Shown piece by piece: positions 1-64,000 of a stretch of 64,000 nt of DNA. The notes under the pieces were generated by a model. The model did no database searches. It was given only the letters and a program-made list of their open reading frames with translations, and had not been told where the DNA came from. The stretch lies in contig SVLW01000004.1 of the NCBI GenBank assembly GCA_015067705.1, positions 1-64,000 on the forward strand, read 5' to 3'. This DNA is from Oscillospiraceae bacterium (GTDB lineage: Bacteria; Bacillota; Clostridia; Oscillospirales; QAMX01). Numbering within the stretch: position 1 is the stretch's first letter; each line of letters starts with the position of its first letter. The position numbers and the translations under genes were made by a program.

Positions 1-543
1 CCCCGCCCCGGTTTCATCCCGGGTATAGAAGGGCGTATCGTCCCAGTCCTGCTGGATCACGCGGCGGGGGCCCACCCAGGACTCCGGGTGCGCGGCGCGC
101 GCCGCCAGCTCTGCCCAGTCCTCACCGCGGCGGAAACGATCCGGGAAGATCTGGTACACCAGTGCATTTTTATACCACGCCGGCACTTCCGCCGGGCGGT
201 ATACCGTGATCTGATAGGACGGGGGCTCGTGCCCGTAAAGACAGCCCTCGCCGCCCAGACCGTCCGCCTGATTGCCATAGCGATAGGTCTGGCCGTCCAT
301 GCCCTCGATGAGGAAATAATACCACAAAAGCCCCGCGTTCTCCGGGGTTTTGAAAGAAACTGTAAAAAGATCTCCCTCTTTTTCCATCGGGAGAAGGGTC
401 TCGCCCTGGCCGTCATGCCACAGACGAAGGGTGGCAGACCGGGCATCCGTGGCGTCCAGACGCAGCCGGACGCAGGAGGAAACCTCCGCCGCCCCAAAGG
501 GACGGCGGTAGGATTCATCATGGGAGTTATGATAGATCAGCAT
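1..543 (-). CDS. GH13 alpha-amylase family glycosidase, N-terminal part (cut by window edge)
   Basis: The N-terminal 181 codons are visible and the rest lies beyond base 1. A beta-sandwich-like N-terminal module (about residues 1-110, as in CBM34/CBM48-bearing amylases) is followed by the start of the catalytic barrel, with the GH13 signature ALVYQIFPDRF near residue 130. The ATG at 543 has a GGAG ribosome site 5 nt upstream and lies 18 nt after the glgA stop, so it is the last visible gene of the glycogen operon. Likely role: intracellular hydrolysis of alpha-1,4-glucans or maltodextrins (family knowledge). No signal peptide is present, which fits a cytosolic enzyme. Substrate cannot be decided because the catalytic residues are outside the window. 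Confidence 0.85.
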   Translation of the reverse strand, partial: MLIYHNSHDESYRRPFGAAEVSSCVRLRLDATDARSATLRLWHDGQGETLLPMEKEGDLFTVSFKTPENAGLLWYYFLIEGMDGQTYRYGNQADGLGGEGCLYGHEPPSYQITVYRPAEVPAWYKNALVYQIFPDRFRRGEDWAELAARAAHPESWVGPRRVIQQDWDDTPFYTRDETGAG

Positions 544-561
544 ACATGCTCCGAAATATGT

Positions 562-2013
562 TTATTCATTCACAAGGTCGCAGTACATCTCGCGGTACTT
601 CCGGGCAGAGGCGCGCCAGCTGAAGTCGGTCTCCATGGCGGTCTTCTGCATGACCTGGAACTGCTCATGATGCTTGTGCCAGACATCCAGTGCGGTGTCG
701 ATGGTGGCCATCATTTCATCGGCGTTGTAGTTCGTGAAGGTAAAGCCGTTGCCCTCGCCGGTGTACTGGTTATAGGGGGTAACGCTGTCCTTCAGGCCGC
801 CGGTCTCGCGCACCAGGGGCAGACAGCCATAGCGCATGGACATCATCTGTGCCAGGCCGCAGGGCTCGAAGCGGGAGGGCATCAGGAGCACATCGCCGCA
901 GGCGTAAAGCCGACGGGACAGGGGCTCGTCAAAGGTGATGCAGGCGGCGATCTTCTCGGGATGGAGGTTTGCGTACCAGCGGAAGGCCTCCTCATAATTG
1001 GGGGTACCCACGCCCAGCACCACGAGCTGCATCTTGCGCTCGCAGATCTGGGGCAGCACATGGGTGACCAGGTCAAAGCCCTTCTGCTCGGTCAGGCGGC
1101 TGACCACCACGAACATGGGGATATCGCCATCCACCTCAAGGCCCAGGTCGGCCTGGAGGGCTTCCTTGGCCACGCGCTTATTCTCCATATTCTCGGCGTC
1201 GAAGGGAGGATTCACGGACTTCGGATCGTACTTCTTATAGTCGATGCCGTTTAAGATGCCGTAAAGATGCTCTCTTCTTGCGTTGAAGAGCCAGTCCATG
1301 CCCTCGCCGTAATAGGGCGTGCAGATCTCCTCTGCATAGGTGGGGCTGACGGTGGAGAGGCGGTCGGAATAGCGGATAGCGCCCTGCATGAAGTTCACGG
1401 CGTCGCCGTACATGAGCTGGCCGGCGGCGGGGCAGTCATGGAGACCCAGCACATCGCCCAGCACGCTGCCGGCGAACACGCCCTGGAACTTCAGATTGTG
1501 GACGGTAAAGACGGTCTTCATCCGGTCAAAGCCCGGGATGTGACGGTAATGCTCACGCAGGTACACGGGAGTCAGCGCGGTGTGCCAGTCGTTGCAGTGC
1601 AGCACGTCCGGCATGAAGTCCGGAATGTGCAGAATGCTCTCGAGAATGGCCTTGGAGAAGAAGGCGATGCGCTCGCCGTCGTCGTACTCGCCATAGAGCT
1701 GGTCGCGCTTGAAGTAGTATTCGTTATCGATGAAGTAATAGGTGACGCCCTTGTACTTCATGGTCAGAAGACCGCAATACTGGCGGCGCCAGGAGAGCTG
1801 TACCTCAAAGCAGTCCAGGGGCTCCATCTTGGCCACGAATCTGGCGGGAATGGAGCTGAGCTTCGGCAGGATCACGCGGATGTCATAGCCCGCGCCCTGG
1901 ATATAGCCGGGCAGGCTGCCCGCCACGTCGCCAAGACCGCCGGTTTTGGAGAAGGGTTCTGCCTCAAAGGAGGCAAAGAGAATCTGCATGGGCTTTTTTG
2001 CTTCTTTTTTCAT
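562..2013 (-). CDS. glgA: Glycogen synthase (ADP-glucose dependent)
   Basis: 483 residues, the usual length of bacterial GlgA (GT5, GT-B fold). The ADP-glucose binding KTGGLGDV motif is at residues 23-30, and the C-terminal domain carries PSRFEPCGL, which contains the conserved catalytic Glu. It transfers glucose from ADP-glucose to the growing alpha-1,4-glucan in the cytosol. It sits between glgD (42 nt) and the GH13 gene (18 nt) on the same strand, consistent with one operon. GAGGA lies about 11 nt before the ATG; an alternative start at Met9 is possible and would remove a short basic leader. Confidence 0.96.
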   Translation of the reverse strand: MKKEAKKPMQILFASFEAEPFSKTGGLGDVAGSLPGYIQGAGYDIRVILPKLSSIPARFVAKMEPLDCFEVQLSWRRQYCGLLTMKYKGVTYYFIDNEYYFKRDQLYGEYDDGERIAFFSKAILESILHIPDFMPDVLHCNDWHTALTPVYLREHYRHIPGFDRMKTVFTVHNLKFQGVFAGSVLGDVLGLHDCPAAGQLMYGDAVNFMQGAIRYSDRLSTVSPTYAEEICTPYYGEGMDWLFNARREHLYGILNGIDYKKYDPKSVNPPFDAENMENKRVAKEALQADLGLEVDGDIPMFVVVSRLTEQKGFDLVTHVLPQICERKMQLVVLGVGTPNYEEAFRWYANLHPEKIAACITFDEPLSRRLYACGDVLLMPSRFEPCGLAQMMSMRYGCLPLVRETGGLKDSVTPYNQYTGEGNGFTFTNYNADEMMATIDTALDVWHKHHEQFQVMQKTAMETDFSWRASARKYREMYCDLVNE

Positions 2014-2055
2014 AAGTAATGATTCCTCGTTTATTCAAGATAAACCGGAGTTTCC

Positions 2056-3159
2056 TCAAAGCTTTTCGTTCTTGCTGAGCACCAGGGGATGCTCGGGGCT
2101 GCCCTCGAGATGCACGCCTGCGCTCACCTCGACGTATTTATCGAAGATGACGTTACGGATCACGGCGCCTTCGCCGATGACGGCGTGCTGGGCCACGATG
2201 CAATTCTCGAGCTTTGCGCCCTTCTTGACGTGGGTGCTGCGGGAGAGGATGCAGTTCTCCACTTCGCCCTCGATGACGCAGCCGGAGGAGATCAGGGAGT
2301 TCTTGACACGGGAGCCGGGACGATAAAGGGCCGGGGCCTCGTCCTGGATCTTGGTGTAGATCTTGCGCTCGGTCTCAAAGAGCTCGGCACGCACAGAGGA
2401 CTTCAGGGTGTCGAAATTCACCTGGAGATAATCTGCCATGGAATTGACAGCGCCCACATAGCCCGTAAACTCATAGGCGTCCACGCCGATCTCGCCCAGC
2501 TCGCCTGCCACGATCTCCATGATGTCCATGTAGTCGAGACGGTCGAACCAGTTCATAAAGCTGATCAGGAACTCACGGTCGATGACAAAGCAGTCTAAGA
2601 AATAGTTTGCTTCGCCCTCGGCAGTATAGTTGATGCCGGTGACATTCTGATGGTCGTCCAGATTGAAGAACAGACCCTCATACTTTTCGCCCTTCTCCAC
2701 CTTCTTATAGGCCACGGTGATGGGATAGGCGTTGCGCTCGTGCTGTTCGATGAGCGCGGAGAAATCCATGTTAAAGACCTTATTGGTGCCGCAGAACAGC
2801 ACATAGTCTGCGTCATCATGGTCGATATAGCGGCGGTTGGTGATGATATCCCGCAGGAGGAACTTGCTGCCCTCAGAGCGGATGCCGTAAATGGCGCCCG
2901 GCAGGATGAACATACCGCCCACCTTGCGGTTCAGGGCCCAGGCCTTGCCCTCGCCCACATGGTCCATCAGGGAACGATAGTTATAGGGGGTGATGATACC
3001 CACGTTCCGGATGCCGGTGTTCACCATGCTGGAAAGCGGGAAATCGATCATACGATAGCGGCCGCCGAAAGGCAGGCTGGCCGGCGTACGCTTGGCGGTC
3101 AGAGCGCCAAACTTATTACTGGTATAGTTGGCCGAAATCAGGCCGATGGTCTTTTTCAT
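2056..3159 (-). CDS. glgD: GlgD, non-catalytic-type glucose-1-phosphate adenylyltransferase subunit
   Basis: 367 residues with a nucleotidyltransferase-like fold and a C-terminal left-handed beta-helix of hexapeptide repeats. The glycine-rich pyrophosphorylase loop seen in the neighbouring GlgC ([10 protein letters not shown]) is missing; the same place reads ISANYTSNKFGALT. This is the hallmark of Firmicute GlgD, which pairs with GlgC and stimulates ADP-glucose synthesis (family knowledge). It is 24 nt downstream of glgC, with GGAGGTG before the ATG. The region PFGGRYRMIDFPLSSMVNTG is conserved with GlgC. Confidence 0.95.
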   Translation of the reverse strand: MKKTIGLISANYTSNKFGALTAKRTPASLPFGGRYRMIDFPLSSMVNTGIRNVGIITPYNYRSLMDHVGEGKAWALNRKVGGMFILPGAIYGIRSEGSKFLLRDIITNRRYIDHDDADYVLFCGTNKVFNMDFSALIEQHERNAYPITVAYKKVEKGEKYEGLFFNLDDHQNVTGINYTAEGEANYFLDCFVIDREFLISFMNWFDRLDYMDIMEIVAGELGEIGVDAYEFTGYVGAVNSMADYLQVNFDTLKSSVRAELFETERKIYTKIQDEAPALYRPGSRVKNSLISSGCVIEGEVENCILSRSTHVKKGAKLENCIVAQHAVIGEGAVIRNVIFDKYVEVSAGVHLEGSPEHPLVLSKNEKL

Positions 3160-3183
3160 ACGCTGTCACCTCCACTGAAACAC

Positions 3184-4317
3184 TCAAAGGGCAAATTCGC
3201 TGGCGGCGCCGATGACGGCGATCTCGCCGTCCTTCTCGCCGATCACGCTCTCGGCCTTGATCGTGACGTCCTCGTTGACGATGGTGCGCACGATGCGGCT
3301 GCCGCGGCCGATGCGGACGCCGGGCAGGATGATGGAATCCTCAATGACGCAGCCCTCTTCGATGACCACGCCGGAACCCAGGATGGAGTGATTGACCTCG
3401 CCCTCCACCACACAGCCGTTGGACAGCAGGCTGTCGGACACGACGCCGTTTTCACCGATGAAGTGCGGCGGATAAATGTTGGAGTTCGAGAAGATGCGCA
3501 TGGAGTTGTCATAGACATTGATGCCGGAATTTTCGTCCATCAGGTCGAACTGGGCATCATAGTAGCTGTCGATGGTACCGACATCCTTCCAATAGCCGTT
3601 GAAGTGATAGGTGAAGAGGTTGCGGCCCTCGGAGAGGAGGCGCGGGATGATGTTCTTGCCGAAGTCCTTATCGGAGTTCGGGTCCATATGGTCGTCAAGC
3701 AGTGCCTTGCGCAGCACGGGCCAAGAGAAGATATAGATACCCATGGAGGCCAGATTGCTGTCCGGGTTCTTGGGCTTCTCGGAGAACTTGACGATGCGGC
3801 CTTCCTCGTCCTCGGTCATGATGCCGAAGCGGCTGGCCTCTTCCCACGGCACCTCAATGACGGACACCGTCAGATCGGCATTCTTTGCCTTGTGCTCTTC
3901 AAGCATCAGGTCGTAGTTCATCTTATAAAGATGGTCGCCCGACAGGATGAGCACATACTCAGGATTGTAGGAATCGATGAAGTCGATGTTGTGATAGATC
4001 GCGTCGGCGGTGCCGGCATACCACTGGCCGCCGGTCTCCGTGGCGTAGGGCGGCAGAACATGGACGCCGCCGTCGGAGGAGTCCAGATCCCACGCCTCGC
4101 CGGTACCCAGATACCGGTTCAGCACCAGGGGGCGATACTGGATCAGCACGCCAACGGTGTCAATGCCGGAGTTGACGCAGTTCGAGAGAGAGAAGTCGAT
4201 GATGCGGTACTTACCGCCGAACGAGACTGCAGGCTTGGCGTTACTCTTCGTCAAGACACCCAGTCTGCTGCCCTGGCCGCCGGCCAGAAGCATGGCAATA
4301 CACTCTTTTTTCTGCAT
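3184..4317 (-). CDS. glgC: Glucose-1-phosphate adenylyltransferase, catalytic subunit
   Basis: 377 residues. The start is placed at the ATG beginning MQKKECIAM, because homologues begin there and GGAAGGTGG lies upstream; an open frame extends 61 codons further but looks like leader. [14 protein letters not shown] is the pyrophosphorylase loop, followed by [17 protein letters not shown]-terminal beta-helix carries regulatory sites in the family. It makes ADP-glucose from ATP and glucose-1-phosphate, the committed step of glycogen synthesis, probably as a GlgC/GlgD heteromer. A TTGACA lies in the AT-rich 121-nt gap after glgP but no good -10 follows it, so an internal promoter is not established. 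Confidence 0.95.
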
Positions 4318-4438
4318 ATGCGCAAAACCCACCTTCCAATTATTTTGTACTAATATGTCAAATTGAAATTGCGAACGATGGAACTCTCGAGGTACCCAAC
4401 CGACCGATTCCCGCCCGGTCAAAGGAGAGGCTGGATCC

Positions 4439-6871
4439 TTATTTCTTAAAGTAGGGGGCGTGCCAGATCTCGTCGGCATACTCGCGGATGGTGCGGTCAC
4501 TGGAGAAGAAGGAGGAACGGGCGATGTTCACCAAAGACATGCCGGTCCAGCGCTTTTCGTCGCTATAAATGCCGTCCAGTTCGTGCCAGGCCTTCATGTA
4601 GGCGTCAAAGTCGCGGAGGACGAAATACTCGTCGTTATGCTGCAGCAGTGCATCATAAATGCCCCAGAAGTCACAGCCGCTCTTGCGGAAGAAGCCGTTG
4701 ATGAGCTGGTTGGTCATGCGCTCCAGACGGCTGTCCTTGCGGCACTCCTCATAGGCACTGTAGCCGCCGTTGATATAATAGCGCATGCACTCGTCGGCGG
4801 TCAGGCCGAAGATCTTCATGTTCTCGTCGCCCACGAGACCACGGATCTCCACGTTTGCGCCGTCCAGAGTGCCCAGGGTGATGGCGCCGTTCATCATGAA
4901 CTTCATGTTGCCGGTGCCGCTGGCTTCCTTACCGGCGGTAGAGATCTGCTCACTGATATCCGCTGCCGGATAGACCAGCTGGGCATTGGACACGCAGAAG
5001 TTCTCCAGGAACACCACGCGGATCTTCTTGTTCACGTCGGGGTCATTGTTCACCACATCTGCCACGGAGTTAATGAACTTGATGACCTCCTTGGCAAAGG
5101 CATAGCCCTGTGCGGCCTTGCCGGCGAAGATAAAGGTATAGGGATGAATGTCAAGGTTCGGATTTTCCTTCAGGGTGTTATAGAGGTTTAAGCACTTGAA
5201 GGCATTGAGAAGCTGGCGCTTATAGGCATGGATGCGCTTCACCTGGATATCAAAGACAGAGTCCGGATCCACCATGATGCCGGAGGTGCGATAGAGATAG
5301 TCGGCCAGGCGCACCTTGTTCTGGTGCTTCACCTGACGCATCTGAGAAAGCACGCCCTCGTCATTCTTATAGTCCTCAAAGGCGGCGATCTTCGTCATGT
5401 CGCTCATCCATTCGTCGCCGATGCACTCGCAAATGAGCTTTGCCAGGCCCGGGTTCGACTGGATCATAAAGCGGCGCTGGCTGATGCCGTTGGTCTTATT
5501 ATTGAACTGGGTGGGATTCAGCTTGAAGAAATCGTTAAAGACGGAGTCCTTCAGGATCTCGGTATGCAGGGCGGCAACGCCGTTGACGGAGTTGCTGCCG
5601 ATGATGGACAGGTTTGCCATACGCACCTCGCCGTCCCAGAGGACCGCGGTGTTGCGCAGGACGCTGTTCCAGTTGACGAGCTGGCGGGACAGCTTTTCGC
5701 GCCAGCGGCGGTCGATCTCCTCGACGATCATATAAACGCGGGGCAGCAGGCTGCGGAACAGTTCAATGCTCCACTTTTCCAGTGCCTCGGGCAGAACGGT
5801 GTGGTTGGTGAAGGAGCAGGTGCGGCAGGTGATGTCCCAGGCGTCGTCCCACTCAAGACCCTCTTCGTCCACCAGGAGGCGCATCATTTCCGGCACGCAC
5901 AGAGTGGGATGGGTGTCGTTGGTGTGGATGGAGATCCGCTCCGGGAATTTGTCCCAGGCCTTCGTGCCGTAAAGCTCCTTATACTCACGGAAGATGGACG
6001 CCATACCGGCGGCCACGAAGAAATATTCCTGCTTCAGACGCAGGGCGCGGCCTGCGCCCATGCTGTCATCCGGATAGAGGATGCAGGAGATGGCCTCGAT
6101 CTCATTGCGCTCCCGCATGGCCTGGCAGTAATCGCCCCGGTTAAAGGCGGCCATATCCACGCGGTCATGCATGGGCTGGGCATACCACAGGCGCAGGACG
6201 TTCACGTCCCGGCCGCCGAAGCCCACCACAGGCACATCATAGGGCACGGCATTGATGCTCTGATAATCGCGGTGCTCAAAGCTCATCTTGCCGTTATCAT
6301 ACTGACGGTCCACATAACCGCCGAAGCGCACTTCCACGCTCTCGTCGGTGTTGACGTGCTCCCAGGGATAGGGGTTTTCGAGCCATGCGTCCGGCTCCTC
6401 GGTCTGATAGCCGTTCACGATCTTCTGGCGGAAGAGGCCGAAGCGATAGCGGATGCCCATGCCGGTGCCGTTGAGGCCGATGGCGGCCATAGAATCCAGG
6501 AAGCAGGCGGCCAGACGGCCGAGGCCGCCGTTGCCAAGGCCGGGATCCGGCTCTGCATTCAAAAGATCCTCCAGGCTCTCGCCCAGATCGGCAAGACCCT
6601 CTGCCACGATGTCACGGATGCCGAGATTCACGAGATAGTTCTCGAGCAATCGGCCGATCAAGAACTCCATGGAGAAGTAATAGACCTTCTTGAGATTCTC
6701 GCGCTCTACGCGCTCCTCGGTTTCCGTACGAATGGACGACGCGATATTCGTGACAAGATGCACCAGGTTCTCGTACTTCTCCTGACGGGAGCAGTGCGAC
6801 AGGGGCTTTGCAAAATGCTCGATGAGTCCTCTCGTATATTCTAATTTGAAATCTTCTTTCCCTGCAAACAT
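4439..6871 (-). CDS. glgP: Glycogen/starch phosphorylase
   Basis: 810 residues, full length for GT35. The PLP-domain signature [15 protein letters not shown] is present, and [14 protein letters not shown] is the conserved stretch leading to the cofactor pocket. It releases glucose-1-phosphate from glycogen by phosphorolysis. It is the first gene of the leftward glycogen operon (glgP-glgC-glgD-glgA-GH13), so synthesis and breakdown enzymes are co-transcribed. AGGAGGAAA precedes the ATG. The promoter is about 125 bp upstream (see 6997-7002). Confidence 0.97.
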
Positions 6872-7212
6872 TGGGGGTTTTCCTCCTACTACTCTGAGTT
6901 GCTTTCCTTTATTTCATGCCGCCGATGGGCGGAACAATGATTCAATTTAAGGGCTGAATTCCGGCACTTTTCGCCGGATGCTATTTCAACTCAGTAATTA
7001 TAGCACATCGAATGGCATAATGAAAGAGGAAAGCGCGTTTTTCTGCGCAGCTTTGTGAAATTTTGATGCTTTTTCTGAGAAACGTCGAAAATCGACGGAA
7101 TTTTGCGCGTTTCTTCCAAAAAATGGACAGTGTTTTTTCATTTGCCGGGGAAAACCATGCGGATAATCTCCTACTTTTCCCATTTTTCTCCAATCCTTCT
7201 CCCCCGTCCCGG
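6872..7212. other. Non-coding stretch upstream of glgP
   Basis: About 340 bases without a supported gene. The right half of the glgP leader (6872-6996) holds two small GC hairpins (CCGCC/GGCGG near 6920 and CCGGC/GCCGG near 6962-6978). The 7005-7212 part is AT-rich with a small CGTCGA/TCGACG hairpin near 7082. I see no recognised riboswitch or ORF with a credible ribosome site. Confidence 0.6.
6997..7002 (-). promoter_or_regulatory. glgP operon promoter, extended -10 TATAAT
   Basis: On the minus strand the sequence reads TGCTATAAT, a perfect extended -10. The -35 region 17 bp further (TTTCAT) is weak. It would give a leader of about 120 nt before glgP. Confidence 0.6.
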
Positions 7213-7254
7213 GCAAAAAAGAAAAACTGCCCCGCGCCGCATGGCGCAGGGCAG
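7213..7254 (-). terminator. Intrinsic terminator of the UroD-like gene
   Basis: GC-rich hairpin with CTGCCC and GCGCC stem halves, followed on the minus strand by TTTTTCTTTTTT. It lies just beyond the stop codon at 7264. Confidence 0.9.
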
Positions 7255-7263
7255 CGAGACAGC

Positions 7264-8265
7264 TTATGCGTAAAAGGCCGCAACGGCCCGGAAGAAGGCG
7301 TCGATATTCTCCCAGTGGGATGCCGGGGGAATGTCACAGCCGGAGGAGGGGACAAAGTTCCGCCGCGTGCCGCAGGCGGCCAAAAGCGCCTCCGTCGCCC
7401 GGCGCACGTCCTCGGGCGTGCCGTTTCGGAACAGTGCCGCGGGATCCAGATTGCCCATCACCAGGGTGTCCTCCGGGACCCCCGCAAGGACCTCCTCCAT
7501 GGACACGGCATTGCCGAAGTGATAGGCCGCCGCACCCAGGCGCAGGATGGAGGGCAGCATCCGCACGGTATTGTTGCCGCAGTTATGATAGATCAGAAGG
7601 AACTCGTCGTCCTGCACGGCCTCCACGATCTCCCGGACATAGGGCTCTGAGAATTCCTCGGCCAGGGCCGGGGAGAGCAGGCCCGTCAGGGGCTCCGCCA
7701 TCATCACGCCGTGGGCGCCCACCGCGCGATAGGCCCGGATATAATCAATCAAAAAGTCCGTGGCTTTCCGGAGCACGGTGTGCACCATCTCCGGCTCGTC
7801 ATAGCAGTTCACCATGATCTCCGTCACGTCCATCAGTCGGCCCGCCAGAGAGAAGGGGCCGATCACCCCGGCAAACACCGGCCGGTCGGTAATGCGCTCT
7901 GCCGCCAGACGAATGGCCTCCACATAGCGGCCCGTGCGTCCGGCGCCCACCGCCGGCACGGAGAGTGCCTCCGCCGCCTCGGGGGTGTCCGCAATGGCGC
8001 CCACCACCGTGGGCACCTCATCATCGGAAATGTGAACCCGGGAGCCAAATGCCTCTGCCTCCACGGACAGATCCATCATGGACACCGCCGCCGCCGTATC
8101 ACAGCGCGCGGCCACCTGCGCCATGCCCTCCGCGATCCGCTCCGGATCCGCGATGAGCTCCGCCACGGTACAGCCCAAAAGGCTCACCGCAGGGAAGGAC
8201 AGGACCGGGAATGCTTTCTTCACAGGCTCTGCAGCGATCCGCTGCAGCCACGCTTTCATATCCAT
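7264..8265 (-). CDS. Uroporphyrinogen decarboxylase (URO-D) family protein, probable corrinoid/methyltransferase-type
   Basis: About 333 residues with the URO-D TIM-barrel fold. Recognisable stretches include FAGVIGPFSLAGRLMDVTEI, GVMMAEPLTGLLSP, YHNCGNNTVRMLPSI and FVPSSGCDIPPASHW. The H-N-C-G and GCD(I)PP motifs are typical of the MtaA/MtbA/CmuA branch, which moves methyl groups to or from corrinoid proteins (family knowledge), rather than of haem-pathway HemE. Start: GGAG lies 9 nt before the ATG at 8265 and only 3 nt before an ATG at 8271, so 8265 is preferred. It is monocistronic with its own terminator. No corrinoid protein gene is adjacent, so the substrate is unknown. Confidence 0.85.
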   Translation of the reverse strand: MDMKAWLQRIAAEPVKKAFPVLSFPAVSLLGCTVAELIADPERIAEGMAQVAARCDTAAAVSMMDLSVEAEAFGSRVHISDDEVPTVVGAIADTPEAAEALSVPAVGAGRTGRYVEAIRLAAERITDRPVFAGVIGPFSLAGRLMDVTEIMVNCYDEPEMVHTVLRKATDFLIDYIRAYRAVGAHGVMMAEPLTGLLSPALAEEFSEPYVREIVEAVQDDEFLLIYHNCGNNTVRMLPSILRLGAAAYHFGNAVSMEEVLAGVPEDTLVMGNLDPAALFRNGTPEDVRRATEALLAACGTRRNFVPSSGCDIPPASHWENIDAFFRAVAAFYA

Positions 8266-8373
8266 GGACATACGCTCCTTTTTCCGCTTTCTATCCACAG
8301 GATACCATAGACAGCAGGAAAAAGGATAGCACAAAATCCCGAACTTTTGGAAATTCTTCGCCAGTACCCGGCC

Positions 8374-8532
8374 TTAGAGATCGTCCTGATCCTGGATGGG
8401 CGGGCTGCCGTCGGGCGTGCGCCCGGTATAGCTGCCCTGGGGATCCGTTTCCGGTGCGGTCATCCGGGTCAGGGATAAGGCCCGCGCCATGGCCCGCCGG
8501 TTCCATCCTCCGCTGCGTACATTCTTTTTCAT
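8374..8532 (-). CDS. Small hypothetical protein (52 aa) with DPxGSYTG motif
   Basis: The ATG at 8532 is preceded by AAAGGAGGAAGCAGG, an excellent ribosome site, which argues for a real gene although the frame could start upstream. The product begins MKKNVRSGGWNRRAMARALS (basic, helix-like) and ends with a short acidic tail (QDQDDL) after TDPQGSYTG and DGSPP. I do not recognise a characterised family. It is divergent from the TetR gene, so co-regulation is possible. The basic head and patterned proline/glycine tail suggest a folded or binding peptide rather than noise. Confidence 0.6.
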   Translation of the reverse strand: MKKNVRSGGWNRRAMARALSLTRMTAPETDPQGSYTGRTPDGSPPIQDQDDL

Positions 8533-8622
8533 CCTGCTTCCTCCTTTCGCATGAAAAACCGCCTCACGAAAAGCATTTCCCGAAAGACGGACACATATTC
8601 CGGAAAATGCAGGAAAAAGCAC

Positions 8623-8651
8623 TTGCAAAATGCCGGGCAATCCCGTATAAT
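8623..8651 (+). promoter_or_regulatory. Promoter of the TetR-type regulator
   Basis: TTGCAA, 17 bp, TATAAT: a near-consensus sigma-A promoter about 55 bp before the start codon. Confidence 0.8.
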
Positions 8652-8705
8652 CTCAAAAAAGAATGCCGTTTACCCACGGCCACAGAACTGGAGGAACACC
8701 ACGTG

Positions 8706-9287
8706 ATGGGTCAACAGCCCGAATATGCATCCTCACTGCGGGAAAAACTGATCCTCTCCGGCATCCGGATCATCGAAGAGGCGGGAGTCAGCGGCTTTTC
8801 CCTGCGGCGCACCGCCGCCGAATGCGGCGTATCCTGCGCCGCGCCCTATCGCCATTTCAAGGATAAAGAAGATCTCATGACCGCCATCATCTTATATATC
8901 GGTGACTGCTGGCACGAAAAGCAGCAGGCGGTGCTTCGGGATTGTCCCGACGACACCAGAACCCAGCTTGTGGCGGTGTCGCTGGCGTATATCCGTTTTT
9001 TGATGGAGAATCCCCATTTCCGCTCCATTATCATGATCAAGGATCCCGGGATGCTGCCGGAGCAGGTGCGCCTGAAGTCAAAGCTCTCCGATGTCTCCAT
9101 CGCCCTCATCGACCGCTACTGCGCGGAACAGGGCCTCTCCGAGGAGCGAAGACGCGTGAAAACCTTCGTCGTCCGCTCCCTCCTCTACGGCGCCGCCCTC
9201 ATGTTCGATAACGGCGAGATCGACTATAACGAAGAAAACTTCGCCCTCATCGCCGCCGCCATCGAACGGGAGTTTGACCTGGCATGA
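8706..9287 (+). CDS. TetR/AcrR family transcriptional regulator
   Basis: 193 residues. The N-terminal helix-turn-helix reads GFSLRRTAAECGVSCAAPYRHF with the typical YRHFKDKEDL continuation. The C-terminal ligand domain ends in IEREFDLA. GGAGG lies upstream, and GTG at 8703 is an equally possible start. It probably represses itself or the divergent small gene at 8374-8532; no transporter or resistance gene is adjacent. Its TGA stop is followed within 3 nt by repeat element E1. Confidence 0.9.
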   Translation: MGQQPEYASSLREKLILSGIRIIEEAGVSGFSLRRTAAECGVSCAAPYRHFKDKEDLMTAIILYIGDCWHEKQQAVLRDCPDDTRTQLVAVSLAYIRFLMENPHFRSIIMIKDPGMLPEQVRLKSKLSDVSIALIDRYCAEQGLSEERRRVKTFVVRSLLYGAALMFDNGEIDYNEENFALIAAAIEREFDLA

Positions 9288-9289
9288 TG

Positions 9290-9605
9290 TCAGTTGACAG
9301 TGGAGAGTGGACAGTGGACAGTTGTGAATTGTGGAGTCGGGCAAAGCCCGACGAATTTTAGATGGGCAACAAAAAGGCTCCCCTTTCGCCAAAGGGGAGC
9401 TGTCGCCGATAGGCGACTGAGGGGATCGCGCGGCGCATTTCCTCATCCCGCGGCGTTTCGGTAGAATCGAACGTTTCAATCCCTTCAGTCTCGCTTCGCG
9501 AGCCAGCTCCCCTTTCCAAGGGGAGCCTTTTGATTGTTTTCCCAATTCCCGTCGGGCTTTGCCCGACTCCTTCCCTGTCCACTATCAACTCTCCACTGTC
9601 AACTA
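9290..9605. repeat. Modular repeat element E1 (heptad arms, two REP-like palindromes, B cassette)
   Basis: The left arm has in-register 7-nt words of type RTKGANA, and the right arm (9572-9605) is the inverted counterpart. Just inside each arm lies GGAG followed by the palindrome TCGGGC-AAA-GCCCGA, one copy on each side in opposite orientation. The middle (about 9376-9540) is an inverted pair of B cassettes with GGCTCCCC/GGGGAGC and GTCGCC/GGCGAC hairpins. The left end is 2 nt from the TetR stop and the right end touches the nagB terminator T-tract. Confidence 0.9.
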
Positions 9606-9632
9606 AAAAAGAGCCCTTTCGGGCTCTTTTTT
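9605..9632 (-). terminator. nagB intrinsic terminator
   Basis: GAGCCC-TTTC-GGGCTC hairpin flanked by A6 and T6, so it can act on either strand. Element E1 joins its outer side. Confidence 0.9.
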
Positions 9633-9636
9633 GCGT

Positions 9637-10380
9637 TTACGTTCTTTCTCTGATCACCTTTGCGGCGGCTTCGTCGATGACGACCACGACGTCCTGGTGG
9701 AGCTGTAATGCGGAGGCGGGGACGGCGGGCGTGATGGGGCCGAAGAGGGCGCGGTAGACGATCTCTGCCTTGCCTTCGCCGTTTGCCACCAGCAGGAGCT
9801 TTTTGGCCTGCATGATGCTGCCGATGCCCATGGTGATGGCCCGGCGGGGCACGTCGGCCTCGCTTGCAAAGAAGCGGGCGTTGGCCTCGATGGTCATGGG
9901 ATCCAGCTCTACGACGTTCGTGCCCTTCGTGAAGCACTCGCCCGGCTCGTTAAAACCGATGTGGCCGGTGTGGCCGATACCGAGAAGCTGTATGTCGATG
10001 CCGCCCATGGAGTCGATCACCGCGTCATAGCGCCGCACCTCGGCGTCCAGATCCGCCGCGTGACCGTCCGGCAGATGGGTGTTATTCTGGTCAATGGAAA
10101 TGCGGTCGAATAAATGCTCTTTCATAAAGGAAATATAGCTCTGGTCGTGTTCTGCGCCCAGACCTACGTATTCATCCAGATTCACGCTGCGCACCTGGGA
10201 GAAGTCCAGTTCTCCCGCCTGTTCCATCCCGACCAGACAGTCATAAAGACCGATGGGGGAGGAGCCGGTGGCAAGACCCAGGGTACTGTTCGGCTTTTCC
10301 TTTACCTGGCGGGCAATGACCCCGGCGGCGCGTGCGGACAGTTCCTCGTAGTCTTTTGTGATGATGAGTTTGATTGACAT
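9637..10380 (-). CDS. nagB: Glucosamine-6-phosphate deaminase
   Basis: 247 residues, normal for NagB. LATGSSPIGLYD is the phosphate-binding loop, NLDEYVGL contains the catalytic Asp, and GIGHTGHIGFNEPG carries the catalytic His region. It converts glucosamine-6-phosphate to fructose-6-phosphate and ammonia in amino-sugar use. It is a single gene with its own promoter (see 10453-10482) and terminator, with AAGGA before the ATG. nagA is not in the window. Confidence 0.96.
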   Translation of the reverse strand: MSIKLIITKDYEELSARAAGVIARQVKEKPNSTLGLATGSSPIGLYDCLVGMEQAGELDFSQVRSVNLDEYVGLGAEHDQSYISFMKEHLFDRISIDQNNTHLPDGHAADLDAEVRRYDAVIDSMGGIDIQLLGIGHTGHIGFNEPGECFTKGTNVVELDPMTIEANARFFASEADVPRRAITMGIGSIMQAKKLLLVANGEGKAEIVYRALFGPITPAVPASALQLHQDVVVVIDEAAAKVIRERT

Positions 10381-10452
10381 AGGGATTCCTTCTTTCTATT
10401 CCCGGATGGGCCAAGAGTTTCGCGGGAATTCGCGGCTTTTTGCCCGGTTTTT

Positions 10453-10482
10453 ATCTTATCACGCCGCCCGCCCCATCGTCAA
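10453..10482 (-). promoter_or_regulatory. nagB promoter
   Basis: On the minus strand TTGACG, 18 bp, TAAGAT, about 75 bp upstream of nagB. Confidence 0.6.
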
Positions 10483-10690
10483 TGCCGGAGAACGCGGTTT
10501 TTACAGTTTCTTCATGCTTTTCTGATGGATCACCGAAAAGACGGAACTTCTACGCCCTATTTTTCAACCGGATACCGGAACCGGATTTCCCGGGTTTTCC
10601 CGTTTTTTCCCACGCGGCGCGGGGCATTTCCCCGTCCCATGGCGAAAATGTGCAATTTCGCCAACAAATTGGTGTATTTACAAAAAATAC

Positions 10691-10719
10691 TTGCCTAATT
10701 TCACCCGGTATGATATATT
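10691..10719 (+). promoter_or_regulatory. Promoter of the oxidoreductase cluster
   Basis: TTGCCT, 17 bp, TATATT, about 58 bp before the start codon at 10778. Confidence 0.7.
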
Positions 10720-10777
10720 TGTGGTATTGATAAAGTATTCCGGACGGTACCGGAACCGCAGAGTAAGGAGGACGAAC

Positions 10778-11974
10778 ATGATCAAAGTTGCCATGATAGG
10801 TGTCGGTGCGATCAGCGGCATCTACCTCAAGAATCTGACCCTGACTTTCAAGGAAGTGGAGCTCATCGGCGTCTGCGACCTGATTCCCGAGCGCGCTGAG
10901 AAGGGCGTGCAGTATGTAAAGGACGAGATCGAAAAGGGCGCAAAGGTGTGCGTGCCGAAGATCTATAAGGATATGCACGAGGCATTTGCCGATCCCGAAG
11001 TGGATGTGATCCTGAACCTCACCCGTCCTTATGAGCACTATGAAGTGACGAAGGCTGCTCTCCTGGCCGGTAAGCACGTCTTCTCCGAAAAGCCCCTGGC
11101 CGTTGACATGGAAGAGGCCGACGAGCTGGTGGAGCTTGCAAAGAAGACCGGTCTCTGCATGGGCGGCGCACCGGATACCTTCATGGGCGCCGGCATCCAG
11201 ACCTGCCGTCAGATCATCGACAGCGGCATGATCGGCGACGTCATCGGCGCCAACTGCGCCATGGTCTGCCACGGCCACGAGACCTGGCATCCGGATCCCG
11301 AGTTCTATTATAAGCGCGGCGGCGGCCCCATGATGGATATGGGTCCCTACTACGTCACCGCTCTCGTCCAGCTCATTGGCGAAGCCAAGGGCGTTATGGG
11401 CATGACCAAGAAGAGCTTTGACCAGCGCATCATCACCTCCCAGCCCCATTACGGCGAAGTCGTCGATGTTGACATCGACACCTATCTCGCCGGTAACATT
11501 CTCTTCACCAACGGCGCCATCGCCTCCATCTTCACCACCTTTGATGTGTACTATGGCCGCGGCGCACAGGCCAGATTTGAGATCTACGGCACCAAGGGTA
11601 CCCTGGTGGTCCCGGATCCCAACACCTTCGGCGGCCCCATCCTCCTGCTCCGTCCCGAGGATCAGGCAGCAGCACCCAAGGTGGACCCGGCCCTCATGAA
11701 GAAGGAAGCCCCCAACTTCTACGCCGGTTATAAGGAGATCCCGCTGATGTTCGACTATAACGAGAACAGCCGCGCTCTGGGTCTCTCCGATATGTGCAAG
11801 GCCATCGAGACCGGCCGCGACTTCCGCGCCAACTATCAGCAGCAGCACCATGTGCTGGAGATCCTGACCAGCTTCTCCAAGTCCTGCGAAAAGGGCGAGT
11901 ACATCCCCTTAAAGACCAAGTATTACCGCACCGAACCCATGAAGAACAACCCCATGCACGGCATTCTGGACTAA
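10778..11974 (+). CDS. Gfo/Idh/MocA family sugar oxidoreductase (paralogue 1)
   Basis: 398 residues; the ATG follows AAGGAGGACGAAC. The Rossmann motif GVGAISGIY is at residues 8-16. FSEKPLAVD supplies the conserved Lys of the EKP motif. The C-terminal domain has GGGPMMDMGPYYVTALV, where the usual His of the D-x-G-x-H type motif is replaced by Tyr, a variant shared with the paralogue at 12932. It probably oxidises or reduces a hydroxyl of a sugar or glycoside with NAD(P). It is followed by a TIM-barrel isomerase (37 nt) and a second paralogue, so the three likely act on one carbohydrate. The substrate is not determinable here. Confidence 0.88.
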   Translation: MIKVAMIGVGAISGIYLKNLTLTFKEVELIGVCDLIPERAEKGVQYVKDEIEKGAKVCVPKIYKDMHEAFADPEVDVILNLTRPYEHYEVTKAALLAGKHVFSEKPLAVDMEEADELVELAKKTGLCMGGAPDTFMGAGIQTCRQIIDSGMIGDVIGANCAMVCHGHETWHPDPEFYYKRGGGPMMDMGPYYVTALVQLIGEAKGVMGMTKKSFDQRIITSQPHYGEVVDVDIDTYLAGNILFTNGAIASIFTTFDVYYGRGAQARFEIYGTKGTLVVPDPNTFGGPILLLRPEDQAAAPKVDPALMKKEAPNFYAGYKEIPLMFDYNENSRALGLSDMCKAIETGRDFRANYQQQHHVLEILTSFSKSCEKGEYIPLKTKYYRTEPMKNNPMHGILD

Positions 11975-12011
11975 TTTCCATAAAAAATAAAATTTTGGAG
12001 GAATACATACC

Positions 12012-12845
12012 ATGATGAAAGTTGCTTATACCGGCTGGACCTGGATCAACAACCGTGAGCCCGAGGCTGCAAAGCGCCTGCTGGAGCAGTCCTTCCGTGA
12101 GTGCAAGTTCTTAGGCTATGACTATGTTGAGAACTTTGCCTTTATTCGTGACTATTACTACGAGAATCCCCAGGAGCTGGTCGATCTGACCAAGGCCTGC
12201 AACGTGAACCTCGTAAACCTCTACGGCCACTTCACCTTCGACGTGGAGAAGTCCCTGGAGATCGCTATGGCACAGGTCAAGTTCCTGGCAGAAGTCGGCG
12301 GCAAGTGGTATAACTGCCAGAACGGCGGCTTCGGCGACGACGGCCCCTCTGAGCGTCCCACCAATCCCGACATGATCGACAAGATGTGCGAGATCACCAA
12401 CCGTCTGGGCGAGTATGCCAAGTCTCTCGGCGTGACCGTCTGCTTCCATCCGCATTACGGCACCTGCGTCTTCTCTCAGGAAGACATTGATTACTTCGCA
12501 GCACACACCAATCCCGAGTACGTCTCCTTCTGCTTCGATACCGCCCACACCACCCTGGCCGGCATCAACCCCGTTGAGCTGATCAAGCAGTACGGCGACC
12601 GCATCGCTTATATGCACCTGAAGGACGTTGATAAGTTCGCCCTCTCCAAGGCAGAAGGCCGCGCCAAGATGGCTTCCTTCCGCGCTCTGGGCCACGGCAC
12701 CGTGGACTTCCCGGCAGTCAAGGCTGCTCTTGAGGAAGTGGGTTACGACGGCGTTCTGTGCGTGGAGCTGGACCGTCCCGAGGTCTGCAACTTCCACTCC
12801 GCAGAGGTCTCCCGTATCTACATCCGCGACGTTCTGGGTCTCTAA
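12012..12845 (+). CDS. Sugar phosphate isomerase/epimerase-like TIM-barrel protein
   Basis: 277 residues of the AP-endonuclease-2-like barrel family. Metal-ligand candidates include VCFHPHYGTC, FCFDTAHTTLAG, YMHLKDVD and the terminal CVELDRPE (Glu, His, Asp, Glu pattern). The start ATGATG has GGAGGAA upstream. It is sandwiched between two Gfo/Idh/MocA genes. In the family such pairs isomerise, dehydrate or deglycosylate keto-sugars made by the oxidoreductase. It is about 40% similar by eye to the protein at 60216-61043, sharing the VAYTGWxW start. Confidence 0.85.
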   Translation: MMKVAYTGWTWINNREPEAAKRLLEQSFRECKFLGYDYVENFAFIRDYYYENPQELVDLTKACNVNLVNLYGHFTFDVEKSLEIAMAQVKFLAEVGGKWYNCQNGGFGDDGPSERPTNPDMIDKMCEITNRLGEYAKSLGVTVCFHPHYGTCVFSQEDIDYFAAHTNPEYVSFCFDTAHTTLAGINPVELIKQYGDRIAYMHLKDVDKFALSKAEGRAKMASFRALGHGTVDFPAVKAALEEVGYDGVLCVELDRPEVCNFHSAEVSRIYIRDVLGL

Positions 12846-12868
12846 TTGTAAATAATTTCCAAACAATA

Positions 12869-12900
12869 GACAAAATGGGGCAAATTTGCCCCATTTTGTC
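12869..12900 (+). terminator. Perfect inverted repeat between isomerase and second oxidoreductase
   Basis: A 14-bp perfect stem (GACAAAATGGGGCA and its complement) around AATT. The strand ends in TTTTGTC, so it could be a partial terminator lowering expression of the third gene, or a dyad operator. No separate U-tract follows. Confidence 0.6.
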
Positions 12901-12931
12901 ATGAGTACGCAAAAAGACGAGGAGTATTCCT

Positions 12932-14044
12932 ATGGAAAGAACACGTATCGCTTTTGTTGGGGTCGGCAACATCTCCGGCATCTACTTAAAGAATCTCACC
13001 ACGACATTCAAGAATGAAGTGGAGATCGCCGGCGTGTGCGACCTGATCCCGGAGCGCGCACAGAAGGCCCACGACGAATACGGCGTCCATATCTATCCCA
13101 CCTATGAGGACATTCTGGCAGACGACAGTGTGGAGATCATCTTAAACATCACCCGTCCCAACGAGCATTATGACATCACCATGGCAGGCCTCCGCGCCGG
13201 CAAGCATGTCTATTCCGAAAAGCCCCTGGCAACGGATTTCCAGAAGGGTCTTGAACTGGTGCAGTATGCCCGTGAGCATGGCCTCATGCTGGGCGGCGCG
13301 CCGGACACCTTTATGGGCGGCGGCATCCAGACCTGCCGCAAGCTGATCGACGACGGCTATATCGGCCAGCCGGTCTATGCAAACGCCGTGCTCTTAGGCT
13401 GCGGCCACGAAGTGTGGCATCCCGGCCCCGAGTTCTATTATGAATACGGCGGCGGCCCCATGCTGGATATGGGCCCCTACTATGTGACTGCCCTCGTCAA
13501 TCTCCTTGGCCCCGCGGTTTCCGTCATGGGCCGTGCCAAGATCACCTATCCCCAGCGCGTCATCACTTCCCAGCCCAATTACGGCAAGATCATCGACGTG
13601 GAAGTGCCCACGCACTATAACGGCATCATCGACTTCGCAAACGGCTGCACCGGCTCCATCGTCACGTCCTTTGACGTGCAGTACGGCCGCAAGGGCCGCT
13701 ATATCGAGGTCTTAGGTTCCGAGGGCACCCTGCGCGTGCCGGATCCCAATGACTTCGGCGGCAAGATCGGCCTGCTGCGCGCCGGCGAATCCGAATTCAC
13801 CGAGATTCCCATCGTGCGTCCCTATACGGAAAATAGCCGCGGCCTGGGTCTCGCGGACATGGCCCACGCCCTGCGCACCGGCCGCCGTCACCGCGCCAAC
13901 TGCGACCAGACCTGCCACGTGCTGGAGATCATGACCGCCTTCGAAAAGAGCTCCAATGAAAACCGCACCATTAAGCTCCAGACCACCTTCGAGCGCAGCG
14001 AACCCATGAAATACACCAAACTCCCCGGCATCCTGGACGACTAG
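12932..14044 (+). CDS. Gfo/Idh/MocA family sugar oxidoreductase (paralogue 2)
   Basis: 370 residues, clearly paralogous to the 10778 gene along its length: the same GVGNISGIYLKNL start, YSEKPLATD, GAPDTFMGGGIQTC and GGGPMLDMGPYYVTALV. It again has Tyr in the usual catalytic-His position. It is about 28 residues shorter than paralogue 1, lacking an insertion near residue 310 of that protein. AGGAG lies before the ATG. It may be a partner subunit or act on the product of the first enzyme. The stop is immediately followed by repeat module D and a bidirectional terminator. Confidence 0.88.
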   Translation: MERTRIAFVGVGNISGIYLKNLTTTFKNEVEIAGVCDLIPERAQKAHDEYGVHIYPTYEDILADDSVEIILNITRPNEHYDITMAGLRAGKHVYSEKPLATDFQKGLELVQYAREHGLMLGGAPDTFMGGGIQTCRKLIDDGYIGQPVYANAVLLGCGHEVWHPGPEFYYEYGGGPMLDMGPYYVTALVNLLGPAVSVMGRAKITYPQRVITSQPNYGKIIDVEVPTHYNGIIDFANGCTGSIVTSFDVQYGRKGRYIEVLGSEGTLRVPDPNDFGGKIGLLRAGESEFTEIPIVRPYTENSRGLGLADMAHALRTGRRHRANCDQTCHVLEIMTAFEKSSNENRTIKLQTTFERSEPMKYTKLPGILDD

Positions 14045-14108
14045 CCACTAAGTGGCGGTGATACGCCACGCTGGCGGTGCTAATCATACAGTATCTGCAC
14101 GACAACGT
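14044..14108 (-). repeat. Repeat module D, copy 1
   Basis: A 65-bp unit that on the minus strand starts ACGTTGTCGTG and ends GCGTAT, then CCGCCACTTAGTGGC. The second copy at 61376-61441 has the same ends and nearly the same length with a diverged middle. It begins exactly at the stop codon of the upstream gene. Confidence 0.75.
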
Positions 14109-14122
14109 ACTACATATAAAAA

Positions 14123-14158
14123 CTCCCCAAGGCCTCTGCCTTGGGGAGTTTCTTTTTT
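14123..14158. terminator. Bidirectional terminator
   Basis: CTCCCCAAGGC-CTCT-GCCTTGGGGAG with T-rich tracts on both sides (TTTCTTTTTT rightwards, TTTTTATA leftwards). It serves the convergent oxidoreductase and AEC genes. Confidence 0.92.
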
Positions 14159-15089
14159 ACATCATAAATTGATAGAACATGGTCATCAGCGGGATCGTGA
14201 TGATGCAGAATAAGACCGTCATGATGCTGATGACGCTGGTATAGCCGGGTTTGTTTTGATAGAGCTGGGCGAACTGGGTAATCGTCGTGGCGCAGGAGGA
14301 GGCGGTGGCCAGGATCGTGATGAGGAGGATACTCTCCGCCTGGGGATGCAGGGCGGTGAGGTGCAAAAGCGCGAAAATCAGGATCACCACCACCGGGAAC
14401 ACGATGAGGCGCAGGGCCGTCACCAGATAGACTCTGCGATCCGCCACGATCTCCCGGAACTTCATGCCGCCCAGCAGCATACCCGTCAGGATCATGGACA
14501 AAGGCGCCAGCATCCCCGCCAGGGAATCCACCGTGGTCTGCACCATCACCGGGAAGCGGAAGCCCGTGAAGAAGAGGATCCATCCCACGAAAATGGCAAG
14601 AATGTTCACGTTCGTGATGATCTTCTTGAAATCATACTGTCTCGTGCCGCTGACCAGGCTCTTGCCGTGGGTCCAGATCAAAAACTGCTGCACCATCATA
14701 AAGCCGCTGACGTAAAAGACCCACTCCGGACCAAGGGACGCCAGAACCAGGGGAATGATCAGGTTGCCCGCATTGGAATAAATGATGGATGCGCTCTCCA
14801 CCGCCTGCAGCCGCAGGGGTCGGCGGAGCACCCGCTCCAGAATCAAAAACACCAGATGGGCGATCAGACCGCCTAAGATGGACACGCCCAGACCCGCCAG
14901 TTTTTCCATGGTGAAATCGATCTGATAGGAATTGATGATCGCACAGGGGATGACGCCATAAAGCAGGATCTTCGAGATCACCGTACCATGATCGGGCTTC
15001 AGAATCTTCGTCTTCACCAGCACAAAGCCCAGCGCCATCATCAAAAACATCGCGGCAATCTGCCGAATCAATAAAAAGCTCAGTTCCAT
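14157..15089 (-). CDS. AEC (auxin efflux carrier) family transporter
   Basis: 310 residues with about ten hydrophobic membrane segments in the AEC 5+5 arrangement. The start MELSFLLIRQIAAMFLMMAL is typical, and ILLYGVIPCAIINSYQIDF is the conserved helix-break region in the first half. Family members export or exchange organic acids such as malate or lactate. It is monocistronic, with AAGGAG before the ATG. The substrate is unknown. Confidence 0.88.
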   Translation of the reverse strand: MELSFLLIRQIAAMFLMMALGFVLVKTKILKPDHGTVISKILLYGVIPCAIINSYQIDFTMEKLAGLGVSILGGLIAHLVFLILERVLRRPLRLQAVESASIIYSNAGNLIIPLVLASLGPEWVFYVSGFMMVQQFLIWTHGKSLVSGTRQYDFKKIITNVNILAIFVGWILFFTGFRFPVMVQTTVDSLAGMLAPLSMILTGMLLGGMKFREIVADRRVYLVTALRLIVFPVVVILIFALLHLTALHPQAESILLITILATASSCATTITQFAQLYQNKPGYTSVISIMTVLFCIITIPLMTMFYQFMM

Positions 15090-15164
15090 AATTGCACTCC
15101 TTTTTCTCTCTCCGGTCTATTATAGCGCGGGAAGGGGAGGAATGCAAGGGAGGGGGGAGATCGG

Positions 15165-15421
15165 AATGGAAAATGGAAAGTTGAAAATGAAGGAGTCGCT
15201 GGCGCGACAGGATTAGAGAACCCTCTCAGTCGCCTGCGGCGCCAGCTCCCCCAAAGGGGGAGCCAAGTGAGAAGAGGAATGCGCATATCTTTCGTTTCTG
15301 CAAACGCTGGCTTGGCTCCCCCTCTGGGGGAGCCAGCGCCGCAGGCGACTGAGAGGGCCTTCCCAATCTCGTCGGCGCAGCCGACACCACAACTGTCCAC
15401 TGTCCACTCTCCACTGTCCAC
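15165..15421. repeat. Modular repeat element E2
   Basis: The left arm has 7-nt words of the A-rich type (ATGGAAA, GTTGAAA). The left REP-like palindrome is GGAG-TCGC-TGGC-GCGA and the right is GTCGGC-GCA-GCCGAC followed by the complement of GGTG. The middle is an inverted pair of B cassettes (about 15216-15358) with CTCCCCC/GGGGGAG stems. The right end joins the secA terminator. Confidence 0.88.
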
Positions 15422-15422
15422 G

Positions 15423-15453
15423 AAAAAAGACCGCCTCTCGGGCGGTCTTTTTT
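15423..15453 (-). terminator. secA intrinsic terminator
   Basis: GACCGCC-TCTC-GGGCGGTC hairpin with A6/T6 flanks, directly after the secA stop. Confidence 0.9.
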
Positions 15454-15454
15454 C

Positions 15455-18211
<2,757 letters not shown>

Positions 18212-18329
18212 AATACATCCTTTTTACGCATTTTTCTGCCGTTTGACGGTCATACAGTTTTAGTATACCATAGATTTTTGAAAAATACAGCAGAAATTGT
18301 AAATAAAACGGAGCAAAGACAACGAAAAA

Positions 18330-18480
18330 GTGGACAGTTGAGAGTGGACAGTGGACAGTTTTGGTGTCGCCTCCGGCGACGGATTGGAATCCGCAGAACA
18401 TTTCAAACCTTCTGCGGATTTGACTCCGTCGGGCACAGCCCGACTCCTTCCCTGTCCACTGTCAACTATCAACTGTCCAC
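18330..18480. repeat. Modular repeat element E3 (compact cloverleaf form)
   Basis: About 150 bp. Both arms are 7-nt periodic and mutually inverted. The left palindrome is GGTG + TCGCC-TCC-GGCGA, and the right one is GGAG-type GTCGGGC-ACA-GCCCGAC read on the other strand. A third hairpin (AATCCGCAGAA/TTCTGCGGATT) occupies the middle. The right end is 8 nt from the dehydrogenase stop codon, with no other terminator between. Confidence 0.9.
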
Positions 18481-18487
18481 CGCATCC

Positions 18488-19480
18488 TCATCCCCCGCTC
18501 AACACATCCCGCTCCCTCAGCCGATTCACCATCTCTTCGTCCGCCCGATAGCGGCGGATGTTCTCAAAGAGTGCCAGGGTGGAATTGCCCTCGAAGTCGG
18601 CGACTCTGGGGGTGGCGTGGGGGGTGATGATGAGATTCGGCACGTCCCAGATGGGGTCGTCCGCGGGGATGGGCTCCTCCTCGAATACGTCACAGCCCGC
18701 GCCGGCGATGCGCCCTTCCCGCAGTGCGGCGATGAGCGCCGCCTGATCCACCACGCCGCCCCGGCTCATGTTGATAAGTCTGGCGGTGGGCTTCATTTTG
18801 GATAACGCCGCCCCGTCGATGAGATGCCGGGTCTCGTCGGAATACTGACAGCAGAGCACCAGATAGTCGCTCTCCCGGAGAAGTGTGTCCAGGCTGTCCC
18901 CGGCGTCCCCGGCAAAGTAGGCATCCACGTCCGCCGGGCAGTCCCGCACACTGCGGGAATAGGCCAGCACCCGCATATCAAAGGCGCGTGCCCGTTTCGC
19001 CACGGCGCGGCCGGTGTTGCCATAGCCCACGATGCCGATGGTCTGGCCGTTCAGGCCCCGGGCGGCGGCATAGCAGGGGATGAAGCGATGCCAGTCGTGG
19101 TCGCCCTGGGCGGTTTTCAGGCCATAGGCGTCATAGGTCAGGGCGAGCATGAAGAAAAAGGCGTGCTCCGCCAGGGACGGCGCGCTGCGCCCCGCGGCGC
19201 CGGTCACGATGATGCCCCGCTGAAACACCTCCGGTCGGGCAGATTTGTTCAGTCCCGCGTGACAGCAATGCACCCAGCGAAGCCGCCGCCCCGCCAGGAT
19301 CCGCTCGTCGAGATCCGCGGGCAGCACCGCCACGTCCGCTTCTTCCATGGCCGCCGCAATGGCGGCATCATCCGCAAAATCCGCCCGAATCACCCGCGCC
19401 GGCGCAAAAGCCGCCTCGATCCGCGCCATCAGTTCCTCCCGAAACTTCGCCGCCAAAAGTACCGTATTGATCTCCGCCAT
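18488..19480 (-). CDS. D-isomer-specific 2-hydroxyacid dehydrogenase family protein
   Basis: 330 residues. The start is at the ATG preceded by CAGGAGGTCATCC; the frame upstream runs into element E4 and is not coding. NAD-binding loop GIVGYGNTGRAVAKRA, Arg in NMSRGGVVD, Glu in FEEEP and catalytic His in ITPHATP are all present. It likely interconverts a 2-keto acid and a 2-hydroxy acid. The gene is bracketed by elements E3 and E4, and its -35 box seems to be contributed by E4. Confidence 0.9.
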   Translation of the reverse strand: MAEINTVLLAAKFREELMARIEAAFAPARVIRADFADDAAIAAAMEEADVAVLPADLDERILAGRRLRWVHCCHAGLNKSARPEVFQRGIIVTGAAGRSAPSLAEHAFFFMLALTYDAYGLKTAQGDHDWHRFIPCYAAARGLNGQTIGIVGYGNTGRAVAKRARAFDMRVLAYSRSVRDCPADVDAYFAGDAGDSLDTLLRESDYLVLCCQYSDETRHLIDGAALSKMKPTARLINMSRGGVVDQAALIAALREGRIAGAGCDVFEEEPIPADDPIWDVPNLIITPHATPRVADFEGNSTLALFENIRRYRADEEMVNRLRERDVLSGG

Positions 19481-19505
19481 AAGGATGACCTCCTGTTTTT
19501 TGATT

Positions 19506-19534
19506 AGTATAACGCGAGATAAAAGAATTGACAA
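19506..19534 (-). promoter_or_regulatory. Promoter of the 2-hydroxyacid dehydrogenase, -35 inside element E4
   Basis: On the minus strand TTGTCA (19529-19534), 17 bp, TATACT (19506-19511). The -35 hexamer is part of the outermost heptad of E4. Confidence 0.75.
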
Positions 19535-19694
19535 TGGACAGTTGACAGTGGACAGTGAAGGAGTCGGGCTGCGCCCGACAGAGTTTAATCCGCAGAAAAT
19601 CCGAAATATTCGGCGGATTTGGAATTTTGTCGCCGAAGGCGACACCAAAACTGTCAACTTTCAACTATCAACTGTCCACTATCCACGGTCAACT
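19526..19694. repeat. Modular repeat element E4
   Basis: Compact form like E3. Left palindrome: GGAG + TCGGGC-TGC-GCCCGA. Right palindrome: GTCGCC-GAA-GGCGAC followed by the complement of GGTG. The middle contains AATCCGC and GCGGATT. The right arm ends at the rex terminator A-tract. Confidence 0.9.
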
Positions 19695-19695
19695 T

Positions 19696-19724
19696 AAAAA
19701 GACCGCCCACCGGCGGTCTTTTTT
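19696..19724 (-). terminator. rex intrinsic terminator
   Basis: GACCGCC-CA-CCGGCGGTC type hairpin between A5 and T6, adjoining the rex stop. Confidence 0.88.
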
Positions 19725-19725
19725 C

Positions 19726-20340
19726 TTACTCTTGATTCAGGTGTTCGGAGAGCATGGCCAGGGAGACGGCGATGTTCTCGTTGTGCACCAGGATGCCTGC
19801 GGGGGCGGAGAGATGCACCGGCGCGAAATTCAGAATGGCGCGGATGCCGCACTTCACCATCTGGTCACAGACCTGCTGTGCCACGGCGGTGGGCACCGCC
19901 AGCACGCCGATCTCCACCTGATGCTCCCGGCAATAGGCGGCAAGCTCGTGCATGGAATAAATGGGCTTCGGGGGATTCTCCGGCGGATTCAGGTCAAAGC
20001 CCGCCACGATCTCCAGGCCATAGCTCTGAAAGCCCTCGTATTCCAGCAGGGCGCGGCCCAGACGGCCGGTTCCCACCACCACGACGCGGCTTTTGTTGTC
20101 ATAGCCCAGGAAATTTTCCAGTTCCCCCACAAGCTGGGTCACCTGATAGCCCACCTTGGGCCGCCCCGCGGTGGACACCGAGGCCAGATCCTTCCGCACC
20201 TGCACCTCGCCCAGTCCCAGTGCCTGGGCAATGGCGGCGGCGGAGATATAGGCCGGGCCGTCCTCTGCATGGGTCTTTAAGAATTCCAGATACAGGGGCA
20301 GACGACTGAGCGTTGATTTGGAAATACTGTGAGCTGCCAT
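19726..20340 (-). CDS. rex: Redox-sensing transcriptional repressor Rex
   Basis: 204 residues. The N-terminal winged helix includes ISAAAIAQALGLGEVQVRKDLA. The Rossmann NADH-sensing domain has VVVVGTGRLGRALLEY. Rex senses the NADH/NAD ratio and represses fermentation and respiration genes. GGAGGATT lies before the ATG. It is single, flanked by E4 and E5. A dyad lies upstream of its promoter (20416-20443). Confidence 0.96.
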   Translation of the reverse strand: MAAHSISKSTLSRLPLYLEFLKTHAEDGPAYISAAAIAQALGLGEVQVRKDLASVSTAGRPKVGYQVTQLVGELENFLGYDNKSRVVVVGTGRLGRALLEYEGFQSYGLEIVAGFDLNPPENPPKPIYSMHELAAYCREHQVEIGVLAVPTAVAQQVCDQMVKCGIRAILNFAPVHLSAPAGILVHNENIAVSLAMLSEHLNQE

Positions 20341-20375
20341 GAGGGAATCCTCCTTGCGTCCTTTTGCTTTTCTCT

Positions 20376-20404
20376 AGTATACCAAACTCTGCCGCATTTG
20401 TGAA
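20376..20404 (-). promoter_or_regulatory. rex promoter
   Basis: On the minus strand TTCACA, 17 bp, TATACT, preceded by TGG (extended -10). Confidence 0.75.
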
Positions 20405-20415
20405 GTTCTTTCCGC

Positions 20416-20443
20416 ATTTATCGATAGCAAATTATCGATAAAT
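20416..20443. promoter_or_regulatory. Palindromic operator candidate upstream of rex
   Basis: Perfect 11-bp arms ATTTATCGATA / TATCGATAAAT around a 6-bp spacer, 12 bp upstream of the rex -35. It does not match the Rex consensus (TTGTGA-n-TCACAA), so another regulator is likely. Confidence 0.6.
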
Positions 20444-20480
20444 TTGGAGAAATAAGCGAAACTTTTGTCGTGCATATTGC

Positions 20481-20892
20481 AGAGAACCCTCTCAGTCTCG
20501 CCTGCAGCGAGCCAGCTCCCCCAAAGGGGGAGCCAAGTAGGAACTGGATTGAACAGACTTTCAGATTCTGCATACGCCGGCTTGGCTCCCCCCTCCGGGG
20601 GAGCTGGCACGGCGCAAGCCGTGACTGAGAGGGCCCGCCGGTGCGGTGCGCAGAATCGCAGGTCACGGGCGAGCAATGCCCGCCCCTATATACATCCCAT
20701 TTCATTCCTCTGACCAAAAAGAGTGGGACGTCGGGGACGCCGTCCCCTACAAATGTCACCCCATTCAATCGTGCGAACCCGCACACGGGGCGATGTGGGC
20801 ATCGCCCCCTACAAATTCCATCGTACCTTTTTCTAAATCCCGTCGGCTCCGCCGACACCTTACTTCTTCACTATTCACTATTCCCTCTTACC
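20481..20892. repeat. Modular repeat element E5 (composite, left arm missing)
   Basis: It begins with an inverted pair of B cassettes (20484-20636, CTCCCCC/GGGGGAG stems). Three C-type palindromes follow: GGGCGAGCAATGCCCG near 20668, GGGGACG-CC-GTCCCC near 20735 and GGGCGATG-TGGG-CATCGCCC near 20791, each followed by CTAYA. It ends with one REP-like GTCGGC-TCC-GCCGAC and a right arm with 7-nt words of the ATAGTGA type. It adjoins the clpC terminator. Confidence 0.85.
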
Positions 20893-20893
20893 T

Positions 20894-20922
20894 AAAAAAA
20901 GAGCCCCTCAGGGCTCTTTTTT
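20894..20922 (-). terminator. clpC terminator overlapping the coding end
   Basis: GAGCCC-CTCA-GGGCTC with A7/T6 flanks. The stop codon (20908-20910) lies in the loop, so the last codons (KKEP) encode the first half of the hairpin. Confidence 0.9.
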
Positions 20923-23370
20923 CACGGCCAGACTGCCGTCCTGCAGGGTCAGGACCACGCGGTCGCCGCGGGCGGCGCCGCCGGTGAGGAGCAGTTCTGC
21001 GGCGCGGTCCTCCACCTGGGTCTGGATCACGCGGCGGAGAGGTCTTGCGCCGTACACCGGGTCATAGCCCAGCTCCGTGAGGCGGTCGAGCGCCTCCTCC
21101 TCCCAGGTAAGCGTCACTTCCATGGCCGCCAGACGCTTCGTCACGTCCTGAAGCATCAATGCCGCGATCTGGCGGATCTCCGCACGCTCCAGACGATGGA
21201 ACACGATGATCTCGTCCACGCGGTTCAAAAACTCCGGACGGAATGCCCGCTTCAGCTCGCCCAGCACGCTCTCGCTGATTTCCTCAAAGGTATCCTCCCG
21301 CGCGGCCTCTGCGGAGAAGCCCAGAGACTGGGTCTTGCGCTCACGGGTGATGAGATGCGCGCCGATATTGGAGGTCATGATGATAATGGTATTTTTGAAG
21401 TCCACCCGGCGTCCCTGAGAATCCGTCAGGATGCCGTCCTCTAAAATCTGCAGCATGATGTTAAAGACATCCGGGTGCGCCTTTTCCACTTCGTCAAAGA
21501 GGATCACGCTGTAGGGACGGCGGCGCACCTTTTCGGTGAGCTGGCCGCCCTCGTCATGTCCCACATAGCCGGGAGGCGAACCCACCAGACGGGACACGGT
21601 GTGCTTCTCCATATATTCGGACATATCCACGCGCATCATGGCGTTCTCGTCCCCGAACATGGCCTCGGCCAGGGCCTTGGCCAGCTCCGTTTTGCCCACG
21701 CCCGTGGGGCCCAGGAACATAAAGGAGCCGATGGGACGCTTGGGATCCTTGAGGCCCACGCGGCTGCGGCGGATGGCCCGGGCCACGGCGGACACGGCGC
21801 TGTCCTGACCGATCACCCGGCGGTGCAGCTCTTCCTCTAATTTCATCAGGCGCTCACTCTCGGTCTCCGTGAGTCTCGTCACCGGCACGCCCGTCCAGCC
21901 GGACACCACCTTCGCCACGTCCTCTTCCGTCACGGTGGCGGCGGCGCCCTGCTTCTCCTGCCATGCGGCACGCTCCGCCTCGATGCGGGCGGTGAGCTCT
22001 GCCTTGCGGTCGCGGAGTCCCGCGGCCTCCTCAAAATTCTGGGCCGCAATGGCCTCTTCCATATCCTTCGACAGCTTTGCCGCCTCGTCCTCCAGAGATT
22101 TCACGTCCGGCGGCGCGGTCTGCGCCTTCATACGCAGACGGGAAGCCGCCTCGTCAATGAGGTCGATGGCCTTATCCGGCAGATAGCGGTCGGAAATATA
22201 CCGGGTAGACAGGGTCACCGCCGCGCGGATGGCCTCGTCAGAGATTTTCAGTTTATGGTGCGCCTCATACCGATCCCGGAGACCCATGAGGATGGCCACG
22301 CTGTCCTCCTGCGAGGGCTCCGCCACCGTCACCGGCTGGAACCGGCGCTCCAGCGCCGCGTCCTTCTCAATGTGCTTGCGGTATTCTTCCAGGGTCGTGG
22401 CGCCGATCACCTGGATCTCGCCCCGGGCCAGCATGGGTTTTAAGATATTGGCAGCGTCGATGGCGCCCTCTGCGGCGCCGGCGCCCACCAGCGTGTGGAT
22501 CTCGTCGATAAAGAGGATCACGTTGCCGCTTTTGCGCACTTCGTCCAGGATCTGCTTCACGCGCTCTTCAAATTCGCCCCGGTACTTGGTGCCTGCCACC
22601 ACGCCGGAGAGTTCCAGGGAAAACACCCGCTTGCCGCGCAGTCCCTCCGGCACATCGCCGGAGGCCACCAGCTGGGCCAGGCCCTCGGCCACGGCGGTTT
22701 TGCCCACGCCGGGCTCGCCAATGAGGCAGGGGTTATTCTTGGTGCGGCGAGACAGGATCTGGATCACCCGGTCGATCTCCTCGCTTCTGCCGATGACGGG
22801 GTCCAGCTTGCCCTCTCTGGCATCCTTCGTCAGGTCGGTGCCGTACTGATCCATGGTGCGGGTGGCGCCGCCCCGTTCATTCCGGGCGGATTTGCCGGGA
22901 TAGGCGTCCTCCCGGCCGGATTCCTCCGGCTGGCTGCCCAGCATCTGGAGAATACTGCGGTAAAGCGCCCCGGCATCCACGCCGCTGGCCGCCAGCATCC
23001 GGGCGGCGAAGCAGTCGCTCTCCCGCAAAATGCCCATCAAAAGATGCTCCGTCCCCACATAGCGGTGGCCGTGGTGCACCGCCTCCGCCATGGAGAGCTC
23101 GATGATCCGCTTGGTGCGGGGGGTAAGGCCCTGGGGCGTCACGCTGCCGCTCTCGCCCCGGCCGATATGCTCTTCAATAAGGGAAAATATCTTCTCATCC
23201 GTCACGCCGGCCGCAGAAAGCGCCCGGGCGGCCACGCCGCCGCCCTCCCGCAGGAGTCCTAAGAGCAGATGCTCGCTGCCCACATGGCTGTGGCCCAGCT
23301 CTGCTGCCGCCTCATGGGACAGACGCAGTGCCTGCTCGGCGCGCTCGGTAAACTGATTTCTCTGATTCAT
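20908..23370 (-). CDS. clpC: ATP-dependent Clp protease ATP-binding subunit ClpC
   Basis: 820 residues. A double Clp N-terminal domain (about 1-145, with [18 protein letters not shown] and its repeat [18 protein letters not shown]) is followed by AAA domain 1 with Walker [11 protein letters not shown], a UVR-containing M-domain, and AAA domain 2 with [16 protein letters not shown]. It unfolds substrates for ClpP, and in Firmicutes it degrades proteins tagged by McsB phosphoarginine. It is the last gene of the ctsR-mcsA-mcsB-clpC operon. Its final codons form the terminator stem. Confidence 0.98.
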
Positions 23371-23426
23371 TCTGATTCCTCCCGATTCCGTGCCTGAAAT
23401 TCTATCTCAAAGGGAAAATTCCCGAC

Positions 23427-24437
23427 TTATACCAGTGCCTTTCGCACCAGCTCTGCCCGGGCGGCGTCCCGGGCCGCGGCGGTGGAGATGCCCTCGCCGG
23501 AGAGGGATACGGTGTTCGCGCCGATCTGGCGGATCAGGCGATCCACCTGTCCCGCGTCGATCTCCGAAAAGACGCCCGCGCCCAGCCGCAGGTCGGACAG
23601 AAGGCTCAGCGCCTCTTCCGAGCGCAGGAGTCTGGCGCTCTGGAGAATGCCCCGGGCGCGATAGACCCGATCCTCCAGGTAAAGCTTATTTTCGTCCAGC
23701 AGGCGGCGACGCAGCTTCCGCTCGCTCTCGATGATGCTCTTTACCGCGGTTTCCAGGCGCTCCGCGATCTCCTGCTCCGTGCTGCCCAGCGACCGGGCAT
23801 TGGAGATCTGGTAGAACGCGCCGTCGGCGCGGGTGCCCTCGCCGTAGAGGCCCCGCACAGTCAGGCCTACCTGTCCGGCGGCATGCATCACATTCCGGAT
23901 GCCGCCGGATTCCGTCAGCGCCGGCAGATGCAGCATCACGCTGACCCGCAGGCCGCAGCCCAGATTGGTGGGGCAGGCCGTAAGATATCCCAAACGCTCT
24001 GAGAAGGCAAAGCCCAGAGATTCGTCCAAAAGCGTGTCAAGACGCTTGGCGTCCGCAAGACAGTCCGCAATGGCAAGACCGGAGCCGATCACCTGGATCC
24101 GGAGATGGTCCTCTTCGTTCACCATGATGGCCGCGCCCTCATCCTCCGAGAGGAACACGCCCCGGGGCAGACGCCCGTTATAAAGATCCCGGGACACCAG
24201 ATGGCGCTCAAGCAGTGCGCCGCGATGGGCGGCGTCCAGTTTATGGAAATCATGCCGGGCAAAGGACAGCGTGCCGGCGGCGGAGAGCGCCGCCTCCACC
24301 TGGTCCAGAAGCTTCGCCGCGGCATCCTCCGTCATTCTGCCGGGGAAGGCCACGCCCCGGACATTGCGGGCCAGCCGCACACGGGAGGACACCACAATAT
24401 CAAGATCCGTGCCGTGATTTTCAAACCAGTTACGCAT
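23427..24437 (-). CDS. mcsB: Protein arginine kinase McsB
   Basis: 336 residues; the start MRNWFENHGTDLDIVVSSRV is chosen because it matches the family and overlaps the mcsA end by 8 nt. The phosphagen-kinase-like domain includes SSRVRLARNVRGVAFP, CPTNLGCGLRVSVMLHLP and the C-terminal YLEDRVYRARGIL. It phosphorylates arginines in misfolded proteins and CtsR, marking them for ClpC-ClpP. It is translationally coupled to mcsA. Confidence 0.96.
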   Translation of the reverse strand: MRNWFENHGTDLDIVVSSRVRLARNVRGVAFPGRMTEDAAAKLLDQVEAALSAAGTLSFARHDFHKLDAAHRGALLERHLVSRDLYNGRLPRGVFLSEDEGAAIMVNEEDHLRIQVIGSGLAIADCLADAKRLDTLLDESLGFAFSERLGYLTACPTNLGCGLRVSVMLHLPALTESGGIRNVMHAAGQVGLTVRGLYGEGTRADGAFYQISNARSLGSTEQEIAERLETAVKSIIESERKLRRRLLDENKLYLEDRVYRARGILQSARLLRSEEALSLLSDLRLGAGVFSEIDAGQVDRLIRQIGANTVSLSGEGISTAAARDAARAELVRKALV

Positions 24438-24957
24438 GTGCTTCCCCTCCGTTCTCCAAGGTTCTGATCTCATCCCGCAGCCTTGCGGCCTCTTCAAAGG
24501 CCTCCCGGCGGATGGCGTCCTGCAACTCTCCCCGCAGTCGTTCCAGTTGGCGCTTGCGGGAGAGTTCTGCACCTGCGCTGCCGGGGATGGCGCCGGTGTG
24601 GGCCGCGCCGCCGTGGATGCGGCGGATCACCGGCTCCAGCACCTGGGCAAAAATCTCATAACAGTCCGCACAGCCTGCACGTCCCGTGCGGGCGATGTCC
24701 TGTGCGGTGGCGCCGCACACCGGGCAAACCGTGCCCCGGGACAGGGTGCGCGGCGCGGCATGACCGGGGAAAAAGCCCTGGAAGGCCTGCTCCATCCCGT
24801 CAAACAGCCCGCTCATGGCAGAGAAAGGACTGGCGCTCTGAAACGCCCCGCTCTCCCCCGCACAAGCCGAACAAAGATGCTGCTCCGTCACCTTCCCGTT
24901 CACCACATTCTTAATATAAACATTCGCTTCATTCTTCCCACATTTCTCACAAAGCAT
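24430..24957 (-). CDS. mcsA: McsA, zinc-finger activator of McsB
   Basis: 175 residues. Zinc CxxC pairs are CEKCGKNEANVY, HLCSACAGE, CPVCGATAQD and GCADCYEIF. The C-terminal UVR-like helix pair is LRGELQDAIRREAFEEAARL. The ATG at 24957 has AAAGGAGC upstream; the frame further upstream is element E6 sequence, not coding. It activates McsB and modulates CtsR. Confidence 0.95.
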   Translation of the reverse strand: MLCEKCGKNEANVYIKNVVNGKVTEQHLCSACAGESGAFQSASPFSAMSGLFDGMEQAFQGFFPGHAAPRTLSRGTVCPVCGATAQDIARTGRAGCADCYEIFAQVLEPVIRRIHGGAAHTGAIPGSAGAELSRKRQLERLRGELQDAIRREAFEEAARLRDEIRTLENGGEAHA

Positions 24958-25031
24958 AAGTGGATGCTCCTTTCTATGATACCTGGTGCGGGACGATCTG
25001 TTTTCGCGTCCCAAGAAACAAGCGCTGATCC

Positions 25032-25166
25032 AGTGGACAATTGATAGTTGACAGTGGACAGTTATGGTGTCGCCAAGGGCGACGGATTCCGATCCGCTGC
25101 GGATAAAAAACTTGTCGGCGCAGCCGACTCCTTCCCTGTCCACTGTCCACTCTCCACTGTCAACTA
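25032..25166. repeat. Modular repeat element E6 inside the ctsR operon
   Basis: About 135 bp between ctsR and mcsA. Five left-arm heptads run into GGTG + TCGCC-AAG-GGCGA. The middle hairpin is ATCCGC/GCGGAT. The right palindrome is GTCGGC-GCA-GCCGAC then the complement of GGAG, followed by the inverted right arm. The right-arm end supplies the ctsR stop codon (TAG on the minus strand). Confidence 0.9.
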
Positions 25167-25622
25167 TTCTCGCCCTTTCGCCGCCTCCAAGAGGCATAGC
25201 TTGAAAATCCTCGCCCGCAATCTCGCCCGATCTGCGGGGGCTACGGGGGCCAGGGCGGCGGTGCCGATGGCTGTCAGCAGGATATTCGCCGCGGCGGCGG
25301 AGATATGCCCCGCCTGCACCAGATTATCGAGAATCACCGTGGCACTGGGCAGATCCAGGGTGTCGCCAATGGCATTCACCGTGTGCATCAGCATGGACGG
25401 ACGATCCATCTGCACCCGGGCGATGCGGATATATCCGCCGCCGCCCCGCCGGGACTGGACCTGATAGCCATGCTCCGGCGAAAACCGGGTGGAGATCACA
25501 TAGTTGATCTGGCTGGGCGCACAGCCCATGCGGTCGGCCAGCTCGTTGCGCTGTAATTCCGCCTCGCCGGATTCCTTTAACGCCTCCAAAATAAACTGGG
25601 CGATCATATCACTCATTCTCAT
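25164..25622 (-). CDS. ctsR: Class III heat-shock repressor CtsR
   Basis: 152 residues from the ATG at 25622 (GAGGAAGC upstream; Met at 25616 is an alternative). It has a winged helix and the glycine-rich wing RRGGGGYIRI, diagnostic for CtsR, and the C-terminal domain is typical. It represses clp genes and is inactivated by heat or McsB. It is autoregulated here: two CtsR boxes flank its promoter. The last codon and stop run straight into element E6. Confidence 0.97.
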   Translation of the reverse strand: MRMSDMIAQFILEALKESGEAELQRNELADRMGCAPSQINYVISTRFSPEHGYQVQSRRGGGGYIRIARVQMDRPSMLMHTVNAIGDTLDLPSATVILDNLVQAGHISAAAANILLTAIGTAALAPVAPADRARLRARIFKLCLLEAAKGRE

Positions 25623-25650
25623 ACGTGCTTCCTCGCTTATCACATTCGAC

Positions 25651-25667
25651 TTTGACTTTCTTTGACC
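25651..25667. promoter_or_regulatory. CtsR operator, downstream box
   Basis: GGTCAAAGAAAGTCAAA on the minus strand, a tandem heptad match to the CtsR box, between the transcription start and the ctsR start codon. Confidence 0.92.
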
Positions 25668-25677
25668 TTGTGAGCCT

Positions 25678-25706
25678 ATTGTACCGCAGTTTTGGCGCTC
25701 CGTCAA
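25678..25706 (-). promoter_or_regulatory. ctsR operon promoter
   Basis: On the minus strand TTGACG, 17 bp, TACAAT; CtsR boxes lie on both sides. Confidence 0.88.
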
Positions 25707-25715
25707 GAGTTTGAT

Positions 25716-25732
25716 TTTGACTTTCTTTGACC
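25716..25732. promoter_or_regulatory. CtsR operator, upstream box
   Basis: An identical 17-bp GGTCAAAGAAAGTCAAA, 10 bp upstream of the -35. Confidence 0.92.
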
Positions 25733-25813
25733 TTTAGAAAATCTGAGACCTGTTTATCTCCCCCGCGCGCCCGATTTCAAACGAATACGCCGATTTTCTC
25801 CGGTTTTCATCTT

Positions 25814-25841
25814 TTTGACCTTCTTCCGATCTTTTTTGACC
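25814..25841. promoter_or_regulatory. Two CtsR-like half-sites before the MFS gene
   Basis: TTTGACC occurs at 25814-25820 and 25835-25841. The spacing (14 bp) is not that of a standard CtsR box, so binding is uncertain. They lie just upstream of the MFS promoter. Confidence 0.4.
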
Positions 25842-25847
25842 TTTCCG

Positions 25848-25877
25848 TTGCGGGCGGGCGGAAGAGTATGGTACAAT
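25848..25877 (+). promoter_or_regulatory. Promoter of the MFS symporter gene
   Basis: TTGCGG, 18 bp, TACAAT with TGG before the -10. Confidence 0.6.
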
Positions 25878-25906
25878 AAAGAAAATCCCAAAAAGGAGAA
25901 CTTTCC

Positions 25907-27211
25907 ATGAAACTCGACACCCGGCGCACCATCCTGGTGGGCTTTGCCTTTATGGCGATCTGCGCGTTCTGGCAGGTCTATGACAGCATCGTGCCTCTGA
26001 TCTTAAAGGACACCTTTGACATGAACGACACCCTCTCCGGCGCCATCATGGCGGCGGACAATGTGCTGGCGCTGTTCTTACTGCCCTTCTTCGGCTCTCT
26101 TTCCGACCGGACCCAGACGCGGATCGGCCGCCGGATGCCCTATATCCTCTTCGGCACGGCCCTGGCCTGTGTCTTTGCGCTCCTGCTGCCTCTTGCGAAT
26201 GCCGGGCGGAATCTGCCGCTCTTCCTGACGGCCCTGGCGCTGGTGCTTCTCTCCATGGCGATCTTCCGCTCTCCCGCGGTGGCGCTGATGCCGGACGTGA
26301 CGGTGAAGCCTCTGCGCAGCCGCGCAAACGCCATCATCAATCTCACCGGCACCATCGGTGGCGTGCTGATGCTGGGCGCCATTGCCGTTCTGGTGCCGAA
26401 GGGCGAGCATCCGAATTATCTGCCTCTTTATCTCTTCCTGATCGCCTTTATGGCCCTCGCGGTCCTGGTGCTCTTCCTCACCGTGCGGGAGCCGCAGCTG
26501 CATCAGAAAATGCTCGCTGACTCGGAGGGCCTCCCGGACGAGGTGGAGGAACAGTCCGCCGGCGGCAAGCTGCCGCCCGCCATGCGCCGCTCGCTTCTTT
26601 TGGTGCTGGCCTCCATTTTCCTCTGGTACATGGGTTATAACGCCATCACCACGGCATTCTCCAAGTATGCAAATGTCTATTGGGGCCTCGAGGGCGGCAG
26701 TTTTGCCTATACCCTCATCATTGCCCAGGGCGCGGCCATCGCCGCCTATATCCCCGCGGGTCTCGTGGCCACGAAGATCGGCCGGCGCAAGACCATTCTC
26801 TGCGGCATCGCCATGCTGGCGGTGGCATTCGGCTCCTGCGCGTTTTTCAAGAGCTTTGGCGGCATGATTTTCTTCTTCTTCGTTCTGGCCGGCGTCGGCT
26901 GGGCCAGCATTAACGTGAACAGCTATCCCATGGTGGTGGAGATGAGCCGCGGCGGCGATATCGGCAAATATACCGGCTATTATTACACCACGTCCATGGC
27001 CGCCCAGGTGCTGACGCCCATTCTCTCCGGCGCGGTGCTGGAATACGGCTGGCTGGCGCTGGGCTCCGCCGACCCCAACGCAGGCTATGTCCTGCTCTTC
27101 CCCTACGGCACTCTCTTCGTGGCGCTCTCCTTTGTGACCATGTTCTTCGTCCGCCACGGCGACGCCAAACCCGTGGGAAAAAAGGATAAGCTTGAGGCGT
27201 TTGGGGAGTGA
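25907..27211 (+). CDS. MFS transporter, probable sugar:cation symporter
   Basis: 434 residues with about twelve membrane segments. The loop motif SDRTQTRIGRRMPYILFG resembles the GPH/SLC45-type sugar symporters. A cytosolic loop after the sixth segment contains LPDEVEEQSAGGKLPPAM, and FAYTLIIAQGAAIAAYIPAG is in the second half. AAGGAGAA lies before the ATG. It is a single gene divergent from ctsR. The likely substrate is a disaccharide or glycoside, but none is proven. Confidence 0.85.
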   Translation: MKLDTRRTILVGFAFMAICAFWQVYDSIVPLILKDTFDMNDTLSGAIMAADNVLALFLLPFFGSLSDRTQTRIGRRMPYILFGTALACVFALLLPLANAGRNLPLFLTALALVLLSMAIFRSPAVALMPDVTVKPLRSRANAIINLTGTIGGVLMLGAIAVLVPKGEHPNYLPLYLFLIAFMALAVLVLFLTVREPQLHQKMLADSEGLPDEVEEQSAGGKLPPAMRRSLLLVLASIFLWYMGYNAITTAFSKYANVYWGLEGGSFAYTLIIAQGAAIAAYIPAGLVATKIGRRKTILCGIAMLAVAFGSCAFFKSFGGMIFFFFVLAGVGWASINVNSYPMVVEMSRGGDIGKYTGYYYTTSMAAQVLTPILSGAVLEYGWLALGSADPNAGYVLLFPYGTLFVALSFVTMFFVRHGDAKPVGKKDKLEAFGE

Positions 27212-27279
27212 AATCGGAAGATATTCCAGATTTCGTCAAATTTTGCCAATAAATGGATGCCAAAAAGTGAAAAAATCCC

Positions 27280-27308
27280 TTGCGCTCGTCCTTTTCCCGT
27301 GCTATACT
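27280..27308 (+). promoter_or_regulatory. Promoter of the leader/S-layer protein unit
   Basis: TTGCGC, 17 bp, TATACT, just upstream of the leader peptide ORF. Confidence 0.8.
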
Positions 27309-27338
27309 GAAAGCACTATCAAAAAGGAGGGCAATCGA

Positions 27339-27425
27339 ATGGCACTCACGCACGCACGCAGAGCCCTGCCCATTTCGTTTGTCAAGCCTTTTTCGCAAAT
27401 CTTATCTGAAAATTGGTGTACTTAA
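27339..27425 (+). CDS. Putative 28-aa leader peptide
   Basis: ATG with AAAAAGGAGGGCAATCGA upstream, a strong ribosome site. The product starts MALTHARRALPISF and ends SENWCT. Its last codons and stop form the left half of a terminator-like hairpin (27415-27451), which is the arrangement of translation-coupled attenuators. It has no similarity to a known protein that I can recognise. It may instead be a decayed gene start, so function is inference. Confidence 0.55.
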   Translation: MALTHARRALPISFVKPFSQILSENWCT

Positions 27426-27456
27426 CCCTCAATTCGCGGGCGAAGTACACCTTTTT
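27415..27456 (+). terminator. Attenuator-like hairpin between leader and S-layer gene
   Basis: GGTGTACTT (27415-27423) pairs with AAGTACACC (27443-27451), followed by TTTTTGTTTT. The S-layer gene ribosome site lies 15 nt further on. Confidence 0.75.
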
Positions 27457-27477
27457 GTTTTCAAAAGGAGGAATCCC

Positions 27478-29877
27478 ATGAAAAAATTTTTTAGTCTGAT
27501 GCTGGCTGTCATGTTGGTATTGTCAATGCTGACCGGCGTTGCGATGGCGGATGGAACATCTGTCGCCAAGGTCGGCGATACCGAATATGCCACCATCGAT
27601 GAGGCCATTGCGGCATGGACGAATAACACCACGTTGACTCTGTTGGCGGATGTAACTCTGTCGAATGTGATTAAGCTCAGCTCTACGGAATATCACATTC
27701 TGGATCTGGGTACCTACACCATGACGGCAGCATCCAAAATGGATGCTATCCAGATTGAGAATAACGGCAGATCCAGCGCCAGCTATGCACTGGACATCAA
27801 GGCAGATGCCACCAACCCCGGTGGCATTACGGCTACCGGCAAGGCGATTGTACGCACTGCTGGTAAGTCTGGTGTCAAGGATCGTCCCATCATCCGGTTC
27901 TACAATGGTGTGTTCAACGCTAGCAACATTGTATATCACTCTGGCAGTAACGGCACCAATTGCCCGCAGTTTCAGTTCCATGGCGGCGAGTACAACGGCA
28001 CCATCTATACCAACCGCACACTGAACCAGTTCTACGGCGGTACGTTCAATGGCAGTCTGATGATGTCTGTGGACAGCTCTGCTTACTCGCTGATAGCCGG
28101 CGGTACATTCAAGCAGCTTTCCAACCTGTATAATTCTGCACTGAATTCCAGCAAGTTCACCATCGGCTCTGCTAAGGGTGTGTACGACAGGGCAGTCTAT
28201 GTGGATGACAACGGCTATTATGTGGTAGCAACTGTAGAACCTTCCGAAGAAGAAATTGAAGCGTCCGTTGCCAAGACTCCCGGAACAAACGATTATCTGA
28301 AATACAGCAAAATCACTTCCAATGGTAAGCTGAACTACACGGATGTGTATACCGCACTTGAGCAGAACAAGTCCGCAACAGTCACCGTTTACAATGTTGA
28401 AGACCATACGTTGGATATGACTAATTATTCGTCTTTCAAGGGCACGATCATTTTGGCGAACGATGCAAATATAATCACCTGCTCCGACGATATAACTTTC
28501 AAAGTAGAGACGACTGCCGAAGAAGCTGATGGTACTCCTATGGTCGTTGCATACAAAGATATTATAGAAGACGGCGTAACCATAAGAACATACAAAGTCG
28601 TATCTAAAAAAGAAGCCTATACGGTAACTTATACGGATGGTCTTGACGATGTTAATGCTTTTAAAGATGAAGTATTCGAACTTCTCTTGAACGGCGGAAA
28701 CACTCCTGAATATGAGCCGGAAGAATTCAGCTATCCCGGTTACACCTTCGACAAGTGGTCTCCTGAAGTAGAGAAAACTGTTACTCAAGACGCAATTTAC
28801 ACCGCCATCTGGACTCCCATCCCCTACAAGATCACCTATGCTCTCAATGGCGGTTCGGTTGCTTCTGCTAATCCCGAAACTTACACGATTGAGAGTGCAT
28901 CCTTTGAGCTGAAAAAACCCACCAAGACCGGTTATACCTTTATCGGTTGGACTTGGGAAGGCCAGACCGAACCGGTTAAAGCTGTTACCATTGAAACCGG
29001 CTCCACCGGCGACAAGGCATACACCGCCAACTGGCAGGTTAACGAGTACACCATCTCATTCGATACCCGTTGCAACGCCTACGTTGCTCCTATTGAAGTA
29101 GCATACGGCGCTTCCATCCCCACGCTCCCCATCCCCTTCCGTCAGGGTTATGAGTTCATCGAATGGCTTGGCATTCCCGCAGACGGCAAGATGCCCGCCG
29201 GTGACATCACTTTGACCGCCACCTGGCGCCAGACCTACTTCCAGATCGACACCCCGGTGAAGCCGATCACGCCTGTCACCCCCGTGGTTCCTGTGGAGCC
29301 CGAGGTGGATGACGACTCCTGCGACGGTCTGCTCAGCTCCGGCTGCGCGGCGGCTACGTTTGCTGACCTCGACACCAGCGCCTGGTATCATGACGCCGTG
29401 GACTACGTCCTGGAGAACGGCCTGATGCAGGGCGTTGGCGGCGGCAAGTTCGCCCCCTACACCACCACTTCCCGCGCCATGATCGTGACGATCCTGTACC
29501 GCCTCGAGGGCGAGCCGATGGTTGGTTCCGCGAACCCCTTCTCCGATGTGGAGGCTGACGAGTGGTACACCGATGCAGTGCTCTGGGCCGCGGAGAACGA
29601 GATCGTGCTGGGTTATGACGGCGCATTCATGCCCGAGGACGAGATCACTCTCGAACAGGCGCTCCTGATCCTGCAGCGTTACGCAGAGTACAAGGGCATT
29701 GATGAGATCACCGTTCCCATGATCGCCCCGTATGAGTACAATACCTGGGCCGAAAATGGCGTTGTTTGGGCTTATCTGAACGGCGTGCTTGAGATCGGCA
29801 CCGATCTTTCCGACCTGACCGCTCCCGCCACCCGCGCCGAGCTGGCCGGATTCCTCTACGCATTCTGCGAGAGATAA
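27478..29877 (+). CDS. Secreted S-layer-type protein with InlB repeats and three SLH domains
   Basis: 799 residues. Signal peptide 1-24 (KKFF basic start, hydrophobic core, cleavage after VAMA). Residues 27-250 look like a beta-solenoid adhesin domain. Three InlB/Listeria-Bacteroides beta-grasp repeats lie near 381-446, 450-519 and 523-584 (GYTFDKWS, GYTFIGWT, GYEFIEWL). A Pro/Val linker at 594-610 precedes three SLH domains near 627-680, 687-740 and 750-799 that anchor proteins to secondary wall polymer. The first two thirds are visibly AT-richer than the neighbours and use rare codons, suggesting transfer or fast surface evolution. AAAAGGAGGAAT precedes the ATG. Confidence 0.92.
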   Translation: MKKFFSLMLAVMLVLSMLTGVAMADGTSVAKVGDTEYATIDEAIAAWTNNTTLTLLADVTLSNVIKLSSTEYHILDLGTYTMTAASKMDAIQIENNGRSSASYALDIKADATNPGGITATGKAIVRTAGKSGVKDRPIIRFYNGVFNASNIVYHSGSNGTNCPQFQFHGGEYNGTIYTNRTLNQFYGGTFNGSLMMSVDSSAYSLIAGGTFKQLSNLYNSALNSSKFTIGSAKGVYDRAVYVDDNGYYVVATVEPSEEEIEASVAKTPGTNDYLKYSKITSNGKLNYTDVYTALEQNKSATVTVYNVEDHTLDMTNYSSFKGTIILANDANIITCSDDITFKVETTAEEADGTPMVVAYKDIIEDGVTIRTYKVVSKKEAYTVTYTDGLDDVNAFKDEVFELLLNGGNTPEYEPEEFSYPGYTFDKWSPEVEKTVTQDAIYTAIWTPIPYKITYALNGGSVASANPETYTIESASFELKKPTKTGYTFIGWTWEGQTEPVKAVTIETGSTGDKAYTANWQVNEYTISFDTRCNAYVAPIEVAYGASIPTLPIPFRQGYEFIEWLGIPADGKMPAGDITLTATWRQTYFQIDTPVKPITPVTPVVPVEPEVDDDSCDGLLSSGCAAATFADLDTSAWYHDAVDYVLENGLMQGVGGGKFAPYTTTSRAMIVTILYRLEGEPMVGSANPFSDVEADEWYTDAVLWAAENEIVLGYDGAFMPEDEITLEQALLILQRYAEYKGIDEITVPMIAPYEYNTWAENGVVWAYLNGVLEIGTDLSDLTAPATRAELAGFLYAFCER

Positions 29878-29883
29878 CAAAAA

Positions 29884-29917
29884 CCCCCGCTGTCCGAACG
29901 GACAGCGGGGTCTTTTT
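29884..29917. terminator. Bidirectional terminator
   Basis: CCCCGCTGTCC-GAAC-GGACAGCGGGG with T tracts on both sides; it serves the S-layer gene and the convergent PAP2 gene. Confidence 0.92.
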
Positions 29918-30590
29918 ATGCTTTTTTCCACTTTTTCTTCCACCATTTGCCGAACACGATGGCCTCGGCCAGCATGCACACCGGGATGGCCGCGAAGGCG
30001 TCCACGATGGAGTGCTGTTTCACAAAGGCCGTGGAGAGGCAGATCAGGAGGCACACCACCGTGATGGCGGCACGGACGCTCCAGTGCACGGACTTTTCAC
30101 GCAGCCAGACGGAGGCGATGCCCACCGAGTACGCCACATGGAGGGAGGGGCACACATTGGTGCTGGTGTCGAATTGATAGATGATGGAGAGGATCCAGGT
30201 GCAGAAATTCTCCCGGGGGAAGGTCTCCGGCCGGAGATTCTGGCAGTTGGGGAAGACGATATAGACCGCCATGGCCACCACCTGGGTGACGATGATATAT
30301 TTCATGAGGTTCCGGAACTGATCCGGCGCATAGAACATGAAGTAGAGAAGCGACCCCACGATCAGGAGATACCAGAACACATAGGGGATCACAAAATACT
30401 CACAGAAGGGGATCAGATCATCCAGTCGGGAATGGATCACCGTACAGTTCTCCCGGGGGATCAGATTCTCCGTCAGGAAATAAAGCAGGAAATACCCCAC
30501 CCAACCCCAGAGATAATTCAGATGATAAAACTGCGGCTCCCGCAGCCGGGACAATCGAAAGCCCCGATAATCCTGAACCGGTTTTCGCAT
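29916..30590 (-). CDS. PAP2-family membrane phosphatase
   Basis: 224 residues with about six membrane segments. The catalytic motifs CPSLHVAYSVG (S-x-H) and AFVKQHSIVDAFAA (H-x3-D) match the PAP2_3 (inositol phosphorylceramide synthase-like) branch. It probably dephosphorylates or transfers a lipid phosphate. It is encoded directly after the acyltransferase gene, whose last codons form its GGAGG ribosome site, so the two are co-translated lipid enzymes. Confidence 0.88.
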   Translation of the reverse strand: MRKPVQDYRGFRLSRLREPQFYHLNYLWGWVGYFLLYFLTENLIPRENCTVIHSRLDDLIPFCEYFVIPYVFWYLLIVGSLLYFMFYAPDQFRNLMKYIIVTQVVAMAVYIVFPNCQNLRPETFPRENFCTWILSIIYQFDTSTNVCPSLHVAYSVGIASVWLREKSVHWSVRAAITVVCLLICLSTAFVKQHSIVDAFAAIPVCMLAEAIVFGKWWKKKWKKA

Positions 30591-30592
30591 AC

Positions 30593-31345
30593 TCAGTCCT
30601 CCTTCGGCCGGTTATAGGGATAGTCTTTCTTCGGGATGTTGCGATAGGGCACCACCCGATGCCGGGGCAGCGCCTCGGCTATCCCGACGATCTCCCGATG
30701 AAGCTCCTGACAGATCCGCTGCCGCTCCTCCGCGATGGGGCGGGCGGGATCAAAGCGAATGGGCCGCCCGATGTGCAGCTCGCGCCTCTTGGGCGCCAGA
30801 TAAAAAGGCACGAAATCGATGGGCTTTCCGGTCTTTGCCGCATACATCCGGGCGGTGTCCACGAATTTATCCTGGAATTCCGCGAGAATCGGATGGGCGG
30901 GCACGTCGTGCTCCGGGAAGATCACCATGCTGGCCCCCTCCTGCAGCCGGGCAAGCGCCTGGCGGAAGGTGGCGATGAGGCGGCCGTCGTGATACACCGG
31001 GATGGTGTCGGCGTTATTGAACACGCAGACAGACAGCGGCGTAATGAGATGGGACAGCAGCCGGTAAAAGGGCCGGGTCCACCGGGGCTTCTGCGACCAG
31101 AAATCCCGATAGGCATACGCCGCCACCTCACGCCGGTGCATCATCTCCCCCGCGCACCAGGTATAGCGCCGCACCGGGAAATACAGCTCACAGGCGATGG
31201 GGCCGTACATCTGGCTGTGGTTGCCCACATAGATGGCGGGCTCCGCCGGGCAATTCTCCCCGCCGACCACCCGGATCCGGGGAAAAAAGAGCCGGATCAA
31301 TCCACGGATCGCCGGATAAAACACACGTCCACTATGCCACGCCAT
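30593..31345 (-). CDS. Divergent lysophospholipid acyltransferase-like (PlsC) protein
   Basis: 250 residues. The PlsC fold is suggested by AIYVGNHSQMYGPIACELY (motif I), NADTIPVYHDGR (motif II) and MVIFPEHDVPAHP (motif III). The canonical H-x4-D catalytic pair reads H-SQMY-G here (His43, Gly48), and motif III is PEHD instead of PEGT. Activity or substrate may therefore differ. It is in an operon with the PAP2 gene. The start has GAGGGAAAG upstream. Confidence 0.72.
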   Translation of the reverse strand: MAWHSGRVFYPAIRGLIRLFFPRIRVVGGENCPAEPAIYVGNHSQMYGPIACELYFPVRRYTWCAGEMMHRREVAAYAYRDFWSQKPRWTRPFYRLLSHLITPLSVCVFNNADTIPVYHDGRLIATFRQALARLQEGASMVIFPEHDVPAHPILAEFQDKFVDTARMYAAKTGKPIDFVPFYLAPKRRELHIGRPIRFDPARPIAEERQRICQELHREIVGIAEALPRHRVVPYRNIPKKDYPYNRPKED

Positions 31346-31455
31346 AACGCTTTCCCTCGCTTCTTGTCGTCAATATCTCTATCCTACTCGGAATATATGA
31401 ACGAATCATCAACAAAGTTCGATTTTTTCTTTAGGATTTTCCAAAAGATGGAAGC

Positions 31456-31479
31456 GGCCACCCATTGGACCGGGTGGCC
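31456..31479 (-). terminator. Hairpin after the phosphotransferase gene
   Basis: GGCCACCC-n8-GGGTGGCC; the T-tract on the minus strand is weak. Confidence 0.6.
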
Positions 31480-31486
31480 GCGCGCT

Positions 31487-32227
31487 TTATTCTGCTTTTC
31501 TCGGTGCGTCGGGCCGTGCCGCCGCGATCACCTCGAGATAGGGCTGGATCTCCTCGACGCTTGCCCCCATGCCCTCGAGATAAAGCTCCGCCGCCGCTTT
31601 TCTGGCGGGCGCCAGCTTTTCCTTCTCCTGCAGCATGGGCGGATACACGGCGTAATAGGTCAGAAACACCGTCTTTGCCACGTCGTAAAGTTCCGGGCCG
31701 CAGCAATAGTCCGCATAGCCGTTGACGATGGGGTTGCCGCCGTCGTCCACCACGATGTTGCCGGGATAGAATTCCCCGTGACACAGGGCATTTCCCTCCG
31801 GCAGAGCCTCCAGCGCCGCAAAGGCCGCCGCCCGCTCCTCGGGGGACAGCCATGCCGCCGTGGCAATGCCCCGGTGCAGCGCCTTTTTATAACTGGGGAA
31901 GCCGGTGCCCGGCTGGCTCAAAATATCCCGGTGCAGCAGCACCATGGCCACCGCGGGAGAATAAAACTCGCCGCCGCACATGATGGAGAGCAGGCTTCTG
32001 CCCGTGGGCTTGTCGCACACGATGCCCAGGCGGCCGTCCTCTTCGATCATCTCGTACTCCGCAAGCTTGCGGAAGGGCATATTGCGGATGCGCTCCGCCA
32101 TGGCGAATTCGGCGCGCGCGTCCTCGTTATGGTCCGGGAAAAAATATTTCACGATCCGATCCTCGCCCCAGGCGCGGATATCCGCCATGGATGCCAGACC
32201 GATCACTCTCTGGGTGGCAATTTTCAT
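31487..32227 (-). CDS. Aminoglycoside phosphotransferase/choline kinase-like protein
   Basis: 246 residues of the APH kinase fold. The catalytic loop reads NALCHGEFYPGNIVVDD, where the usual HGD is HGE, and the metal loop DxD is replaced by NGYADYCCGPE. The N-terminal lobe is short. These changes make resistance-type kinase activity doubtful; it may phosphorylate a small metabolite or be a non-canonical kinase. It has its own promoter and GAGGA before the ATG. Confidence 0.75.
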   Translation of the reverse strand: MKIATQRVIGLASMADIRAWGEDRIVKYFFPDHNEDARAEFAMAERIRNMPFRKLAEYEMIEEDGRLGIVCDKPTGRSLLSIMCGGEFYSPAVAMVLLHRDILSQPGTGFPSYKKALHRGIATAAWLSPEERAAAFAALEALPEGNALCHGEFYPGNIVVDDGGNPIVNGYADYCCGPELYDVAKTVFLTYYAVYPPMLQEKEKLAPARKAAAELYLEGMGASVEEIQPYLEVIAAARPDAPRKAE

Positions 32228-32273
32228 AAAAGTCCTCGTTTCTCCGGCCCGCCGGCCGATCGATGCTGTCCCT

Positions 32274-32303
32274 ATTGTCGCACAAATGGGAGGGATTTGT
32301 CAA
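32274..32303 (-). promoter_or_regulatory. Promoter of the phosphotransferase-like gene
   Basis: On the minus strand TTGACA, 18 bp, GACAAT; element E7 begins about 20 bp upstream. Confidence 0.65.
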
Positions 32304-32325
32304 GGAGAGGGGAAGAGGAAGGGCC

Positions 32326-32507
32326 CCTTGGCTCCCCCTTTGGGGGAGCAGATTCGTACACGGGACGATGTGGGCATCGTCCCCTACATGGCTCCCCCTC
32401 CGGGGGAGCTGTCGCCGCAGGCGACTGAGAGGGCCCATCGTGCGTTTCCGCACGACGCACCGGCGAATTGCGGAAACGGAACGTCGGGGACGCCGTCCCC
32501 TACGAAA
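32326..32507. repeat. Repeat element E7 (B and C modules only)
   Basis: No heptad arms. It has half B cassettes (GGCTCCCCCTTTGGGGGAGC and GGCTCCCCCTCCGGGGGAGC with GTCGCC-GCA-GGCGAC). Two C palindromes (CGGGACGATG-TGGG-CATCGTCCC and GTCGGGGACG-CC-GTCCCC) each end in CTAC, i.e. GTAG before the palindrome on the other strand. It lies between the PfkB-type kinase terminator and the phosphotransferase promoter. Confidence 0.82.
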
Positions 32508-32508
32508 A

Positions 32509-32539
32509 CTCCCCCGCGGTGCTCATCACCGCGGGGGAG
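32509..32539 (-). terminator. Terminator of the PfkB-type kinase gene
   Basis: CTCCCCCGCGGTG-CTCAT-CACCGCGGGGGAG, then TTTTCG on the minus strand. Confidence 0.85.
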
Positions 32540-32543
32540 TTCC

Positions 32544-33470
32544 TTACATCATCTTGACTTTCACTTCACCCAGAAGCTGGAGAATATCTCTTCTCTGGGC
32601 CATGCGGGTGCCTTCCACCATGACGCTGGCGGAGGCGGCCGCCACGGCATAGGCGGCGGTATTTGAGAAATCCATGCGGTTCTGTCTGCCATGCACCATA
32701 CCGGCCATCAGTACGTCACCGGCGCCAACCGGGCCGCGCACCGGCACCTGGGGGGCCTCCACAAAGAGGGTCTCCCGGTCGCTCATGAAGATGGCGCCCT
32801 CCGCGCCCATGGAAACTGCCACATGCTGGGCGCCCAGATTCATCAGTTCTTTCGCACCGCGGCAGACGTCCTCGTGAGAGCTGACCTTCATGCCAAGGGT
32901 TTCCTCCAGCTCCTGCACATTGGGCTTTACGAAAATGGGCTTTGCCTTGAGGCCTTCCAGCAGATACGCGCCGGAGGTATCCAAAAAGAGCTCACAGCCC
33001 CGGGCAGACACTGCCTGGCACAGCTCGCCATAGCGCTCCGCCGTGAGATTCGTGGGCGTGGAGCCGCAGAGCACGATGAAGTTATCGTGGCGCAGGTACT
33101 GAGAAAGATGCTCCTGGAAGCGGACGTAGTCGGAATCGCTGACGGCGAAGCCGGACTCGTTGATATCCGTGTGCAGACCGTTCCGGTCGATGATCTTGAT
33201 ATTGGTACGGGTCTCGCCGGGCACCTCTACAAAATCATAGGGGATGGCCTGGGAGCTCAGGTAATCCTTGATGAAGCGGCCGTTTTTGCCGGCGATAAAG
33301 CCCACGGTCAGGGAATCGGAACCCATGACCTTTAAGGCGCGGCACACATTCACGCCGTTGCCGCCGGCGTCGGTGCGTGCCAGCTCTGCATGGTTGATCA
33401 TGCCCGACTGGAAATCCGGCACATAGAGGGTGCGGTCCACAGCAGGATTCATGGTGGAAGTAATAATCAT
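32544..33470 (-). CDS. 1-phosphofructokinase/tagatose-6-phosphate kinase (PfkB family)
   Basis: 308 residues. The N-terminal substrate motif MNPAVDRTLYV and DAGGNGVNVCRAL are typical of the FruK/LacC branch. The C-terminal signature reads VRGPVGAGDVLMAGMV with the catalytic Asp of GAGD. It phosphorylates a sugar phosphate such as fructose-1-phosphate. It is monocistronic; no PTS gene is adjacent, so the exact substrate is open. Confidence 0.88.
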   Translation of the reverse strand: MIITSTMNPAVDRTLYVPDFQSGMINHAELARTDAGGNGVNVCRALKVMGSDSLTVGFIAGKNGRFIKDYLSSQAIPYDFVEVPGETRTNIKIIDRNGLHTDINESGFAVSDSDYVRFQEHLSQYLRHDNFIVLCGSTPTNLTAERYGELCQAVSARGCELFLDTSGAYLLEGLKAKPIFVKPNVQELEETLGMKVSSHEDVCRGAKELMNLGAQHVAVSMGAEGAIFMSDRETLFVEAPQVPVRGPVGAGDVLMAGMVHGRQNRMDFSNTAAYAVAAASASVMVEGTRMAQRRDILQLLGEVKVKMM

Positions 33471-33551
33471 GATAGACGCTCTCCGTAAACAGAAATTGCG
33501 GGCGGCGGCATTGCTGCACGCAGCCCGATCTTCGTTCCTTATTCTCTATTT

Positions 33552-33580
33552 ATGATACCATTTTCCCCACTCTGCCGCAA
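33552..33580 (-). promoter_or_regulatory. PfkB-type kinase promoter
   Basis: On the minus strand TTGCGG, 17 bp, TATCAT with an extended -10 TGG. Confidence 0.7.
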
Positions 33581-33620
33581 GTGGCAATACTGCTACAAAA
33601 AAGGGAAAAAACAGGCGCTT

Positions 33621-34496
33621 TCATCGGGAGATGAACCAATCCCGCGCCATTTTTTTGTCGAAATCTACTTGCTCCCGCAGTGCTTCCCAGGAAGGAAAGG
33701 GCCGCATCGCCCGCAGAAAATGCAAAAGACTCACCCGGACGGCCTTGCCATAGGCGTCGCCCGCATAGTCAAAGACATAGACCTCGCAGAGGGGACGCTC
33801 CCCGTGGGCGACATTGCAAACGCCCCGATATTCCACGCCGTCCAGCAGGAGATGACAGGCATACACTCCCGCCCGCGGCAGCACCAGTTCCTCCGGAATC
33901 GGCACATTCATGGTGGGGAAGCCCAGGGTGCGCCCCAGGGCCTTGCCATGGATCACCTCTCCGGAGAAGAAATAGGGCAGACCCAGCTGTTCCTGCACCT
34001 CTTCCATGGCGCCGCAGGCGATGAGCTCCCGGATGCGGGTGGAGCTGAGCTTGCCCGCGCCGTCCTCCATGGGCGACACGATCTCGCAGACAACCCCCGC
34101 CTCCCGGCAGAGCGCCATAAGCAGCGCCGCATTTCCCCGGCCCTCCCGGCCGAAGCGATAGTCAAATCCCGCCACGCAGTACGCGGCGGAAAGCTCGCCA
34201 AACACATACTGCCGCAAAAAATCCTCCGGCTCTGTCTGCCGCAGGGTCTCGTCAAAGGGCAGCACCCGCACCTCCCGGATGCCGCTCTCTTCCATCAGGC
34301 TTACGCGATCCCGCACCGTGCGGATCAGGCCGCCCTTCTCCGCCCGGGGCGGACGGTCAAAGGTCACCGCCGCCGGGATCAGCCCATGGGAATCGGCATA
34401 CCGCTTCGCGCAGGACAGCACTTTCCTGTGCGCCAGATGAACCCCATCAAAAAAACCCAGGGCCACGGCGCGTTCGTTCTTCCTCATAACTTTCAC
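33621..34496 (-). CDS. ribF: Bifunctional riboflavin kinase/FAD synthetase
   Basis: 291 residues. The N-terminal FAD synthetase half has ALGFFDGVHLAHRKVL (nucleotidyltransferase HxGH equivalent) and ends with KLSSTRIRELI. The flavokinase half has GKALGRTLGFPTMNVP. It makes FMN and FAD. The start is GTG at 34496, 4 nt after the truB stop, or ATG at 34487; ribosome sites are weak, so translational coupling is likely. It is the last gene of nth-truB-ribF. Confidence 0.95.
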   Translation of the reverse strand: MKVMRKNERAVALGFFDGVHLAHRKVLSCAKRYADSHGLIPAAVTFDRPPRAEKGGLIRTVRDRVSLMEESGIREVRVLPFDETLRQTEPEDFLRQYVFGELSAAYCVAGFDYRFGREGRGNAALLMALCREAGVVCEIVSPMEDGAGKLSSTRIRELIACGAMEEVQEQLGLPYFFSGEVIHGKALGRTLGFPTMNVPIPEELVLPRAGVYACHLLLDGVEYRGVCNVAHGERPLCEVYVFDYAGDAYGKAVRVSLLHFLRAMRPFPSWEALREQVDFDKKMARDWFISR

Positions 34497-34500
34497 TCAA

Positions 34501-35370
34501 TCAATAGAAAGATTTCCGGATCCGCACGGCGCCGCCCATGGCCTCACCAAGCCCCAGGAACGTGCCGTCGGCGCCGTACAGGCGGCAGGGGCCGTCCGGC
34601 AGCTTCGTGCGGAAGGGCGCGCCGTTTTTGATCATGGCCTCGCCCCGTGCGATGAGCTGCTCCGCCGGGAGATCCGCAAAGATCTCGTCTGCCGAGCGCA
34701 GGAGACGGTCAAAGGTGCCCGCCTCCGCGGCGGCGGCGGCCTCCTCCAAGGTCACCGCGTTTTCGATTTTGAAATTCCCCGCCCGCAGGCGGCGCAGAGC
34801 GCTCATGGCCGCGCCGCAGCCCAGCGCCTCGCCAATATCCGCGATCAGCGTGCGGACATAAAGACCCTTACTGCAGGTGACCAGAAGCTCCCACTCAGAT
34901 TCGCCGGTCTGCTCCCCCAACTGTAAGTCGTCCACCGTCACGGTGCGGGGCTCTCTTTCGATCTCCTTGCCCTGCCGTGCCAGCTTATAAAGACGCACGC
35001 CGTTCACGGAGATGGCGGAATACATGGGCGGGATCTGCTGGATCTCCCCCCGGAAGCAGGGCAGCACCGCCTCGATCTCCCCGCGGGTACAAGTCACCGG
35101 GCGTTCCAGGATGGTCTCGCCGGTGGTGTCCTGGGTGTCCGTCGTGATCCCCAGGCGCATTCTGGCCGCATAGAGCTTTCCGCCCTCCTGGACGAAGCCC
35201 GTGGCATGGGTGGTGCGCCCCAGAAATACCGGCAGCACACCCGTGGCCATGGGATCCAAGGTACCGCCGTGGCCCACCCGCTTCTGGTTTGCCATGCGGC
35301 GCACCCGGGACACCACATCATGGGAGGTCATGCCCTGGGGCTTATCAATCACTAAAATGCCGTTAGCCAT
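34501..35370 (-). CDS. truB: tRNA pseudouridine(55) synthase
   Basis: 289 residues. GILVIDKPQGMTSHDVV and RVGHGGTLDPMATGVLPV contain the catalytic Asp region. It modifies U55 of tRNAs. Its start overlaps the nth end by 8 nt, and the stop is 4 nt from ribF. AGGAG precedes the ATG. Confidence 0.97.
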   Translation of the reverse strand: MANGILVIDKPQGMTSHDVVSRVRRMANQKRVGHGGTLDPMATGVLPVFLGRTTHATGFVQEGGKLYAARMRLGITTDTQDTTGETILERPVTCTRGEIEAVLPCFRGEIQQIPPMYSAISVNGVRLYKLARQGKEIEREPRTVTVDDLQLGEQTGESEWELLVTCSKGLYVRTLIADIGEALGCGAAMSALRRLRAGNFKIENAVTLEEAAAAAEAGTFDRLLRSADEIFADLPAEQLIARGEAMIKNGAPFRTKLPDGPCRLYGADGTFLGLGEAMGGAVRIRKSFY

Positions 35371-35995
35371 GTTGTTTCTCCTGTTCTGCGCAAAGCGCCA
35401 TGAGCGGACAATCGCCGCAGCGGGGCGCGCGCGCCGTGCAGATATCCCGGCCGAACAGCACCAGCCGATGGCAGAAATCCGATCCCTTCTCCGGCGGCAG
35501 AATCTCCCGCAGCGCCCGCTCCACCTTCACGGGCTCCTTTACGTTACAAAGTCCCAGACGATTGGAAATGCGGATACAGTGGGTGTCCGTGACAATGGCG
35601 GGTTTATGGAAAATATCGCCCACGATGAGATTCGCGGTCTTGCGGCCCACGCCGGGGAGTTTCACCAGTTCCTCCACCGTGTCCGGCAGCTCTCCGCCGT
35701 ATTCGGACAGCAGTTTTGCCGCGCAGGCCACCAGATCCCTTGCCTTACTGCGGAAAAAGCCGCAGGGATGGACGATCTCCTCCACCTCCGCCACGTCCGC
35801 CACCGCAAAGGCCTCCAGCGTGGGGAATTTCGCAAAGAGTCCCGGCGTCACCGTATTCACCCGGGCGTCCGTACACTGCGCCGCCAGACGGGCAGAGAAG
35901 AGAAGCTGCCACGGTTCCTCATAGTCCAACGAGCACACGGGATCGGGATAAAGCGCCTCCAGTATTTCGATCATCTTTCCCACATCGCGCTGCAT
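35363..35995 (-). CDS. nth: Endonuclease III
   Basis: About 210 residues. Helix-hairpin-helix LPGVGRKTANLIV, catalytic Asp in VTDTHCIRISNRLG, and the 4Fe-4S ligands in CTARAPRCGDCPLMALC (C-x6/7-C-x2-C-x5-C) are intact. It removes oxidised pyrimidines and nicks the strand. The start is set at the ATG at 35995, because AAGGA is 8 nt before it; an ATG at 36004 overlaps the ribosome site. It is the first gene of an operon with truB and ribF. Confidence 0.95.
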   Translation of the reverse strand: MQRDVGKMIEILEALYPDPVCSLDYEEPWQLLFSARLAAQCTDARVNTVTPGLFAKFPTLEAFAVADVAEVEEIVHPCGFFRSKARDLVACAAKLLSEYGGELPDTVEELVKLPGVGRKTANLIVGDIFHKPAIVTDTHCIRISNRLGLCNVKEPVKVERALREILPPEKGSDFCHRLVLFGRDICTARAPRCGDCPLMALCAEQEKQHG

Positions 35996-36032
35996 AAGCC
36001 ACATCCTTTTTTCTGCGATTTCTTTTCCATTT

Positions 36033-36061
36033 ATCTTATCACAGCCCGCCCGCTAATTCAA
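36033..36061 (-). promoter_or_regulatory. nth-truB-ribF promoter
   Basis: On the minus strand TTGAAT, 17 bp, TAAGAT, divergent from the pfkA promoter. Confidence 0.75.
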
Positions 36062-36096
36062 GCGGGAGAAAAGTCTGGGATTTCAGAGGTTTACAC

Positions 36097-36125
36097 TTGG
36101 CAAACCGGGGATAAACTGGTAAAAT
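36097..36125 (+). promoter_or_regulatory. pfkA promoter
   Basis: TTGGCA, 17 bp, TAAAAT, 32 bp before the start codon. Confidence 0.75.
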
Positions 36126-36157
36126 AGAAATATCCTAAAGGAATCGAGGCGCTTATT

Positions 36158-37126
36158 ATGTCTGAGATCAGAAGAATCGGTATCCTCACCAGCGGCGGCG
36201 ACGCCCCCGGCATGAATGCGGCCATCCGCGCTGCTGTGCGTACAGCAGTGGGCCAGAATATCTCCGTTCTGGGCATTTACCGCGGCTATAACGGCCTCAT
36301 CAACGGCGATGTGGCAGAACTGGACGCCCGCAGCGTGGACGGCATCCAGGTCAAGGGCGGTACCATGCTCTACACCGCCCGCTGTGACGAATTCCGCACC
36401 GAGGCCGGCGTGAAGCGCGCGGCAGACACCTGCCGATATCTGGGCATTCAGGGCCTCATCGCCATCGGCGGCGACGGTACATTCCGCGGTGCCCTCGATC
36501 TGTCCAGAGCCGGCGTACACACCGTCGGTATTCCCGCCACCATCGATAACGATATTGCCTGCACCCACTATACCATCGGTTTTGACACCGCCTCCAACAC
36601 CGCCGTGGAAGCCATCGACAAACTCCGCGACACCATGCAGTCCCATGAGCGCTGCTCCATCGTAGAGGTCATGGGCAACCGTTCCGGCAATCTGACCATG
36701 TATGTGGGCATCGCCGTAGGCGCCAGCTCCATCCTGATCCCGGAGCGCCCCATTGATGTGAGTGAGATTTACGAAAAAATCCGCATCAGCCGGATCCGCG
36801 GTCGTCACCATCATATCATTGTCACCGCCGAAGGCGTGGGCAATGCCCATGAACTGGCGGAAGGCATCCGCCAGGAGACCGGCCTTGACACCCGTGTCAC
36901 CACCCTGGGCCATATCCAGCGCGGCGGTTCCCCCACCGCCCGCGACCGCGTCACCGCCACCCGCATGGGCTGCCGCGCCGTGGACGCACTCCTCGAGGGC
37001 AAGAGCAGCCGTGTCATCTGTAACCGCAACGGCATCATTACCGATATGGACATCGAAGAGGCTCTGGCACTGCCCAAGGAGATCCACGAGGATATGTTCC
37101 AGACCGCTTCCCGCATCACCTACTAA
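36158..37126 (+). CDS. pfkA: ATP-dependent 6-phosphofructokinase
   Basis: 322 residues, the bacterial PfkA length. GILTSGGDAPGMNAAIR binds ATP phosphate, GGDGTFRGA follows, and PATIDNDI carries the catalytic Asp region. GHIQRGGSPTARDR is the C-terminal fructose-6-phosphate site. It is the committed step of glycolysis. AAGGAAT lies upstream of the ATG. Confidence 0.97.
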   Translation: MSEIRRIGILTSGGDAPGMNAAIRAAVRTAVGQNISVLGIYRGYNGLINGDVAELDARSVDGIQVKGGTMLYTARCDEFRTEAGVKRAADTCRYLGIQGLIAIGGDGTFRGALDLSRAGVHTVGIPATIDNDIACTHYTIGFDTASNTAVEAIDKLRDTMQSHERCSIVEVMGNRSGNLTMYVGIAVGASSILIPERPIDVSEIYEKIRISRIRGRHHHIIVTAEGVGNAHELAEGIRQETGLDTRVTTLGHIQRGGSPTARDRVTATRMGCRAVDALLEGKSSRVICNRNGIITDMDIEEALALPKEIHEDMFQTASRITY

Positions 37127-37140
37127 AAAACGCTCACCAA

Positions 37141-37173
37141 AATCCCTCCGGATCCGCTCCGGAGGGATTTTTC
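37141..37173 (+). terminator. pfkA terminator
   Basis: ATCCCTCCGGA-TCCGC-TCCGGAGGGAT then TTTT. Confidence 0.9.
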
Positions 37174-37188
37174 CGGAAAGGACACACC

Positions 37189-37884
37189 ATGCGCTATGAC
37201 ACCGTCATTCCCGCGGTCTTTCTCTCCCGCCCCAATCGCTTTGTGGCGGAGGTTCTGCTGGACGGTAAGGCCGAGACCGTCCATGTGAAAAATACCGGCC
37301 GCTGTCGGGAGCTCTTGCTCCCCGGCGCCACAGTATACTTATCCGCGGGCAATAATCCCGCCCGCCGCACCCGCTATGACCTGGTCGCGGTGGAAAAAGT
37401 GCGCCCGGGGAAGGCGCCGCTGCTCATCAATCTGGACGCCCAGGCGCCCAATGAGGCGGCGGCAGAATGGCTCTCTTCCGGCGGATTCCTGCCGGGCGCC
37501 CTGGTCCGCCGGGAGGTACGCTATGGCGCGTCCCGCTTTGACTTTCTTCTGGAGCGGGAGGGACGGCGAACCTATCTGGAGGTCAAGGGCGTGACACTGG
37601 AGGAGGGCGGCGTCTGCCGCTTCCCCGACGCCCCCACGGAGCGGGGCGTCCGCCACCTGCGGGAGCTGATCGCCGCCCGGGAGGCCGGAGAGGGCGCGGC
37701 CATTTTATTCGTCATCCAGATGAAAGAAATGCACCTCTTCCGCCCCAACACCGACACCCACCCCGCCTTCGCCGAAGCCCTGCGCGATGCCAAGGCCGCA
37801 GGCGTGACGATCTTAGCGCGGGACTGCATAGTCACCCCGGAAGGAATGTGGATCGACAGGGAAGTGGAGGTTGAACTGGGATAG
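37189..37884 (+). CDS. sfsA: SfsA family protein (sugar fermentation stimulation)
   Basis: 231 residues. RPNRFVAEVLLDGKAETVHV and HVKNTGRCRELLLPG are characteristic of SfsA, and FDFLLEREGRRTYLEVKGVTL contains the nuclease-like D...E-x-K core. The family is linked to sugar-use regulation, and a DNA/RNA nuclease role has been proposed. Its stop codon is followed directly by element E8. Confidence 0.92.
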   Translation: MRYDTVIPAVFLSRPNRFVAEVLLDGKAETVHVKNTGRCRELLLPGATVYLSAGNNPARRTRYDLVAVEKVRPGKAPLLINLDAQAPNEAAAEWLSSGGFLPGALVRREVRYGASRFDFLLEREGRRTYLEVKGVTLEEGGVCRFPDAPTERGVRHLRELIAAREAGEGAAILFVIQMKEMHLFRPNTDTHPAFAEALRDAKAAGVTILARDCIVTPEGMWIDREVEVELG

Positions 37885-38023
37885 AGGAGTGGAGAGTTGA
37901 CAGTTGAGAGTGGACAGTGAAGGTGTCGGCTACGCCGACAAGTTGGAATCCGCAGCGGATCGGAATCTGTCGCCCTTGGCGACACCATAACTGTCAACTG
38001 TCCACTCTCAACTCTCCACTACA
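37885..38023. repeat. Modular repeat element E8
   Basis: Compact cloverleaf form: 7-nt arms, left GGTG + TCGGC-TAC-GCCGA, middle ATCCGC-A-GCGGAT, right GTCGCC-CTT-GGCGAC then the complement of GGTG, and the inverted right arm. It starts at the sfsA stop and ends at the MATE terminator A-tract. Confidence 0.9.
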
Positions 38024-38053
38024 TAAAAAAAGAGCCCAAAGGGCTCTTTTTTT
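38024..38053 (-). terminator. MATE gene terminator
   Basis: GAGCCC-AAA-GGGCTC with A7/T8 flanks; the stop codon overlaps the T-tract. Confidence 0.9.
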
Positions 38054-39425
38054 ATGTACCATGTACTCTGTCGTATACTTCCAGCCACTTGCCGCGGAGG
38101 AAGCGAGGGACGAAGAGGAGGGCGCGGAAGGCCCAGTCCACGAACATGGCGAGCCAGACGCCCAGGGGCCCCAGTCCCATGGCGGGGATCCTGAGACCGA
38201 AGAGCACGAACTGCTCCGGGGCCAGGAGATAGCTCAGCGCCACGCGGAAGATCCACATGGACATCAGCGACACCATCATGGGGAACTTCACGTCGCTGGC
38301 GGCGCGGAAAGTGGCCGGCAGGGTGAAGGCCATGGGCCAGATCAGACAGGCGAACACCGCGTGGTAAAGCAGCATGGTGCGGGCCACCTCCGCCGCCTCT
38401 CCCGAAAGACTGTAAAGCCCGATGAGCGGCCGCACAAACACCGAGGTGAGGAGCGCCACAATCCAGATGGAACCATAGGTCACAAGCATCAGGGCTCTGG
38501 CGTATTTCTTTGCCTGTTCCTTTTCCCTTGCGCCCACACAGCGGCCCACCACCGTCACCATGGTATCCGACACCACGTTGCCCGGCATATACTGCAGACT
38601 CACCAGATTATTGGCCACCGCCACGGCGGCAATGGCGCCCGTACCCAGAGAGGACACCAGCGCCTGAGTCAAAAGCTTGCCCAGATGGAACATACTGTTC
38701 TCGATGCCGTTGGGCACGCCGATCCGGAGGATCTCCCGGATCACGCCAAAGTCCGGCCGATAGGAAAAAAGCCGCTCCAGATAAATGAGATTCTCCCGGC
38801 TGTGCAAAAGCACCAGCAGGATGATGGCGCCCACGGCGCGGGCGATCAGAGTGGCGATGGCCGCGCCGGCGGCCCCCATGCCGAGGCCGTAGATCAGGAT
38901 CGCATTGCCCGCCACGTTAATGACGTTCAGGCCCAGCGATACCACCATGGTGACCTTGGAATTGCCCATGACGCGAAAAAGCGACGCGGCGCTGTTGAAA
39001 ATCGCCAGGAAGGGATAGGAGATGGCGATATAGATGAGATAGGCGTTGGCGCTCTGCATCACGTCCCGCTCCACCTGCCCGAAGAGCAGGGAGAGCATCC
39101 CGCGGCCGCCTATGAGCATCATGGCCCCAATGAGGGTGGCCACAATGGTGGAGGCGTATAAGAGCTGCTTGGCCGCGGACTGGGCCCGGGGCAGCTCTCT
39201 GGCGCCGATCATCTGCGCCACCACCACAGAGCCGCCCGTCACCAGCGAGGCAAACACCATCACCAGCATACTGTCCAAAGAATTCACCAGCGATACGCCG
39301 GAAACCGTGGCCTCACCGGCAGAGGACACCATCATGGTGTCCACGATGCCCACCAGCATGCCCAGCATATATTGAATAAAGAGCGGAACCGCGATATTCA
39401 CGATCTGCCGTTTGGTAAAAAGCAT
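38052..39425 (-). CDS. MATE family efflux transporter
   Basis: About 457 residues with twelve membrane segments in two repeats. IVDTMMVSSAGEATVSGVSL in helix 2 is typical. It uses H+ or Na+ gradients to export drugs or metabolites. The start is at Met 39425, which has GGGAG 9 nt upstream; the ATG at 39434 touches the ribosome site. A palindrome between promoter and start may be an operator. Confidence 0.92.
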   Translation of the reverse strand: MLFTKRQIVNIAVPLFIQYMLGMLVGIVDTMMVSSAGEATVSGVSLVNSLDSMLVMVFASLVTGGSVVVAQMIGARELPRAQSAAKQLLYASTIVATLIGAMMLIGGRGMLSLLFGQVERDVMQSANAYLIYIAISYPFLAIFNSAASLFRVMGNSKVTMVVSLGLNVINVAGNAILIYGLGMGAAGAAIATLIARAVGAIILLVLLHSRENLIYLERLFSYRPDFGVIREILRIGVPNGIENSMFHLGKLLTQALVSSLGTGAIAAVAVANNLVSLQYMPGNVVSDTMVTVVGRCVGAREKEQAKKYARALMLVTYGSIWIVALLTSVFVRPLIGLYSLSGEAAEVARTMLLYHAVFACLIWPMAFTLPATFRAASDVKFPMMVSLMSMWIFRVALSYLLAPEQFVLFGLRIPAMGLGPLGVWLAMFVDWAFRALLFVPRFLRGKWLEVYDRVHGT

Positions 39426-39454
39426 TGTCGTCATCTCCCGACCGGGCAGGGGAA

Positions 39455-39469
39455 TTCCAGAATCTGGAA
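39455..39469. promoter_or_regulatory. Operator-like palindrome in the MATE leader
   Basis: TTCCAGA-A-TCTGGAA, perfect 7-bp arms, between the -10 at 39504 and the start codon. Confidence 0.55.
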
Positions 39470-39503
39470 AATTTCGCGCATCTCCTGCCTTTTTTCTGCT
39501 TTC

Positions 39504-39532
39504 GTTATACCACGCTCCGCCGCGCTTGTCAA
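39504..39532 (-). promoter_or_regulatory. MATE gene promoter
   Basis: On the minus strand TTGACA, 17 bp, TATAAC. It abuts the stop codon of the ClpP-like gene. Confidence 0.85.
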
Positions 39533-39533
39533 A

Positions 39534-40211
39534 TCACGCGTCTTCCCGCGCCATCACGCCGTGCAGCCAGGAAAGCGCCGCGGACAGTCCCCCCACCTCA
39601 TCAATGAGTCCCGCCTCCACGGCGTGCTCGCCGTCCAGAACGGTGCCCACATCGGTGGTGAGTTCGTCGGTATTCAGCATGAATGCCCTGAGCTGATCCT
39701 CCGACACCCGGGAATTTTTCGTCACAAAGCGGATGATCCGCTCCTGAATGCGGATAAAGCTCTCAAATGTCTGGGGCGCACCCACCACAAGGCCGGACAC
39801 CCGCACGGGATGAATGGTCATAGTGGCGGAGGGCACGATGAAGGAATGCTGTGCCGCCACGGCCAGAGGCACACCGATGGAATGCCCGCCGCCCAGCACC
39901 AGCGAGACGGTAGGCGTTTTCATACTGGCGATCAGCTCCGCAATGGCCAGTCCCGCCTCCACGTCCCCGCCGATGGTGTTGAGAATGAGAAGAAGGCCCC
40001 GGATCTCCGGGCTCTCCTCAATGGCCGCCAGTTGGGGGATCATGTGCTCATAGCGGGTGGCCTTGGCCCCGGTGGGCAGCATGGTATGCCCCTCCACCTC
40101 GCCGATGATGGTCATGCAGTGGATGCTGCTGCGCCCGATATCCAGGGTCACCGCGCCGTCCGGGTCGCCCTGCTGCTCCTCCTGCGTCCGTTTATCCTGC
40201 TCTTTCTGCAT
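39534..40211 (-). CDS. ClpP-fold serine protease, TepA-like
   Basis: 225 residues. ILNTIGGDVEAGLAIAELI is the oxyanion-strand region, GGGHSIGVPLAVAA replaces the ClpP Ser loop, and ATMTIHPVRV carries the His. It resembles translocation-enhancing protein TepA of spore formers. Start MQKEQDKRTQEEQ with AGGAGGG 8 nt upstream; the longer upstream frame overlaps the rhodanese gene and is rejected. It is cytosolic, with a charged N-terminus. Confidence 0.87.
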   Translation of the reverse strand: MQKEQDKRTQEEQQGDPDGAVTLDIGRSSIHCMTIIGEVEGHTMLPTGAKATRYEHMIPQLAAIEESPEIRGLLLILNTIGGDVEAGLAIAELIASMKTPTVSLVLGGGHSIGVPLAVAAQHSFIVPSATMTIHPVRVSGLVVGAPQTFESFIRIQERIIRFVTKNSRVSEDQLRAFMLNTDELTTDVGTVLDGEHAVEAGLIDEVGGLSAALSWLHGVMAREDA

Positions 40212-40267
40212 CAAAAATGCCCTCCTGCTTCCATGATTTCCGTTAGTATGGGAGCAGAAGGGCGTTT

Positions 40268-40942
40268 TTATACGGTTTTCCCGGGACACACGGCATAGAC
40301 CTGCCGGTATCCCCGCCGGGACAGCTCCTGCGCCGCCAGTACCGCCAGATACCCACTGCGGCAGAAAAGAAAAACAGGCAGTTCCCGGTTTTCCGTCACC
40401 TGATAAGGATTCTGCCACAGGCGGGGGAAGGGGAGACTGCGATGCTCCGGCGAAAAGGGCCGGGCGGCGGACTCCGCCTCGTCCCGCAGATCGATGAGCA
40501 CCCGCCGGGGCAGCCGGGGCAGCAGCGCCTCTGCCTCCGCCCGGGTGATGCGCCGGGGCGGCGTCACAGTCACAGACGGTGCGGGCAGACGACGCCCGGG
40601 ATCCCATACCCGCGCCAGCCACCGGGAGAGCTCCCCCTCCGTCACGACGCCGCGCAGGCCAAAGCGGCCATCCTGCGCCGCCTCCATGATGCCCTTTGCA
40701 TACATCTGGGCAATGTGCCGCACGCAGGTGTGGCATTCGTATAGATCCCCTAATGACAGCGCCGCGTCCCAGTCGCCGTCCGCCTCGCCCCGGGATAGCA
40801 GGGCCTCGTGGAGAATCGCGGCGGCATGCCGTTTTTCCGCCGGGGCGGCGTGGGGGACTTCCAGATACGAGACGGCGGGAAACCCCGCCGCCTCAAGACT
40901 CCGATTGACTTCCGCCAGGATCCGGCCCACCGTCAGTTCCAT
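40268..40942 (-). CDS. Rhodanese-like protein with an SLH-like N-terminal segment
   Basis: 224 residues. The C-terminal rhodanese domain (about 130-224) has the active-site loop FLFCRSGYLAVLAAQEL with Cys194. Residues 60-110 (LGDLYECHTCVRHIAQMYAKG and the following GVVTEGELSRWLA) read like an SLH/S-layer-homology helix pair fused in a protein without a signal peptide. C70/C73 form a CxxC. It is 3 nt downstream of the GH27 gene, so co-translated. Role unknown. Confidence 0.7.
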   Translation of the reverse strand: MELTVGRILAEVNRSLEAAGFPAVSYLEVPHAAPAEKRHAAAILHEALLSRGEADGDWDAALSLGDLYECHTCVRHIAQMYAKGIMEAAQDGRFGLRGVVTEGELSRWLARVWDPGRRLPAPSVTVTPPRRITRAEAEALLPRLPRRVLIDLRDEAESAARPFSPEHRSLPFPRLWQNPYQVTENRELPVFLFCRSGYLAVLAAQELSRRGYRQVYAVCPGKTV

Positions 40943-40945
40943 GAC

Positions 40946-42742
40946 TTACTTCACCGGTGTAACGCGCACGATCACGTGACCGCAGCCGGGCAGACGCTCC
41001 ACGGCGAATCTGCCGTCCTGCGTCACGACTTCCCTGGTCCAGAGATCCTGCACCCGATAGGATGCGGCATTTGCAAAGCCCTCCGCATCCGGCAGCTTCC
41101 CGCCCAGCTTCTCTGCGATCTCCGCCGCCGTCACGGCGAAGTCGCCGGACATCTCCTCCTGACGGAGATTCTGGAATAAAAGCGCCACGCTGCCGTCGGA
41201 TAAGGGCTTTGCCAGGATATCCACACGGTCGTGGTTCGTGATATAGGCGGTGTCCGGGGCATCGGCCTCCAGCGTGCAGAAAATGCGCTTGGCCTGGATA
41301 CCCAGAGCATCCTGGTTCAGCGCGATCAGGTCGCGGTTTGCGATGATTTCATAGAGGGCATCGCCCTTTTCCACCCGGCGCAGGTCGAGACCCAGCATCA
41401 GGGGAGAATTCATCATGCACCACATGGCCATGTGGGAGCGGGCCATTTCTTCCTTGATGCCGTCCATACCAATGACCATCATGTCAGGATCGTTCCAGCC
41501 GCGGTCTAACCCGGCATACTCGTCCATGATGACGGCCTTATCGTACTGGGAGGTGATGCTGTCCGTTCCCGGACGCTCCCAGTCGGCGTGGCCGGTATTG
41601 CCATCCCGGGCCACATGGAAGGTGATATCGTTTAAGATGCGCCAGGAATCGCCCATCTTATAGGCCCACTTATGGGGCATGGTCTTGCCCCACTCACAGA
41701 GGGACAGCACCACTTCGCGCTCCTTGGACTTCTCCTGCAGCGCATAGAACATGGCGGCGTAGGAATTGAGTGTATTCTCCTGCCGGCGGTGATTGCAGAG
41801 GAGGATCCGGTGTTCCCCGGCCGTGAGCACCAGCGTGATCTCAGGAGACGTGACAAAGGTCTCGGTACTCTCCGTCACCGGCAGGAAGCCGTCGAAGACA
41901 TAGCCTTCGCCGTCCACTTCCACCTGCAGCCATTCACCCACGCCCACTTCCCGGCCGGTGGCGTACTCCACCGTCAGGGCATATTCGCCGCTCTCCGGCA
42001 CCGTCACGGTGTAAAGAAGGCCGCCGGCCTGCTCGCCCACGGGGGTGTTGCCCACATTGGTGCCGTCAAAGATACCGATATTGGTGACATAGCCGTTCCC
42101 GTGCCGCACGGCGCCCCGGCCCACCAGTTCGCCCTCATTGGCGGCGAAAGCCTTGTCAAAATTCTTGCCCGCGACGCGGATGCCGCGGATATTGGGGGCA
42201 TAGGTATAGCGGGCATTCTCGGGATTCGAGAACGTGGCGTTATCCCAGGAATAGTAGCAGTTATCCACTTTCAGGAAATCAATGCCCCACTCCGCATAGC
42301 TCTCCGCATCCACGTCCTCAAAGCCGCAGGTGCCCACGTGCGCACCGGCGCAGAGATTGGTGCCCACGTCGTTATACATGCCGAACTTCAGTCCCATGGC
42401 GTGGAGGTCATCAGAGAGCTTCCGGAACCCGGAGGGGAACTTGTTCGGCTCGTTCCTGACGCGGCCGTCCACACGCTCCGGCAGATAACAGCCGTCGTCC
42501 AGCACCAGATACTGATAACCTAACTTGTCCAGTTCCAGTGCCTTGATGCGCGCGGCCATCTCCCGGGTCAGGGCCTCGGTGTTGCCGCTGCCAAAGGCGT
42601 TCCAGCTGTTCCAGCCCATGGCGGGCAGACGGCCGGTTTTCTTCTCCGGGAAAGCGCGGCCTTCTGCAAAGGAGGCATAGGCATAGTCACGATTCAAAAT
42701 GGGTTCCGGCGCGATATTGGAAGTTTTGATACGGTATTTCAT
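40946..42742 (-). CDS. GH27 alpha-galactosidase-like enzyme with an inserted beta-domain
   Basis: 598 residues. The barrel begins LPAMGWNSWNAFG (about 39-51), then YLVLDDGCY. The nucleophile is Asp160 in FLKVDNCY and the acid/base Asp is in GWNDPDMMVIG (about 415-425). Between them, residues about 175-325 form an insertion with beta-sandwich character (YTVTVPESGEYALTVEYA), like a CBM inserted in the barrel. Substrate likely alpha-galactosides or beta-L-arabinopyranosides. AAGGAAG 9 nt before the ATG at 42742 decides the start. It is 24 nt downstream of the GH95 gene, and neither has a signal peptide. Confidence 0.88.
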   Translation of the reverse strand: MKYRIKTSNIAPEPILNRDYAYASFAEGRAFPEKKTGRLPAMGWNSWNAFGSGNTEALTREMAARIKALELDKLGYQYLVLDDGCYLPERVDGRVRNEPNKFPSGFRKLSDDLHAMGLKFGMYNDVGTNLCAGAHVGTCGFEDVDAESYAEWGIDFLKVDNCYYSWDNATFSNPENARYTYAPNIRGIRVAGKNFDKAFAANEGELVGRGAVRHGNGYVTNIGIFDGTNVGNTPVGEQAGGLLYTVTVPESGEYALTVEYATGREVGVGEWLQVEVDGEGYVFDGFLPVTESTETFVTSPEITLVLTAGEHRILLCNHRRQENTLNSYAAMFYALQEKSKEREVVLSLCEWGKTMPHKWAYKMGDSWRILNDITFHVARDGNTGHADWERPGTDSITSQYDKAVIMDEYAGLDRGWNDPDMMVIGMDGIKEEMARSHMAMWCMMNSPLMLGLDLRRVEKGDALYEIIANRDLIALNQDALGIQAKRIFCTLEADAPDTAYITNHDRVDILAKPLSDGSVALLFQNLRQEEMSGDFAVTAAEIAEKLGGKLPDAEGFANAASYRVQDLWTREVVTQDGRFAVERLPGCGHVIVRVTPVK

Positions 42743-42765
42743 AAAAATATCTTCCTTTCTCATCG

Positions 42766-45129
42766 TCAGCAGGGGAGTACGCGGTATTCCTTGTCCGCCG
42801 CGGCGTCAAAGGTGACGCCCCAGGCGGTGGTTTCCACGGCCACCTCACCCTCCGCCGTCACAATGCGGCAGGGGAGATCGGTGCGCAGAGCGATCTTGTC
42901 CGTGCGGGCGGGACGCAGCACGGCATCCACCAGCTTACCCTCGGCCCAGCGGATATCCACCGCCACATTGCCCCGGGCGATCATACCCGTGATCTCGCCC
43001 TCGGCCCAGGTCAGGGGCAGGGCGGGCAGCAGATGGATGATGCCCGTATGGCTCTGCATCAGGGCCTCGGCAATACCGGCGGTGGCGCCTAAGTTCCCGT
43101 CGATCTGGAACACCCGCGCGCCGTTAAAGAAATTGCGGGTTTTACTGGATACCAGCATCTTTGCAATGGCGGCGCCGGTCTTTTCGCGGTCTAACTGTCT
43201 GGCATACTGGCAGATGAACCAGGCAAGGGGCCATCCGCCCCGGCCCGCGCCGCCCTCCACGCGGAGGTCCACAGAACGGCCCGCGGCCTTTAAGAGCTCC
43301 GGCGTCTCCAGCCAGTTGATCTGATAGCCGGGATAGGCGGCATAGAGGTGGGAGATGTGGCCCATGCCGGGCTGCATCTCGGCGTATTCCTCCCGCCACT
43401 CCAGAAGCTGTCCCCGGGAACCGATCTGATCCGGCGGCAGTTTCTCCCGTGCCGCGGCAAATTCCGCCGTCAGAGGATCGCCGAGGCCCAGAAGTGCGTC
43501 CGCTTCGATCAGCGCGCCGAAGAGCTCCCGCAGGATCTGGTTATCCATGGCGGGGCCGGCGCAGATGGGGGAGTCATAGCCATCCGGCAGGAGGTAACGG
43601 TTTTCCGGCGAAACCGACGGACAGGTGACGAGATAGCCGTTCCCATCCGGGGTGAGGTAGTCCAGGAAGAAGAGGGCGAATTCCCGCATGACGGGCTGCC
43701 ACTGACGCAGGAACTCGAGATCGCGGGTATAGCGATAATGCTCCCAGAGATGGAGGGCCAGCCACGCGCCGCCGGTGGGCCAGCTGGTGGAGGCCATATA
43801 GGCATCCTGGGGCGCGGAGTCGCCGTAGTAGTCGGTATTATGATGGGTGACCGATCCCCGCATGCCGTACATGACCCGGGCGGTCTCCTTTCCCCGTTCG
43901 CAGACACGGGCAATCAGATCGAAAAGGGATTCATGAAGTTCGGAGAGATTCGTCATCTCCACGGGCCAATAGTTCATCTGCACATTGATATTGGTGGTAT
44001 ATTTGCTGTCCCAGAAGGGCAGGAATTCCTTGCACCAGATACCCTGCAGGTTTAACGCGGTGGAGTCCTGACGGCCGCCGGAGACGATGAGATAGCGGCC
44101 AAAGGTGAAGTAAAGGGCTGCCAGTGCCGGATCGCCGCCGGGGGCGCGACCGGCCTCCAGAAGCTCGTCCGTGGTGCGGCCTGCCTCGTCGCCCATGCGC
44201 AGTTCACAGCGGCGCATCATGGGTTCAAAGTCCTCGACATGACGGGCAAGGATTTCGTCAAAGCTCTTCTCTTTGGCAGCGCGGGCTGCGGCAAGTGCCG
44301 CGGCCATGGGATCCGCCTCCCGGTTTTTGGTGGCGGCGCCCAGGTACAGGCACACGCAGGAGGCGCCGGAGGTGTGAAGCTGGGTATAGGGATCCTCCAC
44401 CGTGCCGTCGGTGACCATGGAGACCGCCATGGCAAAGCCGGTGCCGCCGGCATTGCCCCGGGCCGCCAGCGTCACGGCGTCCAGGGTGTGGTTTTCATCC
44501 AAAAACATGCCGGCCCAATCGCCGCCGCGGCGGTACTTGCCGGGACGGCGGTCGTCCTCCACCTTCATGTCGTAGATCATACAGCGGTCAAACTGGGCAT
44601 GGAGCGTAATGGCCCCCGGCACGGAGGAACGCACCCGCACGCAGAGCACATGGTCGGGATGGCTGACAAATACCTCCCGGGTATAACGCACACCGTCTCT
44701 CGTCCAGCGCACGGTCTGCACGCCGCGCATGAGATCCAGCTCGTTTTCATAGTCCTCCACGTCGTCGCTCTGGGGCAGCCAGTTCATATCAAAGGGCGAC
44801 AGCTCGTTCACCGCGATGTCCAGCTCGCCCATGGTCTCATAATGCCGCATGGAGGCGGGCGCGCCGATCATATAGCGCTGGATCAGATCCTCGGCCTCCG
44901 GGATCTTCCCGGCAAAAATGAGCCGCCGGATCTCCGGCAGTGCCTCTTTCAGTTTGGGGTTATTGCGGTTGATAAAATCGCCGTACCACAGGCTGTCTTC
45001 ATTGAGCTGCAGCCGCTCAATATTGGCGTGGCCATAGGCCATGACGCCGATGCGGCCGTTGCCCAAAGGCAGCGCATCGTTCCAAAGATCGGCAGGACGG
45101 GTATAGCGCATGATATACTCTCTCGGCAT
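42766..45129 (-). CDS. GH95 alpha-L-fucosidase (or alpha-L-galactosidase)
   Basis: 787 residues, the family length. RYTRPADLWNDALPLGNGRIG is the signature N-terminus, LNEDSLWYGD follows, and IWCKEFLPFWDSKYTTNINV and QMNYWPVEMTNLSEL mark the catalytic barrel. It inverts and removes alpha-1,2-linked fucose or L-galactose. With no secretion signal it acts on imported oligosaccharides. GGAGGAACATCCCT precedes the ATG. It is co-transcribed with GH27, and together they suggest use of xyloglucan- or mucin-type oligosaccharides (inference). Confidence 0.93.
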   Translation of the reverse strand: MPREYIMRYTRPADLWNDALPLGNGRIGVMAYGHANIERLQLNEDSLWYGDFINRNNPKLKEALPEIRRLIFAGKIPEAEDLIQRYMIGAPASMRHYETMGELDIAVNELSPFDMNWLPQSDDVEDYENELDLMRGVQTVRWTRDGVRYTREVFVSHPDHVLCVRVRSSVPGAITLHAQFDRCMIYDMKVEDDRRPGKYRRGGDWAGMFLDENHTLDAVTLAARGNAGGTGFAMAVSMVTDGTVEDPYTQLHTSGASCVCLYLGAATKNREADPMAAALAAARAAKEKSFDEILARHVEDFEPMMRRCELRMGDEAGRTTDELLEAGRAPGGDPALAALYFTFGRYLIVSGGRQDSTALNLQGIWCKEFLPFWDSKYTTNINVQMNYWPVEMTNLSELHESLFDLIARVCERGKETARVMYGMRGSVTHHNTDYYGDSAPQDAYMASTSWPTGGAWLALHLWEHYRYTRDLEFLRQWQPVMREFALFFLDYLTPDGNGYLVTCPSVSPENRYLLPDGYDSPICAGPAMDNQILRELFGALIEADALLGLGDPLTAEFAAAREKLPPDQIGSRGQLLEWREEYAEMQPGMGHISHLYAAYPGYQINWLETPELLKAAGRSVDLRVEGGAGRGGWPLAWFICQYARQLDREKTGAAIAKMLVSSKTRNFFNGARVFQIDGNLGATAGIAEALMQSHTGIIHLLPALPLTWAEGEITGMIARGNVAVDIRWAEGKLVDAVLRPARTDKIALRTDLPCRIVTAEGEVAVETTAWGVTFDAAADKEYRVLPC

Positions 45130-45182
45130 AGGGATGTTCCTCCTCTTATGTACGGTATCCGAAAAGGGGTTCTTCTTTCCCC

Positions 45183-45211
45183 ATTATAAAAGAGCCGCCG
45201 CCGCTTTGCAA
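45183..45211 (-). promoter_or_regulatory. GH95-GH27 operon promoter
   Basis: On the minus strand TTGCAA, 17 bp, TATAAT. Confidence 0.85.
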
Positions 45212-45250
45212 GGCGCGCCGGACATTCTGCCGGGGATTTCCTTTTTTCCG

Positions 45251-45997
45251 CTAAATCTCCAAAATATCCGGTAATTCCGTCCTGAGAAGCGCGTATGGCA
45301 GAAAAATCGCCTCCACCCCCGCGGCCTCCGCGACCCGGCATTTCTCCCGCAGCGTATCGGCGTCGTCATATAAAAGAAAGCGCGTCAGGCCGTCCGTTCC
45401 CCGGCTGGTCTGATACCGGGCGCAGAGCTCTTTGGAATAATACTGCAGTCCCCCGGAGGCGAGCTCCGCGGCCAGTTCCTCCCGGGAGAGGGGCTGCCCC
45501 TCGTCCCACGCCGGCAGCACGAAGGACACCGCCATGGGCAAAAGCGCCAGCGCGATCCCCTCCGGATGCCGTGCCCGGGCCTCCTCCAGGTATAGCCGAT
45601 AGGATCCGCCGGTGACGGCACTCTCCAAAACCGGGATCCCGGCGCCCGCGCCCGGCGGCGTATAGAGCCGCCGTCCCGCCGCCTGCAGCGGCGCCTCCAG
45701 CGCCGCCGCCAGTGCCGCGGTTCCGCCCGCCGCCTCCCCGTCCAGATACACCCCCGCATATTCCCGCGCCGCGCATTCGGCCAAAATGGCCGCGGAGAGC
45801 CGCGCCGCGTCCCCCTCCGGGATGCGCCCCATGACGATCATCACGCCGCCCCGCACCTCACCGGAAAGCGCCGCCGCCCGGAGCAGGACCCCCTCCGGCG
45901 ACACCCGATAGGACATCCGCCCCAAAGGGATCCCCAGTCCCCGGCATTCCGCCGTTTCCGCCGCCGTCACCGCCAGAATCATTCCCTCCGCTTTCAT
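45251..45997 (-). CDS. Hypothetical protein, possible barrel fold
   Basis: About 248 residues, not recognised. It is alanine- and glycine-rich with alternating hydrophobic strands (GVMIVMGRIPEG, YAGVYLDGEA, IALALLPMAVSFVLPAW, RFLLYDDADTLREKC, GVEAIFLPYALL), which looks like a beta/alpha barrel, perhaps related to GH18-like or sporulation proteins. It has no signal peptide. The ATG at 45997 with AGAGGGAG upstream is preferred. It is divergent from yqeG, and GC content is very high. Confidence 0.6.
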   Translation of the reverse strand: MKAEGMILAVTAAETAECRGLGIPLGRMSYRVSPEGVLLRAAALSGEVRGGVMIVMGRIPEGDAARLSAAILAECAAREYAGVYLDGEAAGGTAALAAALEAPLQAAGRRLYTPPGAGAGIPVLESAVTGGSYRLYLEEARARHPEGIALALLPMAVSFVLPAWDEGQPLSREELAAELASGGLQYYSKELCARYQTSRGTDGLTRFLLYDDADTLREKCRVAEAAGVEAIFLPYALLRTELPDILEI

Positions 45998-46108
45998 GCG
46001 CTCCCTCTTTCCCTTTCGCACGGTTTGTGCTATAATAATGCCTAAGAATGCTTTGCTCCATCTCTATGCCGGGCGGCATCCAATGATGCATGGGAGGATT
46101 TTGGAAAA

Positions 46109-46600
46109 TTGGCACGAGGACTGAAGCCGGATTACCGCATGGACAGTGTGCGGGAGATCACGCCTACGCTTTTGCGGGAGATCGGCGCGCGCGCCGTACT
46201 CACCGATCTTGACAACACCATCGCCCTCCACGATGCGCCCCGGCCCACCGAGGAAGGCGCGGCATGGCTCCGCAGCCTGAAAGACGCCGGGATCCCCGTT
46301 TTTGTGGTGTCCAACAATCACTACGAGCGGGTGGCAAAGTTCTGCGAGCCCCTGGGCGTGGGCTTTATCCCGAAAAGCGGCAAGCCCTTTGGCCGCGGCA
46401 TCCCCCGGGCGCTGCGGGAACTGGGACTCCGCCGAAACGAAGTGGTACTGGTGGGTGACCAGCTCTTCACCGATGTGCTGGCGGCGTCATGGCACCGCGT
46501 CCCCTGTATCCTCACCCAGCCCATTGAACTGGAAACCAAGCCCTTTCTCCGCTTCAAGCGGGTATTGGAGCATTTAATCGATCCCAAACGGAGGTATTGA
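46109..46600 (+). CDS. YqeG family HAD-type phosphatase
   Basis: 163 residues. HAD motif I is LTDLDNTIALHD, motif II VVSNNH, the Lys is in PKSGKPFG, and motif III is GDQLFTDV. The start is a TTG at 46109: GGGAGGA lies 11 nt upstream and the family-conserved LKPD near the N-terminus is included only with this start. It is upstream of and 3 nt from the peptidase gene. An extended -10 TGCTATAAT is at 46029-46036. Confidence 0.92.
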   Translation: MARGLKPDYRMDSVREITPTLLREIGARAVLTDLDNTIALHDAPRPTEEGAAWLRSLKDAGIPVFVVSNNHYERVAKFCEPLGVGFIPKSGKPFGRGIPRALRELGLRRNEVVLVGDQLFTDVLAASWHRVPCILTQPIELETKPFLRFKRVLEHLIDPKRRY

Positions 46601-46603
46601 ACC

Positions 46604-47677
46604 ATGTTTGAAGAAAATCTGAAAGGTATCCTGTCCGCACTGAAGGACGCCCCCTATGGCGCCGTCCTGCTCACGTCTCCCCAGAACCGCTTCTATGTCA
46701 CCGGCTTCCATTCTTCCGCCGGTATCGCCCTGATCTCCAAAGATCGCGCCGTGTTCGCCACGGACTTCCGCTATTTTGAGGATGCAGGCGCCAAGATCCA
46801 GGGCTTTGAACTGGTGATGACGAAGTCCGGCCTCTCCTATACCGATATCATCAATCGGTTCTGTGCGGAAGAGGGCGTGACGGAGCTGGCCTTTGAGGCC
46901 GACGCCATGAGCTATGCGGGCTATCAGGCCTATTCTGCCAAGCTCACCGCAAAGCTTGTCCCCGAGGACGGTCTCATGGCCCGTCTGCGCCACATCAAGC
47001 ACGACTTCGAGCTGGAGCGCATCGAAAAGGCCCAGCGCATTGCAGAGGCCGCCTTTGACAAGATCCTCACCGCGATCCGGCCCGGCATCCGCGAGTGCGA
47101 CATCGCCGCAGAGCTTGACTATCAGATGCGCCTTTTCGGCGCCACCGCCAATTCCTTTGACACCATCGTGGTCTCCGGTGAGAACGGCTCTCTCTGCCAC
47201 GGCGTCCCCGGCGAGCGCGTGATCCAGAACGGCGACTTCATCACCATGGACTTCGGCGCCCTGTGGGGCGGCTATTGCTCCGACATGACCCGCACCGTGG
47301 CGGTTGGTCACGTCTCGGACGAACAGCGCAAGGTCTATGACACTGTTCTGCGCGCTCAGACCGAGTCCCTTGCCGCAGCGAAAGCCGGCATCATCGGCGC
47401 AGACCTCCACAAGGTGGCTGCCGATATCATCGAGGGCGCGGGATATGGCGAATACTTCGGCCACAGCCTGGGCCACAGCCTGGGCATCGACGTGCATGAC
47501 GGTCTCGGCGCCCAGCCCACCAATATGGAGCCCTTGCAGGAAGGCGTTGTGGTCACCATCGAGCCCGGTATCTACCTCCCCGGCAAGTTCGGCGTCCGCA
47601 TTGAGGACTTTGTGGTGCTGACCAAAGACGGCTGCCGCAACTTTATGAAGGCACCCAAGGAACTGATTATTCTCTGA
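46604..47677 (+). CDS. Xaa-Pro aminopeptidase (M24B)
   Basis: 357 residues. Creatinase-like N-domain, then the pita-bread fold with metal ligands in MDFGALWGGYCSDMTRT (Asp, Asp), GHSLGHSLGIDVHDG (His), IEPGIYLP (Glu) and VRIEDFVV (Glu). It cleaves N-terminal residues before proline from peptides. GGAGG overlaps the yqeG end; a two-gene operon. Confidence 0.95.
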   Translation: MFEENLKGILSALKDAPYGAVLLTSPQNRFYVTGFHSSAGIALISKDRAVFATDFRYFEDAGAKIQGFELVMTKSGLSYTDIINRFCAEEGVTELAFEADAMSYAGYQAYSAKLTAKLVPEDGLMARLRHIKHDFELERIEKAQRIAEAAFDKILTAIRPGIRECDIAAELDYQMRLFGATANSFDTIVVSGENGSLCHGVPGERVIQNGDFITMDFGALWGGYCSDMTRTVAVGHVSDEQRKVYDTVLRAQTESLAAAKAGIIGADLHKVAADIIEGAGYGEYFGHSLGHSLGIDVHDGLGAQPTNMEPLQEGVVVTIEPGIYLPGKFGVRIEDFVVLTKDGCRNFMKAPKELIIL

Positions 47678-47732
47678 GTTTCCCGGATACGCCCACTCAT
47701 TTGGAATATATCAGCAATCCAACCAAATCTTA

Positions 47733-47761
47733 TTGAGAACGCATCCGCCGTATGGTATATT
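47733..47761 (+). promoter_or_regulatory. Promoter of the beta-helix protein
   Basis: TTGAGA, 17 bp, TATATT. Confidence 0.8.
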
Positions 47762-47818
47762 TGGTACAAAGGAATATGGGAATCTGCCCATTTCCGTTCC
47801 AATATGCCATACGGCGGA
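47747..47818. promoter_or_regulatory. Long inverted repeat over the beta-helix promoter
   Basis: CCGCCGTATGGTATATTTGG (47747-47766) overlaps the -10. Its near-complement CCAATATGCCATACGGCGG (47800-47818) lies in the leader. Arms of about 19 bp are spaced by about 33 bp. It looks like paired operators, possibly allowing DNA looping. Confidence 0.7.
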
Positions 47819-47837
47819 ATTTTTTCAGGAGGGAATT

Positions 47838-49751
47838 ATGTCTTACGTAAACGATCAGTATTCCATTCTCCCCAACGGCAAACCCTTTGAATTCTGGGAT
47901 TGCGAGACGGAATTTACCAAAACCTACTATGTTTCCAAGGCTGCAAATGCATCCGACGAGAACCCCGGCACTGCCGAGGCCCCCTTTGCCACCATCTCCA
48001 AGGCCGCAGAGATCCTCGAGGCCGGTGAGCGCGTGGTCATCGGCGGCGGCGTGTACGACGAGTTCGTCCGCCCGGTGAACGGCGGTAACTGCCCCAAGTC
48101 TATGATCAGCTATGAGGCCGCCCCCGGCGAGCGCGTCATTCTCACCGGCGCCAAGGAATACAAGAACGGCTTCACCGACAAGTGCGAGTATAACACCATC
48201 GGTCTCGGCAGATATTATAACTACACCACTGAGTTCAACCCCGACGCCAAGTGCTATCAGGGCTATTTCAATCAGTGCGACTTTGACAAGATCAATCCCT
48301 TCGCCATGGTGAACTGCGCGTCCCAGCCCTTCGGCGGCTGTGAGTTCTGGTTTGAATACCTGCCCCGTGAAAAGGACTGGGCTCCCTTCTTAAAGCGCCG
48401 CGGCCTCATCATGGTGGACGGCGAGCCTCTGTGGCAGGTGAACTTCTCGAACCAGCTGTCCCAGGTTCCGGGCTCCTACTGGGTGGAGGACTCCGGCTAT
48501 AAGTTCATCATCCGCCTGAAGGACGACTCCGACCCCCGCGATCATGTGATCACTTATACCTGCCGCGACCAGCTCTTCTCCCCGATCAATTCTGACCTGG
48601 GCTATATCCGCGTCAAGGGTCTCGAGTTCGAGTTCGTGGGCAACGGCGTCCCCGGCTCCCAGAAGGGTGCACTCTCCACCCACTGCGGCCATCACTGGAT
48701 CCTTGAGGAAAACAAGGTGCGCTGGGCCAATGGTCTGGGTATCGACATCGGCAACGAGTCCCCCATGCGCTCCCGCGAGATCCAGCATGACACCCATATG
48801 ATCGTCCGCCGGAACCATGTCTCCAACTGCGGCGTCTGCGGCATTGCAGGTCTGGGCAGAAACCAGGGCATCCTGCTGGAGGGCAACGTGCTGGACGGCA
48901 ACTGCTGGCACGACATCGAATATAACTACGAATCCGGCGCCATCAAGGTGCACGGCGTCCATGACGGCCTGATCCGTTATAACGTCATCACCAACAATGG
49001 CTACGGCCCCGGCATCTGGACCGACTATGCAAACGCCAATGAGCGTATCTGCTATAACACCATCGTGAACTGCAAGAGCATGGTCATGGGTGCCATCTTC
49101 ATCGAGGCCACCGATATCCCCTGCCGAACCGACCATAATATCATCATTAACGGCGGCGCGGATCCCACGGGCTCCATCCCGCAGCGCACCTCCGGCGGCG
49201 GCCACGGCTTCTACCAGCACGACTCCGATAACCTCCTCACCGACAATAACATCATGCTGGGTCTCGACGGCGCTGGCGTGTTCTTAAACTGGGGCGACCC
49301 GGTGCGTATCACCAACGGTCACGGCCCGCTGGGCTATGGCCACAAGGTCATGCAGAACATCATCGCGGACTGCGGCCGCGGCTATGTCATGCCCACGGTC
49401 TATAACGAGGCCGACGGCAACATCATGGGCGCCGGCTCCTTCAGCGAGCAGTACTGCATCGGCGTGGAGCGCAATAACGAGATCCTGGAGCGTCTTGACA
49501 TGCGTTCCGCCCGCAGCTTCCACGGCTGGGACAAGACCGGCAAGATGTGCCAGATCGACTATGACACCTGCCTGGATTGCATGAAGCTCACCATGAAGTT
49601 CACCGTGGGCGACGAGTGCCTCGAGCAGGTCTATGACCTGACGCAGGAAGTGCGTCTGGACCTGACTCCCGTTCAGGAGTTCCTGGCCCAGCGCGACTGC
49701 TCCGCCTACGAAGCACACATCCGTGTCAGCAAGAAGTTCTTCAAGAAATAA
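47838..49751 (+). CDS. Right-handed parallel beta-helix protein, probable glycan-active enzyme
   Basis: 637 residues. The start region YYVSKAANASDENPGTAEAPF is the DUF1565-type cap seen before beta-helix CAZymes (for example GH141- and PL-like proteins). Successive coils follow from about 280 to 560 (ILEENKVRWANGLGIDI, MIVRRNHVSNCGVCGIAG, LIRYNVITNNGYGPGIW, RICYNTIVNC). It has no signal peptide, so it is cytosolic. GGAGGGAATT precedes the ATG. It is monocistronic with a strong terminator and its own dyad operator. Family assignment is inference. Confidence 0.8.
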   Translation: MSYVNDQYSILPNGKPFEFWDCETEFTKTYYVSKAANASDENPGTAEAPFATISKAAEILEAGERVVIGGGVYDEFVRPVNGGNCPKSMISYEAAPGERVILTGAKEYKNGFTDKCEYNTIGLGRYYNYTTEFNPDAKCYQGYFNQCDFDKINPFAMVNCASQPFGGCEFWFEYLPREKDWAPFLKRRGLIMVDGEPLWQVNFSNQLSQVPGSYWVEDSGYKFIIRLKDDSDPRDHVITYTCRDQLFSPINSDLGYIRVKGLEFEFVGNGVPGSQKGALSTHCGHHWILEENKVRWANGLGIDIGNESPMRSREIQHDTHMIVRRNHVSNCGVCGIAGLGRNQGILLEGNVLDGNCWHDIEYNYESGAIKVHGVHDGLIRYNVITNNGYGPGIWTDYANANERICYNTIVNCKSMVMGAIFIEATDIPCRTDHNIIINGGADPTGSIPQRTSGGGHGFYQHDSDNLLTDNNIMLGLDGAGVFLNWGDPVRITNGHGPLGYGHKVMQNIIADCGRGYVMPTVYNEADGNIMGAGSFSEQYCIGVERNNEILERLDMRSARSFHGWDKTGKMCQIDYDTCLDCMKLTMKFTVGDECLEQVYDLTQEVRLDLTPVQEFLAQRDCSAYEAHIRVSKKFFKK

Positions 49752-49766
49752 GCCGCAAGGCAGTAT

Positions 49767-49844
49767 AAAAGGCGAGGGGGTGCAAACCCCCTCGCCTTTT
49801 CTTTTTGACAGCAGAAAAGGGCGCTTCCGTATAAGCGCCCCAAC
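49767..49844 (-). ncRNA. Candidate short minus-strand transcript with two hairpins
   Basis: A minus-strand promoter (49851-49879) starts transcription near 49844. The first 26 nt form GGGCGCTT-n6-AAGCGCCC followed by TTTTC. A second hairpin (the beta-helix terminator read on the other strand) ends in TTTT at 49770-49767. The product would be about 40 or 80 nt. No ORF is present. Confidence 0.45.
49771..49806 (+). terminator. Terminator of the beta-helix gene
   Basis: GGCGAGGGGGT-GCAA-ACCCCCTCGCC then TTTTCTTTTT; it also has T4 on the other strand. Confidence 0.93.
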
Positions 49845-49850
49845 ATATTC

Positions 49851-49879
49851 AGTATACCAAATCCCGCCGCCCCAGTCAA
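49851..49879 (-). promoter_or_regulatory. Minus-strand promoter without a gene
   Basis: TTGACT, 17 bp, TATACT with TGG before the -10: a strong match, but only hairpins lie downstream. Confidence 0.7.
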
Positions 49880-49953
49880 GCATTTTTCGGCACATCGCCC
49901 TGTTTCTCCGTTATGCACAAGCGAAACTTATTCACTTTGTACAAAACTCCATC

Positions 49954-49982
49954 TTGTAATTCCCGGATTCTCATGGTACTAT
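49954..49982 (+). promoter_or_regulatory. Promoter of the candidate structured RNA
   Basis: TTGTAA, 17 bp, TACTAT with TGG before the -10. Confidence 0.7.
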
Positions 49983-50140
49983 ATAGACAAGGAAAGGGTG
50001 AGACCAATGAACAAGTAAAACCCTAAGGCTGATGTAAAAATTACAAAGCCGCAGACAAGGTCAGCGAAAACAAGCAGATTTTTTGGAAACAAAAAAGACG
50101 CTCATCGGTGGAACAAAACCGTTTTCGTAGGAAAGAGAAA

Positions 50141-50209
50141 ATGACCGGTCTGAACCCGCAGAAAGAGAGGTTAACCATGACACTGGACACTAAGAAAGCA
50201 GAGAAATAA
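50141..50209 (+). CDS. Possible 22-aa peptide inside the candidate RNA
   Basis: An ATG after AGGAAAGAGAAA, with an internal Met preceded by GAGAGGTTAACC. The product begins MTGLNPQKER and ends DTKKAEK, all hydrophilic. It could be a translated leader or coincidence. No gene follows that it could regulate. Confidence 0.25.
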   Translation: MTGLNPQKERLTMTLDTKKAEK

Positions 50210-50258
50210 CCCTTGACCGATGTGTAAAGAAACAATGGTCAAGGGTATTTCTTTTTTT
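50210..50258 (+). terminator. Terminator of the candidate RNA
   Basis: CCCTTGACC-n18-GGTCAAGGG then TATTTCTTTTTTT. Confidence 0.85.
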
Positions 50259-50321
50259 GTGCCCGTGATGAGAAGTATGGTAGAATCAATCAGAAGCTCG
50301 CCCGGAAGGGGAGCTTTTTTT
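50257..50321 (+). other. Promoter followed at once by a terminator hairpin
   Basis: TTGTGC, 18 bp, TAGAAT (extended -10 TGG), then AAGCTC-n10-GGAGCTT and T7 starting at about +1. No gene lies between. It may be a deletion remnant or a tiny RNA. Element E9 joins its T-tract. Confidence 0.5.
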
Positions 50322-50518
50322 AGTTGATAGTGGAGAGTTGACAGTGGACAGTGAAGGAGTCGGGCTGTGCCCGATAGGAATTAGCAGAGCCAAATTTGGT
50401 TTTGATCAGACTTTCTTGGCTCCCTCATCAGAGGGAGCCGGGGGTACACGGCGAATTTCAATCCTGTCGCCTCCGGCGACACCACAACTGTCCACTGTCA
50501 ACTTTCCACTGTCAATTC
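50322..50518. repeat. Modular repeat element E9
   Basis: 7-nt arms at both ends. Left GGAG + TCGGGC-TGT-GCCCGA, right GTCGCC-TCC-GGCGAC then the complement of GGTG. The middle holds a half B cassette (TTGGCTCCCTCATCAGAGGGAGCC, 50419-50442). Confidence 0.88.
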
Positions 50519-50521
50519 TAT

Positions 50522-50550
50522 TTGCTCTTCCCCGAATTTTATGCTATACT
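50522..50550 (+). promoter_or_regulatory. Promoter of the desulfurase-thiI-pncC-yifB operon
   Basis: TTGCTC, 17 bp, TATACT, right after element E9. Confidence 0.75.
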
Positions 50551-50601
50551 AAACTGTCAGAAACTACAGGGCTTTGCCCTTTACGGAACTAAGAGGGATT
50601 T

Positions 50602-51732
50602 ATGCATTATTTTGATCATTCCGCCACCACTGGGGTGTGTCCGGAGGCGGCGCTGAAGGCGGCGCAGATGATGAGCGAGTGCTACGGCAACGCCTCCAGT
50701 CTCCATGCCATGGGGCGGGCCGCAGCCCAGGAGCTTGCCGCGGCGCGTCATGCGGTGGCCGCAGCCATCGGGGCGCAGGACGACGAGATTCTCTTCACCT
50801 CCGGCGGCACCGAGAGCAATAACCAGGCCATCAAGTCCGCCCTGTTCGTGAATCGCCGGGTGGGCAAGCATATCATCACCACCGCCGTGGAGCATCCCGC
50901 GGTCTTGGAGCCCATTCGTGCCTTTGCATCAAACGGCTCTGAGGTGACTTACTTAAAGCCCGATCGGAACGGCGTGGTCTCGCCGGAGGCGCTGGACGCC
51001 GCCCTGCGGGACGATACCGCTCTCGTGTCCATCATGCTGGTGAATAACGAGACCGGCGCGGTGAATCCCATCGCCGCGATAAAGGAAGTGCTGGCCCGGC
51101 GGCAGAGCCGCGCCATCCTCCACACGGACGCGGTGCAGGGCCTCTTCAAGGTGCCCATCAACGTGCATTCCCTGGGCGTCGATCTTCTCACCATCAGCGC
51201 CCATAAGATCCATGCCCCCAAGGGCATCGGCGCCTTATATGTGAAAAAGGGATTCCGGGTGATCCCGGTCCAGCTGGGCGGCGGCCAGGAAAACGGCCTC
51301 CGCAGCGGCACGGAAAATATCCCCGCCATTGCCGGATTCGGCGTGGCCGCAAAGCTGGGCTTTGAAAATCTCTCCCGGCACGCGGCGGAGATCATCGCCC
51401 TGCGCGAACAGTTTGAGCAGGAGCTTGGTGCGAAAGTGCCGGATGCACGTCTCAACTTCCCGGGCGGCGTGCCGCACATTGCCTCCCTCTGTCTCCCCGG
51501 CTGCCGCAGCGAAGTGGTGCTGCGGATCTTAAGCGACGCCGGGGTGTATGTCTCCGCGGGTTCCGCCTGTGCCAAGGGTAAGCGCAGCCATGTGCTCACC
51601 GCCTGCGGCCTGCCCGCCCAGGACATCGATTGCACCGTGCGCATCAGTTTTTCCTACACCAACACCCCCGAGGACGTGACGGCCCTCACCGACGCACTCT
51701 CCGCCGCCTACGCCCGGTTCCATCGGAAATAA
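50602..51732 (+). CDS. Cysteine desulfurase (NifS/IscS family)
   Basis: 376 residues. The N-terminal YFDHSATTGV, PLP lysine in TISAHKIHAPKGIGALY, and the class I persulfide loop SAGSACAKGKRSHVL with its Cys are present. It liberates sulfur from cysteine; with ThiI directly downstream it most likely supplies sulfur for 4-thiouridine or thiamine. It is the first gene of a four-gene operon. AAGAGGGA precedes the ATG. Confidence 0.95.
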   Translation: MHYFDHSATTGVCPEAALKAAQMMSECYGNASSLHAMGRAAAQELAAARHAVAAAIGAQDDEILFTSGGTESNNQAIKSALFVNRRVGKHIITTAVEHPAVLEPIRAFASNGSEVTYLKPDRNGVVSPEALDAALRDDTALVSIMLVNNETGAVNPIAAIKEVLARRQSRAILHTDAVQGLFKVPINVHSLGVDLLTISAHKIHAPKGIGALYVKKGFRVIPVQLGGGQENGLRSGTENIPAIAGFGVAAKLGFENLSRHAAEIIALREQFEQELGAKVPDARLNFPGGVPHIASLCLPGCRSEVVLRILSDAGVYVSAGSACAKGKRSHVLTACGLPAQDIDCTVRISFSYTNTPEDVTALTDALSAAYARFHRK

Positions 51733-51755
51733 AAATTGCAAGCAAGGAGTCACCC

Positions 51756-52928
51756 ATGCAGGAAGTCATTTTATTAAAGCTGGGCGAGCTGGTCCTCAAG
51801 GGCCTGAACCGCCAGAAATTTGAGGAGCGCCTGAAGAACGAGCTGGCCTCCCGCCTGAAGGTCTGCGGCCCCTGCGCCGTGGAGTCCCGCCAGTCCACCA
51901 TTTATATCGTCCCCCAGGACGAATCCTTTGACATTGCCCGGGCAGAGGAGATCTGCAGCAAAGTCTTCGGCGTCGTGGCCCTGTGCCGTGCCGCGGTGTG
52001 CGAAAAGGACGTCCGCGCCATCGGCGAGACCGCTACCCGATATCTCCGGGACGAACTGCGTACCGCCCGCACCTTTAAGGTGGAGGGCAAGCGCAGCGAC
52101 AAGAAATTCCCCCTCACCTCTATCGAGACCGCCATTCAGGTGGCGGGCATCGTGGGCGAGGTCTATGACCATCTGGAAGCCGACATGAAGCACCCGGACG
52201 TCACCGTTCATGTGGAGGTGCGCGAAACCGCCGCTTATGTCCATTCCGCGCCCCGTCCCGGTGCAGGCGGTCTGCCCTGCGGCATCAACGGCCGCGCCAC
52301 CATCATGATCTCCGGCGGCATCGACAGCCCCGTGGCGGCCTGGCTCATGGCCCGCCGGGGTCTGGAGCTCCATGCCGTCCATTTCTTCAGCTATCCCTAC
52401 ACCTCCGACGAGGCCAAGGAAAAGGTGCTGACCCTGCTGAAAATCGTTGCCGAGTGGTCCGGCCCCATCCATCTCCATATCGCTCCCTTCACCGACATTC
52501 AGGAGGAGATCCGCGACAACTGCCCCGAGGAACTCTTCACCGTGATCATGCGCCGCTTCATGGTGCGCGTGGCCCAGCGCATTGCGGAGAATAACCGCTC
52601 CCGCGCCCTCATCACCGGCGAGAGCATGGGCCAGGTGGCCAGCCAGACCCTGGATGCTCTGGTCACCACCGACGATGTGGCCACCATGCCCATCTTCCGG
52701 CCCCTCATCGGCCTTGACAAGACCGATATCGTGCAGTTTGCCCGCCGCATCGGCACCTTTGAGACCTCCATTCTGCCCTATGAGGACTGCTGCACCGTGT
52801 TCACCCCCCGCCATCCCATTCTGAAGCCCACCGTGGAAATGCTCGAGAAGGCGGAGAGGAAGCTGAACGTGGCCGAGCTCACCGAGGCATCCGTCCGCGG
52901 CGCGGAGCACGTGCTCATTCGTCCGTAA
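51756..52928 (+). CDS. thiI: tRNA 4-thiouridine synthase
   Basis: 390 residues. N-terminal ferredoxin-like and THUMP domains (VEGKRSDKKFPLTSIE), then PP-loop MISGGIDSPVAAWLMARRG at about 185. It lacks the C-terminal rhodanese domain found in E. coli, as usual in Firmicutes, so the upstream desulfurase would donate sulfur directly. AAGGAGT precedes the ATG. Confidence 0.95.
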   Translation: MQEVILLKLGELVLKGLNRQKFEERLKNELASRLKVCGPCAVESRQSTIYIVPQDESFDIARAEEICSKVFGVVALCRAAVCEKDVRAIGETATRYLRDELRTARTFKVEGKRSDKKFPLTSIETAIQVAGIVGEVYDHLEADMKHPDVTVHVEVRETAAYVHSAPRPGAGGLPCGINGRATIMISGGIDSPVAAWLMARRGLELHAVHFFSYPYTSDEAKEKVLTLLKIVAEWSGPIHLHIAPFTDIQEEIRDNCPEELFTVIMRRFMVRVAQRIAENNRSRALITGESMGQVASQTLDALVTTDDVATMPIFRPLIGLDKTDIVQFARRIGTFETSILPYEDCCTVFTPRHPILKPTVEMLEKAERKLNVAELTEASVRGAEHVLIRP

Positions 52929-52941
52929 AGGGAGGCGCACC

Positions 52942-53418
52942 ATGGAAGAAGCAAGACTGCTCGTTGAAAAACTCATCCGCCTTCATTGCACCATCTCCTT
53001 TGCGGAGTCCTGCACCGGCGGCCTTCTTACGAAGCTCATCACCGATGTTCCCGGTGCGTCCGCGGTCTTAAAAGGCGGCGTCTGCGCCTATGCAAACGAG
53101 ATCAAGCACGGTGTCCTCTCCGTGACCCAGCATAATCTGGACACCTACGGCGCCGTCAGCCGTCCCGTGGCTCTCGAAATGGCCCGGGGCGTGAAGGCTC
53201 TCATGCATACCGACATCGGCGTGGGCACCACCGGCATCGCCGGCCCAGCCTCCGACGACACGAAAAAGCCCGTGGGCCTGGTGTATCTGGGCGTGGCGCT
53301 CCCCGGCGGCCGCTATGTGTCAAGAGAGCTGCACCTCTCGGGCAGCCGGGACGAAATCCGTGAGGAAACCGCCCGCCGGGCGTTGGCGTTAGTGCTTGAA
53401 ATGACCGATCATCTCTAA
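52942..53418 (+). CDS. pncC: CinA C-terminal domain protein, nicotinamide-nucleotide amidase
   Basis: 158 residues; only the amidase domain is present. FAESCTGGLLTKLIT (catalytic Ser region) and GTTGIAGPASDDTKKPVGLV are family motifs. It hydrolyses NMN to NaMN for NAD recycling. GGGAGG precedes the ATG; 13 nt after thiI. Confidence 0.93.
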   Translation: MEEARLLVEKLIRLHCTISFAESCTGGLLTKLITDVPGASAVLKGGVCAYANEIKHGVLSVTQHNLDTYGAVSRPVALEMARGVKALMHTDIGVGTTGIAGPASDDTKKPVGLVYLGVALPGGRYVSRELHLSGSRDEIREETARRALALVLEMTDHL

Positions 53419-53451
53419 TCACTCCCAAAATCGGGTAAGGAGGGGAACTAC

Positions 53452-54975
53452 ATGCCGCAATATATTCGATCTCTGGCGCTGGATGGCATCGACGGGTATG
53501 AAGTCACCGTGGAGTGCGATATCTCCGGGGGACTGCCTGCCTTTGACGTGGTGGGTCTGCCGGATGCCGCCGTCCGCGAATCCCGGGAGCGTGTCCGCGC
53601 CGCCATGAAAAACTGCGGCTGTGCCTTTCCCGCCCGCCGCATCACCGTGAATCTGGCCCCTGCCGGTACGAAAAAAACCGGCTCTTTATACGATCTTCCC
53701 ATCCTGCTCTCGATTCTGCAGTGCCAGGGCGTCATCGATCCCCTGCCGGAGGATGTGATGTTTTTGGGCGAGCTGTCGTTGTATGGCGAGCTGCGCCCCG
53801 CCGTGGGCGTGCTGCCCATGGCCACCACCGCGGCAGAGCTGGGCGTCCGCGCGCTCTATTGCCCGAAAGAGAATGCAAAAGAGGCTTCCCTTGCCGGCGG
53901 CCTCACAGTCTATCCCGTCGAGACCGTGGCACAGCTTCTCGACCATTTACAGGGCATTCGCCCCATCGCGCCCATGGAGGACTGGACCGTGGAGGAATAT
54001 GCCTCCGCCCTGCCTCAGCCGGATTATGCCGACGTCATGGGACAGGAGCAGGCCAAGCGCGCTCTGGAAATCGCCGCCGCCGGCGGACATAACATCCTGC
54101 TGGTGGGCCCGCCCGGCGCGGGCAAGAGTATGCTGACAGAGCGGCTGCCCTCCATTCTCCCCAGTATGAGCCGGGAAGAGGCCCTCGAGGCCACAAAGGT
54201 CCACTCCGTGGCGGGCCTCACCGACGCCGCCCATCCCATGCTGACGGCGCGGCCCTTCCGCGCGCCCCATCACACTGTCTCCTCCGCGGGACTCACCGGC
54301 GGCGGCTCCCGCCCCCGACCCGGCGAAATCTCGCTGGCTCACTGCGGCGTGCTATTTTTGGACGAACTGCCGCAGTTCTATACCGATGTGCTGGAAACCC
54401 TGCGCCAGCCTCTGGAAACGGGAAAAGTCACCATCTCCCGGGCCGCCGGTTCTCTCACTTATCCTGCCCGCTTCATGCTGGTGTGCGCCATGAATCCCTG
54501 CCGCTGTGGCTGGTACGGCGACCCCTCGGGCCGCTGCACCTGTACGGAGAAGAGCGTGGATCAATACCTCTCCCGCATCTCCGGCCCGCTTCTGGACCGC
54601 ATCGATATCCAGATCGAGGTGCCCGCGGTGAAGTATGAGGATCTGGAGCACCGCACCCCCGCGGAGCCCTCCGCCGCCATCCGCGCCCGGGTGGAGGATG
54701 CCAGAGAACGCCAGCGCCAGCGCTTTGAGGGCAGCGGCATCACCTGCAACGCCTACATCCCGCCCTCCCGCATGGGCACGGACTGCCGCATGGACGAGGA
54801 TGCCGCGACTTTCCTGCGCCGCAGCTTTGAGCGGCTGGGCCTCACCGCCCGGTCTCACGATCGGATCCTGCGGGTGGCCCGCACCATCGCGGACCTGGAT
54901 CACGCCGAAATCATCGGCCGCCGCCACATCGCGGAGGCCGTGCAATACCGCTCCTTAGATCGCCGGGGCCTATAG
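53452..54975 (+). CDS. YifB/ComM-family AAA+ ATPase (Mg chelatase-like)
   Basis: 507 residues. N-terminal Lon-protease-like S16 domain (1-170, with VVGLPDAAVRESRERVRAA), then the AAA core with Walker A VGPPGAGKSML, FRAPHHTVS and LFLDELPQF, and a C-terminal Mg-chelatase helical domain containing CNPC-type AMNPCRCGW. Homologues (ComM) promote branch migration in DNA recombination during transformation. AAGGAGGGG precedes the ATG. Confidence 0.95.
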   Translation: MPQYIRSLALDGIDGYEVTVECDISGGLPAFDVVGLPDAAVRESRERVRAAMKNCGCAFPARRITVNLAPAGTKKTGSLYDLPILLSILQCQGVIDPLPEDVMFLGELSLYGELRPAVGVLPMATTAAELGVRALYCPKENAKEASLAGGLTVYPVETVAQLLDHLQGIRPIAPMEDWTVEEYASALPQPDYADVMGQEQAKRALEIAAAGGHNILLVGPPGAGKSMLTERLPSILPSMSREEALEATKVHSVAGLTDAAHPMLTARPFRAPHHTVSSAGLTGGGSRPRPGEISLAHCGVLFLDELPQFYTDVLETLRQPLETGKVTISRAAGSLTYPARFMLVCAMNPCRCGWYGDPSGRCTCTEKSVDQYLSRISGPLLDRIDIQIEVPAVKYEDLEHRTPAEPSAAIRARVEDARERQRQRFEGSGITCNAYIPPSRMGTDCRMDEDAATFLRRSFERLGLTARSHDRILRVARTIADLDHAEIIGRRHIAEAVQYRSLDRRGL

Positions 54976-54982
54976 GCACACC

Positions 54983-55055
54983 TGTGGAAAACCACTGTGT
55001 CCGCCCCCTCGCTCTCCACAAAATCTGTGGATAACTCTGTGGATAATGTGGATAA
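54983..55055. promoter_or_regulatory. Cluster of DnaA boxes
   Basis: Three exact TGTGGATAA (TTATCCACA) boxes at 55026-55034, 55038-55046 and 55047-55055, plus TGTGGAAAA at 54983-54991. All are in the same orientation, just after yifB. Confidence 0.85.
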
Positions 55056-55098
55056 GTGCCGTGAAAGCCTTGGAAACAGCGGTTTCACGGCACTTTTC
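55056..55098 (+). terminator. yifB operon terminator
   Basis: GTGCCGTGAAA-n16-TTTCACGGCAC then TTTTCTC. Confidence 0.85.
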
Positions 55099-55258
55099 TC
55101 TGGGGAAAAAGTCGCCAGTTCCGGTTTCCGGCGGAAAATGATGGAAATCTCGTCCTTTTCCGCCCCTCTGTCCGGATCCCGTCACCTTTTTGCCCATTTC
55201 CCCGAAAAAGCCTCTTTCGCCGGACTTCCGGCGCTATCCGGATAGGAGGAAGCCCCCT

Positions 55259-55972
55259 ATGACCATTCATGCAAGCTGGCAGCCGTTTTTTGTTGCCCAC
55301 GCCGACGAAATCGAAAAAATCCTGTCTGCCGTCCGGGCGGACGGCTTCACCCCCGAAGAGGAGCGCATCTTCCGCTTTGCGGAGACGGATCTCTCCCGGC
55401 TGCAGGTGGTGATCCTCGGTCAGGATCCCTACCCCCAGCCCGGCGCCGCCACCGGCCGCAGCTTTGAGGTGGCAGGGCTCACTTCCTGGCTCACCCCCTT
55501 CCGCCAGGCCTCCCTGCGGAATTTCGTCCGCGCCATTTACCGGGCAGAGACCGGCGAGATCCTCACCTGGCGCGAAGTCCAGGAAAAGATCCGGGACGGC
55601 AGCTTTCCCATTCTGCCGCCTCACGAACTCTGGGACGCTTTGGAGGCCCAGGGCGTTTTATTCCTCAATACCTATCTCACCTGCCGCCCCGGCGCGCCCC
55701 TCTCCCATAAAAAGCTGTGGGAGCCCTTTGCCCGCGCCCTCATCGCCCATCTGGACGAGAGCCGGGGCGACGCCCTCTCCTGGTTCCTCTGGGGCGGCGA
55801 CGCCCGCCGCTTCGGCGCCTATTGCCCCCATGGCGTTCACTACGAGAGTCGCCATCCCATGATGACGGGCCCCTGGGAGGACGACTTTCTCCGGAATCCC
55901 TGCTTCTTTGCCACCCGGGAAAGAGTCAATTGGACGGGCAAAAATGAAGAAAATGTGTATATTTTGAAATAA
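55259..55972 (+). CDS. ung: Uracil-DNA glycosylase (family 1)
   Basis: 237 residues. The catalytic water-activating motif is VVILGQDPYPQPG at about residue 55-67. The leucine-loop region reads YESRHPMMTG, a variant of HPSPLS. It removes uracil from DNA. AGGAGGAAGCCCCCT precedes the ATG. Confidence 0.92.
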   Translation: MTIHASWQPFFVAHADEIEKILSAVRADGFTPEEERIFRFAETDLSRLQVVILGQDPYPQPGAATGRSFEVAGLTSWLTPFRQASLRNFVRAIYRAETGEILTWREVQEKIRDGSFPILPPHELWDALEAQGVLFLNTYLTCRPGAPLSHKKLWEPFARALIAHLDESRGDALSWFLWGGDARRFGAYCPHGVHYESRHPMMTGPWEDDFLRNPCFFATRERVNWTGKNEENVYILK

Positions 55973-55975
55973 TCC

Positions 55976-56004
55976 TTGAGATTCCCTCCGCTCTGGTGTA
56001 TAAT
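55976..56004 (+). promoter_or_regulatory. carD-ispDF operon promoter
   Basis: TTGAGA, 17 bp, TATAAT; strong. Confidence 0.9.
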
Positions 56005-56032
56005 GGAAACAGAATTCCAGAATAAGGAGGGA

Positions 56033-56512
56033 ATGCCTGTGTACGCACCCGGAGATGTGATCGTTCATCCCATGCACGGAGCCGGCCGGATCGAGGAGAT
56101 CGTCGAGCAGAAGGTGGCCGGGGAAACACGCAGTTATTATGTCCTCCAGATCCCCACAGGTTCCGTCCGCGTGATGGTGCCCGTGGAGGGCAGCGCCGCC
56201 ATTGGCATCCGTCCCCTCATCGATCGGGAGACGGCCTATGCCGTGCTGGACGCCTTTGCCGAACTCCCCACGGAGGATGACAAAAACTGGAACCGGCGCT
56301 ATCGGGAAAATATGCTCCGCCTGAAAAGCGGGGATCTTTATGAGGTTTCCCGAGTCGTGCGCGGGCTCATGCTGCGGGAACGCAGCCATGGCCTCTCCAC
56401 CGGCGAACGCAAAATGCTGGGCACCAGCCGCCAGATCCTGCTCTCCGAGCTGGAACTGGCCACCGGCGAAAGCCACGACGCCCTGCTGGCCCGTCTGGCC
56501 GGAACGCTATAA
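56033..56512 (+). CDS. CarD family transcriptional regulator
   Basis: About 159 residues. The RNA-polymerase-interacting Tudor-like domain starts YAPGDVIVHPMHGAGRIEEI, followed by a helical DNA-contact domain. CarD-type proteins stabilise open promoter complexes. GTG at 56039 has better spacing to GGAGG (8 nt) than the ATG at 56033 (2 nt), so the start is uncertain. It leads an operon with ispD and ispF, a common Clostridial order. Confidence 0.92.
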   Translation: MPVYAPGDVIVHPMHGAGRIEEIVEQKVAGETRSYYVLQIPTGSVRVMVPVEGSAAIGIRPLIDRETAYAVLDAFAELPTEDDKNWNRRYRENMLRLKSGDLYEVSRVVRGLMLRERSHGLSTGERKMLGTSRQILLSELELATGESHDALLARLAGTL

Positions 56513-56544
56513 GCGAATACTCCTTTTTGAGGTGTCAGATTTCT

Positions 56545-57297
56545 ATGAACTTCCCCGAACTGATCCATAAAGTCGTTGATAAAATCAAACATCGGGACGC
56601 CGCCGCGCGTCCTTTTTGTACGGCGGTGGTTCCTGCCGCCGGCAGCTCCACCCGCATGGCGGGAGAGAATAAGCAGTTTTCTACCCTGATGGGCATTCCG
56701 GTGCTGGCCCACACCCTGAGAAATCTCGAGAACTGCCCGGTGGTGGACGAGATCATCGTAGCCACCAAAAGCGAGGAGATCCCCGCTGTTGCCAAGCTTG
56801 CCGACGAGTATGGCATTACGAAACTCTCCAAAGTCGTGATGGGCGGTGCCTCCCGGGGCGAGAGTGCGTATCTCGGCGCCCTGGCCTGCTCTGACCGCAC
56901 CCGGCTTATCGCCGTCCATGACGGCGCGCGCCCTCTGGGCTCCTCCGAAATGATCGCCCGGGTCATCGAACTGGCCGCCAAAACCGGCGCCGCCGTGGTG
57001 ACCGTGCCGGTGAAAGACACCATCAAGATGATGTCCCCCGAGGGCTATATCGACCACACGCCCCAGCGGGATATGCTCCGCGCCGCCCAGACGCCCCAGG
57101 TCTTTGACGCCGATATTCTTCGCGCCGCCTATGCAAAGGCCATGGAATACGGCATTGATTATACCGATGACTGCGCCGCTGTGGAGGCACTGGGCAAGCA
57201 TATCTATATCTGCGACGGCGAAAACACCAACCTAAAGATCACCACCCCCGACGATCTCATTCTGGCCCAGGCCATTCTGGAGGCGCGAACATGCTGA
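56545..57297 (+). CDS. ispD: 2-C-methyl-D-erythritol 4-phosphate cytidylyltransferase
   Basis: 250 residues. The CTP-binding loop is [26 protein letters not shown] and PVKDTIK are conserved, as is [14 protein letters not shown]. Second cytosolic step committed to CDP-ME in the MEP isoprenoid pathway. The ribosome site is weak, so it is likely coupled to carD. It overlaps ispF by 7 nt. Confidence 0.96.
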
Positions 57298-57785
57298 ACT
57301 TCCGCATCGGCCACGGCTATGACGTGCATCGTCTGGTGGAGGATCGCGCCCTGATCCTGGGCGGCGTCACGATCCCCTATGAAAAGGGCCTTCTGGGCCA
57401 CAGCGACGCCGACGTGCTCACCCATGCCGTTATGGACGCCCTCCTGGGCGCCGCGGGCCTTGGCGACATCGGCCGCCACTTCCCGGACACGGACGAGCGC
57501 TTCCGCGGGATCTCCAGTCTCCTGCTTTTAGACCACGTCCGCACGGTGCTCGAAAATGCCGGTTATCGTCCCGGCAATCTCGACGCCACCGTCATCGCCC
57601 AGCGTCCGAAGCTCGCCCCCTATATCGAAGAAATGCGGCAGAAAATCGCAGAAACCCTGCGGATTCCCGCCGAAAACGTGAATATCAAGGCCACCACAGA
57701 GGAAAAACTGGGTTTTTCCGGCCGCGGGGAAGGCATTGCCGCCCATGCGGTGGCGCTGATCGAACGGGACAGCGCCGCACGCTGA
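57291..57785 (+). CDS. ispF: 2-C-methyl-D-erythritol 2,4-cyclodiphosphate synthase
   Basis: 164 residues. [10 protein letters not shown] provides metal ligands Asp and His, and [21 protein letters not shown] and [10 protein letters not shown] are signature stretches. It forms MEcPP in the MEP pathway. It is co-translated with ispD through the overlapping start. Confidence 0.97.
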
Positions 57786-57813
57786 TCATCCTGAAAACTG
57801 ACAAGGTTCACCT

Positions 57814-58620
57814 ATGAAAAACGGATATACCATCATCGATTCCCATTGCCACATTTACCCGGAAAAGATCGCCGCCCGCGCCGTTGCCGGCACCGATCAT
57901 TTCTATGACATCGTATCAAAATGCCTGGGCACCACCGCAGACCTGGCGGTTCGCGGAGCGGGCGCCGGCATCGATCATTTCATCGTCCAGTCCGTGGCCA
58001 CCACGCCCCACCAGGTCCGCAGCATCAACAACTTCATCGCGGACGAAGTGGCGAAAAGCGGCGGCCGCTTCACCGGCCTTGGCACGCTGCACCCGGAAAG
58101 CGAGGATATCGCCGGGGACGTGGAGCATCTTTTGTCTCTGGGTCTTCGGGGCGTGAAGCTCCATCCGGATATCCAGCGCTTTAAGCTGGACGACTATCGT
58201 TGTCTGAAGATTTACGAGCTCTGCGAAGGCCGTCTGCCCATTCTGGCCCACACCGGCGACTATCGCTATGATTTCTCAAATCCCAACCGCCTGATGCCGA
58301 TCCTCCGGATCTATCAGAATCTCACGGTGATCGGCGCGCACATGGGCGGATGGTCCATCCAGGACGAGGCAAGCCGAAAGCTCTGCGATTTCCCCAATCT
58401 CTATGTGGACTGCTCCTCCAGCTTTTATAATCTGGAGCCCGCTCTGGCCCGGGAGATCATGCTGCGCTACGGCCCGGATCGCGTCCTCTTTGCCACGGAC
58501 TATCCCATGTGGGAGCCCACGGAGGAACTGGAGTACTTCTTCTCCCTGGGATTTTCCGAGGAGGAAAACCGCAAAATGCTCTCCGAAAACGCCATCCGGC
58601 TCTTCGGACTGGAACTGTAA
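57814..58620 (+). CDS. Amidohydrolase family (TIM-barrel metal-dependent hydrolase)
   Basis: 268 residues. Metal-binding motifs DSHCHIYPEK (HxH), VKLHPDIQRF, ILAHTGDYR, VIGAHMGGW and FATDYPMWEP (final Asp) match the amidohydrolase-2/ACMSD-like group. The reaction could be hydrolysis or decarboxylation of a small organic acid. It is the last gene of the carD-ispDF operon, 28 nt after ispF. Confidence 0.87.
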   Translation: MKNGYTIIDSHCHIYPEKIAARAVAGTDHFYDIVSKCLGTTADLAVRGAGAGIDHFIVQSVATTPHQVRSINNFIADEVAKSGGRFTGLGTLHPESEDIAGDVEHLLSLGLRGVKLHPDIQRFKLDDYRCLKIYELCEGRLPILAHTGDYRYDFSNPNRLMPILRIYQNLTVIGAHMGGWSIQDEASRKLCDFPNLYVDCSSSFYNLEPALAREIMLRYGPDRVLFATDYPMWEPTEELEYFFSLGFSEEENRKMLSENAIRLFGLEL

Positions 58621-58626
58621 AAAAGG

Positions 58627-58664
58627 AACCGCACCGTTTCCCACCGGAAACAGTGCGGTTTTTC
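58627..58664. terminator. Bidirectional terminator
   Basis: AACCGCACCGTTTCC-CACC-GGAAACAGTGCGGTT with T-tracts on both strands, between convergent genes. Confidence 0.92.
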
Positions 58665-59546
58665 TTATCTCAGCGGTTCCACCGTGTGGCTGCAGCGCCA
58701 GACTTCGCCCGGCGGCAGGAGGATCGTGCCCTCCCGCTTCCGCCACACGTCCTGCTCTGCCCAGCCCCGACGGGTAATGGCCCCGTGCCAGGCCTCCATG
58801 CAGAGGAAGGGGCTGCCCGGTGCCGTCCAGATCTGGAAGCAATCCGCACCCGTAAGAGACAGCCGCACGCCCCGGCCGCTTCTGCGGCTATGAAGCGTCA
58901 CAGCATCCGAACGCACCGGCCGGAAGCAGATGGATCCGTCCCGGAATAAGTCATAAGACAGCGGCAGCACGCGCCCCGCCTTTCCCATGGCGCGCTCCAG
59001 TACCTCGATGGGACTATAAAACGTCACCACGTCGGAAAGCCGCTCTTCTTCAGAGAACACAAGCTCATAATCTGAAAATTCCTCTCCCGGCAGCAGGGGA
59101 CAGGTGAAGCCCGGATGCCCGCCCACAGAGAAGGGCAGGGGCGCGTCGCCGGGATTTTCCACCTCATAGACGATCTCCAGCGCCGAACCTTTCAGCGTAT
59201 ACCGAAGCCGCAGGGCAAAGGGGAAGGGATAGGCCGCCATGGTCTCCGCATCCTCCCGCAGTTCATAGGTGATGCTGTCCGCCTCGCGGCATACCACCCT
59301 GAATTCTTTCGACTGGGCAAAGCCGTGCATGGGCATCCCGTAGCGCTGCCCGTCCAGTTCATAGCTGCCCTCCGGCAGACGGCCCATCAGCGGGAAGCAG
59401 ACAAAGCTGCCGTGCTCCCAATGGCCCGGCCGGGGCTGCCAGATATAGTCGATGTCCTCGTCCCGGTAACGAAGCGACACATGCTCGCCGCAGAGCGTAC
59501 CGGAACGGAAGAGCAGATTTTCGTTTTCGATCTGATAGATTTTCAT
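58665..59546 (-). CDS. Aldose 1-epimerase family protein
   Basis: 293 residues. Galactose-mutarotase-like fold: PMHGFAQSKEF (His), FSVGGHPGFTCP (His) and FLCMEAWHG (catalytic Glu). It interconverts alpha and beta anomers of a sugar; it is the LacX/YphB-like branch by sequence feel. AGGGGGA precedes the ATG. Single gene. Confidence 0.88.
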   Translation of the reverse strand: MKIYQIENENLLFRSGTLCGEHVSLRYRDEDIDYIWQPRPGHWEHGSFVCFPLMGRLPEGSYELDGQRYGMPMHGFAQSKEFRVVCREADSITYELREDAETMAAYPFPFALRLRYTLKGSALEIVYEVENPGDAPLPFSVGGHPGFTCPLLPGEEFSDYELVFSEEERLSDVVTFYSPIEVLERAMGKAGRVLPLSYDLFRDGSICFRPVRSDAVTLHSRRSGRGVRLSLTGADCFQIWTAPGSPFLCMEAWHGAITRRGWAEQDVWRKREGTILLPPGEVWRCSHTVEPLR

Positions 59547-59563
59547 AAAATCCCCCTGTCATG

Positions 59564-59598
59564 AAAAAAGCGCGGCAGTTTTTTTCTGCCGCGCTTTG
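59564..59598 (-). terminator. Nudix gene terminator
   Basis: AAGCGCGGCAG-T7-CTGCCGCGCTT with T6 on the minus strand. Confidence 0.88.
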
Positions 59599-59604
59599 CT
59601 TTCT

Positions 59605-60066
59605 TTATTCGCCGCGGAGCGCGGGATAACTGATATCGTCCGCCCAGGAGGCGATCTCATCATGGAACTGACGCACACCGGCAAGGCCCGCGGCCCAGAG
59701 ATAGGCACGATCCCGCTCGGTAAGCTCGGACGGACGCATCCACACCACACCGTTTAAGATGGGGTTCTCCGGATCGATCTCCGGATCCTCGCCCAGCGTG
59801 GGCTCCTGGTCGCCGATGTTCATTTCATAGGTATAGCGCACTTTTTCGCCGTCGCTGTAGAGATATTCGCTCAGCTTCCGCACGATCTCGCCCCGGACAC
59901 AACATTCCTCCAAAAGTTCCCGACAGACCGCCTCTTCCGGCGTTTCCCCCGGCTCAATGGCGCCGCCCGGCAGGACATAATATTCCCGTCCGTGCTCAAT
60001 ATGACGCGCCATCAAAATGCGTCCGTCTCTCATCACCAGCGCCTGTGCGCGACCGACATATTCCAT
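59605..60066 (-). CDS. Nudix hydrolase
   Basis: 153 residues. Nudix box GGAIEPGETPEEAVCRELLE followed by ECC; the last glycine of the consensus (REUxEExGU) is Cys here, but the catalytic glutamates remain. It hydrolyses a nucleoside diphosphate-linked or related substrate. GGAGG precedes the ATG. Confidence 0.9.
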   Translation of the reverse strand: MEYVGRAQALVMRDGRILMARHIEHGREYYVLPGGAIEPGETPEEAVCRELLEECCVRGEIVRKLSEYLYSDGEKVRYTYEMNIGDQEPTLGEDPEIDPENPILNGVVWMRPSELTERDRAYLWAAGLAGVRQFHDEIASWADDISYPALRGE

Positions 60067-60146
60067 CGCTTTGCCTCCGGAAAAAGGACAGCGTCCCCGA
60101 ATGAAAAGGAGCTCTTTTTTGCGAACACTCTCGATTGTTATCTCAT

Positions 60147-60175
60147 ATTTTAAGGGACAGAAAAAAACTTGTCAA
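60147..60175 (-). promoter_or_regulatory. Nudix gene promoter
   Basis: On the minus strand TTGACA, 17 bp, TAAAAT. Confidence 0.85.
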
Positions 60176-60186
60176 TTCCTTTTTTC

Positions 60187-60210
60187 AAAAAAATCCGGGT
60201 GTGCCCGTCC
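60187..60210 (-). terminator. Small terminator of the isomerase gene
   Basis: CGGGCACACCCG hairpin then GATTTTTTT on the minus strand. Confidence 0.6.
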
Positions 60211-60215
60211 TTTTT

Positions 60216-61043
60216 TTAGAGATCACAGTTCAGGCGCAGATAGGTGCGGGAGATGGCGGCGCTCTCATAATCATTGATCTTGGCACAGGGGGGCGGCATC
60301 CCGACACAGACCACGCCCTCGTATCCCTGCGCCTCCAAATAGCGCAGATATCCCTTAACATTCACCGTGCCAAAGCCCAGCGGCACGAATGCCGTGCGGC
60401 CGAACTGGGGCGCGACGCGCTCCACCGTGGGATCCACGTCCTTCACATGGATATAGGCCATGCGGTCATAATAGGTCTCAAGCTGGCGCAGGGGATCCAC
60501 GCCCGCCAGGGTGGCATGGCCGCAGTCAAAGCAGAATTTCACCGTCTCCGGATCCGTCAGCTCTGCAAAAGCTGCCATTTCCTCGTCGGTGGCCACGTCC
60601 GTATAGGCATGGGGATTATAGCAGAAGGTGATGCCCTGTGCCGCCGCATAGGCGCCCACACGGTTCGAGAGCTCCGCCTGGGCCCGGATCCCGTCCCAGT
60701 CCGTGGGCAGATCGCCCATGTCGCGGCCCAAGTCCCAGTTGGGGCTCATGCTGATGAGATACTCGCCCCCGGCGGCCTTGACAAAGTCCACATAGGAGCA
60801 GAGGGTCTCATAGCCCTCGGAGAGATTGGAGTAAAGCCCGATGAGCCGGGTGCCATAGCGCTCCATGATCTCCCGCACCTCCTCCGGCCGGAAATACGGC
60901 ACCACAAAGGAGGCCATGTTCTCCATAAAGGGATAGCCAATGTGGACAAGTTCCTTCACGCTCTGTTCGAAAATACGGCGGATATGCTCCCGCTGCCCGG
61001 AAAACTCCCGCAGCCACATCCAACCAGTGTAAGCAAGCTTCAT
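60216..61043 (-). CDS. Sugar phosphate isomerase/epimerase-like TIM-barrel protein (second paralogue)
   Basis: About 275 residues, same family as the 12012 gene (VAYTGWxW versus LAYTGWMW start). Metal-site motifs TFCYNPHAYTDV, FCFDCGHATLAGVDPL, YIHVKDVDPTVE and the end region VVCVGMPPP differ at the last Glu position: the first paralogue has CVELDRPE but this one has CVGMPPP, so one metal ligand may be missing. The start at 61043 has GGAGG 9 nt upstream; 61049 is possible. Single gene. Confidence 0.83.
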   Translation of the reverse strand: MKLAYTGWMWLREFSGQREHIRRIFEQSVKELVHIGYPFMENMASFVVPYFRPEEVREIMERYGTRLIGLYSNLSEGYETLCSYVDFVKAAGGEYLISMSPNWDLGRDMGDLPTDWDGIRAQAELSNRVGAYAAAQGITFCYNPHAYTDVATDEEMAAFAELTDPETVKFCFDCGHATLAGVDPLRQLETYYDRMAYIHVKDVDPTVERVAPQFGRTAFVPLGFGTVNVKGYLRYLEAQGYEGVVCVGMPPPCAKINDYESAAISRTYLRLNCDL

Positions 61044-61093
61044 GTTCATAATCCTCCCGGGTGTAGTTTTCTATATTGTAACACTTTGAGGCA

Positions 61094-61471
61094 GGAATTG
61101 AAAGTTGAGAATTGAAAATTGTGGTGTCGGCTGCGCCGACGGATTTGGGAATACAGAGAACCAAGCCTTCCCCTTGAGGGGAAGGTGTCAGCGAAGCTGA
61201 CGGATGAGGTGGCCCCGGGAAAAGATCAGTATTTTGGGATGCAAGAACAGCCATCTGACCCTTCGACCACCTCATCAGTCGCCTGCGGCGACAGCTTCCC
61301 CTCAAGGGGAAGCCTTTGGCGCTTATCTTCCCCATCTCGTCGGCCCATGGCCGACACTACTTTATGCAAATGTGCACGTTGTCGTGAAGGTTATCATTCT
61401 TTCGCTCGAACTCTCGTAGCGTATTGCCGCCACTCAGTGGCTTCAATTTTCAACTTTCAATTCTCAATTTA
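61094..61471. repeat. Modular repeat element E10
   Basis: The arms are 7-nt periodic with an A-rich word (ATTGAAA type), and the right arm is inverted. Left GGTG + TCGGC-TGC-GCCGA, right GTCGGC-CCATG-GCCGAC. The middle is an inverted B pair of a CTTCCCC-TTGA-GGGGAAG variant. Module D copy 2 (61376-61441) lies between the right palindrome and the right arm. Confidence 0.85.
61376..61441 (+). repeat. Repeat module D, copy 2
   Basis: Starts ACGTTGTCGTG and ends GCGTAT then TGCCGCCACTCAGTGGC; 66 bp, matching the ends and length of the copy at 14044-14108. Confidence 0.75.
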
Positions 61472-61485
61472 TTTCCTTCTCTCCC

Positions 61486-61514
61486 TTGACAAACCGCACT
61501 TTTCGGTATATAAA
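61486..61514 (+). promoter_or_regulatory. ileS/T-box promoter
   Basis: TTGACA, 17 bp, TATAAA; near consensus. Confidence 0.92.
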
Positions 61515-61515
61515 T

Positions 61516-61781
61516 ATACTGTTAAAGGCGATGACGGAGAGCACTGTGCGGCGGGATCCGGACTTTAGCGAGCCGGGGAGGGTGAAAGCCCGGCGGCGGA
61601 GCGGCACAGCAAATCACTCCCGAGCTGCGCACCGAACAAAAGACGGACGGTTTTCCCAAAAAATCCTGTCTTTTCAGTAAGCGGCGACGGCTTCCCACCG
61701 TTATGGGGGAGACGCATGGTATCGTGCGGGCAAAAAGGTGGTTATCGCGGCGTGCGCGTCCTTTTTGGGATGCGTTTTTTT
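61516..61781 (+). promoter_or_regulatory. T-box riboswitch (isoleucine specifier)
   Basis: The leader has a long Stem I, a specifier codon ATC at 61613-61615 in the context CAAATCACTC, and the T-box sequence AAAGGTGGTTATCGCGGCG at about 61735-61753. A terminator hairpin (AAAAAGG/CCTTTTT and GACGCAT/ATGCGT pairings) with T7 ends at 61781. Uncharged tRNA-Ile would stabilise the antiterminator and allow ileS transcription. Confidence 0.93.
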
Positions 61782-61833
61782 ATTGCTCCGACAAAAAACA
61801 GTTAATCAAATCCTATTGCAGGAGGTCAGATAC

Positions 61834-64000
61834 ATGGTAAAGCCTGATTTTATCCAGATGGAACATGAAATTCTGGATCTCTGGGAGCGCGAAGGTTTCC
61901 AGAAAAAGCTCATGAAGCAGAACGAGAACGGCCCGATCTTCCGTTTCCTGGACGGCCCCATCACTGCCAATAACCCCATGGGTGTTCATCACGCCTGGGG
62001 CCGCAGCATCAAGGACATTATGCTGCGCTATAAGGGCATGACCGGCCATTCCTGCCACTACCGTAACGGCTTTGACGGCCAGGGTCTGTGGGTGGAAGTG
62101 GAAGTCGAGAAGGAGCTTGGCTTTGTGGGCAAGCGCGACATCGAAGACTACGGCATGGACAAGTTCACCCGCAAGTGCGTGGACCGCGTGAAGAAATTCT
62201 CCGGCATCATCACCGAACAGTCCAAGCGTCTCGGCCAGTGGATGGACTGGGACAATTCCTACTACACCAATTCCGATGAAAACATCGAGGGCATCTGGCA
62301 CTTCCTGAAGGTCTGTAATGACCGCGGCTGGATCACCACCCAGAACCGTCCCATGCCCTGGTGCCCCCGCTGCGGCACCTCTCTCTCCGAGCATGAGATG
62401 ACCGGCTCCCACAAGGAAGTCACTCATACCTCCGTCTTTGTCCGCGTTCCCATGCTGGAGCGTGACTTTGACCTCCTGGTCTGGACCACCACCCCGTGGA
62501 CGCTGTCCGCCAACGTGGCCCTGGCCGTGAATCCGGAGCTCACCTATGTGAAGATCCTGACGGATGATTCTCCCCGTCCCCTGGTGCTGGCAAAGTCCTC
62601 TCTCGGCTACATCGACGGCGCCAAGAACGTCATCGAGACCCTCACCGGCGCGGATCTCGTAGGCCTTGCCTATGAGTCCATCTTCCCCATGCTGCCCGTT
62701 CAGGAAGGCGTGGACCACAAGGTGGTTCCGTGGGATGAGGTCGCCGCCGACGAAGGTTCCGGCGTTGTCCACATTGCCCCCGGCTGCGGCGCCGAGGACT
62801 TTGAGCTGGGCCGCTCCCTGGGCCTTGCCGAGATCTGCCCCATTGACGAGACCGGTACGTTCTACGCAAACTATGATTTCCTCTCCGGCCTGACCGCAGC
62901 AGACGCTGCCCAGCCGGTATTCGATAAGCTCCGCGAACTGGGCAAGCTCTATAAGACCATGGAGTTCACCCATATGTACCCCGTCTGCTGGCGCTGCAAG
63001 AGCCAGGTGCTCTTCCGCCTGGTTGAGGAGTGGTACATCAAGACCGATGAGATCCGTCCGCAGCTCATCAAGGCCGCCGAAGGCGTCCAGTGGGATCCGC
63101 CCTACATCGGCAAGCGCATGATGGACTGGCTCAACAACATGGGCGACTGGAACATCTCCCGTAAGCGCTATTACGGTCTGCCTCTGCCCTTCTATGTCTG
63201 CCCGGACTGCGGCAAGGTGCACGTCATCGGTTCCCGCGAAGAACTGCGTGAAAAGGCCATCGACCCCGCCAAGGTGGACGCGCTTCCCGAGCTGCACCGT
63301 CCGTGGATCGACGAAGTAAAGATCCGCTGCGACTGCGGCGCCGAGGTCTCCCGTATCACCTCCGTCGGTGACGTGTGGCTGGACGCCGGTATCACCCCCT
63401 TCTCCACCAATAAGTATTTCTCCGACCGCGCCTATTGGGAAAAGCAGTTCCCGGCACACTGGGTCACCGAGATGCGCGAGCAGGTGCGTCTGTGGTTCTA
63501 TTCCATCCTCTTCATGTCCGTCACCCTCACCGGCCGCGCCCCCTACGAGCGCGTGCTGGCCTATAATACCGTGGTTTCCGAGGACGGTTCCCGCTTCTCC
63601 AAGACCGGCTTTATGATCCGCTTTGACGAGGCTGCCGAGCGCATGGGCGCCGACGCCATCCGTTATCTCTACGCCGGTGCAAACGTGGCCTCCGATGTGC
63701 GCTTTGGCTTTAACCTTGGCGACGAGGCACGCCGCAAGATGCTGGGTCTGTGGAACATCTACACCTTCTTTGAGACCTATGCCGAGATCGATAATCCCGT
63801 GATCGGCGCAGAGCCCGCCTACCAGAACCTCACCGACCGCTGGCTCACCGCCCGCGTCAATGACTTCGTGGCCACCGCCACCGAGGCCTATGAGCGCTAT
63901 AACACCGCCGACACCGTGCGTGCCTTCGAGCAGTGCGTGGACGATGTCTCCAACTGGTATGTGCGTATCAACCGCCGCCGCTTCTGGAAGGAAGGCGAGG
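61834..64000 (+). CDS. ileS: Isoleucyl-tRNA synthetase, cut by window end; altered HxGH motif
   Basis: 722 codons are visible. The N-terminal class I signature, normally HxGH, reads GVHH (Gly50-His53 in NPMGVHHAWGR), and KMSKS reads RFSKT in EDGSRFSKTGF (about 588). Editing-domain text WTTTPWTLSANVALAVNP is intact. Zinc-type Cys pairs (WCPRCG, CWRCK, CPDCG) are present. GGAGG precedes the ATG. T-box controlled, so it is the housekeeping gene. The swapped GxHH form is known from mupirocin-hyper-resistant type 2 IleRS. Confidence 0.96.
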   Translation, partial: MVKPDFIQMEHEILDLWEREGFQKKLMKQNENGPIFRFLDGPITANNPMGVHHAWGRSIKDIMLRYKGMTGHSCHYRNGFDGQGLWVEVEVEKELGFVGKRDIEDYGMDKFTRKCVDRVKKFSGIITEQSKRLGQWMDWDNSYYTNSDENIEGIWHFLKVCNDRGWITTQNRPMPWCPRCGTSLSEHEMTGSHKEVTHTSVFVRVPMLERDFDLLVWTTTPWTLSANVALAVNPELTYVKILTDDSPRPLVLAKSSLGYIDGAKNVIETLTGADLVGLAYESIFPMLPVQEGVDHKVVPWDEVAADEGSGVVHIAPGCGAEDFELGRSLGLAEICPIDETGTFYANYDFLSGLTAADAAQPVFDKLRELGKLYKTMEFTHMYPVCWRCKSQVLFRLVEEWYIKTDEIRPQLIKAAEGVQWDPPYIGKRMMDWLNNMGDWNISRKRYYGLPLPFYVCPDCGKVHVIGSREELREKAIDPAKVDALPELHRPWIDEVKIRCDCGAEVSRITSVGDVWLDAGITPFSTNKYFSDRAYWEKQFPAHWVTEMREQVRLWFYSILFMSVTLTGRAPYERVLAYNTVVSEDGSRFSKTGFMIRFDEAAERMGADAIRYLYAGANVASDVRFGFNLGDEARRKMLGLWNIYTFFETYAEIDNPVIGAEPAYQNLTDRWLTARVNDFVATATEAYERYNTADTVRAFEQCVDDVSNWYVRINRRRFWKEGE

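Follow-up and report, generated by a model that had tools for sequence, protein, structure and literature searches.

Module B, a two-hairpin repeat with the tag CTCAG, is on the best reading of our data a real and separate REP-like family that nests in other palindromes and that by its tag stands outside the GTAG and CGTC groups. Its standing as a separate family is shown, as are dimers, covarying stems, fixed loop ends and nesting above a crude chance model, and how it moves is something that we infer. The window in which it was recognized, 64,000 nucleotides of contig C64, belongs to a 2.195 Mb genome of 73 contigs with a stated completeness of 94%.

Element E2 (15159-15421) is a nested palindrome that reads A arm, B half, 43-nt center, inverted B half and inverted A arm; at 15221-15357, two inverted two-hairpin B half-units are enclosed by a second palindrome, A. 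The first half-unit (15221-15267, plus strand, 71.9 bits to model R1) consists of the tag CTCAGT, the hairpin CGCC-TGC-GGCG and the hairpin GCTCCCCC-aaa-GGGGGAGC. The second (15311-15357, minus strand, 59.4 bits to R1) is inverted, and the 43 nt between the two (15268-15310, no strand) include GCAAACGC, which is common to copies on contigs C28 and C34. The left A arm (15159-15214, minus strand, 47.0 bits to model R2) contains a GTCGC..GCGAC hairpin with a 7-bp repeat tail, and the right A arm (15365-15421, plus strand, 78.1 bits to R2) a GTCGGC-GCA-GCCGAC hairpin with 7-bp repeats. Folded as DNA, 15168-15425 reaches -83.4 kcal/mol, far below the -42.2 that its shuffles average (z -9.5). In general form, a B half reads CCCTCTCAGT, a variable-stem hairpin and then CAGCTCCCCC-aaa-GGGGGAGCC(AAG), that is, the tag, a stem of varying sequence and GCTCCCC/GGGGAGC. 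The tag is CTCAGT in most halves, with TCAGT or TCCGT variants in others; CTCAGTC is the majority reading in the own genome, and CTCCGTC occurs in some relatives (G054, G070). In an A half, 7-bp repeats with the pattern TNTCMAC follow a GTCG../..CGAC hairpin. The covariance models were built from 28 B halves and 25 A halves; own-genome B scores are partly circular because the model was made from own-genome copies, whereas hits in other genomes are not.

The preliminary description had read inverted pairs in E1, E2, E5 and E10, and hits of the B model bear this out, with orientations that differ between elements. The tags point inward in E1 (A arm 9300-9358, minus; B 9373-9425, minus; B 9480-9530, plus; A arm 9545-9603, plus) and in E10 (61090-61316; A arm 61090-61146, minus; B 61162-61209, minus; B 61270-61316, plus; right A arm interrupted, by eye), across gaps of 54 and 60 nt, respectively. 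They point outward across a gap of 43 nt in E2 and E5; in the latter, the pair (20487-20537, plus; 20581-20633, minus) lacks a left A arm, and a right A arm (20836-20892, plus) lies 202 bp away behind a GTAG hairpin that starts at 20812 (minus). E1/E10 and E2/E5 are different B types. Half units had been proposed for E7 and E9: E7 (32327-32433) does hold one B half (32387-32433, minus), together with a GGGGAGC hairpin remnant and a GTAG hairpin from 32387 (minus) and with no A arm visible by eye, but E9 (50323-50516) is an A frame that retains only part of the B center and a remnant of the second hairpin. The small ATCCGC/GCGGAT hairpin reported for compact copies is present in E3 (18330-18480; ATCCGCAGAA..TTCTGCGGAT), E4 (19527-19679), E6 (25033-25164) and E8 (37889-38019), all of them compact A without B. 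Elsewhere in the window, three direct repeats with a spacing of 2130 bp and 74-82% identity relate 11000-11380 to 13130-13510, and these are probably paralogous genes.

Across the own genome, at least 66 B halves and at least 91 A halves were scored from 150 of more than 1000 first-look candidates for each, and weak copies of either may therefore be missing. Joining scored halves within 350 bp gave 61 groups, including 18 A frames without B, 12 of the order A-B+B-A and three of the order A-B-B+A; one further frame holds two B pairs, one has an extra A arm, and others are short of an arm or a half. Eight groups hold B without any A arm within 350 bp, among them C71:62847, which has a weak A match nearby (29.1 bits in a local scan), and C35:2628 and C39:59173, which lie outside the locally scanned stretches. 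Since A occurs without B and B without A, B is a separate family. The genome search suggested in the preliminary description, for B alone and for A with and without B, thus supports its view of one repeat family nesting in another, and the contrary case, in which B is never found separately, fails on these eight groups. Within two-armed A frames lie 17 of 24 B pairs, on contigs C28, C34, C64 and C71 (binomial P 7.6e-6, under a crude chance model in which A frames make up 27% of a crudely called intergenic sequence; the copies themselves are not independent). B also tends to be central, with correlated gaps on its two sides (rho 0.64, P 0.011, n=15). Both modules crowd on the same four contigs, which amount to about a tenth of the genome; among 20 stretches from other contigs, 18 had no B match, the one from C55, where B is known to occur, gave two, and the last could not be read. 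A mis-binned contig was considered and rejected, C28 excepted: the SecA adjoining E2 is 85% identical to that of the same-genus genome G002 and at most 72% identical to those of other genera, the tetranucleotides of the contig agree with those of other contigs (lowest value 0.863, in one C28 stretch), and genome contamination is stated as 0. One B half at C52:53156-53229 (L017:8156-8229) has a long A run between C and G runs as the loop of its second hairpin, which is perhaps an assembly or homopolymer artifact.

In tag-outward copies, the center is mostly 43 or 20 nt, and in tag-inward copies it is 60 or 54 nt. Some copies of B cut an A hairpin (for example C64:64963, C71:19493 and C55:886), and some tag-inward copies or remnants sit, by eye, inside a ATCCGCAG..CTGCGGAT hairpin; more than one insertion event of B is therefore likely. 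The idea that B replaces the middle hairpin of A is therefore not fully accurate: C71:13840 and C34:19594 retain ATCCG(C)AG and/or CTGCGGAT arms of that hairpin next to the insert (by eye). Insertion junctions had also been proposed as a check. Exact junctions of B into A were not recovered because the A copies are too diverged, and neither an exact empty site for this insertion nor a target duplication was found; base-resolved insertions were obtained for other modules in genome G123 only. Synteny offered one comparable element-bearing gap, that of compact E6, which is missing from the corresponding gene gap of G002; its boundary is imprecise and, as E6 is A without B, it gives no junction of B in A.

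The 59 B stems that were scored in the own genome are 4-6 bp long, and 58 of them are unbroken and have one of eight sequences (such as CACGGC, GTCGCC, GTCAGC and CTCGCC), with one broken pair in the remaining half. Many alleles have a T-C mispair directly outside the stem. Loops mostly have three or four bases, and 56 of 59 read TNC or TNNC (41/42 of the three-base and 15/16 of the four-base loops; one loop is longer). In other genomes the same ends were found in 35/46 (TNC) and 11/13 (TNNC) loops, for the 59 of 75 unique halves that could be scored; in the other 16 the stem was short or could not be parsed, and some of these stems contain one mispair. Contigs from a viral collection contributed 43 more halves with chiefly TGC and TTC loops. 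A loop T is contacted by the IS608 and ISDra2 transposases as described in PMC8266576. Read on the opposite strand, the B loops are GNA or GNNA, which according to PMC4686876 form extraordinarily stable DNA mini-hairpins. Module A follows no single loop rule; at least four unbroken stem pairs occur in 66/79 A hits, and of the other 13 three look, by eye, like GTCG stems with one mispair. An alignment of 25 A rows, picked as intact arms, pairs in 131/131 cells with 12 double changes and 0 G-U pairs. When pair counts were compared against shuffles, stems were found to covary. The two halves of a B pair share a stem allele in only 2/24 pairs, against 5.8 expected (P 0.043). On a viral-collection contig, B half-units are repeated in tandem at L184:1691-2068 (period 66, 5.7 copies, 92% matches); from one unit to the next both stem arms change, and the stem switches between two fully paired alleles. 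Template switching can produce paired stem changes in a single step, as set out in PMC8794818; selection on the hairpin is an alternative source of such changes.

B is patchy within its class. In a class-wide draw, the B model matched 25/148 genomes at E <=1e-5 with the own genome included, that is, 24/147 other genomes of the class Clostridia; a phylum-wide draw gave 2/119, namely the own genome plus a second from its order, with no B outside the class among these 119 genomes. Both draws were filtered strictly and so miss weaker matches. With E2 as a DNA query, 7/20 genomes matched, own genome included, and two same-genus genomes did not. An exact match to one B half was found in two named records, a Clostridia MAG from goat rectum and an Oscillospiraceae MAG, and plasmids gave no match. 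Settings elsewhere include tandem arrays (L170, L184) and a pair without an A frame (L171, by eye).

Insertion of hairpin modules into hairpins could be followed in G123, where elements 162-364 bp long, with AAATTTCAGTTT..AAACTGAAATTT ends and mostly T and A flanks, enclose B-like pairs. Two copies are set apart by a 57-bp module of two hairpins that lies within the second hairpin of one half (151/158 aligned bases identical), and another two by an extra 41 bp inside that 57-bp module (204/215 identical). These copies show hairpin modules inserting into hairpins, not B into A. The G123 element (L113, L114, L117, L118 and L120) has recently been amplified, and its hairpins are nested as many as four layers deep by eye (four in L120).

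A third module, C, occurs as GTAG hairpins of the form GTAG GGGGCGATG CCCA CATCGCCCC, in the window at 20780-20813 (in E5) and 32355-32388 (in E7). Four contigs of the own genome carry 20 GTAG-hairpin sites, 17 of them C-like by eye; in a raw scan of tags, which terminator A-runs dominate, GTAG ranks only twelfth. All six RAYT-like loci examined carry between 2 and 10 GTAG hairpins each, which lie in or beside RAYT-like genes of G011, G121, G035 and G003, and one hairpin in L142 is identical to own-genome copies of module C. Judged from these sequences, module C looks like a GTAG REP. In L145 of G003 and L143 of G121, inverted GTAG hairpins lie within the RAYT-like open frame, apparently as in-frame insertions. 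The RAYT-like proteins of the relatives score 57-82 bits to NF047646, and only that of L139 passes the cut-off of 80. G070 has two RAYT-like stretches with internal stops by the RAYT model and no Y1 match with the Pfam model.

No such partner was found for B. In the own genome, no protein matched the RAYT model at E <=1e-6, and a RAYT of its own was rejected as the mover of B: the sole Y1 protein is IS200-like (149.8 bits to the IS200 model) with no B nearby. No B half was detected at E <=1 in 17 Y1 loci (51 kb in all), six of them RAYT-like. RAYTs of any type show no association with B (15/25 B genomes and 61/123 others, P 0.39). Among the matches listed, a short RAYT type occurs in at least 12/25 B genomes and at least 12/123 others (P 3e-5), a type that was defined post hoc after the rows had been inspected and a P value that ignores kinship. 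G123, a genome rich in near-identical copies, gave no Y1 match and falls outside the RAYT-positive set.

It is somewhat probable, in our estimation, that B is an independent, non-autonomous palindromic family of REP/BIME type, which would move by an HUH-type route and change by template switching. Its unit is the tag CTCAGT and two hairpins, occurs singly, as an inverted dimer or as a head-to-tail array, and lies preferentially inside other palindromes, frame A here and other settings elsewhere. A folded, single-stranded B half could be recognized in trans by an HUH-type enzyme (Y1 or RAYT-like), and B could have spread while such an enzyme was present in a host that now shows no RAYT. Template switching during replication may copy one stem arm onto the other, which would explain why stem pairing is kept intact while one allele gives way to another as a whole, and the mostly unlike stems of the two halves might prevent the dimer from turning into a single long, perfect palindrome. 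A broader proposal, which we advance tentatively and consider possible rather than probable, is that unrelated hairpin families use the palindromes of these Clostridia as landing sites, inserting at the center or in the stem and giving multi-layer elements; both stem arms would be rewritten at once via template switching, and B, parted from its enzyme, would represent a third superfamily of tagged REP-like repeats (CTCAG).

Other origins were weighed against this. B, or A with B, could be a MITE, an internally deleted insertion sequence served by a DDE transposase in trans, and the inverted ends and mostly T/A flanks in G123 do suggest a DDE-type carrier; such flanks fit TA-duplicating families. 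However, no full-length element with the same ends was visible among 23 end matches in G123; beyond CCCTCTCAG, B copies of the own genome share no outer inverted repeat, and they vary in their settings; and their stem alleles swap beside a fixed tag and loop, which is unusual for a MITE. We regard this origin as doubtful. That B entered A just once and the composite then spread, with nesting simply inherited, would account for the groups of copies on C28 and C34 that have a common center, flank order and stem-allele order; it is made unlikely by the three B types (outward with gaps of 43 or 20, inward with a gap of 60) at different depths in A, by the copies that cut an A hairpin, and by the presence of B outside A frames and, in other genomes, in different surroundings. 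Fold-back, in which whole elements arise by inverted duplication of one arm and nesting is merely apparent, would fit layers that are roughly symmetric in position. It is rejected as highly improbable on comparison of the arms and halves: A arms are about as alike within elements (0.770) as between them (0.757; P 0.15, n=30), and the stems of paired B halves are less alike than chance.

A role in RNA, with hairpins kept by selection as terminators, mRNA stabilizers or processing sites, draws on the positions of the elements. A5/T5 runs adjoin 29/78 element ends against 167/2440 control 14-mers (P 7e-14; C28, C34, C64 and C71, for example at 9604 and 15422), gaps between genes hold elements in 12/32 convergent, 15/81 tandem and 3/32 divergent cases, and a minus-strand terminator-like score was obtained for one A hairpin of E2. 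The elements seem to sit beside intrinsic terminators. The lack of G-U pairs in the 131 A-hairpin cells points the other way, as do an Rfam search of the window with 0 matches at gathering thresholds, the failure of the E2 query in the two same-genus genomes, and the fact that inverted pairs within inverted pairs require no RNA role; selection on RNA is an improbable explanation of the elements.

Should B prove to be a separate tagged family throughout Clostridia, it would broaden the REP kind, whose repeats are best known from Proteobacteria. It would also provide a clear case of whole-stem replacement with nearly no broken intermediates and a natural system for reading hairpin insertion at base resolution, and, should palindromes indeed serve as landing sites, structure-targeted insertion would have a test bed in these genomes. 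Stacked repeats of this sort can mislead assembly as well as terminator and RNA-structure prediction in metagenomic Clostridia.

A description of the B family in Clostridia was not found in the mostly open-access literature, as far as the accessible text of sources including PMC12306157, PMC8040213 and PMC7771070 goes. MITEs such as Correia, ERIC and RPE are small, non-coding and multicopy with inverted ends. B is like them in these respects, but it has no demonstrated constant terminal repeat or target duplication; flanks of possible TA type were seen in G123, and terminal repeats together with target duplications were not seen in the own genome. The pneumococcal BOX, RUP and SPRITE repeats are intergenic in a Firmicute and often clustered together, and BOX is a composite with a varying number of modules, BOX and RUP having terminal repeats and target duplications (as described in PMC3049150); unlike B, BOX modules as presented there are not layered inverted pairs. 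The CGTC REPs described in PMC3733652 are tagged palindromes as well. They have no dedicated transposase and are arranged mainly as head-to-head dimers, in which several of the families favor unlike partners, and REP dimers or elements occur inside longer palindromes in three species, so that both the nesting and the orphan status of B have precedents there. B shares all of these traits with them, but has no CGTC tag and differs in stem and loop length from their stem of 8-9 bp and loop of 4-5; the words Firmicutes and Clostridi are absent from the text of PMC3733652. The GTAG REP/REPIN/BIME family, moved by RAYT (TnpA-REP) and fitted by module C of the same genome, differs from B in that B has the tag CTCAGT where GTAG would stand 5' of the hairpin, two hairpins per unit and no adjoining RAYT flanked by B. 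It resembles B in having a short tag by a variable hairpin (58/59 stems unbroken in B), inverted dimers (24 B pairs in the scanned stretches), spacers of tens of bases, an intergenic location and intermixing with other repeats. In its tag, hairpin, inverted pairs and mixing with other palindromes, B behaves like a REP dimer.

Follow-up and report, generated by a model that had tools for sequence, protein, structure and literature searches.

A free-standing RNA gene of a Clostridia family absent from Rfam, with a short reading frame that ends inside its terminator

The unit at positions 49989-50258 of a 64,000-nt stretch of Oscillospiraceae DNA (the window) is well supported, on comparative sequence evidence, as a real free-standing RNA gene and as a member of a large Clostridia family that is absent from Rfam. 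The support comes from the existence of the family and from the anatomy that its members share (Table 1); no transcript has been seen. Near the 3' end of the unit lies a micro-ORF, ORF2, which appears, on the same kind of evidence, to be selected for the act of translation and not for its product.

Table 1. Features of the element and its flanks in the window
Feature	Position	Strand	Basis
Predicted ultra-short divergent transcript, TGTTGGGG start	49808-49844	-	called terminator; homologues
Divergent terminator: G+C-rich hairpin, then T-rich tail	49841-49818 (hairpin)	-	terminator call
Divergent promoter TTGACT-17-TATACT, TG before -10	49851-49879	-	promoter scan; homologues
Upstream conserved box TTTCTCCGTTATGCACAA	49903-49920	+	column conservation, 104 copies, -52 to -32 from -35
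Palindromic box TTTGTACAAA just upstream of -35	49936-49945	+	column conservation, -20 to -4
Main promoter TTGTAA-17-TACTAT	49954-49982	+	sequence; conserved in homologues
5' extended Shine-Dalgarno box (GGAAAGGGTGAGACC)	49991-50005	+	duplex with 16S tail, -14.4 kcal/mol
ORF1, ATG AAC AAG TAA	50008-50019	+	start and early stop in 77 of 104 copies
P1 hairpin (GGCT/AGCC)	50027-50050	+	MFE fold of the window, and of paralogues C38 and C56
Core domain, with long-range helix P2 closing it (50052-50063 with 50142-50152)	50052-50152	+	MFE
3' extended Shine-Dalgarno box (AGAAAGAGAGGTTAACC region)	50159-50175	+	R1 model family; duplex, -14.2 kcal/mol
ORF2, MTLDTKKAEK-stop; frame conserved, peptide not	50177-50209	+	homologue comparison
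Terminator hairpin, ORF2 stop codon in 5' arm	50199-50258	+	fold; compensatory changes in homologues
Second, back-up intrinsic terminator	50294-50321	+	sequence

The initial annotation of this DNA had proposed an orphan structured RNA with its own promoter, terminator and local hairpins, and homologues in many genomes, an excess of stable folds and random neighbours bear this reading out. The promoter can be read directly (TTGTAA at 49954-49959 and, 17 nt on, TACTAT at 49977-49982) and 104 homologous copies align on it; a default consensus scan misses it. The terminator, whose fold is displayed by cmscan, escapes the terminator caller because of the length of its loop. The sequence itself shows a start region near 49989, a Shine-Dalgarno-like box, several hairpins and a terminator with its end at 50258; the GAAA-capped 7-bp stem that had been described is located at 50079-50096, and there is, as had been said, no long ORF. 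Folding of the 273-nt RNA yields -77.7 kcal/mol against -50.2 kcal/mol for dinucleotide shuffles (z = -6.7), in agreement with the hairpins that had been claimed. (The terminator hairpin could supply much of this z; the window's middle alone, without that hairpin, gives z = -3.1.) The initial annotation had not remarked on the promoter and terminator that point the other way (49879-49808), on the boxes upstream of the main promoter or on two further copies in the genome.

These two copies are found by BLASTN of 49940-50262 against 59 relatives (71% identity along almost the whole length; 77% along the 3' third), together with copies in five other genomes. The covariance model used for genome searches, R1, comprises the 3' 99 nt of the element. 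It matches three copies in the window's genome, which accordingly has at least three such units. At family level 9 of 21 genomes have matches, at order level 42 of the 245 sampled and at class level 21 of 391; the weaker matches include hairpin echoes on the reverse strand. Pattern scanning of GTDB genomes gives at least 119 stretches, almost all from Oscillospiraceae/Clostridia MAGs; among the matches listed, the sole isolate contig is that of Pseudoflavonifractor sp. MSJ-30 (L170) and the other named carriers are MAGs. Anatomy was analyzed on 104 distinct copies with promoter, extracted from the loci found among the matches listed; related copies are not independent counts. Some loci hold clusters of two or three copies within a few kb (L036, L075, L124, L138, L151). 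There are also minimal copies (L151 at 945, 5845 and 6890; L084, L127, L133) with ~35 nt between the boxes and no start after the 5' box, the three of L151 lying within 6 kb of one contig.

Rfam 15 at gathering score recognizes no family in the whole window and, at a permissive E-value on the element, offers only sub-threshold hairpin look-alikes; in 20 relatives it finds only tRNAs and one Gut-1, and nothing on the element. The families that had been put forward as candidates (raiA, 6S and other orphan RNA models) accordingly receive no credible support from Rfam, in the window or on the element in the 20 relatives. A targeted search with the raiA model (RF03072) is negative in all 58 genomes, with the control genomes silent too. 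No earlier description of the element RNA was found in the open-access literature, coverage of which is incomplete. Locus L047 carries a Gut-1 RNA (RF01706) at 2145-2218, ~600 nt from an element copy.

Several copies per genome, patchy presence, clusters of two or three copies and random neighbours would also suit a promoter-carrying dispersed repeat or non-autonomous mobile element without host function, a reading that we regard as unlikely. The same-genome copies are merely 71-77% identical; copying is therefore not recent, and promoter geometry, the ORF2 frame with its stop, and base pairs are kept despite the divergence. The element has zero matches in viral contigs, plasmids and phages, and phage or plasmid origin has been rejected on that ground. 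The empty-site comparison, with one congener only, encounters other genes upstream and a different synteny, and no precise empty site is seen.

Two extended Shine-Dalgarno boxes characterize the family, AGAAAGGGTGATACC or ACAAAGAGGTGATACC on the 5' side and AGAAAGAGAGGTTAACC on the 3' side, each of them similar to the complement of the entire 16S tail. (The sequence of this tail, GGATCACCTCCTTTCT, comes from a genome of the same family, the window's own assembly having yielded no 16S.) The median duplex energies of the 5' and 3' boxes are -16.0 and -14.8 kcal/mol, compared with -9.3 kcal/mol for ordinary nearby genes. The 5' box is followed by a start codon and, after 2-3 codons, a stop in 77 of 104 copies; the start codon is absent in 14 of the 104. 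Three copies of one genome (L002, L010 and L011, genome G006) have an extra hairpin, GCAGAAAGAAAGGTTTCTGC or a close variant, directly before the 3' box; it amounts to a second Shine-Dalgarno-like sequence locked in a stem.

The initial annotation had pointed to micro-ORFs of 3 and 22 codons with ribosome sites, and had left room for a translated leader or dual-function RNA, an option that fits the comparative evidence for a conserved translated micro-ORF. The 3-codon frame is ORF1. The 22-codon frame is present at 50141-50209 but opens ahead of the conserved start: by comparison with homologues, ORF2 begins at an internal ATG at 50177, directly 3' of the box AGAAAGAGAGGTTAACC, which makes it 10 codons long. 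Across the family ORF2 has 8-10 codons, with the stop placed within the terminator hairpin's 5' arm. At 136 sites located by nucleotide signature, without requiring an ORF, an in-frame stop occurs at codon 7 or 8 after the start in 134 cases, that is, in 134 of 135 evaluable sites (one of the two remaining sites reads TGT and the other is cut by a contig end). These stops are TGA (65), TAA (60) and TAG (9); the G+C-rich part of the hairpin lies directly 3' of the stop, and the pairing partner changes with it (TAACCC/GGGTTA, TGACCC/GGGTCA, TAGCCC/GGGCTA). The apical loop GTAAAGAA/GGTGAAAGA of the hairpin, present at only about 30 of 136 sites, was dropped as a defining feature. Beyond the hairpin, a second terminator follows within ~110 nt in 50 of 103 copies, as against 1 of 103 after shuffling (single mononucleotide shuffles are the controls here, and likewise for the divergent promoter, the divergent terminator and the P1 and closing-helix counts given below); it is not found in half of the copies.

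ORF2 might be a peptide gene, specifying a signal or effector of consensus MLDxKxxxK, with the remainder of the RNA as its untranslated region. Its consensus MLD(I/N/T)K, strong Shine-Dalgarno sequence and conserved start and stop are all consistent with that, and yet we would give this interpretation little weight. Variation in codons 4 (I/N/T) and 6 (S/N/I/T) falls mainly on the second base. The frequency of MLDxK is inflated since the pattern scan required it; the scan pattern and the ORF2 signature both require parts of these codons, so that near-invariance there is partly built in. Copies of the window's family with unrelated peptides exist (MIEPKNSGK, MIEPKSFGK, MEPTFAAE), which come from the model-derived set, less biased than the pattern scan, and retain start, frame and stop. 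The peptide reading would, moreover, leave a structured 5' region of as much as 400 nt unexplained. It is because start, frame and stop are kept while the peptide can change completely that the act of translation appears to be what is selected.

Upstream of the RNA the architecture is rigid. The spacer of the main promoter is 17 nt in 99 of 104 copies, with TG preceding the -10 element, and two family-wide blocks lie at about -52 to -32 (TTTCT.C.TTTTGCA.A) and -20 to -4 (TTTGTACAAAATTCC), counted from the -35 element. In 96 of 102 copies (1 of 102 when shuffled) the divergent promoter lies 98-125 nt before the 5' box, and the start of its transcript is TGTTGG-like in 81 of the 96. In 60 of 94 copies, as against 4 of 94 shuffled, this transcript soon meets an intrinsic terminator (median ~25 nt), which is as frequent when the upstream gene is divergent (34 of 54) as when it is convergent (23 of 37). 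Since this terminator is close whatever the orientation of the upstream gene, we predict a divergent RNA that is ultra-short and no gene leader. Few parts of the element are as rigid as its promoter pair, and this, with the predicted ultra-short divergent RNA, could be taken to mean that a DNA-level device is at work, in which bidirectional promoter and terminators insulate genes or set supercoiling and the RNAs are by-products. The chances of this seem slim to us; it leaves the covarying structure, the Shine-Dalgarno boxes and the ORF2 frame without explanation.

Between the two boxes the middle ranges in length from ~30 to 400 nt across copies. Folding z-scores of 92 middles average -2.1, and 88 of the 92 lie below zero. 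The window and its two paralogues share a layout but not its sequence, with one hairpin following the 5' box and a long-range helix closing just before the 3' box. The core domain of the window contains the 7-bp GAAA hairpin. A P2-like closing helix of different sequence is present in both paralogues and, family-wide, in 78 of 91 middles compared with 44 of 91 shuffled; P1 is weak by the same measure (49 of 91 compared with 36 of 91) and, barely above shuffles, was rejected as a family-wide feature. Conservation of pairs in relatives, one of the two checks on which the initial annotation had staked its reading, favors structure. In a related subfamily of 8 sequences, changes on both sides affect 17 cells of a 41-pair structure (5.3 after shuffling); the covariation score is 0.228 where shuffling gives 0.151 (0 of 500 shuffles), and falls to at most 0.065 when the structure is slid. 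The test covers that subfamily and not the window's, so that the helices of the window rest on energy and on the three paralogues; a single family-wide structure is not proven, the middles differing too much between copies. Many middles (e.g. L147, L085, L143, L004) have as a core a TTCCGACATATAAG...TCTCGCTTAGAGA hairpin, which in most cases lies 75-95 nt upstream of the 3' box, and CTCGCTT occurs in 15 of 92 where 0.3 would be expected.

Downstream genes are on the same strand in 50 cases and on the opposite strand in 49, and this randomness supports the earlier reading as an orphan RNA; upstream genes are divergent in 56 cases and same-strand in 42. The neighbourhood survey of the loci disclosed no dominant gene family and no shared class. 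Because neighbour orientation is random, the element is not a leader, and downstream-gene control has been rejected. As a cis-acting leader, with ORF2 as leader peptide and the hairpin as attenuator, the element would have to its credit the attenuator-like placing of the stop codon inside the terminator stem and, in the window, a cysteine-desulfurase-like gene that follows at 50602 in the same direction, ~340 nt downstream, but with the orientations so divided, no gene family dominant and a second terminator often following, this notion is largely refuted for the family as a whole and hardly credible. Among neighbours, only MATE-like transporters recur, within a few kb at 11 loci (e.g. L021, L080, L085, L124, L156), a raw count without an enrichment test. 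Between the RNA gene and the cysteine-desulfurase-like gene (50320-50530), the window has a palindromic repeat, TTGATAGTGGAGAGTTGACAGTGGACAGTG, and its inverted copy, 114 nt apart; this repeat is MITE-like, with 75 matches in the genome.

The explanation that we prefer, a stand-alone RNA gene of an undescribed Clostridia family with a ribosome-gated 3' end and a probably trans-acting middle, stands in our judgment about evenly between right and wrong; gating and function are inferred, and there are no expression data. By similarity only, the 5' box might act like a Stab-SD element, a ribosome bound there shielding the RNA from 5'-to-3' exonuclease and so rendering it stable. At the other end, a ribosome finishing ORF2 would cover the foot of the terminator hairpin. 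In E. coli, the translating ribosome almost completely represses a Rho-independent terminator that lies a few bp downstream of a gene (PMC4824070), and since ORF2 ends inside the terminator stem, comparable repression is to be expected. Termination at the first hairpin would then report whether ORF2 had been translated during synthesis of the RNA: untranslated RNA would end there, and translated RNA would continue to the second terminator where one is present. The ORF2 peptide would be a by-product. The structured middle may act in trans, different copies having different partners; for this, the lack of a cis target and the variation between copies are the only basis. Translation-gating of the 3' end is an inference, and gating without a downstream gene has no obvious purpose, which counts against our preferred explanation. 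A more ambitious version can be entertained, doubtfully: the bidirectional promoter, under regulation, would yield an ultra-short (~30-nt) RNA in one direction and in the other a structured RNA whose 3' end is set by translation of a micro-ORF retained solely for that act, and each copy would report ribosome availability via two isoforms, constituting a new class of RNA gene.

The element adds a sizeable unlisted RNA family to gut and rumen bacteria of a common group whose RNA regulation is little known, and ORF2 looks like a natural example of selection on a frame for its translation rather than for the product. Its parts have counterparts in known systems. Leader-peptide attenuators likewise have a short ORF ending in or beside an intrinsic terminator, and overlap of ORF with terminator stem is met at 134 of 135 evaluable sites; a same-strand downstream gene of one functional class is not, for the element controls no gene and its neighbours are random. 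Stab-SD mRNA 5' ends (cry genes, hbs) carry an extended Shine-Dalgarno sequence near the 5' end that can bind an initiating ribosome, which blocks RNase J1 (PMC3997798). The element meets the corresponding criterion, an extended Shine-Dalgarno sequence complementary to the 16S tail near the 5' end; the cry and hbs boxes protect a long mRNA, whereas the element RNA has no long ORF and its protection is only inferred. Dual-function small RNAs such as B. subtilis SR1/SR1P resemble it in combining a small RNA with a short translated ORF. SR1P is reported to be a functional small protein (PMC8501984); the ORF2 product, in contrast, has 8-10 residues and no conserved sequence, and the criterion of a peptide with its own conserved sequence is not met, some copies varying freely with the frame kept. 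The raiA motif/ModT RNA (RF03072) is, like the element, a stand-alone structured Clostridia RNA, of roughly similar length, and is known from over 2,500 species with a defined pseudoknotted fold (PMC11706538). The element differs in being without an Rfam match, multicopy and variable in its middle. We know of no comparable ORF or divergent promoter in raiA/ModT. With no Rfam match, no controlled downstream gene and no conserved peptide, the element is therefore classed as a new RNA family, the nearest kind to which is the stand-alone structured Clostridia RNA such as raiA/ModT.
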